Assembly: GCA_017522105.1 (NCBI GenBank)
Contig: JAFXAA010000036.1
Span: 1-64,000, forward strand
From: Bacteroidales bacterium
GTDB taxonomy: Bacteria; Bacteroidota; Bacteroidia; Bacteroidales; P3
Length of the DNA: 64,000 nt
Reading direction: 5' to 3'
The notes beneath the pieces were generated by a model that made no database searches, was not told the origin of the DNA, and worked only from the letters and a program-made list of their open reading frames with translations. The position numbers and the translations under genes are program-made. Of the stretch, positions 1 through 64,000 are shown piece by piece (position 1 is the stretch's first letter; the number at the start of each line of letters is the position of its first letter).

Positions 1-199
1 CTACGACGAGGCTGGCGAGTTCTCCTACCTTGTAGGACTACCCGGAAAAAGCGGTGTGGGCGGAGGTATCGCCGCCATTTATCCATCCCGCTATTCCGTA
101 GCGGTATGGAGTCCGCGACTCAACGAGAAAGGCAATTCGGTTATGGGAATGAAAGCACTTGAACTACTCACCACCGAAACGGAAGAGTCTATTTTCTAA
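1..199 (+). CDS. glsA: Glutaminase A, C-terminal fragment (cut by window edge)
   Basis: The reading frame enters from the left edge (first full codon at base 2) and stops with TAA at 197-199, giving 65 residues. It contains the glutaminase C-terminal signature '[13 protein letters not shown]' followed by '[13 protein letters not shown]' and a final 'GMKALELLT' helix, which are the serine-dependent beta-lactamase-fold glutaminase motifs. The family hydrolyses L-glutamine to glutamate and ammonia in the cytosol. The catalytic N-terminal part lies outside the window. No hairpin terminator was seen right after the stop. Confidence 0.9.
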
Positions 200-471
200 G
201 AGTGGATTGTGTTTTCTAGCATAGAACTCGCTTATGTGTACAATCTGAATAAAGTCGGTCTGAAAAACTGCGGGTAGCGTATTGATTTTCACGATGGGAG
301 AACATCGGATGTGAGTCTATAGGTTTTACTCCCCTTTTACTCCTCTTTTTATCATCCTTTACTCAAATTCTGCCTGGGTATAGGGTAGGTCTAGTGATCG
401 TCCTGTGTCGCTAAGGTGCTTTTTTATTCAGTGTTGCATTTGCAACTGGAACTTAGGAGCCGACGTTCAGA
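200..471. other. Intergenic region with an 11-bp-register pyrimidine-rich array
   Basis: No gene seen. Bases 321-375 read as five consecutive 11-mers (aggttttactc, cccttttactc, ctctttttatc, atcctttactc, aaattctgcct). The 23-base stretch 320-342 recurs exactly at 42834-42856. Further 11-mer-like words such as aggtctagtga follow up to about 400. This is one locus of the dispersed 11-bp family described in the findings. Confidence 0.6.
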
Positions 472-639
472 TTAGCAGTCGTTTTTGGCGGCCAGCCAGC
501 AGCCGGCGGCCATCACGGCGGTGGCGACGAGGAAGAAGGGCGTCAACGGCTCGCTGATCAGCAGGAACGACAGGGCGGCGCCGATGAAGGGGGCAAAGGC
601 GTAGTAGGTGCTGGTGCGGGCGGCGTCATTGAGCGCCTT
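472..639 (-). pseudogene. C-terminal remnant of an EamA/DMT-family transporter
   Basis: On the minus strand, codons 639-472 read 'KALNDAARTSTYYAFAPFIG', then a hydrophobic helix and a TAA stop at 474-472. This is the last two-helix part of a drug/metabolite transporter (EamA) domain. Only about 55 of roughly 290 residues remain, and the upstream sequence switches into an unrelated AraC fragment, sharing about 14 bases in two frames. It cannot encode a working transporter. The family assignment rests on the recognised motif only. Confidence 0.6.
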
Positions 640-739
640 TCGTATGGCTGGGACTGGTGCCGGTCTGGCGTTTGAACCAGGTACCGAAGGCCGACTGGTT
701 GGGGAAGCCGAACTCCTGCCGCACGGCGACGTCGATGCG
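626..739 (-). pseudogene. C-terminal remnant of an AraC-type regulator
   Basis: Minus-strand codons 739-626 read 'RIDVAVRQEFGFPNQSAF' then 'GTWFKRQTGTSPS' and a TGA stop. This is the second helix-turn-helix of an AraC-family DNA-binding domain (typical pattern GF..QS.F...FK...G.SPS). About 37 residues remain out of about 100 for the domain. Upstream, the reading changes to an unrelated pyruvate:ferredoxin oxidoreductase-like fragment, so this is a broken piece, not a gene. Confidence 0.6.
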
Positions 740-746
740 CGGCCCC

Positions 747-812
747 ACCGCCGAATCCGATGTCATAGCCCCAGCCGTCGCCGCCGAAGAGCCAGTGGAT
801 CTTCGGCGGCGA
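747..812 (-). pseudogene. Internal fragment resembling pyruvate:ferredoxin oxidoreductase (TPP region)
   Basis: Minus-strand codons read 'PPKIHWLFGGDGWGYDIGF' followed by GG. The block GGDGW-YDIGFGG is the thiamine-pyrophosphate-binding signature of PFOR-type enzymes (NifJ). Only about 22 residues are readable, flanked on both sides by sequence that does not continue the family. It joins directly to the AraC fragment. The short length makes this the least certain of the three fragments. Confidence 0.45.
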
Positions 813-845
813 GACTGTCGGGAAGTGAGTATGTTGTTGTGTGGT

Positions 846-1835
846 TCATTTTAATTCAGTCCTCCAGCCAAGGTCGTTATGCATCTTATCGATAATACGT
901 TTCAACTCCACAATTTCATTCTCATAGTTATCAGCCGCACGGCAAGTATCTATATCGTTTATCGCCATATCGAAAATTTTCAACAGGTTCATAATTGCTG
1001 GTAGAAAATGCTGACAGTTGGTTTCGACAAAGAGGTCGAAATAAATCCCCGTTTCTGGATTCTCTTCGGGGTCTTTCTTGAGTATATCGTAGTTATCTTT
1101 GAAAGTCTTGCCCAATTCCGCTAAACTCCTCTCCATCGCTCTTTTTGCCCAAGGGAATGCCTGTCGCCATTCTCCGATTTTGAGTAAGAAATCGGCTTGG
1201 TCTTGGAACGAACAATTTCTTATCGCCAATGTGTGCTGTGGTGGAATGTAAAGTAGCCACGGCTTTGGTTCGGCTTCATGTACAGATACCATCGCCACCT
1301 TGAAATCACTCGTGCTGTAGACCTCGTTGGCAAGTTCTTTTTTCGCCGAAGGACTTACAAAACCTTTCACCGTTCCGCACACAAAGTAGTCAATTCCTGT
1401 TGCAGGGTCTGTATCGTGTTCAAGGAGCGACTTTTCTGCCAATATCAATTGCGACAACGGCATCCAGCTTACAATTCGGGAATCGCTGTCATCCGGCTTT
1501 TTCGCTTTGTTGTGCAACTTGCCGCAATAGTGGTGTGTGATTACCGGCACACCGTCCACTATTCTGTTCTGCTCATCCATCGTCCAGTCGTCCGTGTCGG
1601 GAGACCATAAATCACCGCGCAGGGCAATGTCTTCAATTTCGTCCATCACCCAATTGTCGTAAGGGACAATGAAGAACTCCGTGAACTCGCCCTTGCCGTA
1701 CAAGTCTGTTTCGGGGAAGCCAGCACCGCAGTTTGGGTCAAGTCCTGCTGTTTTGGTCAATATCAGCCACGACTTACCGAATTGCACATCCTCTTCCTCG
1801 GAGAAATGTATTATTTTGTATCGACGGTATTTCAT
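846..1835 (-). CDS. Hypothetical protein, 329 aa, AT-rich
   Basis: Unrecognised soluble protein with no signal peptide or obvious membrane segment; rich in Trp, Asp and Glu. The C-terminal 40 residues look helical ('YENEIVELKRIIDKMHNDLG'). It starts 7 bases after the stop of the WG-repeat gene on the same strand, so the two are probably co-transcribed. Base composition is visibly more AT-rich than the genes from 2929 onward, which suggests the pair was acquired together. A role as an immunity or effector-partner protein is possible but nothing in the sequence proves it. Confidence 0.7.
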   Translation of the reverse strand: MKYRRYKIIHFSEEEDVQFGKSWLILTKTAGLDPNCGAGFPETDLYGKGEFTEFFIVPYDNWVMDEIEDIALRGDLWSPDTDDWTMDEQNRIVDGVPVITHHYCGKLHNKAKKPDDSDSRIVSWMPLSQLILAEKSLLEHDTDPATGIDYFVCGTVKGFVSPSAKKELANEVYSTSDFKVAMVSVHEAEPKPWLLYIPPQHTLAIRNCSFQDQADFLLKIGEWRQAFPWAKRAMERSLAELGKTFKDNYDILKKDPEENPETGIYFDLFVETNCQHFLPAIMNLLKIFDMAINDIDTCRAADNYENEIVELKRIIDKMHNDLGWRTELK

Positions 1836-1842
1836 TATTCAA

Positions 1843-2616
1843 TCAGTCTATATTCCAGTAATTGTCGGGGTCACCCTCAAAAGCATCCAGCCACATATCT
1901 TTCGCTTCGTCCCATGCGCCTTTTTCTATCTGCCGGATTTGCTTTTCTGTTAGTTCGTAATCCTTTTGATATTTAGATGGCCGTATATAATCGAACTTCA
2001 AAAAGTATTGTTGACCGTCTTTTACAACGTTAGTGCCGTCAAGATGTTTGCCATAGAAGTTCCAAATCTTGTCATAATCTAACGGAAGCACTTCTTTCCC
2101 GTCGCAATCAACAATACCCCAGTATTCTTTTCCGTCTACTTGCTTGTTTACACGCGCCAATCCATCGTCAAAGCCATCAATCCATGAATATCTACCTTGG
2201 GGTATTACCTCATTTCCATTTCTATCAATCGCAAAGCATCCATCATCGCCAATTACGGTTATCACACTGCCTAATGTAACGCTGTTGTACTTTACATCTA
2301 AAAACATTGTTCCGTCGGTATGTATCAACCCATAGTGATATTTTACCCTCGCATCAACGGAGCCATCTTTTTTAATGAACGCATAAGGGTGTAATATTCC
2401 AACAATAAGCAAATCGTCTTTTTCCCAACAATCATTGCAGATGGCATCATAAATCGGCTTCACAACGATTTCTCCTTTACGGTTCATCAAGCCCCATTTG
2501 CGCTGACGTGTGATAAATGGAATTAGCAAGCGGTCATCTTTCTCTATATTATGGTTGCCCACTAACACAGACGCTCTAATGCCTAACTGAGAATATTTCC
2601 ACCAAATATCATTCAT
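1843..2616 (-). CDS. WG-repeat (KWG-type) protein
   Basis: A 257-aa protein if started at ATG 2616-2614 ('MNDIWWKYSQLG'). A longer frame to 2697 runs into the tandem-repeat DNA and is less likely. It shows WG-repeat units: 'RKWGLMNRKGEIVVKPIYD', 'KYHYGLIHTDGTMFLDVKY', 'GCFAIDRNGNEVIPQ', 'EYWGIVDCDGKEVLPLDYD'. These beta-hairpin repeats are common in Bacteroidetes proteins of unknown function. No signal peptide is visible with this start. It is the upstream member of the AT-rich pair with the gene at 846-1835. Function unknown. Confidence 0.75.
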   Translation of the reverse strand: MNDIWWKYSQLGIRASVLVGNHNIEKDDRLLIPFITRQRKWGLMNRKGEIVVKPIYDAICNDCWEKDDLLIVGILHPYAFIKKDGSVDARVKYHYGLIHTDGTMFLDVKYNSVTLGSVITVIGDDGCFAIDRNGNEVIPQGRYSWIDGFDDGLARVNKQVDGKEYWGIVDCDGKEVLPLDYDKIWNFYGKHLDGTNVVKDGQQYFLKFDYIRPSKYQKDYELTEKQIRQIEKGAWDEAKDMWLDAFEGDPDNYWNID

Positions 2617-2659
2617 ATTATTATATTCGTATTTTATGCTATTGTTTTTCTGCATTTTC

Positions 2660-2826
2660 ACCGCGCACGGGTGCGGGGTGGCGTTGCAGGGCTGCAAAAT
2701 GACCGCGCACAGGTGCGGAGGGCATTACACGGCTGTAAATTGACTGCGCACAGGTGCGGAGCGGATTGCACGGCTGCAAAATGATCGCGCACGGGTGCGG
2801 GGCGCGTTGTATGGACACCGAGCATT
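2660..2826. repeat. Four tandem 41-42-bp repeats with internal palindromes
   Basis: Units begin near 2660, 2702, 2743 and 2784 (spacing 42, 41, 41). Each carries a GCAC-GG/AG-GTGC core (for example gcgcacgggtgcgg) followed in three units by a second near-palindrome such as ttgcacggctgcaa. The block sits upstream of the WG-repeat gene, between it and the iorB terminator. There are no unique spacers and no cas genes, so it is not a CRISPR array. Function unknown. Confidence 0.75.
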
Positions 2827-2869
2827 TCATACAGTTTTATGAACGCAACACTTTAGATAATATTGTCTA

Positions 2870-2910
2870 TAAAAGAAAAAAGATGCGGAGCCCTCGGCTC
2901 CGCATCTTTT
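2870..2910 (-). terminator. Rho-independent terminator after iorB
   Basis: An 11-bp perfect stem (gatgcggagcc 2882-2892 with ggctccgcatc 2896-2906) and a 3-base loop. An A-rich tract just below 2882 gives a U-tract on the minus strand, and T's at 2907-2910 would also permit plus-strand termination. It lies about 20 bases past the iorB stop. Confidence 0.85.
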
Positions 2911-2928
2911 CGTATATGTATCTGCGCT

Positions 2929-3492
2929 TTATTTGGCGTCGCGGCCGGCGCGGATGGCTTTGATGTTGGTCTCCACCACGGCGTCGCCCTTGCGGCCGAA
3001 GATGGCCTTGATGGCCTTCTCCAGCTCGTCGAAGGCAATCTCCAGGTAGGGGGCTGCAGCGCCGAGGAGCACCATGTTGCCGCGGGCGTTGAGCTCCTTG
3101 GCGATGGCGTTGGCGTTGAAGCAGACCAGCTTGGGCAGCTTCTTCAGCTCGGCATAGACCTTCTCGATATCGGGGTAGTTGCTGATGTTGACGAAGGGGT
3201 CGCTGTTGGTGATGACCACGCCGTCGGGGGCCAGGAAGGTGAGGTAGCGCAGGGCCTCCATGGGCTCGGAGCTGAGGATGATGTCGGCCTTGCCTTCGGG
3301 GATTACGTCGGCGAAGATGGGCTCGCTGCTGACGCGGAGGTGGCTGAACACCGAGCCGCCGCGCTGGCTCATGCCGTGGATTTCGCTCTGCTTGACGTTG
3401 AGGCCCAGGTTGAGGGCGGCGTCGCTGATGATCTTGGCCACGGAGACGATGCCGTCGCCGCCTACGCCGCAAAGTATGATGTCTTTCTTCAT
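2929..3492 (-). CDS. iorB: Indolepyruvate ferredoxin oxidoreductase, beta subunit
   Basis: A 187-aa POR gamma-type subunit with the N-terminal 'CGVGGDGIVSVAKI' glycine motif and 'QSEIHGMSQRGGSVFSHLR', the conserved E-x-x-GMSQRGG block of this family. It pairs with IorA to oxidise aryl pyruvates (indole-, phenyl-, hydroxyphenylpyruvate) to aryl-acetyl-CoA with ferredoxin as acceptor, in amino-acid fermentation. It lies 12 bases downstream of iorA on the same strand, and a strong terminator follows, making a two-gene operon. Confidence 0.93.
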   Translation of the reverse strand: MKKDIILCGVGGDGIVSVAKIISDAALNLGLNVKQSEIHGMSQRGGSVFSHLRVSSEPIFADVIPEGKADIILSSEPMEALRYLTFLAPDGVVITNSDPFVNISNYPDIEKVYAELKKLPKLVCFNANAIAKELNARGNMVLLGAAAPYLEIAFDELEKAIKAIFGRKGDAVVETNIKAIRAGRDAK

Positions 3493-3504
3493 TGTTTCTT
3501 CGTT

Positions 3505-5091
3505 TTATTTGTTAGCAGCAATACGTTTCTTGTTCTCGACGATGCAGACGCGCTGCGGGATGATGACGCTCACGCCGTTGTAGGCGATCTCCTCTTCGAG
3601 GATCTTCATGAACTCGTCGTGGTTCTTGGGCAGCGGCACAATGTGGCGGATGTGCTTCTCGTCGACGCCGAGGCCCTTGCAGATGTTGAAGAGCTTCATG
3701 TTGGCGCTTGATGGCTGGCCGCCGGTCATGGCCGTGATGTCGTTGTCGAGGATCATGATGACGACGTTGGCCTTCTCGTTGACGCAGTCCAGCAGACCGG
3801 TCATGCCGCTGTGGCCAAACGTGCCGTCGCCGATGACGCCGATGGCGGGGAAGATGCCCATCTCGGCGGCTCCCTTGGCCATAGTGATCGAGGCACCCAT
3901 GCAGACGGTGGTGTCGATGGCACCCATGTTGAAGCCGAGGGTGTAGCATCCGATGTCGCCGAAGACGCGGCCGTTGGGGTATTTCTTCATCACGTCGATG
4001 ACGGCCTGGTAGCTGTCGATGTGGGGGCAACCCTGGCAGAGGGCCGGCGGGCGGTTGGTGACCACCTCGGGCACCGACGGGCCTTTGGGCATGGGCTTGC
4101 CGAGGGCGGCAGCCACCTTCTCGGCGTTCAGCTCGCCGTCGCGGCGGATGGTCTCGTCCAGGCGGCCGTGCACGGGCTTGCCTTTGCCCAGGAAGCCTTT
4201 GATGTGCTCCTCGACGAAGGGCTGGCCGTCCTCGAGCACGAGGATTTCCTGCACCTCGTCATAGAGCTTGTTCAGCATGTTGAACGGCAGGGGGTACTGC
4301 GTGATCTTCACCACGGGATAGGGGCACTTGCCGCCGGGGAAGTTTTCCTGCAGGTAGTTGAAGGCGATGCCGGTGGTGATGATGCCGCGGCTCTTGTCCT
4401 CGCCGGGGATGTACTGGTTGAAGCCGCACTCCTCGCTCATCTTGGTGAACTTGGGCTGCTTGTCGATCAGGTCGCGGTAGAGGCGCTTGGCGTTGACGGG
4501 GAGCAGCACGTAGCTCTTGGGGTCGCTGGGGCTGCTGAGGGGGTTCTGGGCGCGGACGGGCTTGCGCTCGACGCCGGCACGGCTGTGGGCCAGGCGGGTG
4601 GGGATGCGCATCAGGATGGGGGTGCCCAGCTGCTCGCTGAGGTCATAGCCGGCGAAGACCATGTCGTAGGCCTCCTGCTGGTTTGAGGGCTCGAGCATGG
4701 GGATCATGGCCCAATGGCCGTAGTAGCGGCTGTCCTGCTCGTCCTGGCTGGAGAACATGCTGGGGTCGTCGGCCACGACGATGATGACACCCTTGGTGCC
4801 GATGATTGAGGCGTTCATGAAGGGGTCGCCGCAGACGTTGAGGCCCACGTGCTTCATGCAGGTCATGGCGCGCTTGCCGCTGTAGGCCACGCCGATGGAG
4901 GCCTCGAGGGCGGTCTTCTCGTTGGCGCACCAGTTGGCCACCACGCCCTGCTCTTTGGCCTGTTTGCTCTTCATCACATATTCGGTAATCTGGGTCGACG
5001 GGGTGCCCGGGTAGCTGTTGATGGCGCTGCCGCCGGCATCGATAAATGCCTGTGCTATAGCCTCGTCGCCTAAAAGAAGGAGTTTTGACAT
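3505..5091 (-). CDS. iorA: Indolepyruvate ferredoxin oxidoreductase, alpha subunit
   Basis: A 528-aa thiamine-pyrophosphate enzyme. The N-terminal pyrimidine-binding domain has 'INSYPGTPSTQITEYV'. The TPP domain has 'CQGCPHIDSYQAV', 'GDIGCYTLG' and the GDG...N motif ('GVIGDGTFGHSG' then 'ILDNDITAMTGGQ'). The protein ends soon after 'RVCIVENKKR', so the C-terminal 2x[4Fe-4S] ferredoxin domain of archaeal IorA is missing and no cysteine cluster follows. Electrons would have to leave by another route. A -7 box (TACCTTTG, minus strand, 5140-5133) lies about 40 bases upstream of the start. Confidence 0.93.
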   Translation of the reverse strand: MSKLLLLGDEAIAQAFIDAGGSAINSYPGTPSTQITEYVMKSKQAKEQGVVANWCANEKTALEASIGVAYSGKRAMTCMKHVGLNVCGDPFMNASIIGTKGVIIVVADDPSMFSSQDEQDSRYYGHWAMIPMLEPSNQQEAYDMVFAGYDLSEQLGTPILMRIPTRLAHSRAGVERKPVRAQNPLSSPSDPKSYVLLPVNAKRLYRDLIDKQPKFTKMSEECGFNQYIPGEDKSRGIITTGIAFNYLQENFPGGKCPYPVVKITQYPLPFNMLNKLYDEVQEILVLEDGQPFVEEHIKGFLGKGKPVHGRLDETIRRDGELNAEKVAAALGKPMPKGPSVPEVVTNRPPALCQGCPHIDSYQAVIDVMKKYPNGRVFGDIGCYTLGFNMGAIDTTVCMGASITMAKGAAEMGIFPAIGVIGDGTFGHSGMTGLLDCVNEKANVVIMILDNDITAMTGGQPSSANMKLFNICKGLGVDEKHIRHIVPLPKNHDEFMKILEEEIAYNGVSVIIPQRVCIVENKKRIAANK

Positions 5092-5132
5092 AATACTATA
5101 TTTTTGTTAATACTTAATTCTGATTTGAGTTG

Positions 5133-5140
5133 CAAAGGTA
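5133..5140 (-). promoter_or_regulatory. Bacteroidetes -7 box upstream of iorA
   Basis: Minus-strand TACCTTTG matches the TAnnTTTG consensus about 42 bases before the iorA ATG. No clean TTTG was found at the expected -33 position, so only the -7 element is claimed. Confidence 0.5.
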
Positions 5141-5296
5141 TGAAAAAAAATCCAAATAGCGGGATAATTTTTCTATTTTTCTGTAAATTGCTGAGTTATA
5201 AATTTCTATATTCTCCTGCTCGCTACGCGAGCGAAATCTTGTAAATCTGGTAAATTATTCCGGGTGCGGCGGGATGGCTGGTGGGTGGTTTTGTAT

Positions 5297-5351
5297 AGGT
5301 CTTCAGTAGGTCTATTAGCCGTTTAGTAGCCGTTTAGTAGCCGTTAAGGAC
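5297..5351. repeat. 11-bp-register array (five units)
   Basis: Five consecutive 11-mers: aggtcttcagt, aggtctattag, ccgtttagtag, ccgtttagtag, ccgttaaggac. It lies in the 719-bp divergent gap between iorA and the glycosyltransferase. No other gene is visible in that gap apart from the palindrome at 5452-5617. It belongs to the dispersed family described in the findings. Confidence 0.75.
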
Positions 5352-5451
5352 CTGCAAAGCCAATAAAAATAGGCAAAAGCGGATTTTTGTCTTTGGTAGT
5401 AGTTGTATGCCAGCGTGTTATCGGCAGGGTGGTTGCGAAGTTGTGGTTGAG

Positions 5452-5617
5452 GCGTTACAGCGTTACAGCGTTACAGTTCGAAATCTCCTATTTGAAAAGT
5501 CAAAAAAAAATTCTTATATCTATATATCTATATTAATATAGATATATAGATATAAGGTATAATTTGGGGTAGGAGGAAAAGCAAAATGGGAACTGTAACG
5601 CTGTAACGCTGTAACGC
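5452..5617. repeat. Nested palindrome (cruciform-like) built from 8-bp units
   Basis: Outer arms of 27 bp are perfectly inverted (5452-5478 with 5591-5617). Each is three copies of cgttacag or its complement ctgtaacg, plus flanks. The centre holds a perfect 44-bp AT palindrome (5513-5556) made of tatatcta-type octamers. A further short pair, ctccta/taggag, lies between. No ORF and no transposase is present. It sits in the intergenic gap between divergent genes. Confidence 0.85.
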
Positions 5618-5777
5618 TCGGGTGTTTTTCTGAACTTGGTTTGCGGTTTAATGTCCTTTTACTGAAGATGTTGGCTGGGATTGTGCCGGTGTTGTTGACA
5701 ATTTCCCGACATTGACCTGTTGCTTATAGTGGCGGAGGGCTTTTTAACTTTTTTTTTCATGATTGAAAATTATTTCG

Positions 5778-5785
5778 TAATTTTG
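5778..5785 (+). promoter_or_regulatory. Bacteroidetes -7 box for the glycosyltransferase gene
   Basis: TAATTTTG (consensus TAnnTTTG) lies 25 bases upstream of the ATG at 5811, downstream of an AT-rich stretch. The -33 region is T-rich without a perfect TTTG at the ideal spacing. Confidence 0.5.
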
Positions 5786-5810
5786 CAGCCAGTTATAAAG
5801 AATATATATT

Positions 5811-6536
5811 ATGTCCGACACACTTGTTATCACCCCGACCTACAACGAGAAAGAGAACATCGAGGCCATCATCCGCAAGGTCTTTTCGCTCCCCAAGGAG
5901 TTCGATATGCTCATCGTCGAAGACAATTCTCCCGACGGCACCGCCGACATCGTCAAGCGGCTGATGAAGGAGTTTCCGGAGCGCCTGTTCATTGTGGAAC
6001 GCAAAGGCAAGCTGGGTCTCGGCACCGCCTACCTCGACGGCATGCGCTGGGGCAACGAGCACGGCTACGACTATATGATTGAGATGGATGCCGACTTCAG
6101 CCACAACCCCGACGACCTGGTGCGCCTCTACGACGCCTGCGCCAGTGGCAAGGGCGACGTGGTGGTGGGCTCGCGCTATGTGGGCGGCAAGGTGTCGGTG
6201 GTCAACTGGCCCATCGGGCGCCTGCTGATGAGCTACTACGCCTCGAAATACGTCCGCATCGTCACCGGCATGAAGGTCTGCGACGCCACCGCCGGCTTCG
6301 TCTGCTGGAGCCGCCGCGTGCTGGAACGCATGAAGTTCGACAAGGTGAAGTTCGTAGGCTACGCCTTCCAGATCGAGATGAAGTACACGGCCACGCGCCT
6401 GGGCTTCAAGGTCTACGAGGTGCCCATAGTCTTCACCGACCGCGTCCTCGGCACCAGCAAGATGAGCATGAAGATCTTCAAGGAGGCATTCTTCGGCGTC
6501 TTCAACCTCAAGTTCCGCAACTGGAGTAATTATTGA
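5811..6536 (+). CDS. Polyprenol-phosphate mannosyltransferase-like GT2 glycosyltransferase
   Basis: A 241-aa cytosolic GT2 enzyme of the dolichol-phosphate mannose synthase type. It has 'VITPTYNEKENIEAII', 'VEDNSPDGTADIV', the DxD-like 'IEMDADFSHNPDDL', 'VVGSRYVGG' and 'EVPIVFTDRVLGTSKMS'. No transmembrane C-terminus is present, as in the short bacterial members. It is expected to move a sugar from GDP- or UDP-sugar onto a polyprenyl phosphate for periplasmic glycosylation. It ends one base before the next gene, so it is probably translationally coupled to the peptidase. Confidence 0.88.
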   Translation: MSDTLVITPTYNEKENIEAIIRKVFSLPKEFDMLIVEDNSPDGTADIVKRLMKEFPERLFIVERKGKLGLGTAYLDGMRWGNEHGYDYMIEMDADFSHNPDDLVRLYDACASGKGDVVVGSRYVGGKVSVVNWPIGRLLMSYYASKYVRIVTGMKVCDATAGFVCWSRRVLERMKFDKVKFVGYAFQIEMKYTATRLGFKVYEVPIVFTDRVLGTSKMSMKIFKEAFFGVFNLKFRNWSNY

Positions 6537-6537
6537 T

Positions 6538-8535
6538 ATGAAAAAAATATTTATGACTATGGCGGTGCTGCTTATTGCAGGCACCGCTTTTGCGCAGGAG
6601 AGACTTCTGCAGTGGGACCAGCTGATGGACCGCAACCTCTACCCCCAGCGCGAGGCGATGAGTTTCGTCTTTGCCCCCGACGGCAAGACGGTCACCTACT
6701 ACAAGGGTGGCGAGGTCTACGGCTTCGATGGCAAAAAAGAGTTCAAGCTCACCGATGCCCAGCAGGATTGGCGCAAGCCCCAAAACCACGACCCCAAGTT
6801 GGAGGGGCGCGTTGAGAAAAAGGATGGCAACCTGCTGGTCGACGGCAAGCTGGTGGAGCGCGGCGACGGCTACAATGTCGTCCTCGGCGAGAGCGTCCAC
6901 CGCAACGAGTTCGGCATCAACGGCGGCCTCTTCTGGTCGCCCAAGCAGTCGAAACTGGCCTTCTACCGCATGGACCAGAGCATGGTGGTCGACTATCCGT
7001 TGGTGAACACCAAGGCCCGCGAAGCCGAGCCCATGCCCATCAAGTACCCCATGGCCGGCATGCAGAGCCACTGGGTGACGGTAGGGGTCTACGAGCCTGC
7101 CACCGGGAAGCTCGTCTACCTCAACACCGCCCGCGACACCTCCGTCCACGAGCGCGAGATGTACCTCACCAACGTGGCTTGGAGCCCCGACGAGAAGTAT
7201 GTCTACATCGCCAAGGTAAACCGCGAGCAGAACCACATGTGGCTGGAGCAGTACGACGCCGCTACGGGCGACTTCATGAAAGTGCTCTTCGAGGAGACCA
7301 ACGCCCGCTACGTCGAGCCTTGCGAGCCCATGATGTTTACCCCCAAGGGCGACCAGTTCCTCTGGTTTTCCATGCGCGACGGCTACAAACACCTCTACCT
7401 ATACAATGCTGACGGCAGCCTGGTGAAGCAGGTGACCAAGGGCGAGTATGAGGTCGAGGGCTTCATACAGTTCGACAAGAAGGGCGAGAATATCTTCGTC
7501 TACGCCAACAAGGACAACCTCGCCGGCCGCGACGCCTACCGCGTCAGCCTGAAAGACGGCAAGATGTGGCGCCTCACCCTCGACAAAGGAACCCACAGCG
7601 TGGTCCTCAACGAGGATGGTACCAGCTTCGTGGATGTATATTCCTCTGTCGATGTGCCCGCCCGTGCCATGTGGAACAATGTAAAATACGGCAAGAATGG
7701 CCAATTCAGCAAACATACCGCACATGAGTTCTACCGCGCCGAGAATCCCATGAAGGACTATGCTATGCCCACTGTGAAGCTCGGCACTATCAAGGCTGCC
7801 GACGGCAAGACGGACCTGTATTACAGATTGATCACCCCTCCCAACATGAAGCCTGGCGAGAAGTACCCCACGCTGGTATATGTCTATGGCGGCCCCCACT
7901 CGCAGCTGGTCACCGACAGCTGGCTGGCCGGCGGCAACCTCTACTTCCTCCGTCTCGCCCAGCAGGGCTATGTGGTCTTCACCCTCGACAACCGCGGCAC
8001 CGACAATCGTGGCTTTGAGTTTGAGAGCTGCACGCATCGCCGCCTCGGCGAGGTGGAGATGGCCGACCAGATGGAGGGCGTCAAGTTCCTGAAGAGCCTG
8101 CCATACGTCGACAAGGACCGCATGGGTGTTGAGGGCTGGAGCTTCGGCGGTTTCATGACCATCACCATGAAGCTGGCACACCCCGAGGTGTTCAAGGTGG
8201 GCTGCGCCGGCGGCCCGGTCATCGACTGGAAGTGGTATGAGATCATGTACGGCGAGCGTTATATGGACACCCCGCAGGAGAACCCCGATGGCTACGAGGC
8301 CACAAGCCTCCTCAACAAGGCCCAGAACCTCGAAGGTCGTCTGCTGGTCATCCAGGGTGCCGAGGACAACACTGTCGTCCCGCAGCACAGCACCGAGTTC
8401 ATCGAGCGCTGCATCAACAACTACAAGCAGGTCGACTACTTCGCCTACCCCCACCACGAGCACAACGTGCTGGGCCGCGAGCGCCTTCATCTCTACCAGA
8501 AGATGTTCCAGTACTACGAGGACTTCCTGAAATAA
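6538..8535 (+). CDS. Dipeptidyl-peptidase IV-like S9 serine peptidase
   Basis: A 665-aa exported peptidase with a signal peptide ('MKKIFMTMAVLLIAGTAFAQ'), an N-terminal DPP-IV beta-propeller (about 30-430) and a C-terminal alpha/beta-hydrolase domain. The catalytic triad is visible: Ser535 in 'GWSFGG', Asp610 in 'GAEDNTVV' and a His in 'HHEHNV' (about 642). The family removes X-Pro dipeptides from peptides in the periplasm. 'YVYGGPHSQLV' is the usual oxyanion region. It is somewhat shorter than the roughly 720-aa Porphyromonas DPP-IV, without an obvious missing block. Confidence 0.9.
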   Translation: MKKIFMTMAVLLIAGTAFAQERLLQWDQLMDRNLYPQREAMSFVFAPDGKTVTYYKGGEVYGFDGKKEFKLTDAQQDWRKPQNHDPKLEGRVEKKDGNLLVDGKLVERGDGYNVVLGESVHRNEFGINGGLFWSPKQSKLAFYRMDQSMVVDYPLVNTKAREAEPMPIKYPMAGMQSHWVTVGVYEPATGKLVYLNTARDTSVHEREMYLTNVAWSPDEKYVYIAKVNREQNHMWLEQYDAATGDFMKVLFEETNARYVEPCEPMMFTPKGDQFLWFSMRDGYKHLYLYNADGSLVKQVTKGEYEVEGFIQFDKKGENIFVYANKDNLAGRDAYRVSLKDGKMWRLTLDKGTHSVVLNEDGTSFVDVYSSVDVPARAMWNNVKYGKNGQFSKHTAHEFYRAENPMKDYAMPTVKLGTIKAADGKTDLYYRLITPPNMKPGEKYPTLVYVYGGPHSQLVTDSWLAGGNLYFLRLAQQGYVVFTLDNRGTDNRGFEFESCTHRRLGEVEMADQMEGVKFLKSLPYVDKDRMGVEGWSFGGFMTITMKLAHPEVFKVGCAGGPVIDWKWYEIMYGERYMDTPQENPDGYEATSLLNKAQNLEGRLLVIQGAEDNTVVPQHSTEFIERCINNYKQVDYFAYPHHEHNVLGRERLHLYQKMFQYYEDFLK

Positions 8536-8573
8536 GTCCCAGAAGCCTTAAACCATAAACTTTAAACCTTACC

Positions 8574-9188
8574 ATGTTCACAGGAATCATAGAAACGACG
8601 GCCAAGGTCGTCAAGATAGAGAAAGAGAATACCAACTACCACTTCACCCTCGAGGTGCCCTTCGGCGACGAGCTGGCCATAGACCAGAGCATGGCCCACG
8701 ACGGCTGCTGCCTCACCGTGGTGAAGGTCGACAAGGAGAAGAAGCAGTACGTGGTCACCGCCATGGACGAGACCATGCTGAAGACCAACCTCTCCACCTG
8801 GAAAGTGGGCACGGAGGTCAATGTGGAGCGATCCATGCGCATGGACGGTCGCTTCGACGGCCACATCGTGCAGGGCCATGTGGACCAGACGGCCACCTGC
8901 ACCAAGGTGGTGGACGACAACGGCAGCTGGCGCTTCTACTTCAGCTATGACGCCAAGAATGCACCCAGCATCACCGTTCCCAAGGGCAGCATCAGCATCA
9001 ACGGCGTCAGCCTGACGGTGGTGGACAGCGAGCCCGGAATGTTCTCCGTGGCCATCATCCCCTACACCTACCAGGTGACCAACTTCCACAATTTCCGCGA
9101 AGGCACTGTGGTCAACATCGAGTTTGACGTCTTCGGCAAGTACGTCCAGCGCCTGCTGGAGCAGTATATGGCTGCACAGAAACAATAA
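8574..9188 (+). CDS. ribE: Riboflavin synthase, alpha chain
   Basis: A 204-aa protein with two lumazine-binding repeats. It starts with the canonical 'MFTGIIETTAKV', with 'AHDGCCLTVV' in the first half and 'ISINGVSLTVV' in the second; 'GHIVQGHVDQTA' is the linker signature. It dismutates two 6,7-dimethyl-8-ribityllumazine molecules into riboflavin. It stands alone here, 38 bases after the peptidase and without other rib genes. No FMN riboswitch was recognised in the short gap. Confidence 0.96.
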   Translation: MFTGIIETTAKVVKIEKENTNYHFTLEVPFGDELAIDQSMAHDGCCLTVVKVDKEKKQYVVTAMDETMLKTNLSTWKVGTEVNVERSMRMDGRFDGHIVQGHVDQTATCTKVVDDNGSWRFYFSYDAKNAPSITVPKGSISINGVSLTVVDSEPGMFSVAIIPYTYQVTNFHNFREGTVVNIEFDVFGKYVQRLLEQYMAAQKQ

Positions 9189-9216
9189 AGTAACTCATCA
9201 ATAAACGCACAATAAC

Positions 9217-10266
9217 TTGAAAACAAAACTTACAGCAGTTCTGTTCACGGCCATGCTGTTGGCATCGTCGCTTGGTGCCAACGGACAGATGACATGGGGT
9301 GATGCCATAAACAAAATCAAGCTCGAGGCGCGTGCCGACGGTGAGCTGTTCACCACGGACAGTACGCCAAACTTCGGCTTCCACGGCAAGTATTTCAACC
9401 TGATGCTTGGTGGCAACTTCGGCTCCGGCTTCAGCTATTACTTCAAGCAGCGCATCATCGCCAACCCCGGCTCCGTGATGTTCTTCGACAACACCGACTT
9501 CCTCTACCTTGACTACAAGCCCACCGCCAACTGGCGCCTGCGCTTCGGCAAGGATGCTATGGCCATGGGCGGCTTTGAGTATGACGCCTCGCCCATCGAC
9601 GTATACTTTCCCACCACCCTTTGGAACAATATCTACTGCTTCCAGCTGGGTGTCAGCGGGGCGTGGATCAGCGACGACGGCAACCACACGCTGGTGGCGC
9701 AGGTGACCAACTCGCCCTACATCAACTCCACGGGTCTGAGCTACGACGCCGGCCTGGTGTCGTACAACCTGTGCTGGTATGGCACCGTGGGCCATTGGCA
9801 GACCATCTGGAGCACCAGCATGATAGAGCGCGAGTGGAGCAAGTTTATGAACCTGACGATGATAGGCAACAAGTTCGTCTTCGACAAGTGGGACATATAT
9901 GTCGACTTCATGCACCATGCCCTCTCGTTCGACGACTGGGGCAAGAACTTCGGTGTGGTGAGTTGTGCCAACTACTACTTCACGCCGGAGTTCAACATCT
10001 TCGTCAAGGGCATGTTCGAGCAGAACAAGTCTGAGGTGGACCTCAACTCCGCCGTGGCGCTCGACCACCTGCTCCGTGCCGGCCACACCTACAGCCGCTA
10101 TGGCTTAGGCTTTGAGTGGTTCCCCAAGGGGCTGAAGAGTGTGAGGTTGCACACCTACGTCTGCCGCATGCAGGAGTGGGTGAACAATACGGAGATTGAC
10201 AACACGTGGAACTTCAACATTGGCGCCACGTGGACGATGGACTTTTACAAACTTATCAAGAAATAA
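9217..10266 (+). CDS. Porin-like outer-membrane beta-barrel protein (TTG start)
   Basis: A 349-aa exported protein. The best start is TTG at 9217, which gives a clean signal peptide ('LTAVLFTAMLLASSLGANG'). The mature part has alternating amphipathic strands ending in aromatic residues ('FGKYFNLMLGGNFGSGFSYY', 'NWRLRFGKDAMAMGGFEYD') and a 'WTMDFYKLIKK' end, typical of phosphate-selective porin-like barrels. Substrate unknown. It is followed after 3 bases by a Gate-domain membrane protein. Confidence 0.72.
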   Translation: MKTKLTAVLFTAMLLASSLGANGQMTWGDAINKIKLEARADGELFTTDSTPNFGFHGKYFNLMLGGNFGSGFSYYFKQRIIANPGSVMFFDNTDFLYLDYKPTANWRLRFGKDAMAMGGFEYDASPIDVYFPTTLWNNIYCFQLGVSGAWISDDGNHTLVAQVTNSPYINSTGLSYDAGLVSYNLCWYGTVGHWQTIWSTSMIEREWSKFMNLTMIGNKFVFDKWDIYVDFMHHALSFDDWGKNFGVVSCANYYFTPEFNIFVKGMFEQNKSEVDLNSAVALDHLLRAGHTYSRYGLGFEWFPKGLKSVRLHTYVCRMQEWVNNTEIDNTWNFNIGATWTMDFYKLIKK

Positions 10267-10269
10267 GCC

Positions 10270-11574
10270 ATGACAGAGAATAAACCAACCCATACGGTCG
10301 GCGAAACGGGACAAAAGTCACACGACGGCGGCCAGCGACACGGCCTGCTTAACACCATGCTGTCGGTCATCGACCCCTTCCAGGTGTTCCGTCACCACGA
10401 GACCAACCCCCACAAGCCGAGCGGCAAGCCTCGCCGTCTGAAGTTCACCACCAGCCGCAGCCTCGAGGCTCTGATTTTCCTGGTGTGCTTCTTCGCCTTC
10501 TTCGGCTTCCTGGCCTACAGGATGACGCTGCCCAACATGCTTAACACCTTCATGCAGACGGCTTACCACCTGCTGCTGGAGACGGTGTTCTACATCATGG
10601 CCATCTGCGTGCTGATGGGTGCCATCAGCAAGCTGCTCACCGAGTTCGGCGTGGTGCGCCTGATGGAGAACATTCTGCGCCCCCTGATGAAGCCCCTATA
10701 CAACCTGCCTGGTGTGGCGGCTCTGGGCGCCGTGATGACCTTCCTCAGCGACAATCCCGCCATCATTTCGCTGGCCAAGGACAACAACTTCGCCCGCTAC
10801 TTCAAGAAATACCAGCTGGTGAGCCTCACCAACTTCGGCACCGCTTTCGGCATGGGCCTGGTGGTTATAGCCTTCATGACGGGTCTCGGTTTCGGCAAGG
10901 GCGCCCTTGTGGGCCTGCTGGGAGCCGTCATTGGCAGCATCATCAGCACCCGCCTCATGCAGCGCTTCACACTGAAGAGCTACCCCGAGCTCGACTGCCC
11001 CGTCACCGAGGAGGAGGGCACCGAGCAGAACATCTCCTTCAAGAGTGAGGGCAACGCCTTCCAGCGTTTCCTCAACGCCATGCTCGACGGCGGCAAGAGC
11101 GGCGTTGGCATCGGCGTGGCCATCATCCCCGGCGTGCTCTGCATCTCCACCATCGTCATGATGCTCACCTTCGGCCCCGCGGGTGCCAACGGCGAGTACA
11201 CGGGCGTGGCCTACGAGGGCGTGCCCGTCATCACCTGGCTGGCCGACAAGATTAACGTGGTCTTCTACTGGCTCTTCGGCTTCGAGAGCGGCGCGCTGGT
11301 CAGTTTCCCCATTACCGCCCTTGGCGCTGTGGGCGCTGCCATAGGTCTGGTGCCCAAGTTCATCGCCGACGGCATCATCAATAACAACGCCATCGCCGTC
11401 TTCACTGCCATGGGCATGTGTTGGAGCGGCTACCTCAGCACCCACACCGCCATGCTCGACAGCCTCGGCTACCGCAAGCTCATCGGCAAGGCCATTGGGG
11501 CCCACACCATCGGCGGCCTCTGTGCCGGTGTAGCTGCCCACTGGCTCTGGGTGTTGCTGGCGCTGATATTCTAA
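10270..11574 (+). CDS. Nucleoside-recognition (Gate) domain membrane protein
   Basis: A 434-aa polytopic inner-membrane protein with about ten hydrophobic segments. It contains two Gate-type halves, with 'VMTFLSDNPAIISLAKDN' and 'GVGIGVAIIPGVLCISTIVM' as conserved-looking stretches. The family includes spore-maturation-like and nucleoside-transporter-like gate proteins; the transported substrate is not known. The soluble N-terminus (about 60 residues) is polar. It starts 3 bases after the porin stop, suggesting co-expression. Confidence 0.78.
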   Translation: MTENKPTHTVGETGQKSHDGGQRHGLLNTMLSVIDPFQVFRHHETNPHKPSGKPRRLKFTTSRSLEALIFLVCFFAFFGFLAYRMTLPNMLNTFMQTAYHLLLETVFYIMAICVLMGAISKLLTEFGVVRLMENILRPLMKPLYNLPGVAALGAVMTFLSDNPAIISLAKDNNFARYFKKYQLVSLTNFGTAFGMGLVVIAFMTGLGFGKGALVGLLGAVIGSIISTRLMQRFTLKSYPELDCPVTEEEGTEQNISFKSEGNAFQRFLNAMLDGGKSGVGIGVAIIPGVLCISTIVMMLTFGPAGANGEYTGVAYEGVPVITWLADKINVVFYWLFGFESGALVSFPITALGAVGAAIGLVPKFIADGIINNNAIAVFTAMGMCWSGYLSTHTAMLDSLGYRKLIGKAIGAHTIGGLCAGVAAHWLWVLLALIF

Positions 11575-11584
11575 CCCCAGAGCA

Positions 11585-12499
11585 ATGAACATCAAAGAGG
11601 CCATAGGCGGATTTCGTGCGTGGCAGAAGACTCCGGATTACCACTGGGGCAAAGGCTCGTCTGCGCATCAGTGTGTCAACTGTGGCCACGAATATACTGG
11701 CAACTACTGCCCCATGTGTGGACAGAAGGATGGTGCCAAACGCATTACGTGGGTCTCGCTCTGGCGTAATTTTATGATGATATGGGGCATGGACTCGCAC
11801 TCCCTACCGGTGTCTCTTTGGCAGTTGATATGGCGTCCAGGCTACTTCATTGGCGACTACCTTGACGGTCATCGTCAGGTGAGTTATCCTCCTGTGAAGA
11901 TGCTCTTCATTGTGGCTGTAATCTATGCCATACTGGTGCAGACTTTCCGTATGCTGAATGGCGAAGCGCCGCCGCTTGACGAGAGTGTGAGTGTTCTTGA
12001 ACCAGTGTTCCGGTGGATGGGTGACAACCCTGCCTGGACGGCTTTGGGGATGACCTTCGTTATGACGTTGCCAACAAGTATCCTCTTTCACTTCTCGCCA
12101 CGCCATGCGCACCATTCTTTGCCAGAAGGTTTTTTTATCCAGGTGTTTATGAGTTCGCTGATGCTGATGTCCATTTTTGTGATGAAGCTCATCTCCGGGT
12201 GGCTCATGTTGCTGGTGCCGCTGTTATATTATGTCTGCTACCGTCAGTTGTTCGGCTATGGCATGTGGAGCACCTTGTGGCGTGTGGCCTTGTGTTTCGC
12301 CACTTGGCTGGGTATCACCTTATTCTTCTTTTTCACCATGGTGCCGCTGTTTGACACTGCAATGCAGAAAAACGGTGAGGCATTGGAGACCGTTCTGACG
12401 TTGGCTGTCATTTTGGTTATGCTGGTCATAGGGCTGGCTGTCGTGCTTGGCTTTGGCTATTGGATTAGTAAGAAGACATGCAAATCACGGGAATCATAA
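11585..12499 (+). CDS. DUF3667 membrane protein with zinc ribbon
   Basis: A 304-aa protein. The N-terminus carries a zinc-ribbon motif 'CVNCGHEYTGNYCPMCGQ' (two CxxC pairs) followed by 'WRPGYFIGDYLDGHRQ', the DUF3667 signature, and then about five transmembrane segments. Function of the family is unknown. The 3' end overlaps the next small membrane-protein gene by 22 bases, which implies translational coupling. Confidence 0.82.
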   Translation: MNIKEAIGGFRAWQKTPDYHWGKGSSAHQCVNCGHEYTGNYCPMCGQKDGAKRITWVSLWRNFMMIWGMDSHSLPVSLWQLIWRPGYFIGDYLDGHRQVSYPPVKMLFIVAVIYAILVQTFRMLNGEAPPLDESVSVLEPVFRWMGDNPAWTALGMTFVMTLPTSILFHFSPRHAHHSLPEGFFIQVFMSSLMLMSIFVMKLISGWLMLLVPLLYYVCYRQLFGYGMWSTLWRVALCFATWLGITLFFFFTMVPLFDTAMQKNGEALETVLTLAVILVMLVIGLAVVLGFGYWISKKTCKSRES

Positions 12500-12768
12500 T
12501 CGGTGCTGCCACCTTCTTCACCATCGGTGCCTTTCACCCATTGGTCATCAAGGCCGAGTTTTATCTTGGCGTTGGCTGCTGGTGGCTTTTCCTTTTACTC
12601 GGAGTGGGTTGTATTGCCGGTTCTCTGTTCACCGTCGGCATCTGGAGTATCATCCTTGGTGTTGTGGGCTTCAGCAGCCTGTGGTCCATACTGGAGCTTG
12701 TCAAGCAGCGCAAGCGCGTGGAGCGAGGATGGTTCCCGGCGGGGCCAGGCCATGAGAAAAAAAAATGA
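12478..12768 (+). CDS. DUF4491 small membrane protein
   Basis: A 96-aa protein with three hydrophobic segments. It matches the DUF4491 pattern: 'ITGIIIGAATFFTIGAFHPL', 'VIKAEFYLGVGCWW', 'GVVGFSSLWSILEL' and the end 'KRVERGWFP'. Function unknown. It overlaps both neighbours (22 bases upstream and 4 bases downstream), so it is part of a tight DUF3667-DUF4491-YjbR-permease run. Confidence 0.82.
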   Translation: MQITGIIIGAATFFTIGAFHPLVIKAEFYLGVGCWWLFLLLGVGCIAGSLFTVGIWSIILGVVGFSSLWSILELVKQRKRVERGWFPAGPGHEKKK

Positions 12769-13181
12769 ACATAGAGGATTACCGCAATTACTGCCTTTCG
12801 CTCGGCGATGATGTCGAGGAGAAGATGCCTTTCACAGCCTTCCGCTATGCCAGCGAGGTGTTGGTGTTCTATGTATGTGGTCACATGTTTGCATTCTTTG
12901 ACTGCAATAACTTCTCTGTCGTCACGCTCAAGTGCCAGCCCGACCGAATTGAGGAACTCAAAGAGAGGCATCCTTTCATCGGTAGGCCATTCAATGAGTC
13001 GCCTCGTTTCTGGATAGGCGTAGACCCCATGGAGGCACCAGACACGCTGTTGTGCGAGCTGACGCAGAACTCATACATGATTGTCAAGAGCAAATACGCC
13101 AAGGTGTGCAATAAACCTGCGATGTCGTCGTTAAAAAATAGGAGTAAAACGAAGAGAGATGAAAATACAAGCTTTCTTTGA
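12765..13181 (+). CDS. MmcQ/YjbR-family protein
   Basis: A 138-aa protein of the CyaY-like YjbR fold. Features are 'IEDYRNYCLSLGDDVEEKMPF', 'FAFFDCNNFSVVTLKC' and 'FWIGVDPMEAPDTLLCELTQ'. The family is proposed to bind DNA but its role is not settled. The last 20 residues are polar and probably disordered, and their codons overlap the start of the permease gene (13159) in another frame. The overlap suggests coupling. Confidence 0.8.
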   Translation: MNIEDYRNYCLSLGDDVEEKMPFTAFRYASEVLVFYVCGHMFAFFDCNNFSVVTLKCQPDRIEELKERHPFIGRPFNESPRFWIGVDPMEAPDTLLCELTQNSYMIVKSKYAKVCNKPAMSSLKNRSKTKRDENTSFL

Positions 13182-14382
13182 GTCTTTCCTGATGGTGATT
13201 AATGAGATGAGCCCCTATCTATTGTTGGGATTTCTCATTGCGGGGATACTGCATGTTTTTGTGCCGAAGGGCTTTTACACCCGATATCTGTCGAAAGACA
13301 ACAAGTTTTCTGTTTTATGGGCGGCATTGCTCGGCATACCGCTGCCGCTGTGTTCTTGTGGGGTCATTCCCACTGCTATAGGCCTTAAGAACGAGCGAGC
13401 CTCCAAGGGCGCAGTGGCCTCGTTCCTCATAGCAACACCACAGACCGGCATAGACTCCATCTTGGCCACTTTCTCCATGATGGGCTTGGGTTTTGCCATC
13501 GTACGTCCTGCGGCGGCCCTTGTCATAGGAATCTGCGGCGGGCTGTTGGTCAACCGGCTCGTGCCGGCGGATGATGACGGGGGGCAATCTGGCGGTTCCT
13601 GCCGTGTTGAGAAAGGAAGCCGCCTTTGTCGTGTGTTAAAATACGCCTATTTTGACATGATACAAGACATTGGCCTGCGTCTTGTCATAGGTCTGCTGTT
13701 GGCCGCACTCATAAATGTTGCGGTACCGGATGAGTTCTTCCTCACCTTTGGCAGCCACCCCCTGTTGCAGATGTTGGTTATTCTCGCTATTGCGGTGCCG
13801 ATGTATATATGCTCTACGGGAAGTATCCCTGTTGCAGCGGCGTTGATGATGAAGGGTCTCTCGCCAGGAGCTGCTCTGGTGATGCTTATGGCAGGCCCAG
13901 CGGTCAACCTTGCATCCATTCTCGTTGTCCGTAAGTCGCTTGGCCGTCGGTTCACATTGATTTATATACTCACCATAGTTGTTTTCTCCATCCTCTTTGG
14001 TTTGCTCATCAATGCAATCGGCATTGGTGCAGAGTTGTCCGTGCGGGGTGCCGACTGCTGCGGTATGCCGATTCACAAACCGGGCATTTCCCGAACCATT
14101 TGTTCTGCACTCCTTATACTGTTCATCTTAATAGCTCTCAGTATGAAATTCTTTAGTAGATTCAAGAGGCAGGAAGCCGTGAACGGCACGGCTGTCTATA
14201 CCGTGGAGGGTATGCATTGCAACCACTGCAAAGCTGCCGTCGAGAAAGCTGTCGGTGGCCTCAAAGGGGTCACTGCTGCCGAGGTCAACCTTGGCGCCAA
14301 GACAGTCACCGTCACCGGAACTGTTGATGCTGCCGCTGTACGCAAGGCCGTTGAACAGGCAGGCTTTGAATTCAAAGGGTAG
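13159..14382 (+). CDS. SO_0444-type Cu/Zn efflux permease with C-terminal HMA domain
   Basis: A 407-aa protein. The first 330 residues form a DUF318/ArsP-like permease with 'LGIPLPLCSCGVIPTAIGL', 'SFLIATPQTGIDSI' and the second-half 'CSTGSIPVAAALM'. The C-terminal 70 residues are a heavy-metal-associated domain with 'VEGMHCNHCKAAVEKAVGG' (CxxC metal site). The fusion fits a soft-metal exporter in the inner membrane. It is the last gene of the run; a divergent AraC gene ends downstream. Confidence 0.85.
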   Translation: MKIQAFFESFLMVINEMSPYLLLGFLIAGILHVFVPKGFYTRYLSKDNKFSVLWAALLGIPLPLCSCGVIPTAIGLKNERASKGAVASFLIATPQTGIDSILATFSMMGLGFAIVRPAAALVIGICGGLLVNRLVPADDDGGQSGGSCRVEKGSRLCRVLKYAYFDMIQDIGLRLVIGLLLAALINVAVPDEFFLTFGSHPLLQMLVILAIAVPMYICSTGSIPVAAALMMKGLSPGAALVMLMAGPAVNLASILVVRKSLGRRFTLIYILTIVVFSILFGLLINAIGIGAELSVRGADCCGMPIHKPGISRTICSALLILFILIALSMKFFSRFKRQEAVNGTAVYTVEGMHCNHCKAAVEKAVGGLKGVTAAEVNLGAKTVTVTGTVDAAAVRKAVEQAGFEFKG

Positions 14383-14400
14383 CAAATCCCTCAGACTGTG

Positions 14401-15237
14401 CTATGTCCGTGGTTGCAGGCTGCGGCGGTAGTCGCTGGGCGACTGGCTTAGATGCTTCTGACAGTAGCGGCTGAAGTAGCTCAAGGTGTTGAAGTTCATC
14501 TGGTCGGCTATCTGGGTGAGCGACAGGCGTTCGTCGTCGAGTTTCTTTTTGAGTATAGACACCGTGGCACGGTCGATGAAGCTGCTGACGCTGTGGCCGG
14601 TGACGCGCTTGACGGTGGCCGAGAGGTACTTGGGCGACACGTTCAGCCGTTCGGCAAAGTAGCGCACCTCGCGCTCGGTGCGGCAGATGCCGGTGTCGAG
14701 CAGCGCCAGGAACTGCTTGACGATGTAGGCCGTGCGGTCGCTGTGGGTGTCGGTGGCGTCGCGGCGGGCGTGGAGCTCGAAGATGTCGTATATCATCGTC
14801 AGGCAGAGACTCCCCATCATCTCGCGGTAGAAGAGCAGGTGGCGGTCGTTGAGGCGGTCGCGCAGCCGGCGGAAGTCCTCCAACAGGATTTCCGCCTGGC
14901 GGTCATCGACCTTGATGACGGGGTTCTGGTTGAGGCTGATGCTGCCGCCGATGCTGTAGTTGTTCGACGGCAGGAGGCTATGCAAGAATTTGTTGTCGGC
15001 GGCGAACCACTCCACCTCCATCCCCGGTGCCGCCGCGAGGTTCTTCGCCCTGTTGGGGTAAGGCATCACCACCAGGTCGTTCTTCACGATGTGGTAGCAC
15101 TTTTCATTGAACACAAAGCTCCCCTCCCCCGCCGTGCAGAGCAGGTGCATACAGGTGTGGCCCAGCTCCTGAGCGTTCATGGCCAGGTAATCAGTCGAAT
15201 ATATAAAATCGGTCTTCATACTGGAGAAATAACGCAT
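14401..15237 (-). CDS. AraC-family transcriptional regulator
   Basis: A 278-aa regulator. It has an N-terminal cupin-like sensor (about 1-160) and a C-terminal AraC domain: 'FAERLNVSPKYLSATVKRV' (first HTH) and 'LTQIADQMNFNTLSYFSRYC' then 'QKHLSQSPSDYR' (second HTH). ATG at 15219 is an alternative start. It is divergently transcribed from the eight-gene redox cluster beginning at 15365, across a 127-bp gap, so it is the likely regulator of that cluster. The effector is unknown. Confidence 0.9.
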   Translation of the reverse strand: MRYFSSMKTDFIYSTDYLAMNAQELGHTCMHLLCTAGEGSFVFNEKCYHIVKNDLVVMPYPNRAKNLAAAPGMEVEWFAADNKFLHSLLPSNNYSIGGSISLNQNPVIKVDDRQAEILLEDFRRLRDRLNDRHLLFYREMMGSLCLTMIYDIFELHARRDATDTHSDRTAYIVKQFLALLDTGICRTEREVRYFAERLNVSPKYLSATVKRVTGHSVSSFIDRATVSILKKKLDDERLSLTQIADQMNFNTLSYFSRYCQKHLSQSPSDYRRSLQPRT

Positions 15238-15302
15238 AATATTTGTGTAAATTGTGTAACTATTGGTGTTTTTTGTATAACTGATATTCTGGTAAATGGT
15301 CG

Positions 15303-15310
15303 TATTTTTG
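15303..15310 (+). promoter_or_regulatory. -7 box for the redox cluster
   Basis: TATTTTTG matches TAnnTTTG and lies 54 bases upstream of the acetyltransferase ATG, inside the divergent AraC/cluster gap. There is no good TTTG at -33, consistent with a promoter that needs an activator such as the adjacent AraC protein (inference). Confidence 0.5.
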
Positions 15311-15364
15311 CAGCATTAACAAGAATATGTATAACTGAGCTAATAACTGAAAATACAGATAATT

Positions 15365-15892
15365 ATGCAAGAAACAATAGTAGACCCGAGACTGACAACT
15401 GCCGAAGAACACGCTGAGGGCGTGCGTCAGGCACAGGTACTCTTCCGCCTTAACCACACGATGCCATATACCGACGAGTACAACGCGCTGGTCAAGGAAC
15501 TCTTTGGCGTCGGCCTTGGTGAGGGTGGATTCATTATGCCTGGCTTGACGGGCGTATGCTTCGACCGTGTGAAGATTGGCAAAGGGGTGATGATTATGAA
15601 CAACTGCCTGATGATGAGCCGTGGCGGCATCACCATCGACGACGGTGCCATGATTGCCGCCAACGTGCAGCTGATCAGCAACAACCACGACCTGCACGAC
15701 CGCCAGATCCTGATCTGCAAGCCCGTCCATATCGGCCGCAACGCCTGGGTAGGTGCCGGCGCCACCATCCTGCCCGGCGTCACCGTGGGCGAAAATGCCG
15801 TGGTGGCCGCCGGCGCGGTGGTGACCAAGGATGTGGCTCCCAACACCATCGTGGGCGGCAACCCTGCCAAATTCATCAAAAACGTAGATTAA
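15365..15892 (+). CDS. Hexapeptide-repeat O-acetyltransferase (LacA/Maa-like)
   Basis: A 175-aa left-handed beta-helix acyltransferase. Hexapeptide repeats run through 'GLTGVCFDRVKIGKGVMIMN' and 'IGRNAWVGAGATILPGVTVG' to 'VVTKDVAPNTIVGGNPAKFI', the C-terminal signature of sugar O-acetyltransferases. The catalytic His is in 'SNNHDLHD'. It transfers acetyl from acetyl-CoA to a sugar or similar acceptor in the cytosol. It is the first gene of the AraC-linked cluster. Confidence 0.85.
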   Translation: MQETIVDPRLTTAEEHAEGVRQAQVLFRLNHTMPYTDEYNALVKELFGVGLGEGGFIMPGLTGVCFDRVKIGKGVMIMNNCLMMSRGGITIDDGAMIAANVQLISNNHDLHDRQILICKPVHIGRNAWVGAGATILPGVTVGENAVVAAGAVVTKDVAPNTIVGGNPAKFIKNVD

Positions 15893-15912
15893 ATACTTAA
15901 AAACATAAAACA

Positions 15913-16902
15913 ATGAAGAAAACACTTGCAATGTTTGCTGCCGCCGCCCTGTTGTTCTGCGGCTGCAAGGGAAACAACGAGAAGGTCGAGACTCAGCCCA
16001 CCGCCGAGGAGGGCGCCGCCGTCTATATGACCAGCAACATCAGCCCCGAAGCGCTGATCAAGATTTACGAAGCCCTGGGCGTGAAGGTCGAAGGGCGTGT
16101 GGCCGTGAAGATCTCGACCGGCGAGGCCGGCGGCCACAACTACCTCAAGCCAGAGCTGATCGGCGACTTTGTGAAGCACGTGAACGGCAAGCTGGTGGAA
16201 TGCAACACCGCCTACGCGGGCAAGCGCATGAACACCGACGACCACCTGGCCGTTATCGAGGACCACGGATTCAACACCATCGGCGGCGTCGACATCATGG
16301 ATGCCGAGGGCGAAATCCGGATCCCGGTGCGCGACACCACCTATATGCACTACAATATCGTCGGAAAGAACCTTCAAAATTACGACTGCATGGTCAACCT
16401 GGCCCACTTCAAGGGGCACCAGATGGGCGGCTTCGGCGGTGTACTGAAGAACGCCAGCATCGGCGTGGCCTCGCGCAACGGCAAGACCTATATCCACACC
16501 AACGGCCAGAGCGAGGACTACACCCGCCTGTGGGATTTCATCCAGCCGGAGAATCAGGACAAGTTCCTCGAATGCATGGCCAACGCCGCTGCCGCCGTAC
16601 ACGACTACTTCAAGGGCAAGGTCATCTACATCAACGTGATGAACAACATGAGCATCGACTGCGACTGCAACGGCAATCCTGCCGCCCCCGAGCTGAAGGA
16701 CATGGGTATCCTGGCCTCCACCGATCCCGTGGCCCTCGACCAGGCCTGTCTCGACCTCGTTTTCGGCCATCAGAACACCGAGGGCGACGATGCATCGGCC
16801 CTCAAGCAGCGCATCAACGACCGCCACGGCATACACACCGTCGAGCACGCCGAAAAGATTGGCCTCGGTAGCCGCAAGTATCACATCATCAAAATAGACT
16901 AA
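15913..16902 (+). CDS. DUF362 lipoprotein
   Basis: A 329-aa protein with a lipoprotein signal ('AAALLFCGC', lipidated Cys about residue 17). The DUF362 core includes 'RVAVKISTGEAGGHNYLKPE', 'CMVNLAHFKGHQMGGFGG' and 'GILASTDPVALDQACLDLV'. DUF362 proteins often sit with ferredoxin or flavin redox proteins; this one has no ferredoxin domain of its own. It probably sits on the periplasmic side of a membrane. It lies 20 bases downstream of the acetyltransferase and 5 upstream of the aldo/keto reductase. Confidence 0.83.
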   Translation: MKKTLAMFAAAALLFCGCKGNNEKVETQPTAEEGAAVYMTSNISPEALIKIYEALGVKVEGRVAVKISTGEAGGHNYLKPELIGDFVKHVNGKLVECNTAYAGKRMNTDDHLAVIEDHGFNTIGGVDIMDAEGEIRIPVRDTTYMHYNIVGKNLQNYDCMVNLAHFKGHQMGGFGGVLKNASIGVASRNGKTYIHTNGQSEDYTRLWDFIQPENQDKFLECMANAAAAVHDYFKGKVIYINVMNNMSIDCDCNGNPAAPELKDMGILASTDPVALDQACLDLVFGHQNTEGDDASALKQRINDRHGIHTVEHAEKIGLGSRKYHIIKID

Positions 16903-16907
16903 CCATT

Positions 16908-17753
16908 ATGGATTATATCAAACTAAGCAATGGCGTCGAGATGCCGATCCTGGGCTACGGAGTTTTCCTGGTGAGCCCCGGCGAATGTGAACGCTGCGTG
17001 AGCGACGCCCTGAGCGTCGGCTACCGCCTCGTCGACACCGCACAGGCCTACGCCAACGAAGAGGGCGTGGGCAACGCCTGGCGCAAGAGCGGTCTGCGGC
17101 GCGAGGAACTTTTCCTCGTCACCAAGGTCTGGATCAGCAACGCCAGAGAGGAAAAAGCAGCTCGCAGCATCGACGAGAGCCTGCGCCGTCTGCAGACCGA
17201 CTATATCGACCTGCTGCTCATCCATCAGGCCTATGGCGACGTCTTCGGCACCTGGCGCGCCATGGAGCGTGCCTACCGCGACGGCAAGGTGCGCGCCATC
17301 GGCGTGAGCAACTTCCAGGCGGGCCGCTTCTTCGACTTCGCCCACTATGTCGACGTCAAGCCTATGGTCAACCAGCTGCAGTGCAACACCCTCGTGCAGC
17401 AGACCGCCATCGAGCCGCTGCTCGCCGAGTTTGGCACCCGCATGATGGCCTGGGGTCCGCTGGGCGGACAGGGCGTGGACGGCGTGGTGAAGAGCACTGA
17501 GCTGGCCGCCATCGGCAGCAACTACGGCAAAAGTGCCGCACAGGTGGCCCTGCGCTGGCTGACCCAGCGCGGCATCGTGGCCATCCCCAAAAGCACCCAC
17601 AAAGAGCGCATGGCGCAGAACTTGGATGTCTTCGACTTCCGCCTCACCGACAGCGAGATGGCCCAGATTGCCAAGCTCAACCAGCACGACACCGGCACCA
17701 TCAACTTCGGCGACCCGCAGTTTGTGAAGCATCTCATAGAGAACTACGGATAA
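16908..17753 (+). CDS. Aldo/keto reductase
   Basis: A 281-aa NADPH-dependent (beta/alpha)8-barrel oxidoreductase. Catalytic tetrad residues are visible in 'RLVDTAQAYANEEGVG' (Asp, Tyr), 'FLVTKVWISN' (Lys) and 'LLLIHQAYGD' (His). The C-terminal cofactor motif is 'IVAIPKSTHKERMAQN'. The length is normal for the family. It probably reduces small aldehydes or keto compounds; the substrate is not evident. It is embedded in the flavoprotein cluster. Confidence 0.9.
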   Translation: MDYIKLSNGVEMPILGYGVFLVSPGECERCVSDALSVGYRLVDTAQAYANEEGVGNAWRKSGLRREELFLVTKVWISNAREEKAARSIDESLRRLQTDYIDLLLIHQAYGDVFGTWRAMERAYRDGKVRAIGVSNFQAGRFFDFAHYVDVKPMVNQLQCNTLVQQTAIEPLLAEFGTRMMAWGPLGGQGVDGVVKSTELAAIGSNYGKSAAQVALRWLTQRGIVAIPKSTHKERMAQNLDVFDFRLTDSEMAQIAKLNQHDTGTINFGDPQFVKHLIENYG

Positions 17754-17786
17754 ACGCTTGTCCTGGTAGAACAACAACTCACCTCC

Positions 17787-18221
17787 ATGCGAACCATTAT
17801 CGAACCAATCCTACTGCTACTGACAATGACCACACTCACCACACAGGCGCAGACCGACGACCGGCGGCAGATTGAGCAGCTCTACGAGCGCATGTACCAC
17901 GCGATGATCGAGAAGGACACCGCCGCCCTGCGGCCCATGTTCGCCGCCGATTTCTACCTGGTTCACATGACCGGCACACGGCAGGACCGCAAGCAGTATC
18001 TGGAGGCCATCGCCGACGGCACGCTGAACTACTACAACTGCCAGACCGAGCAGCTGGATGTGACCGTCGACGGCGACAACGCCACCCTCACCGGCCGCAG
18101 CCGCGTGTTGGCGGCCGTCTACGGCGGCGGCAAGCACACCTGGCGCCTGCAGCTCTCCTTCCGCCTGCGTCGCGAGGCCGACGGCTGGCGCTTCACCTAT
18201 TCCATAGCATCGACATATTAG
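17787..18221 (+). CDS. NTF2-like (DUF4440-type) exported protein
   Basis: A 144-aa protein with an N-terminal hydrophobic signal ('IEPILLLLTMTTLTTQAQ') followed by one NTF2-like cone fold: 'LYERMYHAMIEKDTAALRPM', 'FAADFYLVHMTGTRQDRKQY' and a terminal 'ADGWRFTYSIAS'. NTF2-like proteins bind small hydrophobic ligands or act as simple enzymes; nothing here identifies a reaction. Its position suggests a periplasmic accessory to the cluster. Confidence 0.78.
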   Translation: MRTIIEPILLLLTMTTLTTQAQTDDRRQIEQLYERMYHAMIEKDTAALRPMFAADFYLVHMTGTRQDRKQYLEAIADGTLNYYNCQTEQLDVTVDGDNATLTGRSRVLAAVYGGGKHTWRLQLSFRLRREADGWRFTYSIASTY

Positions 18222-18232
18222 ATTTCAACAAT

Positions 18233-18844
18233 ATGAAAATCAGACAAATCATTTTCGCAGCCCTTGCCCTCTTGATGGCCGCAAGCTGCAACGGACAAAC
18301 CAAACAAATCACTGACACAGTAACACATTCAAACATTAACACAATGAACAAGATCGTCATTTTCTTCTCCCATGCGGGCGATAACTACAGCGTGGGCAAC
18401 ATCGAGGTGGGCAACACCAAGATTGTGGCCGACTACATCAGCGAGCTGACTGGCGCCGACCAGTACGAGATCGTGACCCACAAGTACGACGGCATGGCCT
18501 ACATGCCGCTCATCGACCTGGCCAAAAAGGAAGCCGCCGCCGGCGAGCTGCCGCCCTACGAGGGCAAGGCTCCGGACCTCAGTCAGTACGACACCGTCTT
18601 CATTGGCGGCCCAGTATGGTGGGGCACCTATCCGCAGGTGATGTTCACGCTCTTCAAGGACATCAACCTTGACGGCAAGACCGTCATTCCCTTCACCACC
18701 CACGAGGGCAGCGGCCTGGCCAACTGCGTGGGCGACGTGAAGAAGGCTTTCCCCAAGGCCAAAGTCACCAAGGGCTTCGATATCTACGGTCACGAGGTGC
18801 GCAGCGGCAAAGCCAAAGTGGAGAAATGGATTAAGAGTCTTTAA
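18233..18844 (+). CDS. Lipoprotein-anchored flavodoxin
   Basis: A 203-aa protein. Residues 1-19 form a lipoprotein signal ('LALLMAASC', Cys19), then a short linker and a flavodoxin fold from about residue 38: 'KIVIFFSHAGDNYSVGN' (phosphate loop), 'YDTVFIGGPVWWGTYPQVM' and 'IPFTTHEGSGLANC'. An internal ATG at 18344 (residue 38) would give a cytosolic flavodoxin. The lipoprotein form is preferred because it is in frame, well formed and closely spaced (11 bases) after the previous gene. Electron partner unknown. Confidence 0.83.
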   Translation: MKIRQIIFAALALLMAASCNGQTKQITDTVTHSNINTMNKIVIFFSHAGDNYSVGNIEVGNTKIVADYISELTGADQYEIVTHKYDGMAYMPLIDLAKKEAAAGELPPYEGKAPDLSQYDTVFIGGPVWWGTYPQVMFTLFKDINLDGKTVIPFTTHEGSGLANCVGDVKKAFPKAKVTKGFDIYGHEVRSGKAKVEKWIKSL

Positions 18845-18847
18845 GTT

Positions 18848-19384
18848 ATGAAGAAAGTAGTCGTAATATCAACCAGTCTCCGTCCGGGCTCCAACAGCCA
18901 CGCTTTGGCGGAGCAGTTCGCCAAGGGCGCTGAAGCTGCCGGGCACCAAGTGGAACTCGTCTCGCTGCGCGGCAAGGAAATACGGTTCTGCGTGGGTTGC
19001 CTCTCCTGTCAGCAGACGGGTGCCTGCATCTTCAAAGACGACGTGCCCGCCATTATGGAGCGCGTCTTGAATGCCGACGTGGTCTGCTGGGCCACGCCCA
19101 TCTACTACTACGAGATGAGTGGCCAGATGAAGACCCTCATCGACCGCATGAACGCCATGTACCCCAAGGACTACCGTTTCCGCGATGTCTACCTGCTCAC
19201 CACCGCCGCCGAGGATGAGTCTTTCGTCCCCCAGCGCGCCGAAAGCGGCTTGCAGGGCTGGATTGACTGCTACGGAAAATGCAGCCTCAAGGGGCACCTC
19301 TTCTGTGGCGGCGTGGGCGGCCCGAACGAGATCGCCGGCAACGCCAAGCTCCAGGAAGCCTACACAATGGGTAAAAACATTTAA
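18848..19384 (+). CDS. Iron-sulfur flavoprotein (NADPH-dependent FMN reductase fold)
   Basis: A 178-aa flavoprotein. FMN-binding loop 'VVISTSLRPGSNSHALAEQF' and 'VCWATPIYYYEMSGQMKTLI'. The segment 'CVGCLSCQQTGACIFKDD' has the CX2CX2CX5C spacing seen in archaeal-type iron-sulfur flavoproteins (Isf), which bind a [4Fe-4S] cluster. It probably shuttles electrons between ferredoxin and acceptors. It starts 3 bases after the flavodoxin stop. Confidence 0.85.
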   Translation: MKKVVVISTSLRPGSNSHALAEQFAKGAEAAGHQVELVSLRGKEIRFCVGCLSCQQTGACIFKDDVPAIMERVLNADVVCWATPIYYYEMSGQMKTLIDRMNAMYPKDYRFRDVYLLTTAAEDESFVPQRAESGLQGWIDCYGKCSLKGHLFCGGVGGPNEIAGNAKLQEAYTMGKNI

Positions 19385-19387
19385 GAC

Positions 19388-20515
19388 ATGAAAACAATCC
19401 GTACATTACTGATGGTTGTGCTGGCCGCAGCGGCGATGGTTGCCTGCGGCAGCAAGTCGAACAATACAAACAACGATACAAATAAAGATATGTATACACT
19501 CAGTTTCAATGAACTGCAGGCCACTTACATGTCCGGGATAGCATGCAATGCGGCACGCGGCGACCAGTCAAAGCTCGGTGTGGCCATACGCAACGGCTTG
19601 CGTACCGGCCTCACGGCCAACCAAATCAAGGAGGCCCTCTCGCAGCTCTATGCCTACATGGGTTTCCCCCGTTCACTCAATGCGTTGGGTACGCTGCAGA
19701 AGGTGCTGAAGGAGTTTGACGACAACGGTGAGCCCTACGAACTTGGCCCCGAGTCTTCGCCCCTGCCCGCGGGCTACGACGCCCTGAAGCAGGGCACCGA
19801 GGTGCAGACCAAGCTCAGCGGCCAGCCCTTCAACTACGAGTTCTGCCCAGCCGAGGACTACTACCTCAAGGCGCACCTCTTCGGCGACATCTTCGCTCGC
19901 GACGTGTTGACCCATGCTGACCGCGAGCTGGTGACCGTCAGCGCCCTCAGCGGCCTTGAGGGCGTGATGCCGCAGTTGCAGGCCCACGTGCGCGGTGCGC
20001 TCAACATGGGCGTCACCGAGGAACAGCTGGACGGCATCGTGCATGCGTTGGTGCAAGATGCTCTTGCGGCCGAAAGCCAACGTTGTCAAGCGGCCATAGC
20101 CGCCGTCAAGGGTGAGCAGCAGGTCGTGTCGCCGTCGGCCTATCCGCTGGGCCAGCCCAACGACGCCTACGCCAAATATTTCATCGGGCAGAGCTACCTG
20201 GCGGTGCTCGACTCCGTCAGCGGCCTCTGCAACGTCACCTTCGAGCCCTGCTGCCGCAACAACTGGCACATCCACCACAACGCCGTCCAGGTGCTCGTCT
20301 GCGTCAACGGCCGCGGATGGTACCAGGAGTGGGGCAAGGAGCCTGTCGAGCTGACGCCCGGCATGGTGGTCACCGTCCCCGCCGGCACCAAGCACTGGCA
20401 CGGCGCCGCCGCCGACAGCTGGATGCAGCACCTGGCCTACTTCACCGCCCAGCAGCCCGGCTTCCGCAACGAATGGCTCGAGCCTGTCGACGACGAACAC
20501 TACAGCAGGTTGTAA
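19388..20515 (+). CDS. Lipoprotein fusion of carboxymuconolactone-decarboxylase-like domains and a cupin
   Basis: A 375-aa protein with lipobox 'AAAMVAC' (Cys20). Two CMD/AhpD-type helical domains follow (about 40-115 and 150-235; 'LTHADRELVTVSALSGLEGV', 'RGALNMGVTEEQLDGIVHAL'), then a C-terminal cupin (about 255-355) with metal-type histidines in 'NNWHIHHNAVQVLVCVNG' and 'VTVPAGTKHWHGAA'. The AhpD CxxC is absent, so a peroxidase-type role is unlikely. CMD-cupin fusions occur in Bacteroidetes; the reaction is unknown. Confidence 0.85.
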   Translation: MKTIRTLLMVVLAAAAMVACGSKSNNTNNDTNKDMYTLSFNELQATYMSGIACNAARGDQSKLGVAIRNGLRTGLTANQIKEALSQLYAYMGFPRSLNALGTLQKVLKEFDDNGEPYELGPESSPLPAGYDALKQGTEVQTKLSGQPFNYEFCPAEDYYLKAHLFGDIFARDVLTHADRELVTVSALSGLEGVMPQLQAHVRGALNMGVTEEQLDGIVHALVQDALAAESQRCQAAIAAVKGEQQVVSPSAYPLGQPNDAYAKYFIGQSYLAVLDSVSGLCNVTFEPCCRNNWHIHHNAVQVLVCVNGRGWYQEWGKEPVELTPGMVVTVPAGTKHWHGAAADSWMQHLAYFTAQQPGFRNEWLEPVDDEHYSRL

Positions 20516-20552
20516 GGTTTAAAGTTTAAGGTTATAAGTAAAAAAAACAACC

Positions 20553-21182
20553 ATGGAACATAAACTTAATGTATTGTTAATCAACGGCAGCCCGCGCAAG
20601 CAAGGCAACACCTACACCGCCCTCATGGAGGTTGCCGGACAACTGGAAAAAAACGGCATAGGCACCGAGCTGGTTCAGATTGGCACCATGCCTGTGCGTG
20701 GTTGCATAGCCTGCGGCCGCTGCGGTGAGCTGGGTCGCTGCGTGTTTGACGACGACCTCTGCAACCGTGTGACGGAGAAGATGGCCGCCAGCGATGCCCT
20801 CGTCGTTGGCTCGCCCACCTACTACGGTCAGCCCAACGGCGCGCTGCTGAGCCTCGTGCAGCGCGCCTGCTTTTCGGCTCCGCATCTCTTCCACAACAAG
20901 CCTGCCGCTGCCGTGGCCGTGTGCCGTCGCGGTGGCGCCTCGGCCACCTATCAGACCATGCTCATGCCTTTCGAGATGCTCAACATGCCCATCGTCACCT
21001 CGCAGTACTGGAACATCGTCTACGGGCGCGAAGAGGGGCAGGCGTCGCTCGACGCCGAAGGCATGCAGACCATGCGCACCATGGCCGACAATATGGCCTT
21101 CCTGCTCAAGCGCATCCATGCCGACGGCCAGCCGCACTACCCCGAGCGCGAGCCATGGCGGCCGATGCACTTCATCCGTTAG
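20553..21182 (+). CDS. Iron-sulfur flavoprotein, second copy
   Basis: A 209-aa NADPH-dependent FMN reductase-fold protein with 'LLINGSPRKQGNTYTALMEV' and 'VVGSPTYYGQPNGALLSLVQ'. It carries the same CX2CX2CX5C spacing ('CIACGRCGELGRCVFDDD') as the gene at 18848 but is otherwise only distantly similar, so it is not a recent tandem copy. It is the last gene of the AraC-linked cluster, 37 bases after the CMD-cupin gene, and converges with the ZIP transporter. Confidence 0.85.
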   Translation: MEHKLNVLLINGSPRKQGNTYTALMEVAGQLEKNGIGTELVQIGTMPVRGCIACGRCGELGRCVFDDDLCNRVTEKMAASDALVVGSPTYYGQPNGALLSLVQRACFSAPHLFHNKPAAAVAVCRRGGASATYQTMLMPFEMLNMPIVTSQYWNIVYGREEGQASLDAEGMQTMRTMADNMAFLLKRIHADGQPHYPEREPWRPMHFIR

Positions 21183-21228
21183 CGTCACGCTGGCGGATCG
21201 GACTCCAGGCTGGCGTGCGGCGTGCCGT

Positions 21229-21987
21229 TCAGCCCAGCAGCACGTCCATGGCCATCATCAGCACGAAGCCCACGGCGAAGCCTATGGTGGAGAGGTTGGT
21301 GTGCTGGCCTTGGGCGGTTTCGGGTATCAGTTCTTCCACAACGACATACATCATGGCGCCCGCGGCGAAGGCCAGCAGGTAGGGCAGGGCCACTCCCAGT
21401 GTCGAGGCCAGCAGCAGTATGGCCACCGACCCTAAGGGTTCCACCACGCCGCTCAGGCTTCCGATGAGGAACGAGCGCCAGCGCGAGTTGCCCTCGGCGT
21501 GCATGGGCATGGAGATGATGGCCCCCTCGGGAATGTTCTGTATGGCTATGCCTATGCTCACCGCCAGGGCGGCGCTGAGCGTCAGCCCCTGCGCCTCGCC
21601 GGCGAAGACTACGCCCACGGCCATGCCCTCGGGCAGGTTGTGTATGGTCACGGCCAGGGCCAGCATGGCCGTGCGCGACAGGCGGCTGCGCGGGCCCTCG
21701 GCTTTGGCGGCACCCATGTGCAGGTGCGGCGTCAGTTCGTCGATGAGCAGCAGGAAGGCTATGCCCGCCAGGAAGCCTACGGCGGCGGGCACGATGCGCT
21801 CGCCGGCCATCTCGATGCTCGGCAGCAGCAGCGACCACACGCTGGCGGCCACCATCACCCCGCTGGCGAAGCCCAGGAGGGTCTTCTGCAGCCGGTCGGG
21901 GATGTCTTTCTTCATGAAGAACACGAAGGCCGACCCGAGCATGGTTCCGGCCAAAGGCAGTAGTATTCCGATGATTACAGCATTCAT
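21229..21987 (-). CDS. zupT: ZIP-family metal transporter
   Basis: A 252-aa inner-membrane protein started at ATG 21987-21985 ('MNAVIIGILLPLAGTMLGSA'). About eight transmembrane segments. Helix IV has 'VTIHNLPEGMAVGVVFAGE' and helix V 'IAIQNIPEGAIISMPMHAEG', the HNxPEG/QNxPEG metal-site signatures of ZIP proteins. It imports Zn2+ or related divalent metals. A frame extending to 22116 has no family similarity and was not used. A minus-strand -7 box, TATCTTTG (22014-22007), is 20 bases upstream. Confidence 0.9.
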   Translation of the reverse strand: MNAVIIGILLPLAGTMLGSAFVFFMKKDIPDRLQKTLLGFASGVMVAASVWSLLLPSIEMAGERIVPAAVGFLAGIAFLLLIDELTPHLHMGAAKAEGPRSRLSRTAMLALAVTIHNLPEGMAVGVVFAGEAQGLTLSAALAVSIGIAIQNIPEGAIISMPMHAEGNSRWRSFLIGSLSGVVEPLGSVAILLLASTLGVALPYLLAFAAGAMMYVVVEELIPETAQGQHTNLSTIGFAVGFVLMMAMDVLLG

Positions 21988-22094
21988 GGCGTATTTTTGT
22001 TTGCTGCAAAGATACACTTTTTCAGCCATACGGCAAATAACCACTGGTGGTGAATTGTCCGCCGGGCCCATCTTTTCCGCCCGTGCATCCCCCT

Positions 22095-22193
22095 CGGAGC
22101 CCCTTCGGAAATGCAACGGCCCTCAGACGGCTTTCCACTGAAGAACGGCCGTAGGGACTCCGTAGGGGCTCCGTAGGGACTCCGTAGAAACAA
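22095..22193. repeat. 11-bp-register array (about nine units)
   Basis: Reads in 11-mers from 22095: cggagcccctt, cggaaatgcaa, cggccctcaga, cggctttccac, tgaagaacggc, cgtagggactc, cgtaggggctc, cgtagggactc, cgtagaaacaa. The segment from about 22131 to 22183 recurs in inverted orientation at about 57994-58046. It lies upstream of zupT, between it and tRNA-His. Confidence 0.8.
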
Positions 22194-22326
22194 GGGTTTG
22201 CTGTGTTTTTGTTCGTGACGACTGTTGATATACAGTGTGTTGCGATTTTGTCGTGAAAAATATTTTGTCAGTTTGCAAAATGTTCGTAATTTTGCATCCG
22301 ATTTCGCCGAAAGAAATCACTTGTAT

Positions 22327-22401
22327 GGTGGGCGTAGTTCAGCTGGTTAGAGCGCCAGATTGTGGATCTGGAGGTCGTGGGTTCGAACCCCACCTCCCAC
22401 C
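22327..22401 (+). tRNA. tRNA-His (GTG)
   Basis: Cloverleaf readable by eye. G-1 at 22327, acceptor 22328-22334 with 22394-22400 (one C-U mismatch), D arm 'gttc...gagc', anticodon stem ccaga/tctgg with loop ttgtgga (anticodon GTG), T arm gtggg-ttcgaac-cccac and discriminator C. The extra 5' G opposite C73 is the histidine-tRNA hallmark. The CCA end is not encoded. Confidence 0.95.
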
Positions 22402-22410
22402 CTCGCAAAA

Positions 22411-22442
22411 AGAGCCTGTGGCAATGCCGCAGGCTCTTTTTC
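22411..22442 (+). terminator. Terminator after tRNA-His
   Basis: Stem agagcctgtggc (22411-22422) with gccgcaggctct (22426-22437), loop aat, followed by a run of T's. One G-U pair in the stem. It ends just before the convergent minus-strand gene. Confidence 0.85.
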
Positions 22443-22479
22443 TGTATTATGTATTTAGTGTTCGGTGGGCTGTCGGTGG

Positions 22480-23253
22480 CTACTCGCGTCCGCGTGGGAA
22501 GGCCGGGGTGGCCATGATGAAGGCCTGGTAGTCCTTCATCATGTCGGTGTACATCTCCTTGCGGCTGTATACGTTGTAGCAGGGGTGGTACTGCTTGACG
22601 ACAGCCACGCCGCTGGAGGGCGAGTACCAGCAGTGGCCGTTGACCTGCTCCAGGTCGCTGTATATGTGGTCGGCTATGAACTTGACCATCAGCCCCTGTC
22701 CGCCGAGGCAGAGGATGACGTCGGCGTCGTAGAGCTCTATCTGCTCTTTGAGCAGGTCGGCGTAGTTGTCCAGGTATTTCTGCAGCACGGTGTTGCTGGC
22801 GGCTTTGTTGTCGGGCTGCTTCTTGCAGTTGACGCGCGCTATGGGGGCGTTCTCGTAGAAGCCCTGCAGGCGCGTCTCGTTGTCGGCCTTGGCGAAGGGC
22901 ACCACCTTGCGGTCGGGAATGTTCATCAGACCGTAGACCCACAGCTCGAGGTTGGGGAAGAAGCGGTAGGCCGTGCGGCAGGTGAGGCGCGGACTCGGCA
23001 CGCGGCCGCTCTCGCCGCGGATGTCCCAGCCGTCCTCGTCATAGAGTTCCTTGGTGAGCACCAGAAGGCGCATGTCGGCGTCGGCCCACAGCTGCTCTTC
23101 GTTGGCCTTGCGGTGCACCTGGCAGTAGCCGTCGAACCACACCTCGCCGCGGTAGAGCAGGCCGTCCTTGGTGATGTCTTCGTTGTCGCGCAGCTTGCGC
23201 GCACGCTCCCCCCAGCGGGCAAAGAGCTCTTCTTCTTTCTTGTGGTATTTCAT
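22480..23253 (-). CDS. Conserved-looking hypothetical, weakly uracil-DNA-glycosylase-like
   Basis: A 257-aa cytosolic protein started at ATG 23253-23251 ('MKYHKKEEELFARWGER'); the longer frame to 23331 lacks support. It contains 'RLLVLTKELYDEDGWDIRG', 'LYDADVILCLGGQGL' and 'GVAVVKQYHPCYN'. The final 'HP' after a beta-strand and the central 'DVILCLGG' are reminiscent of uracil-DNA-glycosylase-superfamily proteins, but the catalytic motifs are not clearly present. Function not assigned. A good minus-strand promoter lies at 23333-23364. Confidence 0.65.
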   Translation of the reverse strand: MKYHKKEEELFARWGERARKLRDNEDITKDGLLYRGEVWFDGYCQVHRKANEEQLWADADMRLLVLTKELYDEDGWDIRGESGRVPSPRLTCRTAYRFFPNLELWVYGLMNIPDRKVVPFAKADNETRLQGFYENAPIARVNCKKQPDNKAASNTVLQKYLDNYADLLKEQIELYDADVILCLGGQGLMVKFIADHIYSDLEQVNGHCWYSPSSGVAVVKQYHPCYNVYSRKEMYTDMMKDYQAFIMATPAFPRGRE

Positions 23254-23332
23254 GGCGTGTGGTGTTGTTGTGTTTGACAATCTGTTTCTTATGCGGACGG
23301 CTGCATGCCGCGGCGCGCTTCGTTCCGACATG

Positions 23333-23364
23333 CAAATGTACTCATATTATGCTGTTCTGCCAAA
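23333..23364 (-). promoter_or_regulatory. Bacteroidetes promoter for the hypothetical gene at 22480-23253
   Basis: Minus strand: TTTG (23364-23361), 20-base spacer, TACATTTG (23340-23333), about 80 bases upstream of the ATG. Both elements match the TTTG/TAnnTTTG consensus. Confidence 0.65.
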
Positions 23365-23460
23365 CAGTTTGCATAATTTAACATTTTGGTCGCTTCGACA
23401 CAATAATCCCGGCACTTCTGCGTTCTAATGATTATTGACGAACAATAAAAACAAAAAGAT

Positions 23461-24657
23461 ATGCAAAACACACAACCCATACAGCAAGACCTGATCTATG
23501 TAGGCGCCAGCGACCGCCGCCTGGCCCTTTTTGAGAATGTCTATCCCATACCGCGTGGGGTGAGCTACAACAGCTACCTGATGGTCGACGACGTGACGGT
23601 GCTGTTCGACACCGTCGACGCCGGCGTGGCCCAGCAGTTCTTCGAGAATGTCGAGGCCGCCCTCTACGGCCGCAAGCTGGACTATGTGGTGGTGCACCAC
23701 ATGGAGCCCGACCATGCCGCCACGCTGATGGACCTCCTGCTGCGCCACCCCGAGGCTACGGTGGTCACCACCGCCAAGGCCGCACAGATGATGCAGCAGT
23801 TCTTCGGCAACCAGCCTGCCAATCTGATGGTTGTCAAGGAGGGCGATGAACTCCTCACAGAGCATCACCACCTCGTCTTCACCATGGCCCCCATGGTGCA
23901 CTGGCCCGAGGTGATGATGACCTACGACAGCACCTCGAAGACCCTCTTCAGTGCCGACGCCTTCGGCACCTTCGGCGCCCTCAGCGGCAACTTCTTCGCC
24001 GACCAGATGGACTTCGAGCACGAGTGGCTCGGCGACGCCCGCCGCTACTATATCAACATCGTGGGCAAATACGGCATGCAGGTGCAGAATGTGCTGAAGA
24101 AAGCCACCGCGCTCGACATACAGATGATCTGCCCGCTGCACGGGCCGGTGTGGCGCGAGAACCTGGGGTGGTTTATCGGCAAGCACGACACCTGGAGCCG
24201 CTACGAGCCCGAGGATAGGGGAGTGGTCATCATCTATGGCAGCATCTACGGCCACACCGAAGCCGCCGCCCTGCGTCTCGGCACCCTGTTGGCGCAGCGT
24301 GGCGTCAAGAATATCAAGGCCTACGACGCCAGCCATACGCATGTCAGCAAGCTTGTGGCCGAGTGCTTCCGCGCCAGCCATGTGGTCCTGGCCTCCAGTA
24401 CCTACAACAACGGCCTCTTCACGCCCATAGAAAGCCTCCTCGCCGACCTCAAGGCCCACGCCTGGCAGAAGCGCACCGTGGCCCTCATCGAGAACGGCAG
24501 CTGGGCAGCGCAGGCAGCCAAGCTGATGCGCGCCGAGCTGGAGCAGATGAAGGACATCGTCATCGTCGGCGAGCCCGTCAGCCTCAAGAGCGCCGCCACC
24601 CCCGCCCAGGAGGAGCAGCTCGCCGCCCTGGCCGCCGCCCTCGCCGCCACTCTATAA
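23461..24657 (+). CDS. fprA: A-type flavodiiron protein
   Basis: A 398-aa cytosolic enzyme. The N-terminal metallo-beta-lactamase domain carries the diiron ligands in 'HHMEPDHAAT' (His80, Glu82, Asp84, His85), 'FSADAFGTFGALSG' (Asp) and 'MICPLHGPVWR' (His). The C-terminal flavodoxin domain starts about residue 260 with 'IIYGSIYGHTEAAALRLGT'. It reduces O2 to water and/or NO to N2O using electrons from rubredoxin. The next genes encode a flavin reductase-rubredoxin fusion and a rubredoxin, its likely donors. Confidence 0.95.
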   Translation: MQNTQPIQQDLIYVGASDRRLALFENVYPIPRGVSYNSYLMVDDVTVLFDTVDAGVAQQFFENVEAALYGRKLDYVVVHHMEPDHAATLMDLLLRHPEATVVTTAKAAQMMQQFFGNQPANLMVVKEGDELLTEHHHLVFTMAPMVHWPEVMMTYDSTSKTLFSADAFGTFGALSGNFFADQMDFEHEWLGDARRYYINIVGKYGMQVQNVLKKATALDIQMICPLHGPVWRENLGWFIGKHDTWSRYEPEDRGVVIIYGSIYGHTEAAALRLGTLLAQRGVKNIKAYDASHTHVSKLVAECFRASHVVLASSTYNNGLFTPIESLLADLKAHAWQKRTVALIENGSWAAQAAKLMRAELEQMKDIVIVGEPVSLKSAATPAQEEQLAALAAALAATL

Positions 24658-24674
24658 CCAATAACCATTACATC

Positions 24675-25304
24675 ATGATCGACAACAAAGCCCTTTTCAC
24701 CATTGGTTACGGCCTATATGTCCTTGTCGCCCGGCAGGGCGACAAGGACAACGCCTGTATCATCAACGTGGCCCAGCAGGTCACCAGCGACCCGTTGCAG
24801 CTGATGATCTGTGTCAACAAGCAGAACCTCACGCACGACATGATCCTGCGCACGCTGAAGTTCAACCTCTGCCCCTTGAGCGAGGAGGCTACCATGAAGC
24901 CCTTCCAGCACTTCGGCTTCCAGAGCGGCCGCGATGTAGACAAGTTCGCCGGCTGCGAGCAGGAGCTGCGCACAGAGAACGGCCTGCTGTACCTGCCGAA
25001 GTTCATCAATGCCGTCATCAGCTGCGTCGTCACCAAGAGCATCGACCTCGGCAGCCACACCATGTTCATCGCCATGCCGATGGAAGCCCGCATCCTCAGC
25101 GACAGCCCGTCGATCACCTACGCCTACTACCAGCAGCACATCAAGCCCAAACCCGTCGCCGCTCCCGCCGCAGGCGGCAAGAAGAAATGGGTCTGCGAGG
25201 TCTGCGGCTACGTCTACGAAGGCGACGAGCTCCCCGCCGACTTCATCTGCCCCTGGTGCAAGCACCCCGCCAGCGACTTCAAGTTGGTGGAGGGGCAGTC
25301 ATGA
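24675..25304 (+). CDS. Flavin reductase-rubredoxin fusion (high-molecular-weight rubredoxin type)
   Basis: A 209-aa protein from ATG 24675. Residues 1-155 are a flavin-reductase-like FMN domain ('LFTIGYGLYVLVARQGDKDN', 'INVAQQVTSDPLQLMICVNK'). Residues 172-205 are a rubredoxin with 'CEVC' (174, 177) and 'CPWC' (192, 195). Such proteins pass NAD(P)H electrons to flavodiiron proteins, and fprA ends 17 bases upstream. The stop overlaps the ATG of the next gene (ATGA). Start chosen because sequence upstream of 24675 in this frame is antisense-like to fprA. Confidence 0.92.
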   Translation: MIDNKALFTIGYGLYVLVARQGDKDNACIINVAQQVTSDPLQLMICVNKQNLTHDMILRTLKFNLCPLSEEATMKPFQHFGFQSGRDVDKFAGCEQELRTENGLLYLPKFINAVISCVVTKSIDLGSHTMFIAMPMEARILSDSPSITYAYYQQHIKPKPVAAPAAGGKKKWVCEVCGYVYEGDELPADFICPWCKHPASDFKLVEGQS

Positions 25305-26029
25305 AAAGGGCCTGCGCAATCCCGCTCCTGGCACTGCTGCTGATGCTGGCAGGATGCAGCGACCGACAAGGCATCGGCGCCGTGATGCTGAAGGGATTCC
25401 CCACCCTGCAGCAGTCCACCGACTACACCTGCGGGTGTGTGTCGGCGCAGATGGTGATGCAGTACTTCCACGTCGACGACGAGACGGAGGCGGGACTGGC
25501 CGAGAAGATGCACACCCATGTCGACAGCCGCACGCCCGGGGCACTGCCGGGCAGCGCCGTGCAATGGACGGACTACGGCACCAGCGTGGAGGAGATGTAC
25601 CGCTACTTCGACGGCCGCGGGGATTTCGGTATTGTGGCGTCGAGCTTCTGTCCCGACAGCAGTCCGGCACTGCTCACCGACATCGGCCGCGTGGGCATAC
25701 AGGCCGTGGGCAATGCCGCGCAGACCTTCGCCGACTACGGCGAGGCCGCAAGGTACTTCCGCCAGCAACTGGAGGCGGGACGACCCGTCATGGTGTGTTG
25801 GAACCTCTGGGGCGGCCACTGGACCGTCTGCATAGGCTACGACGACCAAGGCACCACGGACACCTACGACGACGACATCCTCACCATGGCCGACCCCTGC
25901 GACATCACCGACGGACGGACCGACGGCTACACGCAGGTAAGCCTTGTGGCTTTCTTCTACGACTGGTTCTGCACCATGACGCCCAAACCCTGGCAGCTGC
26001 AGCCCTACATCGTCGTGGCACCGAAATAA
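25301..26029 (+). CDS. C39-like peptidase lipoprotein
   Basis: A 242-aa protein from ATG 25301. Lipobox 'LLMLAGC' (Cys19). A papain-like C39-type fold is suggested by 'LQQSTDYTCGCVSAQMVMQY' (Gln38, Cys44), 'GGHWTVCIGYDD' (His) and 'TMADPCDITDG' (Asp). It probably acts as a membrane-anchored cysteine protease or amidase in the cell envelope. It overlaps the rubredoxin-fusion stop by 4 bases, so it is coupled to a redox operon where its role is not obvious. Confidence 0.82.
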   Translation: MKRACAIPLLALLLMLAGCSDRQGIGAVMLKGFPTLQQSTDYTCGCVSAQMVMQYFHVDDETEAGLAEKMHTHVDSRTPGALPGSAVQWTDYGTSVEEMYRYFDGRGDFGIVASSFCPDSSPALLTDIGRVGIQAVGNAAQTFADYGEAARYFRQQLEAGRPVMVCWNLWGGHWTVCIGYDDQGTTDTYDDDILTMADPCDITDGRTDGYTQVSLVAFFYDWFCTMTPKPWQLQPYIVVAPK

Positions 26030-26042
26030 AAAAAACATTTAT

Positions 26043-26073
26043 TTTGCCGAATAAGAAAATAGTTGTATCTTTG
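26043..26073 (+). promoter_or_regulatory. Bacteroidetes promoter for rubredoxin
   Basis: TTTG (26043-26046), exactly 19 bases, then TATCTTTG (26066-26073). Perfect agreement with TTTG-N19-TAnnTTTG. The rubredoxin ATG is 33 bases downstream. Confidence 0.85.
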
Positions 26074-26105
26074 CAGCCGAATATAAACCCTAAAAAAATA
26101 GCAAA

Positions 26106-26264
26106 ATGGAAAAGTACACATGCGACATCTGCGGCTACGTCTATGACCCCGCCGCCGGCGACCCCGAGCACGGCATCGCCCCCGGAACCAAGTTTGAAGA
26201 CCTCCCCGCCGATTGGGTGTGCCCCCTCTGCGGCGTCGGCAAGGACGACTTCAGCAAACAATAA
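26106..26264 (+). CDS. Rubredoxin
   Basis: A 52-aa protein: '[20 protein letters not shown]', then '[20 protein letters not shown]'. The two CxxC pairs bind one iron atom. Electron carrier to flavodiiron protein or peroxide/superoxide reductases. It has its own promoter at 26043-26073 and is followed after 29 bases by ferritin, so it can be expressed apart from the upstream operon. Confidence 0.97.
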
Positions 26265-26293
26265 AGGCAATAACGTATTAACACAATCAAGAT

Positions 26294-26809
26294 ATGCTAA
26301 ACAAGAAAGTATCCGACCTGCTCAACGAGCAGATCAACAAGGAGCTCTACAGCGCCTATCTCTATCTGGACATGAACAACTACTTCGACAAGCGCGGCCT
26401 CAACGGCTTCGCCAACTGGTACATGATCCAGGCCCAGGAAGAGCGTGACCACGCCATGCTCATCTACAAGTACATGCAGAACAACGACTGCCCCATCACC
26501 CTCAATGCCATCGCCAAGCCCGACAAGAAGTTCAAGAAGGACATGGACGTGCTGAAGGCCGGCCTGGAGCACGAGGAGTACGTCACCGCCAGCATCCACA
26601 CCATCTATGATGCCGCCTACAAGGTGAAGGACTTCCGCACCATGCAGTTCCTCGACTGGTTCGTCAAGGAGCAGGGCGAGGAGGAGACCAACGCCCGCGA
26701 CATGATCACCAAGATGGAGCTCTTCGGCACCGACGCCAAGAGCCTCTACATGCTCAACCAGGAGCTCGCCGCCCGCACCTACAGCGCCCCCAGCCTGGTG
26801 CTTGACTGA
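26294..26809 (+). CDS. ftnA: Ferritin
   Basis: A 171-aa four-helix ferritin. 'LLNEQINKELYSAYLYLDMN' (Glu ligand), 'YMIQAQEERDHAMLIYKYM' (ExxH) and 'WFVKEQGEEETNARDMITKM' supply the ferroxidase centre. It forms a 24-mer that oxidises and stores Fe2+. Co-localised with rubredoxin and the flavodiiron protein, which fits an oxidative-stress and iron-sequestration module. A terminator follows the stop. Confidence 0.96.
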   Translation: MLNKKVSDLLNEQINKELYSAYLYLDMNNYFDKRGLNGFANWYMIQAQEERDHAMLIYKYMQNNDCPITLNAIAKPDKKFKKDMDVLKAGLEHEEYVTASIHTIYDAAYKVKDFRTMQFLDWFVKEQGEEETNARDMITKMELFGTDAKSLYMLNQELAARTYSAPSLVLD

Positions 26810-26831
26810 AACGTTCTGTGACAGAATGATT

Positions 26832-26860
26832 AGCCCCACCATCCGGCGGGGCTTTTTTTG
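26832..26860 (+). terminator. Terminator after ferritin
   Basis: agccccacc (26832-26840) with ggcggggct (26845-26853), loop atcc, one A-C mismatch, followed by seven T's. Confidence 0.85.
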
Positions 26861-26877
26861 TCGCCACAGTAAATAAT

Positions 26878-26908
26878 TTTGTCAATTAAAATAATCTTTG
26901 TATTTTTG
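26878..26908 (+). promoter_or_regulatory. Bacteroidetes promoter for glmS
   Basis: TTTG (26878-26881), exactly 19 bases, TATTTTTG (26901-26908). The ATG is 35 bases downstream. No room for a glmS ribozyme, and none was seen. Confidence 0.85.
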
Positions 26909-26943
26909 CAAATTATTTTAGTACCACCAAAATATAATAGCAC

Positions 26944-28803
26944 ATGTGCGGAATTGTAGGATACATCGGTGAGCAAGAGGCTTACCCTATTTTGATAAAG
27001 GGTCTTCATCGACTGGAATATCGCGGCTATGACTCGGCTGGCGTAAGCATGATTAACGCTCAGGGAGACCTTAACGTGTATAAGGCCACCGGCAAAGTGT
27101 CGGCCCTGGAAGAGAAGTGTGCCGCCGAGGACACAACCGGCAGCATCGGCATCGCCCATACACGTTGGGCCACACACGGCGAGCCCAACACCGTCAACGC
27201 CCATCCGCACCTCAGCCAAAGCGGGAACCTCTCGCTGGTGCATAACGGTATCATTGAGAACTATAAGACCCTCCGCGCCATGCTGGAGAAAGAGGGCTAC
27301 ACTTTCTGCAGCGAGACGGACACCGAAGTGCTGGTGCAGTTGATAGAATTCACGCAGAAGAAGGGCAGGTGCAATCTTTTCACCGCCGTGCAGCGTGCGC
27401 TGAAGAACGTCGTTGGGGCATACGCCATAGCCATTCTGGAGAAGAAACACCCCGACCAGCTGGTATGTGCCCGCAAGGGCTCTCCGCTGGTGATAGGTGT
27501 CGGGACTGATGCCCGTGGGCAGAAGGAGTTCTACCTTGGCAGCGACGCCACGCCTATCGTGGAATACACCAAGCAGGTCATCTACCTCAAGGACGAGGAG
27601 ATAGCCTATATGGATCGCAGTGGCAAGATAGACATCGTGAACCTCAGCAATGTGCATCAAACCCCGGAGATGCACACTTTAAGCCTTAGCCTTGACGAGC
27701 TGGAAAAGGGTGGCTTCCCGCACTTCATGCTGAAAGAAATATGGGAGCAGCCGAACGCTTTGCGCACCTGCATCAAAGGCCGCCTGCACAGGAAAACCCA
27801 TGACGTGGTGCTCAGCGGTATCATAGACCACAAGGACAAGTTCGTCAACGCCCGCCGCATCATCATCTGTGCCTGCGGTACAAGCTGGCACTCGGCCCTC
27901 ATCGGCAAGTACTTCATAGAGGAGGCTGCCCAGATACCCGTTGAGGTGGAGTACGCCTCGGAGTTCCGCTACCGTAACCCTGTCATCTATCCCGACGATG
28001 TCGTCATAGCCGTCAGCCAGAGTGGCGAGACGGCCGACACGTTGGCCGCCATCCAGCTGGCCGAGCAGAAGGGTGCTTTCCTCTATGGCATCTGCAACGT
28101 CATTGGCTCCTCCATAGCCCGCGCCACCCATAGCGGCACCTACCTGCATGTGGGGCCGGAGATCGGCGTGGCTTCCACCAAGGCTTTCACTGGCCAGGTA
28201 ATCACGCTCTGCCTGCTGGGCTTGGCCATTGCCAAGGAGAAGCACACGCTGAGCGACGACATGTTCCACATGCTTGTGGATGAGCTGTGCCAGATTCCAG
28301 ACAAGATGCAGTGGACGCTGGAGAACAACAAGAACATAGACCAGTTCGCACAGATGTTCACCTACTGCCGTAACTTCATCTTCCTCGGCCGTGGCTACAA
28401 CTATCCTGTGGCTCTGGAGGGCGCCCTGAAACTTAAGGAAATATCCTACCTTCATGCCGAAGGCTATCCTGCCGCCGAGATGAAGCACGGCCCCATTGCC
28501 CTGGTGGACGAGGAGATGCCTGTTGTCTTCATAGCCCCCAAGCGTGGCATGTACGACAAGATTGTCAGCAACATTCAGGAAATCAAGAGTCGCAAGGGCA
28601 GGATTATATCGGTGGTCACCGAGGGCGACACCACGGTGAAGAATATGAGCGACTACATCTTCACCATCCCCGACACACGCGACTGCTTCGTGCCCCTGCT
28701 GTCGGTCATCCCGCTGCAGCTCCTGGCCTACTACATCGCCACCGCCAAGGGCCGCAATGTCGACCAGCCCCGCAACCTCGCCAAGAGCGTCACTGTCGAG
28801 TAA
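26944..28803 (+). CDS. glmS: Glutamine-fructose-6-phosphate aminotransferase
   Basis: A 619-aa enzyme. The N-terminal glutaminase begins 'MCGIVGYIGEQEAYPIL' (Cys2 nucleophile) with 'HRLEYRGYDSAGV' and 'GIAHTRWATHG'. Two SIS domains follow ('IICACGTSWHSALIGKYF', 'VAVSQSGETADTLAAI', 'GRGYNYPVALEGALKLKEIS'). The end is 'NVDQPRNLAKSVTVE', canonical for the family. It makes glucosamine-6-phosphate, the entry to peptidoglycan and LPS amino sugars. It adjoins directly the nucleotidyltransferase gene (stop then ATG). Confidence 0.98.
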   Translation: MCGIVGYIGEQEAYPILIKGLHRLEYRGYDSAGVSMINAQGDLNVYKATGKVSALEEKCAAEDTTGSIGIAHTRWATHGEPNTVNAHPHLSQSGNLSLVHNGIIENYKTLRAMLEKEGYTFCSETDTEVLVQLIEFTQKKGRCNLFTAVQRALKNVVGAYAIAILEKKHPDQLVCARKGSPLVIGVGTDARGQKEFYLGSDATPIVEYTKQVIYLKDEEIAYMDRSGKIDIVNLSNVHQTPEMHTLSLSLDELEKGGFPHFMLKEIWEQPNALRTCIKGRLHRKTHDVVLSGIIDHKDKFVNARRIIICACGTSWHSALIGKYFIEEAAQIPVEVEYASEFRYRNPVIYPDDVVIAVSQSGETADTLAAIQLAEQKGAFLYGICNVIGSSIARATHSGTYLHVGPEIGVASTKAFTGQVITLCLLGLAIAKEKHTLSDDMFHMLVDELCQIPDKMQWTLENNKNIDQFAQMFTYCRNFIFLGRGYNYPVALEGALKLKEISYLHAEGYPAAEMKHGPIALVDEEMPVVFIAPKRGMYDKIVSNIQEIKSRKGRIISVVTEGDTTVKNMSDYIFTIPDTRDCFVPLLSVIPLQLLAYYIATAKGRNVDQPRNLAKSVTVE

Positions 28804-29487
28804 ATGGAGGGCTTCATTCTTGCCGCCGGCCTTGGTACGCGGCTCCGTCCGCTCACTGACGACCGCCCCAAAGCTCTTGTGGAGGTGGGCGGCAAGCCCT
28901 TGCTGCAACTCGCTATAGAGAAACTCCAGAACGCAGGCGTCAACCACCTTGTCATCAACGTGCACCACTTTGCCGACAAGGTGGTTGACTTCGTCCGCAG
29001 CCGCCAGTGGCAGTGTGCCATAGACATCAGCGACGAGCGCGCCCTTCTGCTCGACACCGGCGGCGGCCTCAAGCATGCGGCGCACCTCTTCTCCGGGCAC
29101 GACAACGTGCTTGTGCACAACGTGGACATCATCTCCGACATAGACCTCTGCGACGTTGAGGCCAGGCACCTCCGCGACGGCAACCTCGTCACCCTCTGCG
29201 TCAGCCGTCGGCAGACCAAGCGCCTCCTTGAGTTCAGCCCCGATGGCCTGCTTGTGGACCGTGCCGAGAGCGGTCTTGCCTTCAGCGGCGTCTCTGTGGT
29301 CAGCCCTGAGCTCTTCCCGCTGTTGCCTGAAGCCGACCATCCCTATCCCGTGATTGACGAATACATACGCCTGGGCCGCACTCACCGCATAGGCAGCTAC
29401 CTCCATTCCGCCGAACGGTGGCTGGACGTGGGCAAGCCCGAAACCCTTGAACAGGCAAAGCAATGGATACTTTCCTCCGGCAAGTAG
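28804..29487 (+). CDS. Sugar-phosphate nucleotidyltransferase (MurU/GlmU-N-like)
   Basis: A 227-aa NTP_transferase. Nucleotide motif 'FILAAGLGTRLRPLTDDRPK', then 'LLLDTGGGLKHAAHLFSG' and 'VLVHNVDIISDIDL' (metal Asp). It resembles MurNAc-1-P uridylyltransferase (cell-wall recycling) and small mannose-1-P guanylyltransferases. It immediately follows glmS, which favours an amino-sugar or cell-wall substrate (inference). Its 3' end overlaps the nuclease gene by 25 bases. Confidence 0.85.
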   Translation: MEGFILAAGLGTRLRPLTDDRPKALVEVGGKPLLQLAIEKLQNAGVNHLVINVHHFADKVVDFVRSRQWQCAIDISDERALLLDTGGGLKHAAHLFSGHDNVLVHNVDIISDIDLCDVEARHLRDGNLVTLCVSRRQTKRLLEFSPDGLLVDRAESGLAFSGVSVVSPELFPLLPEADHPYPVIDEYIRLGRTHRIGSYLHSAERWLDVGKPETLEQAKQWILSSGK

Positions 29488-32264
29488 CGTCGCGCATCCT
29501 GCGTGAGCATCCCCGCGACACCGACCGCGTCCTGGTGGTCTTCAACAACCACCGCTCCGAGCTGTTCCTTCGCCGTGCATTTGAGCGCCTCTCTGCCGAG
29601 AGCGGCTCTTCGTTCTTCCTGCCGCACGTAACGGTCATCGACGACCTCGTGGCACAGCTCGGCAGCCTCAAAATCGTCCCCAACGAGTTCCTGCTCTTCG
29701 AGCTCTACCGCATCCACATGCAGATTGGGGGCAACGACCGCAAATACCAAACCTTCGAGGATTTTATCGCCTTCGGCGACATGATGCTCCGCGACTTTTC
29801 CGAGATTGACCGCTACTGTGTCGACGCGCGCCGCCTCTTTGTCAACCTGCACGACATAAAGGACATCCTTGAGTGGGACGTGGAGAACCCCTCCATGAGC
29901 CCCTTCCAGCACGACTATCTGCTCTTCTACCAGTCGCTGCACGACTATTACTGCCGTCTGCGCACCAACCTCGCCGAGCGTGGCGAGGCCTACGGTGGCA
30001 TGGCCTACCGCCATGTGGCCGAGAATATAGCCGACCTTGCCGACCGTTGCCCCTTCGACTTCATCTACTTTGTGGGCTTCAACGCCCTGTCGGAGTGCGA
30101 GAAGCGCATTATCCTGGAATACGAGCGCCGTGGCAGGGCCACCCTCCTCACCGACGCCGACATCTACTACTATTCCGACCCCATGCAGGAGGCAGGCCTC
30201 TTCCTGCGGCGCCATGAGACCGATTTCCCCGAACTGGCACCCAAGGCCCCGTCGCTCTTTTCGCAGGGCGAGCGCAAGGTGCACATCGTCGAATGCCCTG
30301 AGGGGGTGCTGCAGTGCAAATACGTGGGGCGTCTGCTGGACGAGCATCGCGATTGGCTCACCGACCCGGAGAGCACTGCCGTTGTCCTTGCCGACGAAAG
30401 CCTCCTCATCCCAACCCTCGACGCGCTTCCTGTCGTCGAGGGCGGCTACTCTGTCAATGTCACCATGGGCTACCCGTTCGCCGACAGCGGCATCCACGCC
30501 CTCGTCGTACGCCTCTTCTCCCTCTATCGTAGGGCTTCCGCGTCGGGCTACTACCATGCCGACCTCGTCGAGGTGCTCGGCAACCACCTGCTTGGACGTG
30601 TGCTCGGGCGCAAAGACCTGCGCCGCGTGGTGGCCGACACCCTGCGCCGCGAGAGCCGCATCCGCTCCACGGTGGCCGAAATCCGCGCCATGACCGGCAC
30701 CGATGCACTCGACTTCCTCTTTCCGGACGGTGAACCTTCGCCAGACGATGTCCTCGCCATCCTGCGGCATCTGGCAGAAATGCTCGCCTCCACCGACATC
30801 ATGGAGAACAACAAGAAGGAGAAGCAGGCCCTCGGCGGCCTGGCCGAAATCCTCGACTACTTCGACCAGCTGCAGCAGGAATACCATTTCATCGCAGACA
30901 TCAAGACTCTCGAAAAGGTCTACACCCGCATTGCACAGCGCCACAATATCGCCTTCCGCGGCGAGCCCCTTTCGGGCCTGCAGGTGCTCGGCGTGCTCGA
31001 AACACGCAACCTCGACTTCCGTCGCGTCATTCTCCTTTCGGCCAACGAGGGCACCATTCCGGCAGGCCGTTCCGATGCCACTCTCATCCCCTTCGAGCTG
31101 CAGCGCCACTTCCACCTGCCAACCTACGAGGAGAAAGACGCCGTCTATGCCTACAACTTCTATCGTCTGCTGCAACGCGCCGAGGAGGTGACGCTGCTCT
31201 ACAGCTCCGAGTCGGCAGCTATGGGCAAAGGCGAAGAGAGCCGATTCCTCAAGCAGGTGCGCCATGAACTTGCCGGCCGGTTCCCGGAGCATGTGAAGGT
31301 GGACGACCTTGTCGTCGACCTCCCACCCGAGCGCCACGCCACCACCATAGCCACCACGGTGCCCAAGGATGAAGACGCCTGCAGGCGCATCGCCGAGCTT
31401 GCCGGGCGCGGCTTCTCGCCATCGGCGCTCAACGTATACATCGGCTGTCCTCTGTCCTATCACTACAAATACATCAAAGGCCTTCGCGACGACAGCCTCG
31501 ACGACAGCCTCGACGCCTCACAGCTCGGCTCGGCGGTGCACAGCGCCCTGCAGCACATCTACACCCCATACCTGGGCCGCCGCGTCGACGCCCAGGGGCT
31601 GCGCGACGCCCTGACGACCCTGCCGCATACGCTCGACGAGGCTTTCGCCGAACTCTATAGGCACGGGCGCCCCACCGAAGGACGCAACCGTTTCCTGTAC
31701 TCCGTGGCCGAAAGCCAGGTGCGGCACATCCTGACCAAGGAGATAGACCTCATACAAAGTGGTTCGCGCATAGAGATAGTGGCCCTCGAACAGGAACTGT
31801 CCATGCCCATCGCCGACGGCGTGAGCCTCAGTGGCGTCGTGGACCGCATAGACCGCGTCGACGGTCGCCTGCGCGTGGTGGATTACAAGACGGGCTCTGT
31901 CGTAGACAAGGATATAGCGGTGAAGACCGCCGACCTCGACGACGGCAAGCCCATGCCCGGCAAGTGGTTCCAGCTGATGTGCTACGCCCTCCTCTACAGT
32001 CATGCCCACCCTCTCGGTGAGCCCCTCCTCTCGGGCATCTATCCGCTCCGCTCGCTGCGCTCGGATGTACGTCTGGCCACCACCGACGGGCGGCCGGAGA
32101 TAACCGCCGAGAGCCTCAAGGACTTCCGCGGCCGCCTCGGGGCCGTCGTGGCCGAACTCATGGACCCCGCCGTCCCCTTCGCGCCGCCGCAACAGCCCTC
32201 GGGCTGCTCCTTCTGCCCCGCCAAAGGCTTCTGCCCCGAAGCCCGCCTCTTCGACTTCGACTGA
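29463..32264 (+). CDS. AddB-like PD-(D/E)XK nuclease with Fe-S cysteines
   Basis: A 933-aa protein with an inactivated UvrD-type helicase body. The expected N-terminal Walker A is replaced by 'DRVLVVFNNHRSELFLRRAF', without GKS/T. The C-terminal RecB-type nuclease has Asp794 ('GVVDRIDRVDG') and Asp807-Tyr-Lys809 ('VVDYKTG'). Four cysteines, Cys662 ('NVYIGCPLSYHYKYIKG') plus Cys915, Cys918 and Cys924 ('CSFCPAKGFC'), match the AddB/Cas4 iron-sulfur pattern. It is probably the nuclease partner of an AddA helicase in double-strand-break repair; no addA is in the window. Confidence 0.85.
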   Translation: MDTFLRQVASRILREHPRDTDRVLVVFNNHRSELFLRRAFERLSAESGSSFFLPHVTVIDDLVAQLGSLKIVPNEFLLFELYRIHMQIGGNDRKYQTFEDFIAFGDMMLRDFSEIDRYCVDARRLFVNLHDIKDILEWDVENPSMSPFQHDYLLFYQSLHDYYCRLRTNLAERGEAYGGMAYRHVAENIADLADRCPFDFIYFVGFNALSECEKRIILEYERRGRATLLTDADIYYYSDPMQEAGLFLRRHETDFPELAPKAPSLFSQGERKVHIVECPEGVLQCKYVGRLLDEHRDWLTDPESTAVVLADESLLIPTLDALPVVEGGYSVNVTMGYPFADSGIHALVVRLFSLYRRASASGYYHADLVEVLGNHLLGRVLGRKDLRRVVADTLRRESRIRSTVAEIRAMTGTDALDFLFPDGEPSPDDVLAILRHLAEMLASTDIMENNKKEKQALGGLAEILDYFDQLQQEYHFIADIKTLEKVYTRIAQRHNIAFRGEPLSGLQVLGVLETRNLDFRRVILLSANEGTIPAGRSDATLIPFELQRHFHLPTYEEKDAVYAYNFYRLLQRAEEVTLLYSSESAAMGKGEESRFLKQVRHELAGRFPEHVKVDDLVVDLPPERHATTIATTVPKDEDACRRIAELAGRGFSPSALNVYIGCPLSYHYKYIKGLRDDSLDDSLDASQLGSAVHSALQHIYTPYLGRRVDAQGLRDALTTLPHTLDEAFAELYRHGRPTEGRNRFLYSVAESQVRHILTKEIDLIQSGSRIEIVALEQELSMPIADGVSLSGVVDRIDRVDGRLRVVDYKTGSVVDKDIAVKTADLDDGKPMPGKWFQLMCYALLYSHAHPLGEPLLSGIYPLRSLRSDVRLATTDGRPEITAESLKDFRGRLGAVVAELMDPAVPFAPPQQPSGCSFCPAKGFCPEARLFDFD

Positions 32265-32403
32265 CGGTTTGCCGTCGCTCCGCTGTTCGTTCCTTTCGTC
32301 CCGGCATTCGACAGGTTCCCTATGCCTTGCATAGCTTTTCTCTTGATTGCCAGCGTGCTGCACGCCGTTGGTGGAGAACCGTGCAGGGGGTCTGTTATCC
32401 GTT

Positions 32404-32535
32404 GCCCCGCACCGTATCCCCTACGGAGCCCCTACGGCCGTTCTTCAGTAGTTCTTCAGTAGTTCTTCAGTCAAACACTGAAGAACTACTGAAGAACTAC
32501 TGAAGAACGGCCGTAGGGACTCCGTGCCGGTTCCG
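32404..32535. repeat. 11-bp-register array folding into a 47-bp hairpin
   Basis: Within the 474-bp gap 32265-32738. Left arm 32425-32471 and right arm 32477-32523 are inverted copies with one mismatch, separated by the loop caaac. Each arm has three agttcttcagt/actgaagaact-type 11-mers plus a ggccgt and a ggag-ccctac-type unit. Period-11 words continue outside both arms. The promoter for the TPR lipoprotein lies after it, and no gene is visible in the gap. Closely related to the element at 50735. Confidence 0.85.
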
Positions 32536-32621
32536 TGGCGGAGGGGGGTGATTGAGCGGCTGGCGGAAGAGGGCGGGGGAGGGGAAAAAGAGGCGCTGCG
32601 GTTGAGGAATTGCAGTTTTTT

Positions 32622-32652
32622 TTTGCCAGTCCAAAATAAATAACTATATTTG
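32622..32652 (+). promoter_or_regulatory. Bacteroidetes promoter for the TPR lipoprotein
   Basis: TTTG (32622-32625), 19-base spacer, TATATTTG (32645-32652). The start codon is about 86 bases further on. Confidence 0.8.
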
Positions 32653-32738
32653 CACGTTATTTATCATGCCCTGAAAAAGGGGTGAAGTGTGCCTATGGCA
32701 CTGACAATGTGTAAGTAAAATAAAGAAAACAACATACG

Positions 32739-34571
32739 ATGAGAAGAACTCTTTTTGTCATGGCCCTTGTTTCGGTGCTGCTCACCGGCTGCAACGGGCT
32801 GTCGAAGATGAAATCGAACGCCGGCAAGGTGCGCTACCAGGCCAACCCCAATCCTGTGGAGACCATGGACGAGAAAGTGGTGGTCAAGTTCACGGGCCAG
32901 GTGCCGCAGAAATATTTTGACAAGGGCTGCGTGATGTTCATACAGCCGGTCTTCTCGTGGGAGGGGGGCAACATACCCCTGGAACCCCTCACGCTGAAGG
33001 GCGAGAAGGTGGACGGCGACGGCACCATCATCAACTACGCCAACGGCGGGCGCTTCACGTACAGCGACATGTTCGACTTCAAGCCTGGCATGGAGACTGG
33101 CCGCGTGACGCTGACGCCGGTGGGCTACAGCGCACGCCGCACCAACGAGGATGCCCGCTTCGCCGACGACATCCTGCGCGACAACAACGGCAAGGAGTTC
33201 TCGCCGGTGCTGATTTCGGACGGTGTGAACAACACCTCGTCTATGGTCGACATCAAGGGCAACATCTCCATATCGCCCATCAACTACAACAAGACGCAGG
33301 GCATTGTGGAGACTGCCGACATATACTTCAACGGTGGCACGTCGGAGCTTGACTGGAACTTTGCCATGAACCAGAAGTTCGACTCCTACAACACGCTGCA
33401 GCAGCTGAAGCGCATCATGTTGGAGCAGGGTCTGCCGAAGCAGATCAGCATCACTGGTTGGGCTTCGCCAGAGGGCGAGGAGACCGACAACGTGGGTGTG
33501 TCCAAGAACCGTGCTGACGTCGCCACGGCGCAGCTGAACAAGGTGCTTGACGAGGTGCTCACCATCATGGCCCGCCGCGCCAAGGTGAAGCCCCAGGATG
33601 TGGACTACTACAAGTACGAGCAGCTGAAGAAGCTGGTCATCACCACGCGCGCCGCCGGCGAGGACTGGGTGCACTTCGTGGTGATGGTGGAGGCAAGCGA
33701 CATTCAGGACAAGCACGCCATCATCAACATCGTGGAGACGCAGCAGAACCTGGTAAAACGCGAGCAGATGATACGCAACATGGCCGAGGTGTACAGCGAG
33801 CTGAACGACGAAATCTTCCCCAGCCTGCGCCGCGCGCAGATAGCCCTCTACTACAGCGAGGCCCGCAAGACCGATGCCGAGTTGGCCAAGCTGGCGTCCA
33901 CCAAGCCCGAGAAGCTTAGCTTCGACGAGCTGATGTACGCTGCCTACATCAACTACAATTACGACACCAAGCTCAAATACTACAAGTGGGCCACCGAGAA
34001 CCACAGCTCGGAGTGGGCCGCCTGGAACAACGCCGGAGCCGTGGCTTTCTTCCTCGACGACTACGAGGAGGCCGAGCGCTACCTCAAGGTGGCACGCGAC
34101 ATGAACCCCCACAACCCCGATGTGCTCAACAATACGGGCCTGCTTTTCCTCGCCAAGAAGGACTATGCGCTGGCCAAGTACTACTTTGAGGAGGCCAAGC
34201 GCCAGGGCAGCAACGATGCCGATGCCAACATCCCCATCCTCAACCTCAAGCGCGGCAACTACAGTGAGGCCCAGAAGGCCATGAAGGGCAACCCCTGCAC
34301 CTACAACCTCGCTTTTGCGCAGCTGATGAACGACGAGACGGGCACCGCTGTGCGCACGCTGGATTGCTGTCTGGACCAGAACGCCGACGTGAAGTACCTG
34401 CGCGCAGTGTGCTACGCCCGCCTTGGCGACAAGGCCAACTGCCTGAAGAACCTCAAGGCCTCGGTGGACGACAACTACGAGTACAAGCGCAAGGCCGCCG
34501 TGGACACTGAGTTCAAGGAGTACTGGGACGACCCGGAGTTCAAGCTCATCATAAAGCTCTACAACGATTGA
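32739..34571 (+). CDS. TPR lipoprotein with OmpA-like segment
   Basis: A 610-aa protein with lipobox 'VLLTGC' (Cys18). The middle contains 'ISITGWASPEGEETDNVGVS' then 'KNRADVATAQLNKVLDEV', which resembles the peptidoglycan-binding motif region of OmpA C-terminal domains. The C-terminal third carries TPR-type helices ('AAWNNAGAVAFFLDDYEEAE', 'PHNPDVLNNTGLLFLAKKDY'). It is probably an outer-membrane-anchored, cell-wall-associated scaffold. Specific role unknown. Confidence 0.78.
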   Translation: MRRTLFVMALVSVLLTGCNGLSKMKSNAGKVRYQANPNPVETMDEKVVVKFTGQVPQKYFDKGCVMFIQPVFSWEGGNIPLEPLTLKGEKVDGDGTIINYANGGRFTYSDMFDFKPGMETGRVTLTPVGYSARRTNEDARFADDILRDNNGKEFSPVLISDGVNNTSSMVDIKGNISISPINYNKTQGIVETADIYFNGGTSELDWNFAMNQKFDSYNTLQQLKRIMLEQGLPKQISITGWASPEGEETDNVGVSKNRADVATAQLNKVLDEVLTIMARRAKVKPQDVDYYKYEQLKKLVITTRAAGEDWVHFVVMVEASDIQDKHAIINIVETQQNLVKREQMIRNMAEVYSELNDEIFPSLRRAQIALYYSEARKTDAELAKLASTKPEKLSFDELMYAAYINYNYDTKLKYYKWATENHSSEWAAWNNAGAVAFFLDDYEEAERYLKVARDMNPHNPDVLNNTGLLFLAKKDYALAKYYFEEAKRQGSNDADANIPILNLKRGNYSEAQKAMKGNPCTYNLAFAQLMNDETGTAVRTLDCCLDQNADVKYLRAVCYARLGDKANCLKNLKASVDDNYEYKRKAAVDTEFKEYWDDPEFKLIIKLYND

Positions 34572-34583
34572 GCCGGACGCACG

Positions 34584-35300
34584 ATGATTAGGCGTTTCAT
34601 CCCCAACCTCATCACGCTTGGCAACCTGTTTTGCGGCGTGGAGTCTGTCTTTGCGTCGCTGGCTTTGGGCAACGAGAAGCTGGCTGCCGTGTGGATATGC
34701 GCCGGCATCTTCCTCGACTTCTTCGACGGCCTCGCGGCAAGGTTGCTCAAGGTGCCGTCGGAGCTGGGCAAGCAGCTCGATTCGCTGGCCGACGTGGTCA
34801 CGTCGGGTGTGGCGCCGGCCTTTATCATGGTCAAGGTTGTCGAAGAACCTCTGCGCGGCATGCTGCCGTCGTGGGGCGTGATGCTCGCGATGCTGCCCTT
34901 TGTGCTGATGCCGCTGTTTGCGGCTTACCGCCTGGCCAAGTTCAACATCGACACGCGCCAGGGGCATTCTTTCCTCGGCCTGCCGGTGCCTTCCAACGCG
35001 CTCATCTGGGTCGGCCTCGCGCTGACGGGCTATGTGGTTGGCGGTCCGGTGGCGGCAGCGGTAATGGCTGTCGTGGCCCTGGCCACCGACGTGCTCATGG
35101 TGAGCGAGCTGCCGATGTTCTCCCTGAAGTTTGACTTCAAGGACATGACGTGGCGCACCAACAAGGTGCAGTACCTCTTCCTTGCGGGCTGCGTCGCACT
35201 GATTGCCGCCAGCCGCAGCTGGCTGGCCCTGTCGCTGATAATCATCTGGTATATCCTTCTGTCTGTAATCACGCAACGCCGGGTGGGAAATGCTGAGTGA
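34584..35300 (+). CDS. pssA: CDP-diacylglycerol-serine O-phosphatidyltransferase
   Basis: A 238-aa membrane enzyme with about seven hydrophobic segments. It has the CDP-alcohol phosphatidyltransferase signature 'DGLAARLLKVPSELGKQLDS' followed by LAD (DG-x2-AR-x8-G-x3-D-x3-D). 'MIRRFIPNLITLGNLFCGVE' at the start is typical of bacterial PssA. It makes phosphatidylserine, the precursor of phosphatidylethanolamine. Its end overlaps queA by 11 bases. Confidence 0.93.
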   Translation: MIRRFIPNLITLGNLFCGVESVFASLALGNEKLAAVWICAGIFLDFFDGLAARLLKVPSELGKQLDSLADVVTSGVAPAFIMVKVVEEPLRGMLPSWGVMLAMLPFVLMPLFAAYRLAKFNIDTRQGHSFLGLPVPSNALIWVGLALTGYVVGGPVAAAVMAVVALATDVLMVSELPMFSLKFDFKDMTWRTNKVQYLFLAGCVALIAASRSWLALSLIIIWYILLSVITQRRVGNAE

Positions 35301-36504
35301 CCTGAAGAATATACGCATCGACGAATACGACTATCCACTGCCCGACGAGCGCATCGCCCGCTATCCGCTGGCGGAGCGCGACCACTCCAAACTCTTGTGT
35401 CTTAAGGACGGTGTCCTCGCCGAGCACCGCTTCTACGACTTGCCGTCGCTGCTGCCGCAGGGCGCACTGCTGGTGTTCAACGACACCAAGGTGATACATG
35501 CCCGCCTGCTCTTCCGCAAGGCTACCGGGGCGACGATAGAAATCTTCTGCCTGGAGCCGCACGCAATGGCTGTCAGCGAGGCTTTCGAGCAGCGCGAGCA
35601 TTGCTCGTGGACTTGTTTTATCGGCAACAACAAGAAGTGGAAGGACGGTGTGTTGAGCGGGACGTGGAGGTCGGAAAACGGGGAATTTGAGTTGTCTGCC
35701 ACGCGTCGGGAAGCCGTGGGCAACGCCTGGGTGGTTGATTTCCGCTGGACAGGAGGCATGAGCTTTGCAGAGGTGATAGAGAGGGCCGGCGTGATACCGC
35801 TGCCGCCCTACCTGGGGCGCGACGCCGAAGAGAGCGACGCCGTGCGCTACCAGACCGTTTATGCACACTACGAGGGCTCTGTGGCTGCTCCTACGGCAGG
35901 GTTACATTTTACTGACAGGGTTATCGAGCACCTGCATGACAGGCAGATAGACACCGAATACTTGACGCTGCATGTGGGGGCCGGAACCTTCAAGCCTGTG
36001 AGTACGGACACCATTGGCGAGCATGAGATGCATGTGGAGAAGATACACGTCACTGCTGACAACCTGCGCCATATATGTGCGCACAGCGACACGGCTCGCG
36101 TGGCCGTGGGCACCACCAGCGTGCGCACGCTGGAGAGCCTCTACTGGTTCGGCGTGCAGCTGCGGCACAATCCGGGACTTGAATACATGCATGTCTCGCA
36201 GTGGGACCCCTACACGCTCGACGATGGCGGTATGGACTATGCCGAAGCCTACGGCAACATCCTTGAGTGGATGGGGCGGCGCGGCGAAGAGTCCATGCAC
36301 GGGGAGACGCAGTTGATGATAGCCCCCGGCTACCGCTACCGCACCATCACCGGCATGGTGACCAACTTTCACCAGCCCAAGAGCACTCTGTTGCTGTTGG
36401 TGTCGGCCTTCATCGGCGACCGCTGGAAGGAGGCCTACCGTTATGCCCTCGGCCACGGGTTCCGCTTCCTCAGTTACGGCGACAGCTGTCTGTTCATGCC
36501 GTAG
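35290..36504 (+). CDS. queA: S-adenosylmethionine:tRNA ribosyltransferase-isomerase
   Basis: A 404-aa enzyme of queuosine biosynthesis. It contains 'IDEYDYPLPDERIARYPLAE' near the start, 'YQTVYAHYEGSVAAPTAGLH', 'TLHVGAGTFKPVSTDTI' and 'GMVTNFHQPKSTLLLLVSAF'. It transfers the ribosyl moiety of SAM to preQ1-tRNA. It is longer than the roughly 350-aa E. coli enzyme, with insert sequence around 70-130. It is coupled to pssA by overlap and followed after 3 bases by comF. Confidence 0.96.
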   Translation: MLSDLKNIRIDEYDYPLPDERIARYPLAERDHSKLLCLKDGVLAEHRFYDLPSLLPQGALLVFNDTKVIHARLLFRKATGATIEIFCLEPHAMAVSEAFEQREHCSWTCFIGNNKKWKDGVLSGTWRSENGEFELSATRREAVGNAWVVDFRWTGGMSFAEVIERAGVIPLPPYLGRDAEESDAVRYQTVYAHYEGSVAAPTAGLHFTDRVIEHLHDRQIDTEYLTLHVGAGTFKPVSTDTIGEHEMHVEKIHVTADNLRHICAHSDTARVAVGTTSVRTLESLYWFGVQLRHNPGLEYMHVSQWDPYTLDDGGMDYAEAYGNILEWMGRRGEESMHGETQLMIAPGYRYRTITGMVTNFHQPKSTLLLLVSAFIGDRWKEAYRYALGHGFRFLSYGDSCLFMP

Positions 36505-36507
36505 CCT

Positions 36508-37194
36508 ATGTCGCCCTTCTCGGCCATACTTCAAGTATTGTTTCCTACTACGTGCGCCTGCTGCGGCGATGTGCTTGTGCGCGGCGAGCGGCAGGTGTGT
36601 CTGCGGTGTCTGAGCGATATGGCGACAACACATTTCAGCCCCATGAACGACAACACCATGGAGCGCCGTCTGATGGGCCTCATGCCGCTGGAGCACGCCA
36701 CTGCCACCTACCTCTTCCGGCAGGGGGGCGCGGTGCGCAAGGCAGTGCACGCCATGAAGTTCCACGGCAACGCCGAGCTGTGCCTGATGATGGGCAGGCA
36801 GATGGGGCTTGACCTGTTGGCCAGCGGGCGCTTCGACGACGTTGACGTGCTGGTGCCGGTGCCGCTGCACTGGCTGCGCAGGCTGCAACGCGGATACAAC
36901 CAAAGCGAGCTGCTGTGCCGTGGCATGGCGGAGGTGATGGGCAGGCCCGTGTGTAAGGATGCCGTCGTGCGTCACCGCTACACGCACCAGCAGAGCCTGC
37001 AGCATGAATCGCAGCGCGCCAGCAATGTGGCCGGAGCCTTCAGGCTGCGCAAGGCCGACAGGATAAGGGGGAAGCACGTGCTGTTGGTGGACGACGTTGT
37101 CACCACGGGCGCCACCATTGCGTCATGCGCCAACACTATAGCCGAAGCCGAAGGGGTGCGCATCAGCGTGGCGGCCTTCAGCATGGCGCAGTAG
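36508..37194 (+). CDS. ComF-family phosphoribosyltransferase-like protein
   Basis: A 228-aa protein. N-terminal double zinc-ribbon cysteines in 'PTTCACCGDVLVRGERQVCL' and RC. The C-terminal PRTase fold has the PRPP loop 'HVLLVDDVVTTGATIASCAN'. ComF/GntX proteins are linked to DNA uptake in competent bacteria, but the exact reaction is unknown. The gene converges with the next one, with 2 bases between stops. Confidence 0.92.
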   Translation: MSPFSAILQVLFPTTCACCGDVLVRGERQVCLRCLSDMATTHFSPMNDNTMERRLMGLMPLEHATATYLFRQGGAVRKAVHAMKFHGNAELCLMMGRQMGLDLLASGRFDDVDVLVPVPLHWLRRLQRGYNQSELLCRGMAEVMGRPVCKDAVVRHRYTHQQSLQHESQRASNVAGAFRLRKADRIRGKHVLLVDDVVTTGATIASCANTIAEAEGVRISVAAFSMAQ

Positions 37195-37196
37195 GC

Positions 37197-38189
37197 CTAT
37201 TTCTTGATGAAGGAAAGGAAGTCCAGGTCAATGCTCAAAGACACAAAGGGCTTGACGAGCCACGCCTTTGCCGTTACGTCTTCTATGCTCAGGTTTGGAC
37301 CTATCACCTCGCCGCTGGTGTAGCCGTTCTTCAGCACCTGGTATTCGGCTATGTTCACGCCGAGGGTAAGGTAGAAGAAGTCCACGAAGCGGAAGCTGCT
37401 GCCGACGTAGAAGTTGCGGAAGAGGTTGCTGCCGCCGAAGCCCACATAGATGCCTATGTCGTAGTTGAACTGCTGGTCGAAGCGCTTGATGCCCTTGCCC
37501 TTGCTGCCTATGGAGTGGTCTTTGTTGAAGTAGTCGGTGAGGTCCCACAGCATCACCGACGCGCCGGTGACATAGTCGAAGTCCACGGAGCCTGCGTTGC
37601 GGTTGCTGATGTACTTGTCGTAGGTGCCTGCCGTGGCGCCGCTCTTGAGGCGTATCTCCCAGTCGGGGGCGCGGTAGAAGCGCAGCGCGACGCCCTGTAT
37701 GGGGCGCACTTTCTTCTTCTTGTTGTTGCTTTGCGCTATGCGCTCCTCGGCGGCGCGTGCGCGTTCTTCGAGGTATTTGTTAGCCTCTTCCTTGCGCACG
37801 GCCTCTATCTCGGCGATGCGCACTATGGAGCGCAGCGAGTCCACCAGGTGGATGTAGTAGTTGCGCTCGGCCTCCAGCTTTTCCTTGTCCACACCGTTGG
37901 CCGAAAGGATTTCGCGGTAGAAGGCCTCCTTTTCGCGCAGGGCGCTGAGAGCCGCCGTGTCGGCCACGCGCTTGATGAGGGTGTCGGTGCGGATAATGTA
38001 GGCTGTGTCCACGCGCAGGAGCGTGACGGTGTCGGTGCGGAAGAGGAAGACAGTGTCGTGCTGTGGCAGCCGTTGGGCGGCATCGGCTTCGGTTGCGGTG
38101 TCGGCCACAGGTGCCACGTGCAGGGTGTCCTGCGCGCGGAGCGGTGCGAGGGCCAGCAGTGCCAGGGCTATGAGCAGCAGTTGTTTCAT
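37197..38189 (-). CDS. Exported protein with coiled coil and beta-barrel-like C-terminus
   Basis: A 330-aa protein with signal peptide ('[17 protein letters not shown]'). The middle (about 80-150) is a charged helical region likely to form a coiled coil ('[20 protein letters not shown]'). The C-terminal 170 residues have alternating amphipathic strands ('[20 protein letters not shown]', '[19 protein letters not shown]'), suggesting an outer-membrane barrel. Function unknown. Its start overlaps the hisS stop by 4 bases. Confidence 0.75.
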
Positions 38190-39538
38190 TGCAGGGCCTC
38201 GGCCAGTTTGTCTGCGGCCACGGTCTGCTGCGTGCCGTCGGCCATGTTTTTCAGGGTCACGGTGCCGTCGCGCATCTCGCTCTCGCCCACGAAGGCCACG
38301 AAAGGCACCTGCTTGCGGTTGGCGTAGTCCATCTGTTTCTTCATCTTGGCGGCGTCGGGGTAGATGAGCGTGCTGATGCCTGCGGCGCGCAGGCGTGCCG
38401 CTATGGCCACGCAGGCGGCCTGTTCGGCAGGGCCGAAGTTGATGAAGAGCACACGTGCGGCCTGCTCAAGGCCTTCGGGGAAGGCCCCCAGCTCGGTGAG
38501 CACGTCGTAGATGCGGTCGGCGCCGAATGAGATGCCCACGCCGCTGACGCCGGGCATGCCGAAGATGCCGGTGAGGTTGTCGTAGCGGCCGCCGCCGCAG
38601 ATGCTGCCAATCTGCACGTCCTTGGCCTTGACCTCGAAGATGGCGCCGGTGTAGTAGTTCAGGCCGCGGGCCAGGGTGAGGTCGAGTTCCACCTCGGCGT
38701 GTATGTCGCAGGCCTGCACCATGCCGAAGAGTTCCTCAAGTTCCAGGGCGCCGGCCCTGCCCACCTCCACGTTGGCGAAGAGGGCCTTGAGCTGCTGTAT
38801 CTTGTCGGTGGCGCTGCCGCTGAGCGAGAAGACGGGGTCGAGGGCGGCTATCTGCTCCGCCGTGAGGCCGCGTTCGGCCAGTTCGGCGCGCACGTTGTCA
38901 AGGCCTATCTTGTCCAGTTTGTCGATGGCCACGGTGATGTCCACCAGCTTGTCCGGCGCCCCGATGAGTTCGGCGATGCCGGCCAGCACCTTGCGGTTGT
39001 TGATTTTCACGCATACGTTGATGCCCAACTTGCCGAACACCATGTCTATCATCTGCACCAGCTCCAGCTCGTTGAGCAGCGAGGTGGAGCCTATCATGTC
39101 GGCGTCGCACTGGTAGAACTCGCGGTAGCGGCCTTTCTGCGGCCGGTCGGCGCGCCACACGGGCTGCAGTTGGTAGCGGCGGAAGGGCAGCTGCACCTGG
39201 TCGCGGTGCTGCACCACGAAGCGTGCAAAGGGCACCGTGAGGTCGTAGCGCAGGCCGCGCTCGCAGATTTGCGGCGCCACCTTGTGGTAGTCCTGGCTGA
39301 AATCTACGCCCTCCATGAAGTCGCCGCTGTTGAGCACCTTGAAGAGCAGCTTGTCGCCCTCTTCGCCGTATTTGCCCATCAGGGTGGAGAGGTTCTCCAA
39401 CGACGGAGTCTCTATCGGCTCGAAGGCAAAAGCCTTGAAAACAGAGCGTATGGTGTCGAAAATATAGTTGCGGCGCGCCATCTCCGTGGGCAGGAAGTCG
39501 CGCGTACCCTTTGGTATTGAGCACTTAACGGTTGCCAT
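38186..39538 (-). CDS. hisS: Histidyl-tRNA synthetase
   Basis: A 450-aa class II synthetase. Motif 2 region '[20 protein letters not shown]' and '[14 protein letters not shown]'; His-specific motifs '[15 protein letters not shown]' and '[14 protein letters not shown]'. The C-terminal anticodon-binding domain is '[20 protein letters not shown]'. A minus-strand -7 box TATCTTTG (39566-39559) lies 20 bases upstream of the ATG. Confidence 0.97.
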
Positions 39539-39644
39539 GACATTTTTGTTTTACTTTGCAAAGATACGCTTTTTTGTTGAATAATGGACATGTATTGCGA
39601 AAATAGTTGCACCGGTCGGTCGTCAGGCTCCGAAACGCCGGTGC

Positions 39645-39765
39645 CTCTACGGAGTTTCTACGGCTGTTCTACGGTTGTTCTACGGTTGTTTAACGGTTGT
39701 TCTACGGTTTTAACCGTTAAACAGTCGTAGAACAACCGTTAAACAACCGTAGAACAGCCGTTGGA
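39645..39765. repeat. 11-bp-register array of eleven units with inverted symmetry
   Basis: From 39645 the sequence is eleven consecutive 11-mers: ctctacggagt, ttctacggctg, ttctacggttg (twice), tttaacggttg, ttctacggttt, taaccgttaaa, cagtcgtagaa, caaccgttaaa, caaccgtagaa, cagccgttgga. The first half is the approximate inverse complement of the second (centre about 39710), so it can fold into a long imperfect hairpin. It lies between divergent hisS and the T9SS-type protein. No gene is visible in the 371-bp gap. Confidence 0.85.
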
Positions 39766-39909
39766 GACTGGGTGCTGCGAGAGGCATGGGGTGGAGCGGT
39801 GCTTCAGCGGCGCAGGCCTGCTGTGGCGGACGGCGTGCGGAAATGATGAGGCGAACACAATAAATAGAGGATTAGTTCGTTATGGTGAATGGAAAAAGTA
39901 CACGGCACC

Positions 39910-41958
39910 ATGAAAAGAATCATTGCAGTTTTCGTGTTGGGGCTTGCCCTCTTTGGCGGCGCACCCCAAGCTCAGCATCCCATGTCCCTGCCCAACGGCA
40001 GCTTCGAGCAGTGGACCAGCCACCAGGGCTACAGCGTGACGGCGCTCTTTGTGCCCATACAGGTCTATGGCTCATACTCCACGCCGAGCCTGTGGGATTA
40101 TCCGCAGTACCCGGTCGACGAGACGGTTTCGATGTTCGGGCTCAACATTAATGTCAACACAATGGTGCCCGTCATCAAGGCTTCGCCAGAAACGGCGTCG
40201 GTGCCCGACGGCGGCAGCGCTGTGAGGCTCCAGACCTTCAAGCTTGAGGACATTGTGAACTCCACGGTGCTGAGCATGGCCAGTGGCAGCATCGACACCT
40301 CGCTTGTCGACGAGGTCATACCCTCCATCCTGTCGACGGGTGCTGTGGACATCGATGCGTTCCTGCCGCTCGCCAGCGACATGATGTCCGGCGGCGGCGA
40401 CCTCTCCGCAATGCTGCCCACGCTGCTTGCCTGCGATGTCAACGATTTCATCACCGGCGGCATTGCCCTCGGCGATTTCAGGCCGCAGCGCCTCACGGGC
40501 AGCTACAAGTACCATTCCGCCTCCGGCGGCGACAATGGCGGCGTATTCCTGCTGGGCACACGCTACAACCCCCTCACCCACAAGCGTGAAATCGTGGGTG
40601 GAGGGCTGTACCTCGGCCTGGTGGACACGGCTGAATACGTGCCCTTCGAGGTGGAGTACCTCTCGCTGGGCGGCATGATGTCGGTGCCGCCCGACGCGGT
40701 GGCCGACTCGCTCGTGGTGCTGCTCATATCCTCGGCCGGTGCCAACCGCCAGCAGGGGTCGTACCTCTGCCTGGACAATCTGGTGCTGTGGTCGGAGCCG
40801 GACACCTGCGCCGCTGTAGTGGGGCTGACGGCTGTGGCCGACATACACGAGGCGCTGCTCAGCTGGACTGTGTCCGACACCGTTCAGGGGTTTGAGTACG
40901 AATATGGTGCTGCCGGATTTGCCCCGGGCAGCGGCACCACAGGCACCTCGTCTTCGCCCTCCGTGACCTTAGAAGGCCTCGATGCGGGCACGGCCTATGA
41001 CGTCTATGTGCGCACTCTCTGCTCCGACACTGTCTATGGCGAGTGGAGCCGTGTGCAGTTCACCACCCTTGCCGACACCTGCTCTTCTGTGCAGAATCTT
41101 ACCGTCGTGAACCAAGCCGCTGCGGGCCGTCCCGAGGCGGTGCTCGTGTGGAACGGCACTTCGCAGCCCTCCTACTGGGAGGTTGAGTACGGCCCCGCCG
41201 GCTTCCAGCAGGGCCACGGCTCTGTGGCGGTGGCTTTCGGCACGCGTTTCGCCATCTACGAGTTGGAGAACGCGCACCTCCTGAATCCCGCCACATTGTA
41301 TGACTTCTATGTGCGCTCGGTGTGCTCCGGCGGCGTTTACGGCAGCTGGGATTCTGTGCAGTACCTTACCCGCTGTGCCAGGGTGGGCAACATCGCTGTC
41401 AGCGGTGTCGCCTCCGACTTGTGGGTGGCCGCCGATGGCGGTGTGGCGGGGTTCAGCGTGGCTTGGACCGACACCACGGGCGCCGGCATGTGGGGTGTAC
41501 GCTACGGCATCAGCTCCGCAGGACAGGCTGACGGATGGGGCACATACGTGGAGGTTGACACGCCCTATTTCGCCTTCCCGCCACTCGTACAGCAGCAGAC
41601 GTACATCGTAGAAGTCACGTCCCTCTGCGGGCCAGGCAGCCATGGCGATGCCGTCATGGTGAGCTTTACCACCCCGTACATCGGTGACGTCGACACCAAC
41701 GCCGCCATTGTCGCGACAGCGCGAAGGCAGGGGCCTGCGCTCACCGTCTCGCCCAATCCCGCCTGCGGTCGCTGTGTTGTGGCTGCCGATGACGGAACGC
41801 CAGCGGTGCTGACGCTCTACTCTGTGGACGGTTGCAGAATAATGACCGTGACATCCGACGGCAAGCCCGTGGAGCTCGACCTGCCCTACAGGGGTCTGTT
41901 CCTGTTGCATGCGGCCTCCATGGACGGCACTGCCGTCTACCGTATTGTGAACCGATAG
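39910..41958 (+). CDS. Secreted Fn3-domain protein with T9SS C-terminal sorting domain
   Basis: A 682-aa protein using ATG 39910, which places the signal peptide ('MKRIIAVFVLGLALFGGAPQ') at the N-terminus; the upstream in-frame ATG at 39889 adds seven polar residues. After an N-terminal domain (about 25-300), fibronectin-III-like repeats follow ('AGTAYDVYVRTLCSDTVYGE', 'PATLYDFYVRSVCSGGVYGS'). The last 75 residues ('LTVSPNPACGRCVVAADDGT', then 'GLFLLHAASMDGTAVYRIV') match the type A T9SS sorting domain. Probably cell-surface adhesive or enzymatic; no catalytic motif seen. Confidence 0.85.
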   Translation: MKRIIAVFVLGLALFGGAPQAQHPMSLPNGSFEQWTSHQGYSVTALFVPIQVYGSYSTPSLWDYPQYPVDETVSMFGLNINVNTMVPVIKASPETASVPDGGSAVRLQTFKLEDIVNSTVLSMASGSIDTSLVDEVIPSILSTGAVDIDAFLPLASDMMSGGGDLSAMLPTLLACDVNDFITGGIALGDFRPQRLTGSYKYHSASGGDNGGVFLLGTRYNPLTHKREIVGGGLYLGLVDTAEYVPFEVEYLSLGGMMSVPPDAVADSLVVLLISSAGANRQQGSYLCLDNLVLWSEPDTCAAVVGLTAVADIHEALLSWTVSDTVQGFEYEYGAAGFAPGSGTTGTSSSPSVTLEGLDAGTAYDVYVRTLCSDTVYGEWSRVQFTTLADTCSSVQNLTVVNQAAAGRPEAVLVWNGTSQPSYWEVEYGPAGFQQGHGSVAVAFGTRFAIYELENAHLLNPATLYDFYVRSVCSGGVYGSWDSVQYLTRCARVGNIAVSGVASDLWVAADGGVAGFSVAWTDTTGAGMWGVRYGISSAGQADGWGTYVEVDTPYFAFPPLVQQQTYIVEVTSLCGPGSHGDAVMVSFTTPYIGDVDTNAAIVATARRQGPALTVSPNPACGRCVVAADDGTPAVLTLYSVDGCRIMTVTSDGKPVELDLPYRGLFLLHAASMDGTAVYRIVNR

Positions 41959-41974
41959 CAAACCACTCATTGAT

Positions 41975-42817
41975 ATGAAGCGTGTACTAATCGTTCTTTT
42001 CGGCCTGCTGCTTCTGGGTGGCTGTGGCAAACCCGTCGACGACCTGAAGGTCATCTCGTTCAACATACGCTACAACTCGTGGTACGACCGCGAGAGTCCC
42101 AACTGCTGGGAGTTGCGGCGCGACGCCGTGGTGCGCATGATTCGCGAAGAGCGGCCTGCGGCCCTCGGATTGCAGGAGGCGCTGATCGACCAGCTGCAGT
42201 ACCTCGACAGCTGCCTCCCGCAGTACCGCCGCGTGGGCGTGGGCCGCGACGACGGCATGGAGGCCGGCGAGTTCATGGCCATCTACTACGACACCGCACG
42301 GCTCGAGCTGCTGTCCGACAGCACCCGCTGGCTCAGCCTCACGCCCGAGGTGCCGTCGAAATACGAGGGCGCCGGATGTTTCCGCACCGTCACCGTGGCC
42401 CGCTTCCGCGACCGCCAGAGTGGCAAGGAGTTCGCCTACCTCAACACCCACCTCGACCACGTGAGCGACTACGCCCGCATCCTCGGTGCCCAGGTGATTG
42501 GCGACATAGTGGCCAATCGCCTCGGTGAGTTGCCCGCCATCGTGGGTGGCGACATGAACGCCGAAAGCGACAGCTCCGAGTACAGCCCCTTCGCGTTCTT
42601 CCGCCGTGCCGGTCTGCAGGACGCCCGCACCCTGACCGACAGCACCAGCCATGCCATCACCTACAACGCCTTCGGCCAGAACGACGGCGCGGTGATAGAC
42701 CACTTCTTCGTCCGCGACGTCAAGGTCCTCCGCTTCTGCACCCTCAACGGTAATTATGGCGCCCCCTACATCTCCGACCACTACCCGATAGAAATCCTTT
42801 TCCGCCTGCCGGAATAG
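41975..42817 (+). CDS. Endonuclease/exonuclease/phosphatase-family lipoprotein
   Basis: A 280-aa protein with lipobox 'LLLLGGC' (Cys about 17). EEP-fold motifs: 'VISFNIRYNS', 'ALGLQEALIDQLQYLD' (Glu), 'LNTHLDHVSDYARI' (His/Asp), 'AIVGGDMNAESDSSEYSPF', 'VIDHFFVRDV' and the C-terminal 'ISDHYPIEILF' (Asp-His). It could cleave phosphodiester or phosphomonoester bonds in the periplasm or outside. It follows the T9SS-type protein by 16 bases. Confidence 0.88.
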   Translation: MKRVLIVLFGLLLLGGCGKPVDDLKVISFNIRYNSWYDRESPNCWELRRDAVVRMIREERPAALGLQEALIDQLQYLDSCLPQYRRVGVGRDDGMEAGEFMAIYYDTARLELLSDSTRWLSLTPEVPSKYEGAGCFRTVTVARFRDRQSGKEFAYLNTHLDHVSDYARILGAQVIGDIVANRLGELPAIVGGDMNAESDSSEYSPFAFFRRAGLQDARTLTDSTSHAITYNAFGQNDGAVIDHFFVRDVKVLRFCTLNGNYGAPYISDHYPIEILFRLPE

Positions 42818-42834
42818 TCGCCTACATACCTCTT

Positions 42835-42900
42835 AGGTTTTACTCCCCTTTTACTCAAACTTTACCAAAATACTACCTTTATCAAAGGTTGCTCCCATAC
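42835..42900. repeat. 11-bp-register pyrimidine array
   Basis: aggttttactc, cccttttactc, aaactttacca, aaatactacct, ttatcaaaggt, tgctcccatac in 11-base steps. Bases 42834-42856 are identical to 320-342. It lies just after the EEP gene, in the 502-bp gap before the receptor gene. Confidence 0.6.
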
Positions 42901-42972
42901 GGTCGCTTCCTCGAAATAAGGTTCCGCTATGTTTTCACTACGGATGCATAAGGGAAGGTCAACAAAAATAAA

Positions 42973-43004
42973 TTTGGTCATATTGCGAAATTGTCGTACT
43001 TTTG
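42973..43004 (+). promoter_or_regulatory. Bacteroidetes promoter for the structured leader and receptor gene
   Basis: TTTG (42973-42976), 20-base spacer, TACTTTTG (42997-43004). Transcription would start about 43008-43012, leaving a leader of about 310 bases before the receptor ATG. Confidence 0.75.
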
Positions 43005-43116
43005 CAGCCGTAAGTAATGTATAAGATATAAGCAACAACAGTCGTAAATAATATAAGTGATAAGGATATAACGATTTGAAACGATTTTGATAACATAGCG
43101 TTTGCTATTGTCCCGA

Positions 43117-43262
43117 CCTGTCTGAAACGTGGAAAACTTCAAACTGGGTACTTTTACGGAAGGCAATGTGCAAATGCTCGCCGATAAGCGAGCATTTTGT
43201 CTATCCGTAAAAGGTAATTTCCACGACCGCAGACAGGAGACGAGATTGCTCGCCTTCTTTTT
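43117..43262 (+). ncRNA. Nested-hairpin leader RNA with possible attenuator
   Basis: Four perfect helices nest in one another: cctgtctg (43117-43124) with cagacagg (43230-43237); cgtggaaa (43128-43135) with tttccacg (43218-43225); cttttacgga (43151-43160) with tccgtaaaag (43204-43213); aaatgctcgc (43172-43181) with gcgagcattt (43188-43197). Downstream, cgag-attg-ctcg and a T-rich tract (43241-43262) resemble a weak terminator. The word tgctcgcc occurs both at 43175 and 43247, so the inner helix could be exchanged for a pairing with the terminator region. Not matched by me to a known riboswitch class. Confidence 0.55.
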
Positions 43263-43319
43263 TGCATGGTCGTTGGAAAGAACAATGGGAGTTGGGAAAT
43301 ATAAATATATATATATGAA

Positions 43320-45746
43320 ATGATGAAAAAGATTCTCTTGACTCTTGCATTGGCTACTATGACTACGCTTGGCCATGCTCAAACAAACTCGGTCACCGGC
43401 ACGCTGCGCGACGCAAAGAGCGGCGAGCCGATGGCTTTTACCAACTGTGTATTGCTGCGGACGACGGACAGCACGTATGTCGCGGGCAGCACCACCAACG
43501 ACCGCGGCGCGATGCGCTTCGAGGCGGTGGCGGCGGGCGAGTACCTGCTGCGCATTTCGGCCGTGGGCTACGACACCTACTGGCAGAGCCTCAACGTTCC
43601 GCCCGACACGGCGTTGGGCGTGATTGAACTCTTCCAAAGCAGCACCACGCTGCAGGCCGTGAGCGTCACCGCCCAGCGTCCGCTCTACAGCGCCGACGGC
43701 GAAAAGGTGTTCTACCACGTGGAGGACGACCCCAGCGTGCAGACAGGCACGATGGCCGACGCGTTGCAGAACGCGCCCGGTGTGGAGGTCGACCCCGAGG
43801 GAAACATAACCCTGCGCGGCGGCAGCGACGTGACCATCTGGCTCAACGACAAGCCGTCGAACCTCACCGGCGAGGCGCTGAAGCAATACATCAAGACGAT
43901 GCCAGCCAGCAGCGTGAAGCGCGTCGAGGTGCTGAGCAATCCCTCGGCCCGATACGGCTCGACGGGAGCCATCATCAACATCATCACCGACCAGCGCGTG
44001 CAGCTCAACTCGCTGCTCTCCGTGGGTCTCAACGCCAGCACCACGCCCTACCTCCAGCCGTGGCTCTCCTACGTGTGGGCCAACGAGAAAGTGAGCGTCA
44101 CGGCGTGGGCCAACGGCAACCTCAGCAATTTCGACGTCAGCACGGAGAACCACGAGCAACTCTACGACTCCATCGGTCGTCTCTCTACCGAATACTCCTA
44201 TGCCGGTACGGAGCGGCAACGCAAGGTGAGCGGCAACGCAGGTGCTTCGGTGGACTGGCAGATAGATAGCGTGACAAGTCTCAATGCGTGGCTTAATATT
44301 TCCCCCGGTCGGAGGAAAGTGGAGAGCCACTACGACATCGCCCGGCAAGAATATATCTTCAACCCAGGCGACCATTCCTACCTATCCAACATCCTTGTCC
44401 CCAACAACTGGATTGGTGTCTTCGGTGGCGTCGGTCTTGACCGCAAGCTTGACAGCCTTGGACAGAAAATACAACTCTATATAGGTGTCAACTATAACCC
44501 CGATCGCACCATCCGCGACAAGGAACGCCAATACACCGTCATGCAGCAGTACAACATGCGTAACCGTCGCACAGAGGACTACCTATCGCAATGGAATTAC
44601 ATCGACCTCGACTACACAAAGCCTTTTGGCCAGAACACCACTATGGAGGCTGGCATTGGGGCTGTGCTGGGGCGCAATTTACAGTCTGTGCTGTGGGACA
44701 CGATGAACTTCGCTACAAGCCAATGGATGCGCGACGCCGACCGCACCTACACTACTCGAATGGTGGACAACGAGCTGAACGCCTACGTGGCCGTCCAACA
44801 GAAGATCAAGCACCTCACCCTCAAAGGCGGTGCCCGGGTGTATCGCAAATGGAAGCAAGCCTACTTCACCGACCTGCCCGTGGAGACCACGCAATACGAC
44901 GTCGACAAGGCCTTCTGGGATCTCATCCCCTCGTTCCACGCCAGCTACAGCACCGACGGCGGCCACAACTTCACCCTCAGCTACACACGCCGCTTCACTT
45001 CGCCCGGCAGCAAACTGTGGAGCACATACACCTGGCTCAGCGAAGAAAATTACGAACTCGGCGACCCCGACCTGCGTTTCAGCCACACCCACAACCTCGA
45101 GGGCGGTTGGACGATGTACAAGAACTGGGGCAGCTTGGGTCTGACGGGCTACCTCCGCGCCAATACCGACGAGATACAGCAGCTCGGCGACGTGGCTTAC
45201 CACCCCTACTACGGACGCATCGTCAGTTTCAGCCAGTGGGCCAACATCGGCGACAGCCGCACCCTCGGTGCCGAAGCCAACGTCACGTGGCGGCCCAAAC
45301 CCTTTATGAACATCCGCTTCTACGCCAATGTCTGGGACTATTACTACAATATGGAATTCCGCCCCGGCGAATGGGACGAGCGGCATCTGCCCACCTTCAG
45401 CGGACGGCTCAACGTGACGGGCAAGCTGTGGAAGGTGCTGCAAATCTATGCCAACGCTCGCTATTCTACCGCTGCCCTGTCGCTGATGAGCAAGAGCCAG
45501 CCTTCGTTCCAGCTCGACCTCGGGGCGAGTGCCGACCTCCTCGATGGTCGCCTCTCGCTCTTCCTCAACTGGCAGGACATCCTCGCCACCGCAAAAAGCG
45601 GTGATGTCGGCCTAAACCCCTACTACCAAACCAACTACAGCTACACCTGGGGCAGCCGTTCCGTCGCATTCGGCCTCACCTGGCGCATCGGCAAGATGGA
45701 ACTCCAAAGCCTCGCCCGCGAAGACGTCAGCGCCCCGACATTGTGA
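43320..45746 (+). CDS. Outer-membrane beta-barrel receptor (TonB-dependent-like, OMP_b-brl type)
   Basis: An 808-aa protein. Signal peptide ('ILLTLALATMTTLGHAQ'), carboxypeptidase-regulatory-like domain ('VTGTLRDAKSGEPMAFTNCV'), plug-like region ('MADALQNAPGVEVDPEGNIT' then 'LRGGSDVTIWLNDKPSNLTG'), and a C-terminal barrel of about 580 residues. No TonB box was recognised. The family is widespread in Bacteroidetes; the ligand is unknown. A second ATG at 43323 gives almost the same protein. Expression probably depends on the structured leader at 43117-43262. No SusD-like gene is adjacent. Confidence 0.88.
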   Translation: MMKKILLTLALATMTTLGHAQTNSVTGTLRDAKSGEPMAFTNCVLLRTTDSTYVAGSTTNDRGAMRFEAVAAGEYLLRISAVGYDTYWQSLNVPPDTALGVIELFQSSTTLQAVSVTAQRPLYSADGEKVFYHVEDDPSVQTGTMADALQNAPGVEVDPEGNITLRGGSDVTIWLNDKPSNLTGEALKQYIKTMPASSVKRVEVLSNPSARYGSTGAIINIITDQRVQLNSLLSVGLNASTTPYLQPWLSYVWANEKVSVTAWANGNLSNFDVSTENHEQLYDSIGRLSTEYSYAGTERQRKVSGNAGASVDWQIDSVTSLNAWLNISPGRRKVESHYDIARQEYIFNPGDHSYLSNILVPNNWIGVFGGVGLDRKLDSLGQKIQLYIGVNYNPDRTIRDKERQYTVMQQYNMRNRRTEDYLSQWNYIDLDYTKPFGQNTTMEAGIGAVLGRNLQSVLWDTMNFATSQWMRDADRTYTTRMVDNELNAYVAVQQKIKHLTLKGGARVYRKWKQAYFTDLPVETTQYDVDKAFWDLIPSFHASYSTDGGHNFTLSYTRRFTSPGSKLWSTYTWLSEENYELGDPDLRFSHTHNLEGGWTMYKNWGSLGLTGYLRANTDEIQQLGDVAYHPYYGRIVSFSQWANIGDSRTLGAEANVTWRPKPFMNIRFYANVWDYYYNMEFRPGEWDERHLPTFSGRLNVTGKLWKVLQIYANARYSTAALSLMSKSQPSFQLDLGASADLLDGRLSLFLNWQDILATAKSGDVGLNPYYQTNYSYTWGSRSVAFGLTWRIGKMELQSLAREDVSAPTL

Positions 45747-45773
45747 TTCCCCATCTGAGCAACAAAAAAAATG

Positions 45774-45808
45774 AAAATGGGGTGTGCAAATCTGCACACC
45801 CCATTTTT
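45774..45808. terminator. Bidirectional terminator between convergent receptor and EF-G paralogue genes
   Basis: A perfect 15-bp stem (45774-45788 with 45793-45807), loop aatc. The stem core is ggggtgtgca/tgcacacccc, flanked by A's on the left and T's on the right, so it works on both strands. Confidence 0.92.
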
Positions 45809-45858
45809 GATTATTTGATAGCTTGAATGTATTCCACTCAAGCAATAACGCAATAATC

Positions 45859-47991
45859 TTACTCTTCCTCGTTGGCGGCTTCCTCGTAGGCCTTGAGGAG
45901 GGCCTGCTGGACGTCGGCGGGGACGAGCTCGTAGCTGCTGAAGGTCATGGTGAAGGTACCGCGGCCGCTGGTGAGGGAGCTCAGGGCGGTGCAGTAGCGG
46001 TTCATCTCGGCCAAGGGGGCCTTGGCTTTCAGCGTGGTGTACTTGCCTTCGGCATCCATGCCCATGACGATGGCGCGGCGACCCTGCAGGTCGGTCATGA
46101 CGCCACCCTGTGCCTCGGTGGGCACGGTGACGGCGATGTCGTAGATAGGCTCCTTGATCTTCGGGGCAGCCTGCTTGAAGGCCTCGCGGAAAGCGGTACG
46201 GCCGGCAATCTTGAAGGCCGTTTCGTTGGAGTCCACGGGGTGCATCTTACCGTCGTAGATGTTGACGACGATGTCGCGGGCGTAGGAACCGGTCAGAGGA
46301 CCCTGCTCCATCTTCTCCATGATACCCTTGAGGATGGCGGGCATGAAGCGGGCGTCGATCGAACCGCCGACGATGCAGTTGTTGAAGACCAGCTTGCCGC
46401 CCCACTCCAGCGGATACTCCTGGGTGTCGCGGATGGGGTACTTGGTCTGGTTGGGCATGCCGTCGTAGTAAGGCTCGATGAGCATGTGCACCTCGCCGAA
46501 CTGGCCGCTACCACCGGACTGTTTCTTGTGGCGGTACATGGCCTCTGCGCTCTTGGTGATGGTCTCGCGGTAGGGGATGTTGGGGGCGGTGAAGTTGACG
46601 GCCAGCTTGTACTGGTTCTCGAAGTACCACTTCACGGTGTTGAGGTGCAGCTCGCCCTGGCATCCGAGGATGACCTGGCGCAGCTCGCGGCTGTTCTCCA
46701 GCGTGAGGGAGCGGTCGTAGGTGACGAGGTCCTTCAGCGCGGCGCCGACCTTCTCGTCGTCGTTGCTGTTGGCAGCCTTGACGGCGACGGTGTAGATAGG
46801 CGTCGGGAACTGGATCTCCTCGACGGCGTCGTCGGTGTTCTTCGGGGTGGTGAGGGTATGGTTGATCTTGACGTCTTTCAGCTTGATGGTGCAGACGATG
46901 TCGCCGGCGCAGGCTTTCTCGACGCGCTGGCGGTTGCTGCCGCTGCACACGAGAATCTGGCTGACGCGCTCCTTGCTCTGGTTGCAGGCGTTGACCACAT
47001 CCTGGGCCTCGGCCAGCTCGCCGTCGAAGATACGGAGATAGCTGATTTCACCGAGGTTCTTGTCCTTGGCACTCTTGAAGCAGAAAGCCACGGTGGGGTT
47101 GGCACCGTTGCTCTTCAGCTCCTTGCCGCCCTTGGTCTTCTTGCAGTCGGCCACCTCGCAGGGAGCGGGGACGTTCTGGCAGATGAACTCCAGCAGACGG
47201 TTGACGCCGAAGTTCTCCTTGGCGCTGGTGCAGAGGATGGGGAAGAGGTCGCGCTTGTCGATAGCGAGCTTCAGGGCCTGGGTGAGTTCCTCGGGGGTGA
47301 GGTCACCGTTCTCGAAGTATTTCTCCATGAGGGCGTCGTCGGCAGCGGCGGCTTCCTCGACGAGGGCCATGCGCATCTCCTCGGCCTTGTCGGCATACTG
47401 CGAGGGGATGTCGGCCTCGGTCATCTTGCCGTCGGTGAAGGTGTACATCTTGTTGGCCACGATGTCGACCACCTGGTTGAAGCCCAGACCGGCGTTGGTC
47501 GGGAACTGCAGCACGGTGCACTTCTGACCGAAGAAGTCCTTGAGCTGGTTGACGGTGTCGTCGAAGTTGGCCTTTTCGGCGTCGAGATGGTTGACGACGA
47601 AGATCATCGGGGTGTCGAGCTTGGCAGCGTAGCGGTTGGCGATCTCGGTGCCGACCTCGACGCCGCTCTGGGCGTTGACCACGACGACGGCGGCCTCGAC
47701 CACGTTGAGGGCGCTGTCGAGTTCGCCCTGGTAGTCGGCGAAGCCGGGCACATCGATGATGTTCACCTTCTTGCCGCCGAACTCGGTGTACATGAGGGTG
47801 TTCTCCACGGAGTAGCCGCGGTCGTGCTCGATGTCGCGATAGTCGCTGATGGTGTTCTTGCTGTCCACGGTGCCACGACGGTTGATGAGGCCGCCGCAGA
47901 AAGCCATAGCTTCAGCCATAGAGGTCTTGCCTGATTTGGCGCCGCCCACGAGGGCGATGTTGCGGATGTCCTGTGTCTGATAAATTTTCAT
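45859..47991 (-). CDS. Elongation factor G paralogue with altered GTPase motifs
   Basis: A 710-aa, five-domain EF-G-like protein. G1 is 'GGAKSGKTS' (16-24). G3 is 'DVPGFADY' with Phe84 where canonical EF-G has the catalytic histidine (PGH). G4 is 'NHLD' (134-137) instead of NKxD. Domains III-V are intact ('RFMPAILKGIMEKMEQGPLT' and 'MEGR'-like 'DLQGRRAIVMGMDAEG'). Bacteroides species encode a second EF-G reported to act without GTP hydrolysis, and this gene fits that class. A minus-strand -7 box (48092-48085) and a leader hairpin precede it. Confidence 0.88.
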   Translation of the reverse strand: MKIYQTQDIRNIALVGGAKSGKTSMAEAMAFCGGLINRRGTVDSKNTISDYRDIEHDRGYSVENTLMYTEFGGKKVNIIDVPGFADYQGELDSALNVVEAAVVVVNAQSGVEVGTEIANRYAAKLDTPMIFVVNHLDAEKANFDDTVNQLKDFFGQKCTVLQFPTNAGLGFNQVVDIVANKMYTFTDGKMTEADIPSQYADKAEEMRMALVEEAAAADDALMEKYFENGDLTPEELTQALKLAIDKRDLFPILCTSAKENFGVNRLLEFICQNVPAPCEVADCKKTKGGKELKSNGANPTVAFCFKSAKDKNLGEISYLRIFDGELAEAQDVVNACNQSKERVSQILVCSGSNRQRVEKACAGDIVCTIKLKDVKINHTLTTPKNTDDAVEEIQFPTPIYTVAVKAANSNDDEKVGAALKDLVTYDRSLTLENSRELRQVILGCQGELHLNTVKWYFENQYKLAVNFTAPNIPYRETITKSAEAMYRHKKQSGGSGQFGEVHMLIEPYYDGMPNQTKYPIRDTQEYPLEWGGKLVFNNCIVGGSIDARFMPAILKGIMEKMEQGPLTGSYARDIVVNIYDGKMHPVDSNETAFKIAGRTAFREAFKQAAPKIKEPIYDIAVTVPTEAQGGVMTDLQGRRAIVMGMDAEGKYTTLKAKAPLAEMNRYCTALSSLTSGRGTFTMTFSSYELVPADVQQALLKAYEEAANEEE

Positions 47992-48042
47992 TGTTATTGC
48001 TATTATTTATTTTTGTTCTATTATCATGACTGTTAGCATGCT

Positions 48043-48092
48043 ACGCGCCGTCGGCGCGTGTTCCGTCGGCGGATAACGAGACGGCAAAGATA
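48043..48092 (-). promoter_or_regulatory. -7 box and leader hairpin of the EF-G paralogue
   Basis: Minus-strand TATCTTTG (48092-48085), about 94 bases before the ATG. Within the leader a 7-bp GC-rich perfect hairpin (acgcgcc-gtc-ggcgcgt, 48043-48059) is followed on the minus strand by an AT-rich stretch to the start codon. The hairpin has no U-tract, so it is not a simple terminator. Confidence 0.55.
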
Positions 48093-48173
48093 CAAAAATA
48101 TTTTAATCCACCGACTCTAAAACGGCAAAAAGTGTATTTTTTTTCTCCTGCTCCACCACAATGTGGCGTGCTG

Positions 48174-49268
48174 TCATCTGATGTTCACCACTATGTACTC
48201 CGATTGTGTGCCTATGCGGTACTTGGGTCCCCAGATGCCGAGGCCGGAGGTGACGTAGTAGTTGGTCGCGCCGCGACGGTGGCTGCCCCAGGAGCATTCG
48301 TAGATGGCATCGGTGATCCACGACACCGGCCAGAACTGGCCTCGGTGGGTGTGGCCGCTGAACTGGAAGTCCACGCCGGCCTGTTCGGCCTCTTCAAGGT
48401 TGTATGGCTGGTGGTCGAGGAGGATGGTGTAGGTGCTGTCGCCCAATGTGCCGTGGGACATCAGCTCCTTTGCGGGGCGACGGCGGGGGTTGCTGCGGTC
48501 GTCGCGCCCTATGATGCCTACGGTGCCGCCGGCCAGTGTGGCTACACTGTCGCGCAGCAGTGTGATGCCGGCATCGGCATAGAAGCGCTCCACTGCGGCG
48601 GCGGAGTGGTAGTAGGAGGCGTAATGCTCGTGGTTGCCCGGGCATGCGAAGACTGGCGCCTCGATGCGCTGCAGCTCGTCGGCCATGCCTTTGGCCAGCA
48701 GTGGCCGCAGTGAGCGGTCGATGACGTCGCCGGCCACCAGCACGGCGTCGGGCCGCTCGGCGTTGATGATGTCCACCCATCGCGCCAGCTCGGCGCGGCG
48801 GTTGTGGTAGCCAAGGTGAAGGTCGCTGATGCAGACGGCCTTCAGCGGGCGGTTGACTTTGCCGTGACTGTCGAGCGAGAGCTCCACGCGCTGCTTGTGG
48901 CGGTAGTGCACGTTGCCAGCCGTGAGCGTTGCCGTCAGCAGCGCGGCGACGGCCAGCGTGGCCGCCATGCTGTCCTTGACCCACGCCGTGGGCACCACGT
49001 GCACCAGCCGCAGCACGTCGGCCGCGAGGCACAGCATGAAGAGGTAGGCCAGGACAATGACCACTGTGCTGCCCACGTCGTAGACCGCCGAGGCCAGCCA
49101 CAGCGGCAGGCGGTCGTTGTAGCGCGTCATGCCGAGGATGAAAATGCCGATGCCGATGGCTTCGAGCGCCACGACGCCCCATTTGCCCCACGCGGGCAGT
49201 GGCACCACGAGCCACAGGTGCCAGGCCACGTAGGCCATGGGCAGCAATATGATCAGGAAGCGAAGCAT
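48174..49268 (-). CDS. Membrane-anchored metallophosphoesterase
   Basis: A 364-aa protein. Four N-terminal hydrophobic segments (about 1-125) are followed by a calcineurin-like domain with 'AVCISDLHLGYHN' (D-x-H), 'VLVAGDVIDRS' (GD), 'FACPGNHEHYASYYH' (GNHE) and 'FQFSGHTHRGQFWP' (GHTH). It resembles the YkuE/YpbG class of lipid or phosphodiester hydrolases. The domain faces the cytosol or periplasm depending on topology. It abuts the DUF389 gene with no gap, so it is co-transcribed. Confidence 0.9.
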   Translation of the reverse strand: MLRFLIILLPMAYVAWHLWLVVPLPAWGKWGVVALEAIGIGIFILGMTRYNDRLPLWLASAVYDVGSTVVIVLAYLFMLCLAADVLRLVHVVPTAWVKDSMAATLAVAALLTATLTAGNVHYRHKQRVELSLDSHGKVNRPLKAVCISDLHLGYHNRRAELARWVDIINAERPDAVLVAGDVIDRSLRPLLAKGMADELQRIEAPVFACPGNHEHYASYYHSAAAVERFYADAGITLLRDSVATLAGGTVGIIGRDDRSNPRRRPAKELMSHGTLGDSTYTILLDHQPYNLEEAEQAGVDFQFSGHTHRGQFWPVSWITDAIYECSWGSHRRGATNYYVTSGLGIWGPKYRIGTQSEYIVVNIR

Positions 49269-50576
49269 CTATTTCACTATCATCTCGATGTTCTCCTCGC
49301 CCATGCGTGCGGCGAGCCAGCGGTGCATCTTGCGTCGGTCGGCGTTGGCCAGTCGGCCTCCGTCGTGCAGGTGCACTATGGCCACCGTGCCCGTGCCCAC
49401 GCGCCCCACTCCAACATACTCCACCTGCGGGAAGAGTGCCTGTGCCTCGGCGTCGATGTGCGATGCCAGGGTGTCGTAAAGCGTGTAGGTGCGCAGCTGC
49501 CCTTCGAGGTCGGCCACCTGCGCCGCCAGCTGCCGGTTGGTGGAGTTGGCCGCCGAGGCGATGCTGTTCACCTGCGAGGCGAGGCTCTCCAGCCCCTTGC
49601 TGTCGGCGCCCTGTATGACGGCCAGCATGTAGCCCTTCAGTTTGTAGCGTTCCATGGCCTTCTGCGCCTCGGCGATTTCGTCGTCGCTGATGGTGCGCCC
49701 CACGGCCACCACGCGCAGGGTGTCCTGCTCGGCCCGCTGCGCGAGTATCTGGGTGCCGTTCTGCGCCAGCTCGTGGTCCACAAAGGCCTTGATGTTGCGC
49801 TCCAGGATGTCTTTCTTCACGATGTTCACCGTCATCACGGCGGCGGGTATCATCGTGATCACCACCACCCAGGTGACAAGGCGCCGCCCGCGCCTGGCCA
49901 GCTCGGGCTGGATGTTGGACGCCGAGGGGAAGCGCAGCATCTTGACCCCGAGGAAGGTGGCAAGGGCAATGAAGACGGTGTTGATGAAGAAGAGGTAGAA
50001 GGCGCCGAAGAAGTAGTTCCACTGCGCCGTGGCCAGGCCGTAGCCCGCTGTGCACAGCGGCGGCATGAGGGCCGTGGCTATTGCCACGCCGGGAATCACC
50101 TGCCCCTTGCTCTTGGTGGTCAGCGCCAGCACGCCGGCGGCGCCGCCGCAGAAGGCTATCAGCACGTCGTAGAGGGTGGGGGAGGTGCGCGCCAGCAGCT
50201 CGCTGCGCGCCTCGCTCAAGGGCGAGATGAGGAAGTAGACCGTGGCCGTCAGCACCGAGATGAGGGTGGCCACGCCGTAGTTCTTCAGCGCGCGTCGCAG
50301 CAGCTCGTAGTCGCCGATGCCCACGCTCAGCCCCATGCCGATGATGGGCCCCATGAGCGGCGAGACGAGCATGGCGCCGATGATGACAGCCGTGGAGTTG
50401 ACGTTGAGCCCCAGCGACGCTATCAGGATGGCAAACATGAGAATCCACAGGTTGGTGCCGCGGAACACCACGCCCGCGCTCACCTGCTCCACCACCTCCT
50501 GCTCGTTCTCGCGGTCGTCCGTCAGGCGGAAGTATCGGTCAAGGGTCTTGAGTAGTCTCTGTAGGTATTCTTTCAT
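49269..50576 (-). CDS. DUF389 membrane protein
   Basis: A 435-aa protein started at ATG 50576-50574 ('MKEYLQRLLKTLDRYFRLTD'). The DUF389 core 'IASLGLNVNSTAVIIGAMLV' with 'SPLMGPIIGMGLSVGIGDYE' and 'VIPGVAIATALMPPLCTAGY' sits in about seven membrane segments. The C-terminal 190 residues are soluble. Function of the family is unknown; TIGR00341-like members are proposed transporters. The longer frame to 50714 has Arg/Cys-rich non-family sequence and was rejected. Confidence 0.85.
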   Translation of the reverse strand: MKEYLQRLLKTLDRYFRLTDDRENEQEVVEQVSAGVVFRGTNLWILMFAILIASLGLNVNSTAVIIGAMLVSPLMGPIIGMGLSVGIGDYELLRRALKNYGVATLISVLTATVYFLISPLSEARSELLARTSPTLYDVLIAFCGGAAGVLALTTKSKGQVIPGVAIATALMPPLCTAGYGLATAQWNYFFGAFYLFFINTVFIALATFLGVKMLRFPSASNIQPELARRGRRLVTWVVVITMIPAAVMTVNIVKKDILERNIKAFVDHELAQNGTQILAQRAEQDTLRVVAVGRTISDDEIAEAQKAMERYKLKGYMLAVIQGADSKGLESLASQVNSIASAANSTNRQLAAQVADLEGQLRTYTLYDTLASHIDAEAQALFPQVEYVGVGRVGTGTVAIVHLHDGGRLANADRRKMHRWLAARMGEENIEMIVK

Positions 50577-50652
50577 GCCTGCATAACGCGTTGCGGCGCA
50601 TTTTATTGCGCGTCCGCACCGCCTGCGGGCGAAAAAAATATTGCGCGGAGGC

Positions 50653-50681
50653 TTGCATGTTACAAAAAAAGTGTATATTTG
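50653..50681 (+). promoter_or_regulatory. Candidate plus-strand promoter upstream of the hairpin array
   Basis: TTG (50653-50655) and TATATTTG (50674-50681), spacer 18 bases. If used, transcription toward the gene at 50999 would pass through the whole 11-bp array and the 44-bp repeats. Confidence 0.45.
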
Positions 50682-50734
50682 CAGCGTCGCCCCACAGCGG
50701 TCCCTTCGGTGCAAGAACCTATCCGACAGGGCAT

Positions 50735-50815
50735 TTCTTCAGTAGTTCTTCAGTAGTTCTTCAGTCAAACACTGAAAAACTACTGAAGAACTACTGAAGA
50801 ACTACTGAAGAAATG
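50735..50815. repeat. 11-bp-register hairpin array, sister of the 32.4-kb element
   Basis: ggcatttcttc, then agtagttcttc units on the left; loop caaac (50766-50770); then act plus gaaaaactact, gaagaactact (twice) and gaagaaatgcc on the right. The right arm has one unit more than the left, so the repeat number can change. The loop and unit sequence are identical to those at 32425-32523. No gene in the 50577-50998 gap. Confidence 0.85.
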
Positions 50816-50817
50816 CC

Positions 50818-50925
50818 GTAGAGGCTCCGGAGGGACGACGGAGCAACTACCCATTTCGGACGTAGAGGCTCCGGAGGGACGACGGAGCAACTACCCATTT
50901 CGGACGTAGGGGCTCCGGAGGGGAG
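50818..50925. repeat. 44-bp tandem repeat (four times 11 bp), two and a half copies
   Basis: gtagaggctccggaggg...ttcggac at 50818-50861 and 50862-50905 are identical 44-base units, followed by a partial third copy from 50906 (gtaggggctccggagggg). Period 44 equals four 11-bp steps, and the words gtag-ggctcc match those in the other arrays. It lies just upstream of the gene at 50999. Confidence 0.85.
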
Positions 50926-50998
50926 AGAGGCAGGGGACGCGGCGCGGCGGAAGAGGGTAATGGTAACGACAAAATATTAACAACCAAAACATAACATT

Positions 50999-51748
50999 AT
51001 GGCAAAACAGAAATCGACAGGGCTGCTGGTGAACGGCAGCGTGAAGGCGGCGGGAATGACTTTCTACACCCGCCAGGGTCAGACTGTGGTGCGCGCGGCG
51101 CGCAGTGCGCAGCCCGAGCGGCGCAGCCGCGGCCAGTTCGATCAGCGCATGCGCATGCGCCACACCATAGCGCTGTGGCACATCGTGAAGGTGGCGAGCC
51201 CCTACTTTGGCGAGGGCGTGACGGCCTACCGCCGTTTCGCGTCGCAGGCCAACCGTCTGGCTCCCGTCTATGTGCCCTGCACGGGCTCCCTCAGCGGCGC
51301 CACGTTCCTGTTGCCGGGCATCCCCGTGAGCGACGGCCCGCTGCCTACCATCAAGATGTGGTACGACGAGGTCGGCGGCCAGCCCGCCCTGCTCACCAAC
51401 CTCAAGCCCGAGAACTGCGCCCCGCGCGAGACCTTGAGGCTCTGCTGCCTGCGCCAGTCGGCCGACGGTGCCGCTCCGCGCGTGGACATGCACTGGCGCC
51501 TGATGGAGATGCCCACGGGCACCGACCATTTCGGGGCCGGCGAGCTGCATCTGGTGCTCGTGGACGGCCGCGTGGCCCTCGTCGGCGCCGCCCTGGCCGA
51601 CCCGATGACGGGCTGGGCCCTGGTGCTCACCGACGGCGACCGCTGCTCGTCGCAGACCGTCGTCACGCGGAGCACCTTCTACGAGCGCTACACCACCGCC
51701 GAAGCTCTGGAGACGGCCGCCGCCTCCTACGGCGGTCTGACGGAATAA
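50999..51748 (+). CDS. Hypothetical basic protein, 249 aa
   Basis: Unrecognised. It begins 'MAKQKSTGLLVNGSVKAAGM' and 'TFYTRQGQTVVRAARSAQPE', an N-terminal pattern (K..G..NG....G..FY.R.G..VVR) resembling the start of small Bacteroidetes DUF6266-type proteins, which is a guess. No signal peptide or membrane segment. It is preceded by 420 bases of repeats and followed by the kor operon promoter region. Start chosen for the ATG at 50999. Confidence 0.65.
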   Translation: MAKQKSTGLLVNGSVKAAGMTFYTRQGQTVVRAARSAQPERRSRGQFDQRMRMRHTIALWHIVKVASPYFGEGVTAYRRFASQANRLAPVYVPCTGSLSGATFLLPGIPVSDGPLPTIKMWYDEVGGQPALLTNLKPENCAPRETLRLCCLRQSADGAAPRVDMHWRLMEMPTGTDHFGAGELHLVLVDGRVALVGAALADPMTGWALVLTDGDRCSSQTVVTRSTFYERYTTAEALETAAASYGGLTE

Positions 51749-51847
51749 GGCTCGACGGGAAGGCTGCATGGTCCTGTCGGACAGCGGTTTGCCGCAAGGT
51801 GCAAAATATTTATCACCATTTTTGGTGAGAGTATGGATTTTATTTTG

Positions 51848-51855
51848 TATCTTTG
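51848..51855 (+). promoter_or_regulatory. -7 box for the korDABC operon
   Basis: TATCTTTG, 56 bases before the ferredoxin ATG. A TTTG at 51821-51824 is 23 bases away, longer than ideal, so the -33 element is uncertain. Confidence 0.55.
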
Positions 51856-51911
51856 CAGGCACTATTGATGAAGGAACATCAACGCAATATTAATCTTATA
51901 ACATTAAAATT

Positions 51912-52130
51912 ATGGCATTTAAAGGACAAATCATCATCGATACCGAGCGCTGCAAAGGCTGCGGAGTGTGTGTACCCGTGTGCCCGATGAAGTGCATCGC
52001 GTTGTCGAAAAAGGTAAACGGCAAAGGTTACAACTACACCGAGACCGTGAACGAGAGTTGCATCGGCTGCGCCAGCTGCGCCATGGTGTGCCCGGACGGC
52101 GTCATTTCCGTTTACAAGAAAAAAATCTAA
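51912..52130 (+). CDS. korD: 2-oxoacid:ferredoxin oxidoreductase, delta (ferredoxin) subunit
   Basis: A 72-aa 2x[4Fe-4S] ferredoxin: 'CKGCGVCVPVCPMKCIAL' and 'CIGCASCAMVCPDGVISV', each CxxCxxCxxxCP. It carries electrons from the TPP site of KorAB to soluble ferredoxin. First gene of a four-gene operon; korA begins 24 bases downstream. Confidence 0.95.
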   Translation: MAFKGQIIIDTERCKGCGVCVPVCPMKCIALSKKVNGKGYNYTETVNESCIGCASCAMVCPDGVISVYKKKI

Positions 52131-52154
52131 ACGAAAAAGAAAGAAAGGAATACT

Positions 52155-53237
52155 ATGGCAAGAGAACTTCAACTGATGAAGGGCAATGAGGCCATTGCCC
52201 GCGCAATGATTGCCAGCGGATGTGACGGTTACTTCGGTTACCCCATCACCCCGCAGAGCGAAGTTATGGAAACCCTGATGGCCGAGAAACCGTGGGAGAC
52301 CACCGGCATGACCGTGCTGCAGGCCGAGAGCGAGGTTGCCTCGATCAATATGGTCTATGGTGGCGCCGCCACCGGCAAGAAAGTGGCCACGTCGAGCTCC
52401 AGCCCCGGAATCTCGCTGATGCAGGAAGGCCTGACCTATCTGGCCGGCGCCGAGATCCCCTGCCTCGTCGTCAACGTCATGCGTGGCGGCCCCGGTCTGG
52501 GCACCATCCAGCCTTCGCAGAGCGACTACTTCCAGAGCACCAAGGGCGGCGGTCACGGCGACTACCAGCTCTACACCCTCGCTCCCGCCAGCGTGCAGGA
52601 GATGTATGACTTCGTGTTCGAGGCTTGGGACATTGCTTTCAAGTATCGCAACCCCGTGCTGATCCTCTCCGACGGTGCCATCGGCCAGTGCATGGAGAAG
52701 CTCTACACCCGCGATTATGTGCCTCGTTGGACCGAGGAGGAGCGCCGCAAGAACGCCCCGTGGGGCACCTGGGGCAAACCCGCCAACCGTCCGCACAACA
52801 TCATCACCAGCCTTGAGCTCGACAGCGCCCGTCAGGAGGTCTTCAACCTGAAGCTCCAGAAGAAGTATGCCGAGATGAAGGAGAAGGAAGTGCGCTACGA
52901 GATGCTGAACTGCGAGGACGCCGAGTACATCATCGTCGCCTACGGCAGCAGCAGCCGCATAGCCATGAAGGCCATGCAGATGGCCCGCGAGAAAGGCATC
53001 AAGGTGGGTCTGTTCCGCCTGATCACCCTCTTCCCCTTCCCGACCAAGCAGCTCGCCGAAGTCGCCAAGCACGTGAAGGGTATCCTTTGCGTCGAGATGA
53101 GCGCCGGCCAGATGATCGAGGACGTGAAGCTCGCCACCAAGTGCGGTGTGAAGACCGAGCACTTCGGCCGCTTCGGCGGTATCATCCCCACTCCCGGCGA
53201 GGTCCTGGAGGCCCTTGAGAACAAGATTATTAAGTAA
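52155..53237 (+). CDS. korA: 2-oxoglutarate/branched-chain 2-oxoacid:ferredoxin oxidoreductase, alpha subunit
   Basis: A 360-aa KorA/VorB-type subunit. 'LMKGNEAIARAMIASGCDGY' and 'FGYPITPQSEVMETL' are the pyrimidine-domain hallmarks; 'ATSSSSPGISLMQEGLTYLA' and 'NVMRGGPGLGTIQPSQSDY' follow. The C-terminal domain contains 'YIIVAYGSSSRIAMKAMQMA'. It decarboxylates a 2-oxoacid to the acyl-CoA. Sequence alone does not separate 2-oxoglutarate from 2-oxoisovalerate as substrate. Confidence 0.93.
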   Translation: MARELQLMKGNEAIARAMIASGCDGYFGYPITPQSEVMETLMAEKPWETTGMTVLQAESEVASINMVYGGAATGKKVATSSSSPGISLMQEGLTYLAGAEIPCLVVNVMRGGPGLGTIQPSQSDYFQSTKGGGHGDYQLYTLAPASVQEMYDFVFEAWDIAFKYRNPVLILSDGAIGQCMEKLYTRDYVPRWTEEERRKNAPWGTWGKPANRPHNIITSLELDSARQEVFNLKLQKKYAEMKEKEVRYEMLNCEDAEYIIVAYGSSSRIAMKAMQMAREKGIKVGLFRLITLFPFPTKQLAEVAKHVKGILCVEMSAGQMIEDVKLATKCGVKTEHFGRFGGIIPTPGEVLEALENKIIK

Positions 53238-53252
53238 GAAAGGAACACTGCA

Positions 53253-54101
53253 ATGAATAAAGATAATGAAGCTCGCAGACAAGAGCTGCTGAAAGAGGGT
53301 TACGAAGAGGTGTACACCCGCACCAAAGTGCTCACGGATGCCGTCATGCACTACTGCCCTGGCTGCGGCCATGGCACCACCCACCGTCTTGTCGCCGAAG
53401 TGATCGACGAGATGGGCATTCAGGACAAGGTCGTCGGCGTCAGCCCCGTCGGATGCTCCGTCTTGGCCTATAACTACTTCGACGTTGACTTCCAGGAGGC
53501 CGCCCACGGTCGCGCCCCCGCGCTGGCCACGGCCATCAAGCGTCTGAACCCTGACACCTTCGTGTTCACCTATCAGGGCGACGGCGACCTGGCCGCTATC
53601 GGCACCGCCGAGACCATCCACGCCGCCAACCGCGGTGAGAACATCACCATGATCTTCGTCAACAACGGTATCTACGGTATGACCGGTGGCCAGATGGCCC
53701 CCACGACCCTGGTCGGCATGCGCAGCGCCACGACGCCCTACGGCCGTCGCGTCGACCTCAACGGCTATCCCCTCCGCATGACGGAGCTCCTCTCCACCCT
53801 GCCCGGCACCTACTATGTGACCCGCCAGAGCGTGCAGAACCCCGCCGCCGTCCGCAAGGCCAAGGCTGCTATCCGCAAGGCTTTCGAGAACCAGAAACTC
53901 AAGAAAGGCCTCAGCTTCGTGGAAATCCTCTCCAACTGCAACAGCGGCTGGAAGATGACCCCCGTGGCCGCCAACAAGTGGATGGAAGACAACATGATGC
54001 CCAACTACCCCATCGGAGACATCAAAGTCGACGGCAAGATCTGCGAGGGCATCGACGCCAACCGTCTCGTGCTGGATCACCCGCTCACCGTTATGCAGTA
54101 A
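53253..54101 (+). CDS. korB: 2-oxoacid:ferredoxin oxidoreductase, beta (TPP) subunit
   Basis: A 282-aa TPP-binding subunit. 'YCPGCGHGTTHRLVAEVIDE', the metal/TPP motif 'TYQGDGDLAAIGTAETIHAA' ending in 'MIFVNNGIYGMTGGQMAPT' (GDG...NN), and 'VEILSNCNSGWKM'. It sits 15 bases after korA and 25 before korC. Confidence 0.95.
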   Translation: MNKDNEARRQELLKEGYEEVYTRTKVLTDAVMHYCPGCGHGTTHRLVAEVIDEMGIQDKVVGVSPVGCSVLAYNYFDVDFQEAAHGRAPALATAIKRLNPDTFVFTYQGDGDLAAIGTAETIHAANRGENITMIFVNNGIYGMTGGQMAPTTLVGMRSATTPYGRRVDLNGYPLRMTELLSTLPGTYYVTRQSVQNPAAVRKAKAAIRKAFENQKLKKGLSFVEILSNCNSGWKMTPVAANKWMEDNMMPNYPIGDIKVDGKICEGIDANRLVLDHPLTVMQ

Positions 54102-54126
54102 TTAACAATTAAAAACAAGCAAAGAA

Positions 54127-54678
54127 ATGACTGAAGAAATCATCATAGCCGGTTTCGGTGGACAGGGTGTCCTCTCGATGGGTAAGATTCTTGCCTATTC
54201 CGGTGTCATGCAGAACAAAGAGGTCAGCTGGATGCCCAGCTACGGCCCCGAGATGCGCGGCGGCACCGCCAACGTCTCCGTCATCATCAGCGACGAGCGC
54301 ATCAGCTCGCCCATCATCAACCAGTTCGACACGGCCATCATCCTCAACCAGCAGTCGCTGGATAAGTTTGAGAACAGCGTGAAGCCCGGCGGTCTGCTCA
54401 TCTACGACCCCAACGGCATCACCCACGAGCCCACCCGCAAGGACATCAACATCTACAAGATCGCCGCCACGGCCAAGGCCCAGGAGCTCGGCATCAGCAA
54501 GGTGTTCAACATGGTGGTCCTCGGCGGCTTCCTGAAGCTCAAACCCATCGTCGACAAGCAGTACATCCACGAGGGTCTGGAGCACTCCCTGCCCCAGCGC
54601 CACTGGAACCTCATTCCCCAGAACGAGGAAGCTATCGAGATCGGCAAAGGCCTCATCGAATGCGTCCAGAAGCTCTAA
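54127..54678 (+). CDS. korC: 2-oxoacid:ferredoxin oxidoreductase, gamma subunit
   Basis: A 183-aa POR gamma-type subunit with 'IAGFGGQGVLSMGKILAYSG' and 'SWMPSYGPEMRGGTANVSVI', the family hallmark. It completes the korDABC enzyme. It is homologous in fold to IorB at 2929-3492 but clearly distinct. A strong terminator follows. Confidence 0.95.
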   Translation: MTEEIIIAGFGGQGVLSMGKILAYSGVMQNKEVSWMPSYGPEMRGGTANVSVIISDERISSPIINQFDTAIILNQQSLDKFENSVKPGGLLIYDPNGITHEPTRKDINIYKIAATAKAQELGISKVFNMVVLGGFLKLKPIVDKQYIHEGLEHSLPQRHWNLIPQNEEAIEIGKGLIECVQKL

Positions 54679-54693
54679 GCTTTTCAGGCATAG

Positions 54694-54724
54694 AAAAAAG
54701 CCTCCCATGCGGGAGGCTTTTTTT
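54694..54724. terminator. Bidirectional terminator after korC
   Basis: gcctccc (54700-54706), loop atgc, gggaggc (54711-54717), with A's on the left and T's on the right, between convergent genes. Confidence 0.92.
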
Positions 54725-54738
54725 ATGTCCTGTGGGTG

Positions 54739-57312
54739 TCATCGTCTGGCGGCCTTGAGCACCTGCTCCACAACGCCGATCTTGTAGCCGGTGCTGTGGT
54801 AGAGAATGCGGCCGTCCTTGTCTATCAGCGCCACCAGCGGGTATTCCACGTTGTCTATCTTGGCAGCCTCAACGATGCGCTGCTCCAGGAGGCCCTTCCG
54901 GTAGGCGAAGTCGGTGTTGGCGAGGCCCCACGAGGGCATGCCGATGGTGGCTGGCCCGACCATGAAGGTCATGCTGCCCCACTGCTTCATCTCCTTCTGC
55001 AGCTGGCGCAGCTCTACGATGAGGTGCTTCGAGGGCTCGCTGTATTCGCCCAGGTTGACGTAGAGCATGCCGGCGTCGCCAGCATAGTCCCACAGCTCTA
55101 TGCCGTCGAAGAGTTCGAGGTTCTTGTCCAGCACAGTCAGCTCGTCGGTGCGGGCCAGCAGAGGCAGGATGACGATCTCCTTGGCCACCTTTTCGCCGGC
55201 CTTGACCTCGAAGAACTCTAACCTTGACCGCACAGCCCCGTCGGGGTAGCGGTTGCCGGTGCTGAGGCAGTAGATGCCGGGCTCCAGCTCGATGGTGGCG
55301 GGGAAGGTGGCCATGCGCGGGTCGTCCTCGAAGTCGAAGGTGCGCAGGTCGCCGTGCTCCAGCTTGGCCAGCGTGAAGTGGGGCCAGTAGACGGGCTTGG
55401 CGGGTTCCTTGCCACGGTAGGTCAGGGTGAGGTTAGAATAACTTGTTATATTAGTTGAACTATTCTCAATGTTAAAACTATTGTTCTGCCAGACGCTACC
55501 TTCCCAGCAATAGATGGTGTTGGTGGCATTGTCCAGATAGGCGGGCACCCCGGCGGCGCGGCAGGCGGCCACGAAGAAGATGTCGCGGCTGTGGCTGTCG
55601 GCGCGGCGCAGCTTGTACACACCCACGGGCGAAATGGGACAGTTGTAGTAGTTGCTGCTGTCGTCGACGGCGATGCTGTCCAGCGTCCACTGGCGTATCT
55701 CCTCGGCCGTCATGCCCTTGAAGCGGACGAGCTCCTTGCGGTAGGGGCGCACCATCTCGTTGCTGATGCGGGCGGGGAGGATGCCTTTCTTGTAAACCTC
55801 GTAGGAAACATTTTTATCGGTGAACAAGTCGTAGTTGGCGGCCAGCACGTCGGCTGTGATGTCGCGCAGGTCCTTGTCACTGAAGGTGCAGAGGTAATCA
55901 TAATCAAAATCCTCCCAGATAAACTCTGCAATCTCGGCATAGTTGCCCTCACTCCTGCGGATGATGTCCCAAGCGTTGTCATCTGTGTAGGGTAGCAACT
56001 TTGTGTAGTTCTCTTTCGTCGGGAACGTGGCAGTATAGGCGTTGCGCAGCGAATCCTCGTAGGCCAGGCGCTTGGCGTTGGCGGCGGTCTCCTCCTCAGT
56101 GGCTACAACCTTGGGCTCGCCGGCAGCAGGAGGTACTATCTCGAAGGTACGAATGTCTGGCATGGCGTAAGTGACAGACAGCCTCATCGTCATCGTGCTG
56201 TCCTGCTGCACATCCAACTTCTCGAAGGCAAAGCGGTCGCCGTCGGTGGCCCAGATGAGCAGGTCACCCAGGCCGGTGGTCAGCGAGGCCTTGCCATCGC
56301 TGTCGGTGGTCTGGGTGCTGAGGGTGTAGTATTCGGCGTAGTTGTAGAGCTTGAACTTCACCTGCGCGCCCTCCAGGGGCTTGCCCTCCTCGTCCTGCAC
56401 CGTGACGGTGACGCGGCGCGTGGGAGCATAGTGGCTCAGCAGGTTAAGCTCGCTATATAACGAGGTGCGCTTCACCACCTCCTCGTCGCCCTTGTACTTG
56501 CCGAAGGCCTTGGAGTGCACCATCATGCAGCGCGTGCTCGGCACGGAGAACCAGCCCATGTCGAGCCGCGGGTCGGGCTCGCAGGCCCCGAGGAACTTCC
56601 ACTCGCCGCGACAATTCTTGTCGCGCGGTTCACTCCCTTCGGTCGTGTTCCCGACCCATACCTCCACCCACGCGTGGTTGTCGTCGCAGTGGGCCCAGCG
56701 GGGCGTGTAGCACTGGCGGGCAGGGATGCCCACGGCGCGCAGGGCGGTGACGGCGAAGGTGCTCTCTTCGCCGCAGCGGCCCAGGCTGGTGCGCATGGTG
56801 GCCAGCGGCGCCGAGGTGCGGCTGTCGCTGGCGCGGTAGGCCACATGCTCGTGGCACCAGTGGTTCACCTCCAGGGCGGCCTCCTCTATGGTCATGCCTT
56901 GCACGCGCTCTTTCAGCTCGCGGAACATCACCATGCGGGCCGTGTCAAGGTTCTCGTTGTTGACGCGGTATACCAGCACGAAGTGGCGGAAGACGTCTTC
57001 CGGCACATCCTTGCCCCACGGCATCTCCTCGCGTGCGCGGAAGGCATAGCGCACCTGTTGCAGGAAGAACTGCGGCGTGTAGTCGGCAAGGTCGCTCAGC
57101 GGCATGTAGGCATAGAGGAACTCCATGGCCTCGCGCTCGGCGCGGCAGAGGGTGTCGAGCTGCACTTCCAGCATCGGGAACTCCGCCATGCGGGCCTCGA
57201 AGTCGGCGTGCACCTCGCTGCGGTAGGCGCGGTCGGTGATGAAATGCGGGTCGCGGCCGCATGCCGCCAGCAGCAGCATGGCCGTGACGGCCATCAGGAA
57301 GAGTTTTTTCAT
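54739..57312 (-). CDS. Transglutaminase-domain lipoprotein with thioredoxin-like C-terminus
   Basis: An 857-aa protein started at ATG 57312-57310 ('MKKLFLMAVTAMLLLAAC', Cys18 lipobox). The transglutaminase-like core has 'RTSLGRCGEESTFAVTALRA' (Cys) and 'HCDDNHAWVEVWVGN' (His, then Asp-type). Carboxypeptidase-regulatory-type beta domain around 300-400 ('VTVQDEEGKPLEGAQVKFKL'). The last 120 residues ('YPLVALIDKDGRILYHSTGY') look thioredoxin-like but lack CxxC. It probably acts on peptides or proteins in the envelope. It lies 20 bases downstream of the small barrel gene. Confidence 0.85.
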   Translation of the reverse strand: MKKLFLMAVTAMLLLAACGRDPHFITDRAYRSEVHADFEARMAEFPMLEVQLDTLCRAEREAMEFLYAYMPLSDLADYTPQFFLQQVRYAFRAREEMPWGKDVPEDVFRHFVLVYRVNNENLDTARMVMFRELKERVQGMTIEEAALEVNHWCHEHVAYRASDSRTSAPLATMRTSLGRCGEESTFAVTALRAVGIPARQCYTPRWAHCDDNHAWVEVWVGNTTEGSEPRDKNCRGEWKFLGACEPDPRLDMGWFSVPSTRCMMVHSKAFGKYKGDEEVVKRTSLYSELNLLSHYAPTRRVTVTVQDEEGKPLEGAQVKFKLYNYAEYYTLSTQTTDSDGKASLTTGLGDLLIWATDGDRFAFEKLDVQQDSTMTMRLSVTYAMPDIRTFEIVPPAAGEPKVVATEEETAANAKRLAYEDSLRNAYTATFPTKENYTKLLPYTDDNAWDIIRRSEGNYAEIAEFIWEDFDYDYLCTFSDKDLRDITADVLAANYDLFTDKNVSYEVYKKGILPARISNEMVRPYRKELVRFKGMTAEEIRQWTLDSIAVDDSSNYYNCPISPVGVYKLRRADSHSRDIFFVAACRAAGVPAYLDNATNTIYCWEGSVWQNNSFNIENSSTNITSYSNLTLTYRGKEPAKPVYWPHFTLAKLEHGDLRTFDFEDDPRMATFPATIELEPGIYCLSTGNRYPDGAVRSRLEFFEVKAGEKVAKEIVILPLLARTDELTVLDKNLELFDGIELWDYAGDAGMLYVNLGEYSEPSKHLIVELRQLQKEMKQWGSMTFMVGPATIGMPSWGLANTDFAYRKGLLEQRIVEAAKIDNVEYPLVALIDKDGRILYHSTGYKIGVVEQVLKAARR

Positions 57313-57332
57313 GGGTCGGAAGGTGTTTGTCC

Positions 57333-57902
57333 TTACTTGTTCTCGGCCAGAGCGCCAAGGTTGAAGCTGATGCCCCCGTAGATGGCGTAGCGCGAGCCCA
57401 CGCCGTAGATGCTTAACCACTCGAACGGCTGCAGCGCCAGGCCGATGCCGTAGTTGAAGTGGTGGCGGCGCGTGCCGGCATAGACGCTGTAGTCGTGGTA
57501 TATCTGGCTGCTGTTCTCGTGTGTCTCCACGTTCACCGTGGTGGCGTCGGTGACGCCGTAGTTCGTTTGGCAGTAGCCCACGACGGGCATCACGCGCAGC
57601 CGCGGCAGTATCGGAATCTGGTAGCCGATGTTGATGTTGTATGACGAGGAGTCCTCGTAGAGTGTGTTGGTCACGTGCCGGTCGTACTTGTGCTCCGGCG
57701 ACACCACGAGGAAGTCCACGTGCACGCCGAGCAGGTTGATGCTGCCGCCGAAGCCGAACTTGGCATACTCGGTGCCCGTGGCCGACTGGCCCATCTGGAA
57801 GCCTATCTCAACCCGTTCGTTGTTGCTCGCCCAGTCGAGCCACTGCGCCTTGGCGCCCAAAACCATCGCCAGCATGGCGATAATCAGTGCTGTTCTCTTC
57901 AT
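57333..57902 (-). CDS. Small outer-membrane beta-barrel protein
   Basis: A 189-aa protein started at ATG 57902-57900 ('MKRTALIIAMLAMVLGAKAQ' signal peptide). The mature part is rich in short amphipathic strands ('RVEIGFQMGQSATGTEYAKF', 'FNYGIGLALQPFEWLSIYGV') and ends 'GGISFNLGALAENK'. Function unknown. A minus-strand -7 box TATCTTTG (57931-57924) is 21 bases upstream; the frame to 57953 is ignored because of this. Confidence 0.78.
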   Translation of the reverse strand: MKRTALIIAMLAMVLGAKAQWLDWASNNERVEIGFQMGQSATGTEYAKFGFGGSINLLGVHVDFLVVSPEHKYDRHVTNTLYEDSSSYNINIGYQIPILPRLRVMPVVGYCQTNYGVTDATTVNVETHENSSQIYHDYSVYAGTRRHHFNYGIGLALQPFEWLSIYGVGSRYAIYGGISFNLGALAENK

Positions 57903-57991
57903 AGTGGTTGTTGTTTTACGCTGCAAAGATAATGCTTTTATGTGACGTGGCAAAATATTTTTTTCGGGTGGTGCGGAGGGGGTGTTTTGGT

Positions 57992-58046
57992 ATGGAGTCC
58001 CTACGGAGCCCCTACGGAGTCCCTACGGCCGTTCTTCAGTGGAAAG
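57992..58046. repeat. 11-bp-register array, inverted copy of the 22.1-kb element
   Basis: atggagtccct, acggagcccct, acggagtccct, acggccgttct, tcagtggaaag in 11-base steps. The inverse complement (ctttccactgaagaacggcc...) is the same as about 22131-22183 over more than 50 bases. Period-11 words continue toward 58090. Located between the small barrel gene and cutC. Confidence 0.85.
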
Positions 58047-58110
58047 CCGTAGCGGGGGCGTCGAAATGCAGTGGGGAAGCCGAAGGGGCTGCGGTGCGGT
58101 CCTGCAATGC

Positions 58111-58815
58111 CTACAGCGACAGGGTGTTGGCGATGAGCTGGTGCACCTGGGCGGCGTCGGTCTGCAGGGTGCCGTCGGCGAGGGTGGTCTTGCAGGAGCC
58201 GTGCACCTCGTCGACGCCGGTGGCTTCGATGAGCTGGCGGACGTTGGCGGGGGTGATGCCTGCGCCCGCGAGGATGTGGAAGTGGTTTGGAGACAGGGTT
58301 AAGTGTTCGGAATATTCAACCAACCGGCGGATGACGGCGGCGCCCTCGGGGGCTGTTGGGGCCTGGCCGGAGGTGAGCAGGCGTGTGCAGCCGCTGTCGA
58401 CGATGGCCTGCAGGGCTTCGAGGGGGGCTTGGCGGGCTTCGTCGAAGGCGCGGTGGAAGGTGACCTCCATGGGTGCGGCCAGCTGCGCGATGCGGCGCGT
58501 AAGTGCCACGTCTACACGGCCGTCGGCGGTGAGGAAGCCGACGACGACGGCGTGGGCGCCGAGGGCTTTGCACTGCATGACGGTGCGCTCTATCTCAGCC
58601 ACTTCGGCCTCGCTATAGCAGAAGTCGCCCGGGCGCGGCCGGACGAGCACGTGGGTGCGCAGGCCGAGGGTGCGGACGCAGTATTCGATGTCTTCTGCGG
58701 AGGGGGTGAGGCCTCCGACCTCAAGGTTGCAGCACAGCTCAACGCGCTGTGCGCCACCGGTTTTGGCGGCCTCGGCCGACTGCCGCGACGGGGTGCATAT
58801 CTCAACGGTAATCAT
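58111..58815 (-). CDS. cutC: CutC-family protein
   Basis: A 234-aa TIM-barrel protein: 'VEICTPSRQSAEAAKTGGAQ' then 'RVELCCNLEVGGLTPS', 'THVLVRPRPGDFCYSEAEVA' and 'LAGAGITPANVRQLIEATGV'. It was originally linked to copper homeostasis, but the biochemical role is unclear. A TATCTTTG box (minus, 58827-58820) ends only four bases before the ATG, so the mRNA may be leaderless. Confidence 0.92.
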   Translation of the reverse strand: MITVEICTPSRQSAEAAKTGGAQRVELCCNLEVGGLTPSAEDIEYCVRTLGLRTHVLVRPRPGDFCYSEAEVAEIERTVMQCKALGAHAVVVGFLTADGRVDVALTRRIAQLAAPMEVTFHRAFDEARQAPLEALQAIVDSGCTRLLTSGQAPTAPEGAAVIRRLVEYSEHLTLSPNHFHILAGAGITPANVRQLIEATGVDEVHGSCKTTLADGTLQTDAAQVHQLIANTLSL

Positions 58816-58819
58816 GGTG

Positions 58820-58827
58820 CAAAGATA
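58820..58827 (-). promoter_or_regulatory. -7 box immediately before cutC
   Basis: Minus-strand TATCTTTG, then cacc, then ATG. A start site about 4 bases past the box would fall on the start codon. Confidence 0.5.
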
Positions 58828-58931
58828 CGAAAAAAAGGTTATTGTTTACAGGTTATCGGTCATTGTGTGGTGTTTGTCATATAATAAAACGGAAGTTGTT
58901 GCGTTATGGCATTATATAACAGAACAGAACC

Positions 58932-59201
58932 ATGAGATTTGACGAGCGTAAGAAGGTGCGCACGGTGGCCGGCGAGAACATCGTCATCATGCAGGCCGAC
59001 GGCGAGGCGGACATGACCAAGGTGGTGGCGCTGAACGAGAGCGCCATGCTGGTGTATGAGCAGCTGAAGGGCAAGGAATTTGCCGTGGCCGACGTGGCGT
59101 GCGTGCTGGCCGACGGCTACGAGGTGGATGAGGCCACAGCGATGGCCGACGCCGAGGAGCTGGTGGCAAGCATGCGCCGTGAGCATTTGATAATAGACTG
59201 A
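58932..59201 (+). CDS. PqqD-family RiPP-recognition protein
   Basis: An 89-aa stand-alone PqqD-like winged-helix protein: 'VRTVAGENIVIMQADGEADM', 'VVALNESAMLVYEQLKGKEF' and 'VDEATAMADAEELVASMRRE'. PqqD folds bind leader peptides for RiPP enzymes, usually a radical SAM enzyme. None is in the window. First gene of a tight three-gene unit (next gene 3 bases on). No precursor peptide was seen in the 116-bp upstream gap. Confidence 0.85.
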   Translation: MRFDERKKVRTVAGENIVIMQADGEADMTKVVALNESAMLVYEQLKGKEFAVADVACVLADGYEVDEATAMADAEELVASMRREHLIID

Positions 59202-59204
59202 ACG

Positions 59205-60062
59205 ATGGAGATGGCCCGGTTGTCGATAGGCGGTATCGGTGTGACGCTGACAGGCGGCGCCAGCGTGGTGCTGGCCATGCGTCTGCCCGGCATGGCTGTC
59301 TTCCAGCGGACGGAAGCCGACGGCATGGTGGTGCGCCTCGACGAGCAGGTGGCCCTGCCGCCCTGCCGCTGGCTTTACTCCTACGACCTCGAAGTCTCGG
59401 GCGCCAAGTGCCGCTTCGGGGTGGGGGAGGACGGCTGCCACTACCAGGTGATGGGCGACAGCGTGGTGCTGCGCCACGACAGCCGCGAGCCCGACGTGGT
59501 GGTGTGCACGGCTGTGGCCGACGCGTCGTTGCTGCGCTATGTGCTGTGGACGGCCTACGGCATGGCCGCCCTGCACCGCGGCGCCGTGCCTGTGCATACG
59601 TCGGCGGTGGTGTGCGACGGCAAGGCGGTGCTCTGCCTCGGCGAGAGCGGCACCGGCAAGAGCACACACACGCGGCTATGGCGCGAGAACATCGCTGGCG
59701 CCTTCCTCCTCAACGACGACAGCCCCATAGTGCGCGCCGAGGCCGACGGCATATATGCCTACGGCTCGCCGTGGAGCGGCAAGACGCCTTGTTTCCGCCA
59801 GGAGCGCTACCCCGTGGCGGCGTTGCTGCGCATCGTGCAGCGTCCGGAGAACACGATAAAGCGCCTCGGCGTCGTGGAGGCCTTCGCGGCCCTGCAGCCT
59901 TCGTGCCCGCCGGTGCTGGCGCACGACGAGGGGTGCATGGACATGACGGTGGACTTTATCTCCAAGGTCGTAAGCCGGGTGCCCGTCTTCCGCCTCGGCT
60001 GCCTGCCCGACGCCGACGCGGCGCGCCTGAGCCACGACACAATATTCCCGGCACAGCCATGA
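59205..60062 (+). CDS. HPr kinase/phosphorylase-like protein
   Basis: A 285-aa protein with Walker A 'GESGTGKST' (146-154, Lys152) after 'MAALHRGAVPVHTSAVVCDG', and 'AFLLNDDSPIVRAEADGIYA' as the Walker B/capping-like region with 'YGSPWSGKTPCFRQERYPVA'. It lacks the N-terminal domain of true HprK. In RiPP loci such kinases phosphorylate precursor peptides. Its ATGA stop/start overlaps the next gene. Confidence 0.85.
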   Translation: MEMARLSIGGIGVTLTGGASVVLAMRLPGMAVFQRTEADGMVVRLDEQVALPPCRWLYSYDLEVSGAKCRFGVGEDGCHYQVMGDSVVLRHDSREPDVVVCTAVADASLLRYVLWTAYGMAALHRGAVPVHTSAVVCDGKAVLCLGESGTGKSTHTRLWRENIAGAFLLNDDSPIVRAEADGIYAYGSPWSGKTPCFRQERYPVAALLRIVQRPENTIKRLGVVEAFAALQPSCPPVLAHDEGCMDMTVDFISKVVSRVPVFRLGCLPDADAARLSHDTIFPAQP

Positions 60063-60826
60063 ACATCAACAACAGCATATTCTTTGCCATCGCCGAGGAG
60101 CAGCTCGCCGAAGGTCGGCGCGTGAAGATGTCGCTGCGCGGCACCAGCATGCTGCCCACGCTGCGCGAGGAGGATGTGCTGACGCTGGAGCCCGTGAGCG
60201 GTGAGCTCCGGGTCGGCGACGTGCTCCTTTTCCGCCACGGCGGAGGACACATAGTGCACCGCCTGGTAAGACTCGAGGGCGACACCTGCATCATGCAGGG
60301 CGACAACTGCTACGGCACCGAGACTGTGACGCGGCAGGACGTGGTGGCCCGCCTGGTGGCGGTGACGCGGCGCGACGGCCGCACGGTGGCTGCCGACAGC
60401 CCCGAGTGGCAGCGTACAAGCCGCCGTTCGCTGCTCCGCAAGAGGCTCAGGAATACCGTCATACGATGCTTTGGCCGCCGGGGACGCCGGCTGCTGCGCC
60501 CGTGGTACTTCGCCGCGCTGGCCTTCCTTATGTGGGCCCCGCTCAACGGCATCGGCATACCGCTCGACAACTATATCCTCGGCCTGCGCCTCGACCATCT
60601 GCTGCATGCCAGCGTCTTCATACCCTGCACGCTGTTCCTGATGGATGTCATCGGCAGGCGGTGGCTCGTGTGGCTCGCCGCCGTGGCCGTGGGGCTGCTC
60701 ACCGAGGGTGTGCAGTGGCTGCTGCCGTTCCGCGGCTTCGACGTGAACGACCTCATCGCCAACGCCCTCGGCGTCACCCTGGGCTTGCTGGTGATACTGG
60801 CGATAAAAAGAAAAGGCTCCCGATGA
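60059..60826 (+). CDS. SipW/Sec11-like signal peptidase fused to a VanZ-like domain
   Basis: A 255-aa protein from ATG 60059. The N-terminal S26-type peptidase has Ser30 ('SLRGTSMLPTLREEDV'), 'GDVLLFRHGGGHIVHRLV' with His67 where bacterial LepB has Lys, and 'CIMQGDN' (Asp82). The Ser-His-Asp pattern is the ER/SipW type. A transmembrane VanZ-like domain fills about 150-250 ('LDHLLHASVFIPCTLFLMDV', 'LTEGVQWLLPFRGFDVNDLI'). The fusion is unusual. It overlaps the kinase gene by 4 bases; a terminator covers the stop. Confidence 0.82.
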   Translation: MNINNSIFFAIAEEQLAEGRRVKMSLRGTSMLPTLREEDVLTLEPVSGELRVGDVLLFRHGGGHIVHRLVRLEGDTCIMQGDNCYGTETVTRQDVVARLVAVTRRDGRTVAADSPEWQRTSRRSLLRKRLRNTVIRCFGRRGRRLLRPWYFAALAFLMWAPLNGIGIPLDNYILGLRLDHLLHASVFIPCTLFLMDVIGRRWLVWLAAVAVGLLTEGVQWLLPFRGFDVNDLIANALGVTLGLLVILAIKRKGSR

Positions 60827-60838
60827 AGGAGCCTTTTT
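60811..60838. terminator. Terminator overlapping the stop of the SipW-VanZ gene
   Basis: ggctcc (60815-60820) with ggagcc (60828-60833), flanked by A's and T's. The gene's TGA (60824-60826) lies in the loop. It also serves the convergent gene at 60857. Confidence 0.82.
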
Positions 60839-60856
60839 CCGCGAAGTGAACACCTG

Positions 60857-61612
60857 TCAGAAGTGTAGCGTCAGCCCTGCGCCGAGACCAATGGTTCGGT
60901 TGCCTGCTGCGTCGGGTGCGCATACCAGTGTGGGCGTGAAGCCGAGGGAGAGGTTGTCGCTGTAGGCGGTGCGGTTAGTGTTGTAGTCATCGACCAGCCA
61001 GTTGAGGCGGCCCGTACCTACGCCTTTGAGTACATAGCCCAGCGGCAACTCTATCTGGCTGGCGACGAGGAAAATGGTGGCAGGTATTACAAAGTCTTCC
61101 TCTTCAGATAGAATGGCGAGAATGTCAAGGCCGACGCCAAGGCCGAACTCTATCCAACCTATGATGATGTTGGTTTTGCCGCTACGGCGCTGACCTTTGG
61201 CGGAAATGTAACAGTTGTAGCCATCGATACCGATCAAGTCCCTGATCTGTGCATCGTTCAGTTTGCGCCCGTTGAGCAGTAGGTCGCCATCATTGTGTTC
61301 CATATATTCGTTGGTGCCGCCGAATTGTTTATAGCCGTTATGACGTGGTGCTACAGCTGAGGGGGTCTGCTGGGTATTGCCGTACACTTCGCGATGGCCA
61401 CCTTTGTACTTCACCATGAAGATGTCAGTCACCTTCTTTGTGTACATCGGGCCGTCCTGGTTGTTCCACATTTGGTACTTCAGTTCGGTGTCAGACACTT
61501 CCTTTACCTTGACTCTGAGTTCGTCGCCGTTGCGGAGCACAATGGTGTCCTGGGCTAAAACAGTCCCTGCCCCCATGAGGAGTGTTACTGCAATAAGATA
61601 CAGCTTTTTCAT
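60857..61612 (-). CDS. Exported hypothetical protein, 251 aa
   Basis: Signal peptide 'MKKLYLIAVTLLMGAGTVLA', then a beta-rich domain ('DTIVLRNGDELRVKVKEVSD', 'DIFMVKYKGGHREVYG') of a type seen in Bacteroidetes exported proteins, followed by a linker and two hydrophobic stretches ('TNIIIGWIEFGLGVGLDILA', 'IPATIFLVASQIELPLGYVL'). C-terminal 'GLGAGLTLHF' resembles a barrel end. Function unknown. Confidence 0.75.
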   Translation of the reverse strand: MKKLYLIAVTLLMGAGTVLAQDTIVLRNGDELRVKVKEVSDTELKYQMWNNQDGPMYTKKVTDIFMVKYKGGHREVYGNTQQTPSAVAPRHNGYKQFGGTNEYMEHNDGDLLLNGRKLNDAQIRDLIGIDGYNCYISAKGQRRSGKTNIIIGWIEFGLGVGLDILAILSEEEDFVIPATIFLVASQIELPLGYVLKGVGTGRLNWLVDDYNTNRTAYSDNLSLGFTPTLVCAPDAAGNRTIGLGAGLTLHF

Positions 61613-61678
61613 CTTTTGTAACCCTTGTTCGTGTCGGGCGCAACTTTTAGATGGTTAAAAATATTACGCTGTGAACAT

Positions 61679-61956
61679 AAAAAAAGCGCGGGTTGATGTC
61701 GTTACCTATCCCGTCGCTGAGGCTCTCGCATTGCCTATCTTCCGAGGATAAGCAACGCCGATGCCCACGCTGAACGTATACACAAGACAATGTATTACGC
61801 TCCCCATGGACGTTGGCACTGCTTTACCGTGCGGAAGATTAGTGAATTTGCGAGATTCAGCGACCGCAGATAAAACGTCTACAACGTCTTCTTGTATGTC
61901 ACGTCGCCCACCCTCAAGCCCGAATGGGCATCAGTGTGTTTGACGGTGCAAAGATA
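61679..61956 (-). ncRNA. Candidate minus-strand RNA in the 60857/rlmN gap
   Basis: In the 392-bp gap 61613-62004, the minus strand has a -7 box TATCTTTG (61956-61949), a 12-bp hairpin (gcgttgcttatc/gataggcaatgc, 61758-61728) and a terminator-like stem (cccgcgc with gcg-a-cggg, 61717-61686) followed by seven U's (61685-61679). No convincing ORF. It could be a free RNA of about 265 nt or the attenuated leader of the gene at 60857. No known RNA family recognised. Confidence 0.4.
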
Positions 61957-62004
61957 CGAATAATAATTCAATTGGCCAGGAAAAAGTTGCAGGAGTACTG
62001 ATAA

Positions 62005-63033
62005 TCAGTCTCTGCTGCGCCCTGCCAGCAGGCCGCAGGCGGCGTCGATGTCCTGCCCGCGCGAGGTGCGGAGGGTGCAGACGACTCCGTGGCGGTTGAG
62101 GTAGTCTTGAAAAGCCTTGATGGCTGTCGGCATGGAGGTCTTGTAGGGGGCTTCGGGCGACTCGTGGAAGCGTATCAGGTTGACGCGGCAGTCGAGGCCT
62201 TTCAGCGCATCCACAAGTTTCTGCGCATGCTGCTGGTCGTCGTTGATGCCGCGGAACATGGTGTACTCGAAGGAGAGGCGGCGCTGGCCGCTCCAGTCGT
62301 AGCGGCGCAGCAGGGCCAGCACCTCGCTGAGGGGGAAGGCTTTCTGCACGGGCATCATCTGCAGGCGCTCCTGCGGCACGGCGTTGTGGAGGCTCACGGC
62401 CACGTGGCACTGGCTCTCGTTGAGGAACCGCTTGAGGCCCGGCACAATGCCCACCGTGGAGACGGTGATGCGCTTGGGGCTCCAGCCGAGGCCCCAGTCG
62501 GAGGTCATGGTCTGCGTGGCTGCAAGGATGGCGTCGAGGTTGTCCATCGGCTCGCCCATGCCCATGAAGACCACGTTGGTCAGCTCCCCGTATTCGGGGA
62601 TGGAGAAGAGCTGGTTCAGTATGTCGCCGGCGCAGAGGTTGCCGTGGAAGCCCTGCTGGCCGGTGACGCAGAAGCGGCACCCCATCTTGCAGCCCACCTG
62701 GCAGCTGACGCACAGCGTGGCGCGGTCCTCTTCGGGGATGTATACCGCCTCGACGTAATGCCCGTCGAGCACGGGAAACAGGTACTTCTTGGTGCCGTCG
62801 CGGCTCACCTGGCAGCGCACCGGCGTCTCGCGGCCTATATAGGCCATCTCGTTGAGGCGTGCGCGCTGGGCCAGCGAGAGGTTGGTCATGGCGTCGATGC
62901 TCTCCACGCGCTTCTTGTACAGCCAGTCGCAGAGCTGCTTGGCGGTGAAGCGTGGGAAGCCCTCGGCGGCGCAGAGCTCCTGCAGCTGTGCCAGCGTCAT
63001 GCCCAAAAGATTGACTCTTGACTCCTCACTCAT
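62005..63033 (-). CDS. rlmN: Dual-specificity RNA methyltransferase RlmN
   Basis: A 342-aa radical-SAM enzyme. 'TLCVSCQVGCKMGCRFCVTG' contains the CxxxCxxC cluster motif and the upstream catalytic Cys region; 'NVVFMGMGEPMDN' is the GGE-type SAM site; the C-terminal 'GQDIDAACGLLAG' carries the methyl-transfer Cys. It makes 2-methyladenosine at A2503 of 23S rRNA and A37 of tRNAs. It lies 12 bases downstream of the PBP gene on the same strand. Confidence 0.97.
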   Translation of the reverse strand: MSEESRVNLLGMTLAQLQELCAAEGFPRFTAKQLCDWLYKKRVESIDAMTNLSLAQRARLNEMAYIGRETPVRCQVSRDGTKKYLFPVLDGHYVEAVYIPEEDRATLCVSCQVGCKMGCRFCVTGQQGFHGNLCAGDILNQLFSIPEYGELTNVVFMGMGEPMDNLDAILAATQTMTSDWGLGWSPKRITVSTVGIVPGLKRFLNESQCHVAVSLHNAVPQERLQMMPVQKAFPLSEVLALLRRYDWSGQRRLSFEYTMFRGINDDQQHAQKLVDALKGLDCRVNLIRFHESPEAPYKTSMPTAIKAFQDYLNRHGVVCTLRTSRGQDIDAACGLLAGRSRD

Positions 63034-63045
63034 AACCTATAGCTT

Positions 63046-64000
63046 TCAGAAGTCCCAGTCAAAGCCCTCGTTCTCTATCTCCTGCTGGAAGTTGGAGCAG
63101 TCCATCTCTATCGGCACCGCCGGGCGCTCGAAGTCGCCGCGGTAGAAGTTGAGCTGCCGGTCTTTGTATATCTTCTCCATGTAAAGGCCGAAGATTGGCA
63201 GCGCCATGGCGGCACCTTGTCCGTAGGTCATGTTGCGGAAGTGTATGCTGCGCAGCTCGCCGCCGGTCCATATAGCCGTGGCCAGCTTGGGGGTGATGCC
63301 CACAAACCAGCAGTCGGAGTTGTTCTGCGTGGTGCCTGTCTTGCCGGCAATGGCGGTGGAGTAGTTGTTCAGGTGGTACTTGTAGTTGAGGCGCACGCCG
63401 GTGCCGCTCTGCACCACGCCTTTCATCAACTCTATCATCATGTAGGCTGTGGTCTCGTCGATGGCCTCGCTGCGGTGTGGTGAGAAGCGCTCCAGCACCA
63501 TACCCTTGCTGTCCTCTATTCGGGTGACGAAGATCGGTTCCACGTATTCCCCCTTGTTGGCGAAGGTAGCCATGGCGCCAGCCATCTCATAGACGGTGAT
63601 TTCGGGCGTGCCCACGGCGATGGCCGGCACGGCGTCTATCGGGCTGCGCACGCCCATCTTGCGTGCAATGTCTATCACCTGTTCGGGAGAGCCTTGCTTC
63701 ATGAGGTAGGCCGACACCCAGTTCACCGAATGCGCCAAGGCCCACTTGAGGGTCACCATCTCGTCCTCGCGCTCGTGGGTGCTGTTCTTCGGGCACCAGT
63801 CGGGCTTGTTCCACACCTCGAAGCACACCTGCGAGTTCGGCACCTCGGTGCAGGGGAACATGCCGAGGTCCTGCAGTGCCATGGTGTAGACGAAGGGCTT
63901 GAACGTGGAGCCCACCTGGCGGTGGCTCTGCACATTGTCATACTTGAAGTGGCGGTAGTTGATGCCGCCCACATAGGCTTTCACGTAGCCCGTACCGGGT
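63046..64000 (-). CDS. mrcA: Class A penicillin-binding protein, transpeptidase half (cut by window edge)
   Basis: A 318-residue C-terminal part enters from the right edge; the frame is open to base 64000 ('GYVKAYVGGINYRHFKYDNV'). Transpeptidase motifs: SxxK in 'RQVGSTFKPFVYTMALQDLG', SxN in 'ALAHSVNWVSAYLMKQG', KTG in 'AIAGKTGTTQNNSDCWFVG'. Typical of PBP1A. It cross-links peptidoglycan in the periplasm; the glycosyltransferase domain would lie outside the window. Confidence 0.93.
   Translation of the reverse strand, partial: PGTGYVKAYVGGINYRHFKYDNVQSHRQVGSTFKPFVYTMALQDLGMFPCTEVPNSQVCFEVWNKPDWCPKNSTHEREDEMVTLKWALAHSVNWVSAYLMKQGSPEQVIDIARKMGVRSPIDAVPAIAVGTPEITVYEMAGAMATFANKGEYVEPIFVTRIEDSKGMVLERFSPHRSEAIDETTAYMMIELMKGVVQSGTGVRLNYKYHLNNYSTAIAGKTGTTQNNSDCWFVGITPKLATAIWTGGELRSIHFRNMTYGQGAAMALPIFGLYMEKIYKDRQLNFYRGDFERPAVPIEMDCSNFQQEIENEGFDWDF

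What the first reader, a model, noticed from the sequence alone, without database searches (positions are those of the whole stretch)
32404..32535. A dispersed family of intergenic arrays in strict 11-bp register
Eight intergenic loci (about 321, 5297, 22095, 32404, 39645, 42835, 50735 and 57992) are made of consecutive 11-mers. Word sets differ between loci (ctgaagaacta, ccgtagaacaa, ccgtagggact, ccgtttagtag, cccttttactc) but look related. At 32.4 kb the arms are 47 bp, inverted, with one mismatch and a 5-base loop. Arrays lie only between genes and often upstream of promoters. Eleven is not a multiple of 3, so this is not coding; 11 bp is close to one turn of A-form RNA or B-DNA (the functional reading is inference). 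I know of no described element with this design.
Basis: seen in the sequence. Interest (0 to 1): 0.75.

Follow-up and report, generated by a model that had tools for sequence, protein, structure and literature searches.

The report
Promoter-phased 11-bp palindromic DNA arrays
A genus of rumen bacteria carries many near-identical palindromic stretches of DNA built from 11-letter words, placed upstream of gene switches at distances that step by one turn of the DNA helix, which suggests an undescribed way of docking something onto one face of the DNA next to RNA polymerase.

Summary
Lag 11 is the strongest repeat spacing in the window and in 441 kb of its genome (47 segments; 0 at lags 10 and 13; 0 in three Markov controls), and the arrays are intergenic. 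The 32.4-kb array is one of 73 exact copies of a palindromic apex in the genome. Other species of the genus have 11-bp arrays with other words; one has about 45 copies of an unrelated 11-mer palindrome. At many orthologous sites species carry arrays of different words, and between two close species the apex differs in all seven pairs aligned.

New here: of 171 palindromes examined, 127 lie between divergent genes, and the distance from apex to the promoter's -7 box is quantised at about 11n+5 bp (93 promoters, p=9.5e-10; 55 unseen promoters, p=1.6e-5, same phase; also in the species with the unrelated word; 19 of 21 single-promoter cases in three of eleven phases). Start codons are not phased. 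Arrays without the palindromic core did not show it (n=18).

Best reading: DNA-level docking arrays, one unit per helical turn, acting on the RNA-polymerase face. The protein is not identified. A self-spreading palindrome with phase-dependent placement is the main rival. REP/RAYT membership fails; MITE membership is unproven.

The parts
32407..32541 (.). The array of the finding: palindrome, outer rings CCGTAGGGRCT-type, inner core (TTCTTCAGTAG)2-TTCTTCAGT / ACTGAAGAA-(CTACTGAAGAA)2
   Evidence: 73 exact apexes of this kind in the genome
32472..32476 (.). Apex (loop) CAAAC, dyad centre 32474; 29 of 32 apexes examined in this genome have CAAAC/GTTTG, 0 of 36 in its sister species
   Evidence: 45 of the 50 places listed
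32645..32652 (+). Predicted -7 box TATATTTG of the downstream gene, 171 bp from the dyad centre (11n+6)
   Evidence: sequence; the motif itself is recalled from the literature on Bacteroidetes promoters
32739..34571 (+). Downstream gene (TPR protein; lipoprotein-like start by reading); its upstream site carries other 11-mer arrays in G023 and G012 and no array in G008
29463..32264 (+). Upstream gene, PD-(D/E)XK nuclease superfamily protein
50730..50850 (.). Second core copy in the window (CAAAC apex 50766-50770), between divergently called genes 49269-50576(-) and 50999-51748(+)
50817..50922 (.). 44-bp tandem (4 x 11) extending the right arm, 2.4 copies
39639..39765 (.). Palindromic array of the word CCGTAGAACAA / CCGTTAAACAA between histidyl-tRNA synthetase gene 38186-39538(-) and 39889-41958(+); G012 has a different 11-mer word upstream of the same tRNA-synthetase gene
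22090..22187 (.). Outer-ring array CCGTAGGGACT with a shorter central part, upstream of tRNA-His (22328-22402 +)
57991..58060 (.). Outer-ring array GGAGTCCCTAC with a short apex (GTTCTTCAGTGGAAAG)
5287..5359 (.). Array of the word CCGTTTAGTAG; it is the left end of a larger dispersed repeat (about 5299-5618)
321..365 (.). Weak array TTTTACTCCCC
42835..42880 (.). Weakest of the eight, below the lag threshold; shares 23 nt with the 321 locus

Best explanation
The arrays are DNA-level docking platforms upstream of promoters. Each 11-bp unit spans one turn of the helix as it exists in negatively supercoiled bacterial DNA, so identical contacts repeat on one face; the dyad orients units outward toward one or two promoters, and the register is aligned with the face on which RNA polymerase sits. 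A protein that binds unit by unit, outward from the dyad, would thus meet polymerase at one or both promoters and tune or insulate them. Shown: period, position, phase lock of the palindromic cores to predicted -7 boxes, shared sites with different words, apex homogenisation within a species. Inferred: that a protein binds, that it contacts polymerase, whether it activates, silences or insulates, and that apex and inner units spread among existing sites by ectopic exchange.
For: Distance from apex to the -7 motif TAnnTTTG facing away (motif nearest the gene): discovery set, 93 deduplicated promoters, R=0.46 at period 11, p=9.5e-10, phase 5.1; 55 unseen promoters, R=0.44, p=1.6e-5, phase 5.2, V-test against phase 5.2 set beforehand p=2.2e-6. 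Taking the motif nearest the element instead: 94 promoters, R=0.39, p=2.9e-7; 55 unseen, R=0.41, p=7.4e-5. In the discovery set (not deduplicated within species) the phase is 4.9, 4.9, 5.5 and 5.8 in G000, G023, G012 and G008+G016, p from 0.0001 to 0.0072, although G012 uses an unrelated word and apex. Elements between co-directional genes, with one promoter: 24 of 33 have the motif, 21 of the 24 in phases 4-6 of 11; after deduplication and the gene-distance gate 19 of 21, R=0.82, p=4.1e-8. Called start codons R=0.05, n=181; near-miss motifs [ACG]A..TTTG (n=72) and TA..[ACG]TTG (n=17) show no phase. The -7 motif lies between element and start on 25 of 37, 43 of 63 and 28 of 42 gene sides against 4, 9 and 5 for reversed letters, and in 0 of 84 elements. 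Position: 47 of 56 (G000), 42 of 57 (G023), 25 of 43 (G012) apexes examined are between divergent genes. Precedents seen: an in vivo helical repeat of 11 bp/turn in bacteria (PMC8501960, passages); PhoP boxes work only on the right helical face (PMC3335776, section 11); CarH binds one face of tandem 11-bp direct repeats at promoters (PMC9304148, passages).
Against: No binding protein was identified and no expression data exist. Words differ between species, so a binding protein would have to change specificity at dozens of sites. Arrays without the palindromic core did not show the lock: 18 promoters, R=0.26, p=0.29, mean phase about 1.5 bp off the prediction. In the small unselected sets, -7 to -7 spacing of divergent pairs with arrays was not phased (n=14, R=0.07; 10 core and 9 array pairs not significant), although 42 pairs from all core loci were (p=0.0038). 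In the unseen set G023 alone is p=0.065 or 0.04 depending on motif choice. Some control motifs show phase too: TTG p=0.0026, TTTTTT p=0.026, TA..TTT[ACT] p=0.0093, T[CGT]..TTTG p=2.3e-4 at another phase. One off-phase co-directional element (L038, phase 0) is lost to the 600-bp gene gate. Phase alone cannot tell a protein from in-register growth of the array. Promoters are predicted by motif, genes by an own crude caller.
Confidence: 0.5

Rival explanations
1. Self-spreading or mutational palindromes: short repeats grow in 11-bp steps at a hairpin apex by template switching, copies are homogenised by ectopic exchange, and they persist only where not transcribed; promoter phase comes from how they are seeded or grow.
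For: Apex CAAAC/GTTTG in 29 of 32 copies examined in G000 and in 0 of 36 in G023, and the apex differs in all 7 aligned ortholog pairs, some with near-identical flanks; one pair reads like an inverted core (L004/L040). In G000 arm complementarity falls outward ring by ring from 0.97 to about 0.25 and conservation across copies from 0.98 to 0.37. 7- and 8-bp arrays also exist. No SbcD match over the cut-off in G000, G008, G012 and G023. Some sites are empty in a relative (G008 at the finding's own site).
Against: Random or merely tolerated placement predicts no promoter phase, and the lock is strongest where there is a single promoter. Lags 10 and 13 are 0 in G000, G023, G012 and G016, not a spread around 11; but lag 10 is not 0 everywhere (6.2 per 100 kb in G001, 4.0 in G002). 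SbcD does not track palindromes cleanly: G016 has both; the G001 and G024 stretches show no such palindrome and the genomes no SbcD over the cut-off.
Confidence: 0.27
2. Cruciform or supercoil sink: divergent transcription makes negative supercoils between promoters and the palindrome extrudes to absorb them.
For: Long palindromes concentrated between divergent genes; very stable fold.
Against: Once extruded, linear phase between apex and promoter should not matter, yet it is fixed; co-directional elements show it most strongly. Arrays of direct units only, by reading, occur in other species.
Confidence: 0.1
3. Non-autonomous mobile element (MITE or REP-like) moved by a transposase.
For: 35 to 73 exact apexes per genome in G008, G023 and G000 and about 45 in G012, apex in both orientations; sites without an element exist.
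Against: Y1 transposase (PF01797) was not found in G008 or G016, which carry the core. No sharp ends or target duplication were seen; similarity fades gradually. Promoter phase is not expected.
Confidence: 0.08
4. RNA hairpins: terminators or double-stranded RNA.
For: Strong RNA fold at 39640-39770, -77.4 kcal/mol; of 12 G012 elements between co-directional genes 9 lie within 60 nt of the upstream stop codon.
Against: Most lie upstream of predicted promoters; 0 of 84 elements have a -7 box inside; by reading, the core palindrome is not followed by a T run.
Confidence: 0.05

Closest known systems
Helically phased activator sites (PhoP boxes; CRP class I sites are recalled)
   Same: Function depends on distance to the promoter in whole helical turns (PMC3335776, section 11)
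   Different: Single boxes of one regulon, not dispersed near-identical palindromes of 11-bp arrays with species-specific words
CarH/CarA operators
   Same: Tandem 11-bp direct repeats bound on one face of the DNA at promoters (PMC9304148, passages)
   Different: Three or four repeats nnnnTnnACAn overlapping -35/-10 at carotenoid genes; here many loci, upstream of the promoter, palindromic
REP/BIME/REPIN with RAYT (Y1) transposases
   Same: Dispersed intergenic palindromes in many copies
   Different: REPs are 20-40 bp with a tagged end (PMC3733652, title and start of abstract in the listing); here 11-bp rings, no Y1 gene found in two carriers
BrickBuilt MITE of Porphyromonas gingivalis
   Same: Bacteroidales, intergenic, tandem units inside a dispersed element
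   Different: 23-bp units, leader/tail with IS5-like terminal repeats, 19 copies (PMC4596501, abstract and part 1 of section 7)
Heptamer short tandem repeats of Nostoc and Xanthomonas, and the Nostoc tRNA-Leu intron P6b hairpin
   Same: Dispersed degenerate short repeats at conserved sites with length and sequence turnover; one hairpin word class replaced by another in place (PMC4692102 and PMC4476775, passages)
   Different: 7 bp; no helical phase mentioned in the passages seen; Xanthomonas repeats lie close to the 5' neighbouring ORF

Membership tests
REP/RAYT | Cognate Y1 (RAYT) transposase in carrier genomes | tested here: not met
   PF01797: 0 in G008 (88% complete) and G016 (100%), one match each in G000 and G023
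REP/RAYT | 20-40 bp palindrome with a conserved tag at one end | tested here: not met
   Core 67 bp plus rings; similarity fades over about eight rings, no one end
MITE (BrickBuilt type) | Terminal inverted repeats shared with a full-length IS | tested here: inconclusive
   Whole element is an inverted repeat without sharp ends; no IS comparison was run
MITE (BrickBuilt type) | Target site duplication / clean empty site | tested here: inconclusive
   G008 site empty but flanks diverged, no duplication visible
Heptamer STRR | 7-bp period | tested here: not met
   Period 11; separate 7-bp arrays exist with a different gene context
Helically phased activator site | Whole-turn spacing to the promoter | tested here: met
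   For palindromic cores; not shown for arrays without the core, n=18
Helically phased activator site | A known protein binds and changes transcription | not testable with these tools
   no expression or binding data
CarH operator | nnnnTnnACAn repeats | tested here: not met
   By reading only: tandem CTGAAGAACTA, CCGTAGGGGCT, CCGTAGAACAA and GTAATACTACC lack TnnACA (sequences)
Rfam RNA family | Match above gathering score | tested here: not met
   Only a tRNA in the window

The most novel reading that the evidence does not exclude
A genus-wide promoter ruler: dispersed palindromic arrays whose word is free to change from species to species but whose 11-bp pitch and 11n+5 offset to the -7 box are fixed, read by an unknown oligomerising DNA-binding protein that co-evolves with the word and works on a large share of the divergent promoters of the genome.
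Probability: 0.35. Interest if true: 0.9.

Novelty: categorically new. Interest (0 to 1): 0.8.

Why it matters
If the phase lock is functional, it is a genome-scale natural readout of the in vivo helical repeat and of a promoter-control layer that acts on many divergent gene pairs at once; my searches found no such factor or element described. It also offers a bacterial case of dispersed short DNA evolving in concert within a species while staying at the same sites, normally discussed for satellites and ribosomal DNA. Both claims can be tested with spacing reporters and a DNA pull-down.

Tried and rejected
Chance: excluded by lag scans, Markov resampling and fold shuffles. Coding repeats: 11 is not a multiple of 3 and arrays avoid called genes. 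Assembly artefact: several contigs end in the core, as expected of a repeat, but copies occur in mid-contig with unique flanks in separate assemblies. Viral origin: the exact core is in 0 viral contigs; the plasmid collection was not searched. RAYT mobilisation. SbcCD loss as the cause: suggestive, not clean. Divergent geometry as the source of the phase: rejected because single-promoter elements are locked too. An attempt to show the lock for arrays without core failed. The lag counts did not mask N: the G018 values come from a run of N and the two G005 arrays are A-rich low complexity. Literature: nine full-text searches of an open-access library showed no description of an 11-bp-register dispersed element phased to promoters in their listings; subscription papers are not held.

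Full report
Observation. A match-mismatch scan of the window at every lag from 4 to 30 gives 10 segments of score 15 or more at lag 11, 4 at lag 22 and at most 3 at any other lag. Tandem Repeats Finder and the inverted-repeat finder agree. Seven of the eight named loci pass; 42835 does not. In 441 kb of the same genome (window plus 20 stretches) there are 47 lag-11 segments of score 16 or more, none at lags 10 or 13, and none at lag 11 in three Markov resamplings. The 32.4-kb element folds at -64.1 kcal/mol as DNA, z -17.7.

A dispersed element. A search of the own genome with window 32404-32541 gave 149 first-look candidates, of which 40 were scored; 80 of the 90 matches reported (both strands counted) have E below 1e-26, and 25 copies are printed. 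The exact apex pattern TTCAGTNNNNNACTGAA occurs 73 times in G000, 72 in G023, 35 in G008 and 4 in G016; the letter-reversed control occurs 0 times. Exact cores in the collection of 84,980 species genomes were found in 37 stretches, all from three rumen Bacteroidales assemblies: RUG061, RUG377 and RGIG5009 (which may leave out the own genome). Of 41 genomes searched with the array, 5 of 25 in the genus matched and 0 of 16 from other families.

Genus-wide period, species-specific words. Lag-11 arrays with other words turn up in the sampled stretches of G002, G012, G016, G001, G004, G022, G024 and G015, and one each in G020 and G021. I do not count two A-rich low-complexity arrays in G005 and a run of N in G018. 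G012 holds about 45 copies of an unrelated palindrome built from GTAATACTACC with apex TTTAAAA. 60 kb from two other families showed nothing at any lag tested.

Anatomy. In 56 G000 copies arm complementarity falls ring by ring from 0.97 next to the apex to 0.30 at ring eight and about 0.25 beyond; conservation across copies falls from 0.98 to 0.37; G023, G012 and G008 decline likewise. The G000 apex is CAAAC/GTTTG in 29 of 32 copies (45 of the 50 listed); in G023 none of 36 is (31 are GCCGC or GCAGC); G008 has ten different apexes in 11 copies.

Same site, changing sequence. In seven aligned G000/G023 orthologous sites both species carry the element and the apex differs in seven of seven, with flanks up to nearly identical (the G023 loci had been fetched for carrying the core, so presence there is selected). 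Of 18 pairs (15 G012 sites) compared by eye with relatives, 10 had an 11-mer array of another word in the relative and 8 had none (many partners had been fetched for carrying elements). For genes with an array upstream in species A, I asked whether the ortholog in unselected stretches of species B has one (the two sides of a divergent region count separately; both / only A / only B / neither): G023-G000 7/1/0/7; G000-G023 3/2/1/4; G008-G023 2/1/1/5; G023-G016 3/1/2/0; G012-G023 3/5/0/0; G012-G000 2/5/0/0; G008-G000 0/1/3/4; G000-G008 0/1/1/3; G023-G008 0/1/1/3. So sites are well shared between the closest pair and only partly beyond. At the finding's own site G000 has the full core, G023 an 11-mer array with a short apex, G012 a GTAAAAGAACA array and G008 no array.

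Position. Intervals with arrays are divergent more often than length predicts in G000 (14 of 29, p=0.0008) and G023 (16 of 26, p=0.0032), not in G012 (4 of 11, p=0.76), borderline in G016 (5 of 7, p=0.07). Of the 171 apexes examined, 47 of 56 in G000, 42 of 57 in G023, 25 of 43 in G012, 9 of 11 in G008 and 4 of 4 in G016 are between divergent genes; 33 are between co-directional genes, 3 between convergent genes, and 8 could not be classified. These apexes were taken by search rank and listing order, not at random. The -7 motif lies between element and start on 25 of 37, 43 of 63 and 28 of 42 gene sides, against 4, 9 and 5 for reversed letters, and in none of 84 elements (the middle set holds a few RUG377 loci and one RGIG5009 locus).

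Phase lock. The distance from the apex centre to the -7 motif was tested by Rayleigh statistics after removing promoters more than 72% alike over 60 bp. The scan over periods 5 to 19 is highest at 11. I then fetched 64 apexes not used before (28 G000, 22 G023, 14 G012). On 55 promoters not seen before, with period and phase fixed beforehand, R=0.44, p=1.6e-5, V-test p=2.2e-6; G000 p=0.01, G023 p=0.065, G012 p=0.01. With the motif nearest the element instead, R=0.41, p=7.4e-5; 0.026, 0.04 and 0.022. Together 147 promoters give R=0.46, p=5.6e-15. Of 33 co-directional elements 24 have the motif and 21 of these fall in phases 4-6; deduplicated and gated, 19 of 21, R=0.82 (one off-phase element, L038, is lost to the gate). 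The finding's element is one of them at 171 bp. Negative or mixed results: arrays without the palindromic core, n=18, p=0.29; small unselected sets of divergent pairs. Four control motifs gave some phase: TTG (p=0.0026), TTTTTT (p=0.026), TA..TTT[ACT] (p=0.0093) and T[CGT]..TTTG (p=2.3e-4, shifted by about 3 bp); I read them as parts or variants of the same promoters, the aligned consensus of which shows T-rich sequence upstream of GTATCTTTGCA. CAAA..TA, AAAAAA, ATG, called starts, [ACG]A..TTTG, TA..TT[ACG]G and TA..[ACG]TTG gave none.

Interpretation. A fixed offset to the promoter in whole turns, in several species with different words, is hard to get from merely tolerated insertion and easy to get if something on one face of the DNA must line up with RNA polymerase. 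11 bp per turn is the helical repeat seen in living bacteria by repressor looping (PMC8501960, passages), PhoP activates only from the right face (PMC3335776, section 11), and CarH shows a protein occupying tandem 11-bp repeats on one face (PMC9304148, passages). That a protein does this here is inference. In-register growth of a self-spreading palindrome remains the strongest rival because the apex clearly spreads among existing sites.

Novelty. REP/RAYT fails, heptamer repeats differ in period and context, MITE features are unproven. I rate the class categorically new as a dispersed element, provisionally, while its likely mode of action resembles helically phased activator sites.

Noticed in passing
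window 5299-5618: A dispersed repeat of about 320 bp holding the CCGTTTAGTAG array, inverted 8-bp arrays (GCGTTACA) and a 44-bp AT-rich palindrome; further copies at 74-77% identity in RUG061/G023 (L190, L194, L044), G008 (L193) and at a contig end of G000 (L070). It looks like a separate MITE-like element.
   Followed up: partly
L071, L075, L094, L098 and others (G000, G023): Degenerate 7-bp arrays, some paired as imperfect hairpins by eye. Outside called genes they are mostly between co-directional genes (7 of 7 in G000, 25 of 33 in G023, 12 of 13 in G002); 9 of 16, 9 of 42 and 12 of 25 fall in called coding, perhaps a caller artefact. 8-bp arrays are fewer.
   Followed up: partly
G000, G008, G012, G023 genomes: No SbcD match over the cut-off in the four genomes with abundant long palindromes (G000 has one weak match below it, in the window); 8 of 25 genus members incl. 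G016 have one over the cut-off. The correlation is not clean.
   Followed up: partly
divergent intergenic regions without arrays: Opposed -7 motifs are 31-33, 43-44 or 52-54 bp apart in 13 of 32 pairs (R=0.48 at period 11, 0.47 at 10), as if divergent promoters are themselves spaced by turns.
   Followed up: partly
G016 contig C3, 5.8-61.5 kb: All matches to the core found in G016 lie within 56 kb of one contig.
   Followed up: no
L080:11257-11364: A hybrid palindrome: left arm of the CCGTAGAACAA word, right arm of the CTGAAGAACTA word, joined at the apex.
   Followed up: no
L114:4694-4838 and L101:5680-5824: G008 and G023 share one element that reads identical over 145 bp inside a 9-kb region of 94% identity; the apex is the same in both, unlike the G000/G023 pairs.
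   Followed up: no
window 50817-50922: 44-bp tandem of 2.4 copies at 98% matches continuing an 11-bp array, as if arrays can grow in multiples of 11.
   Followed up: no
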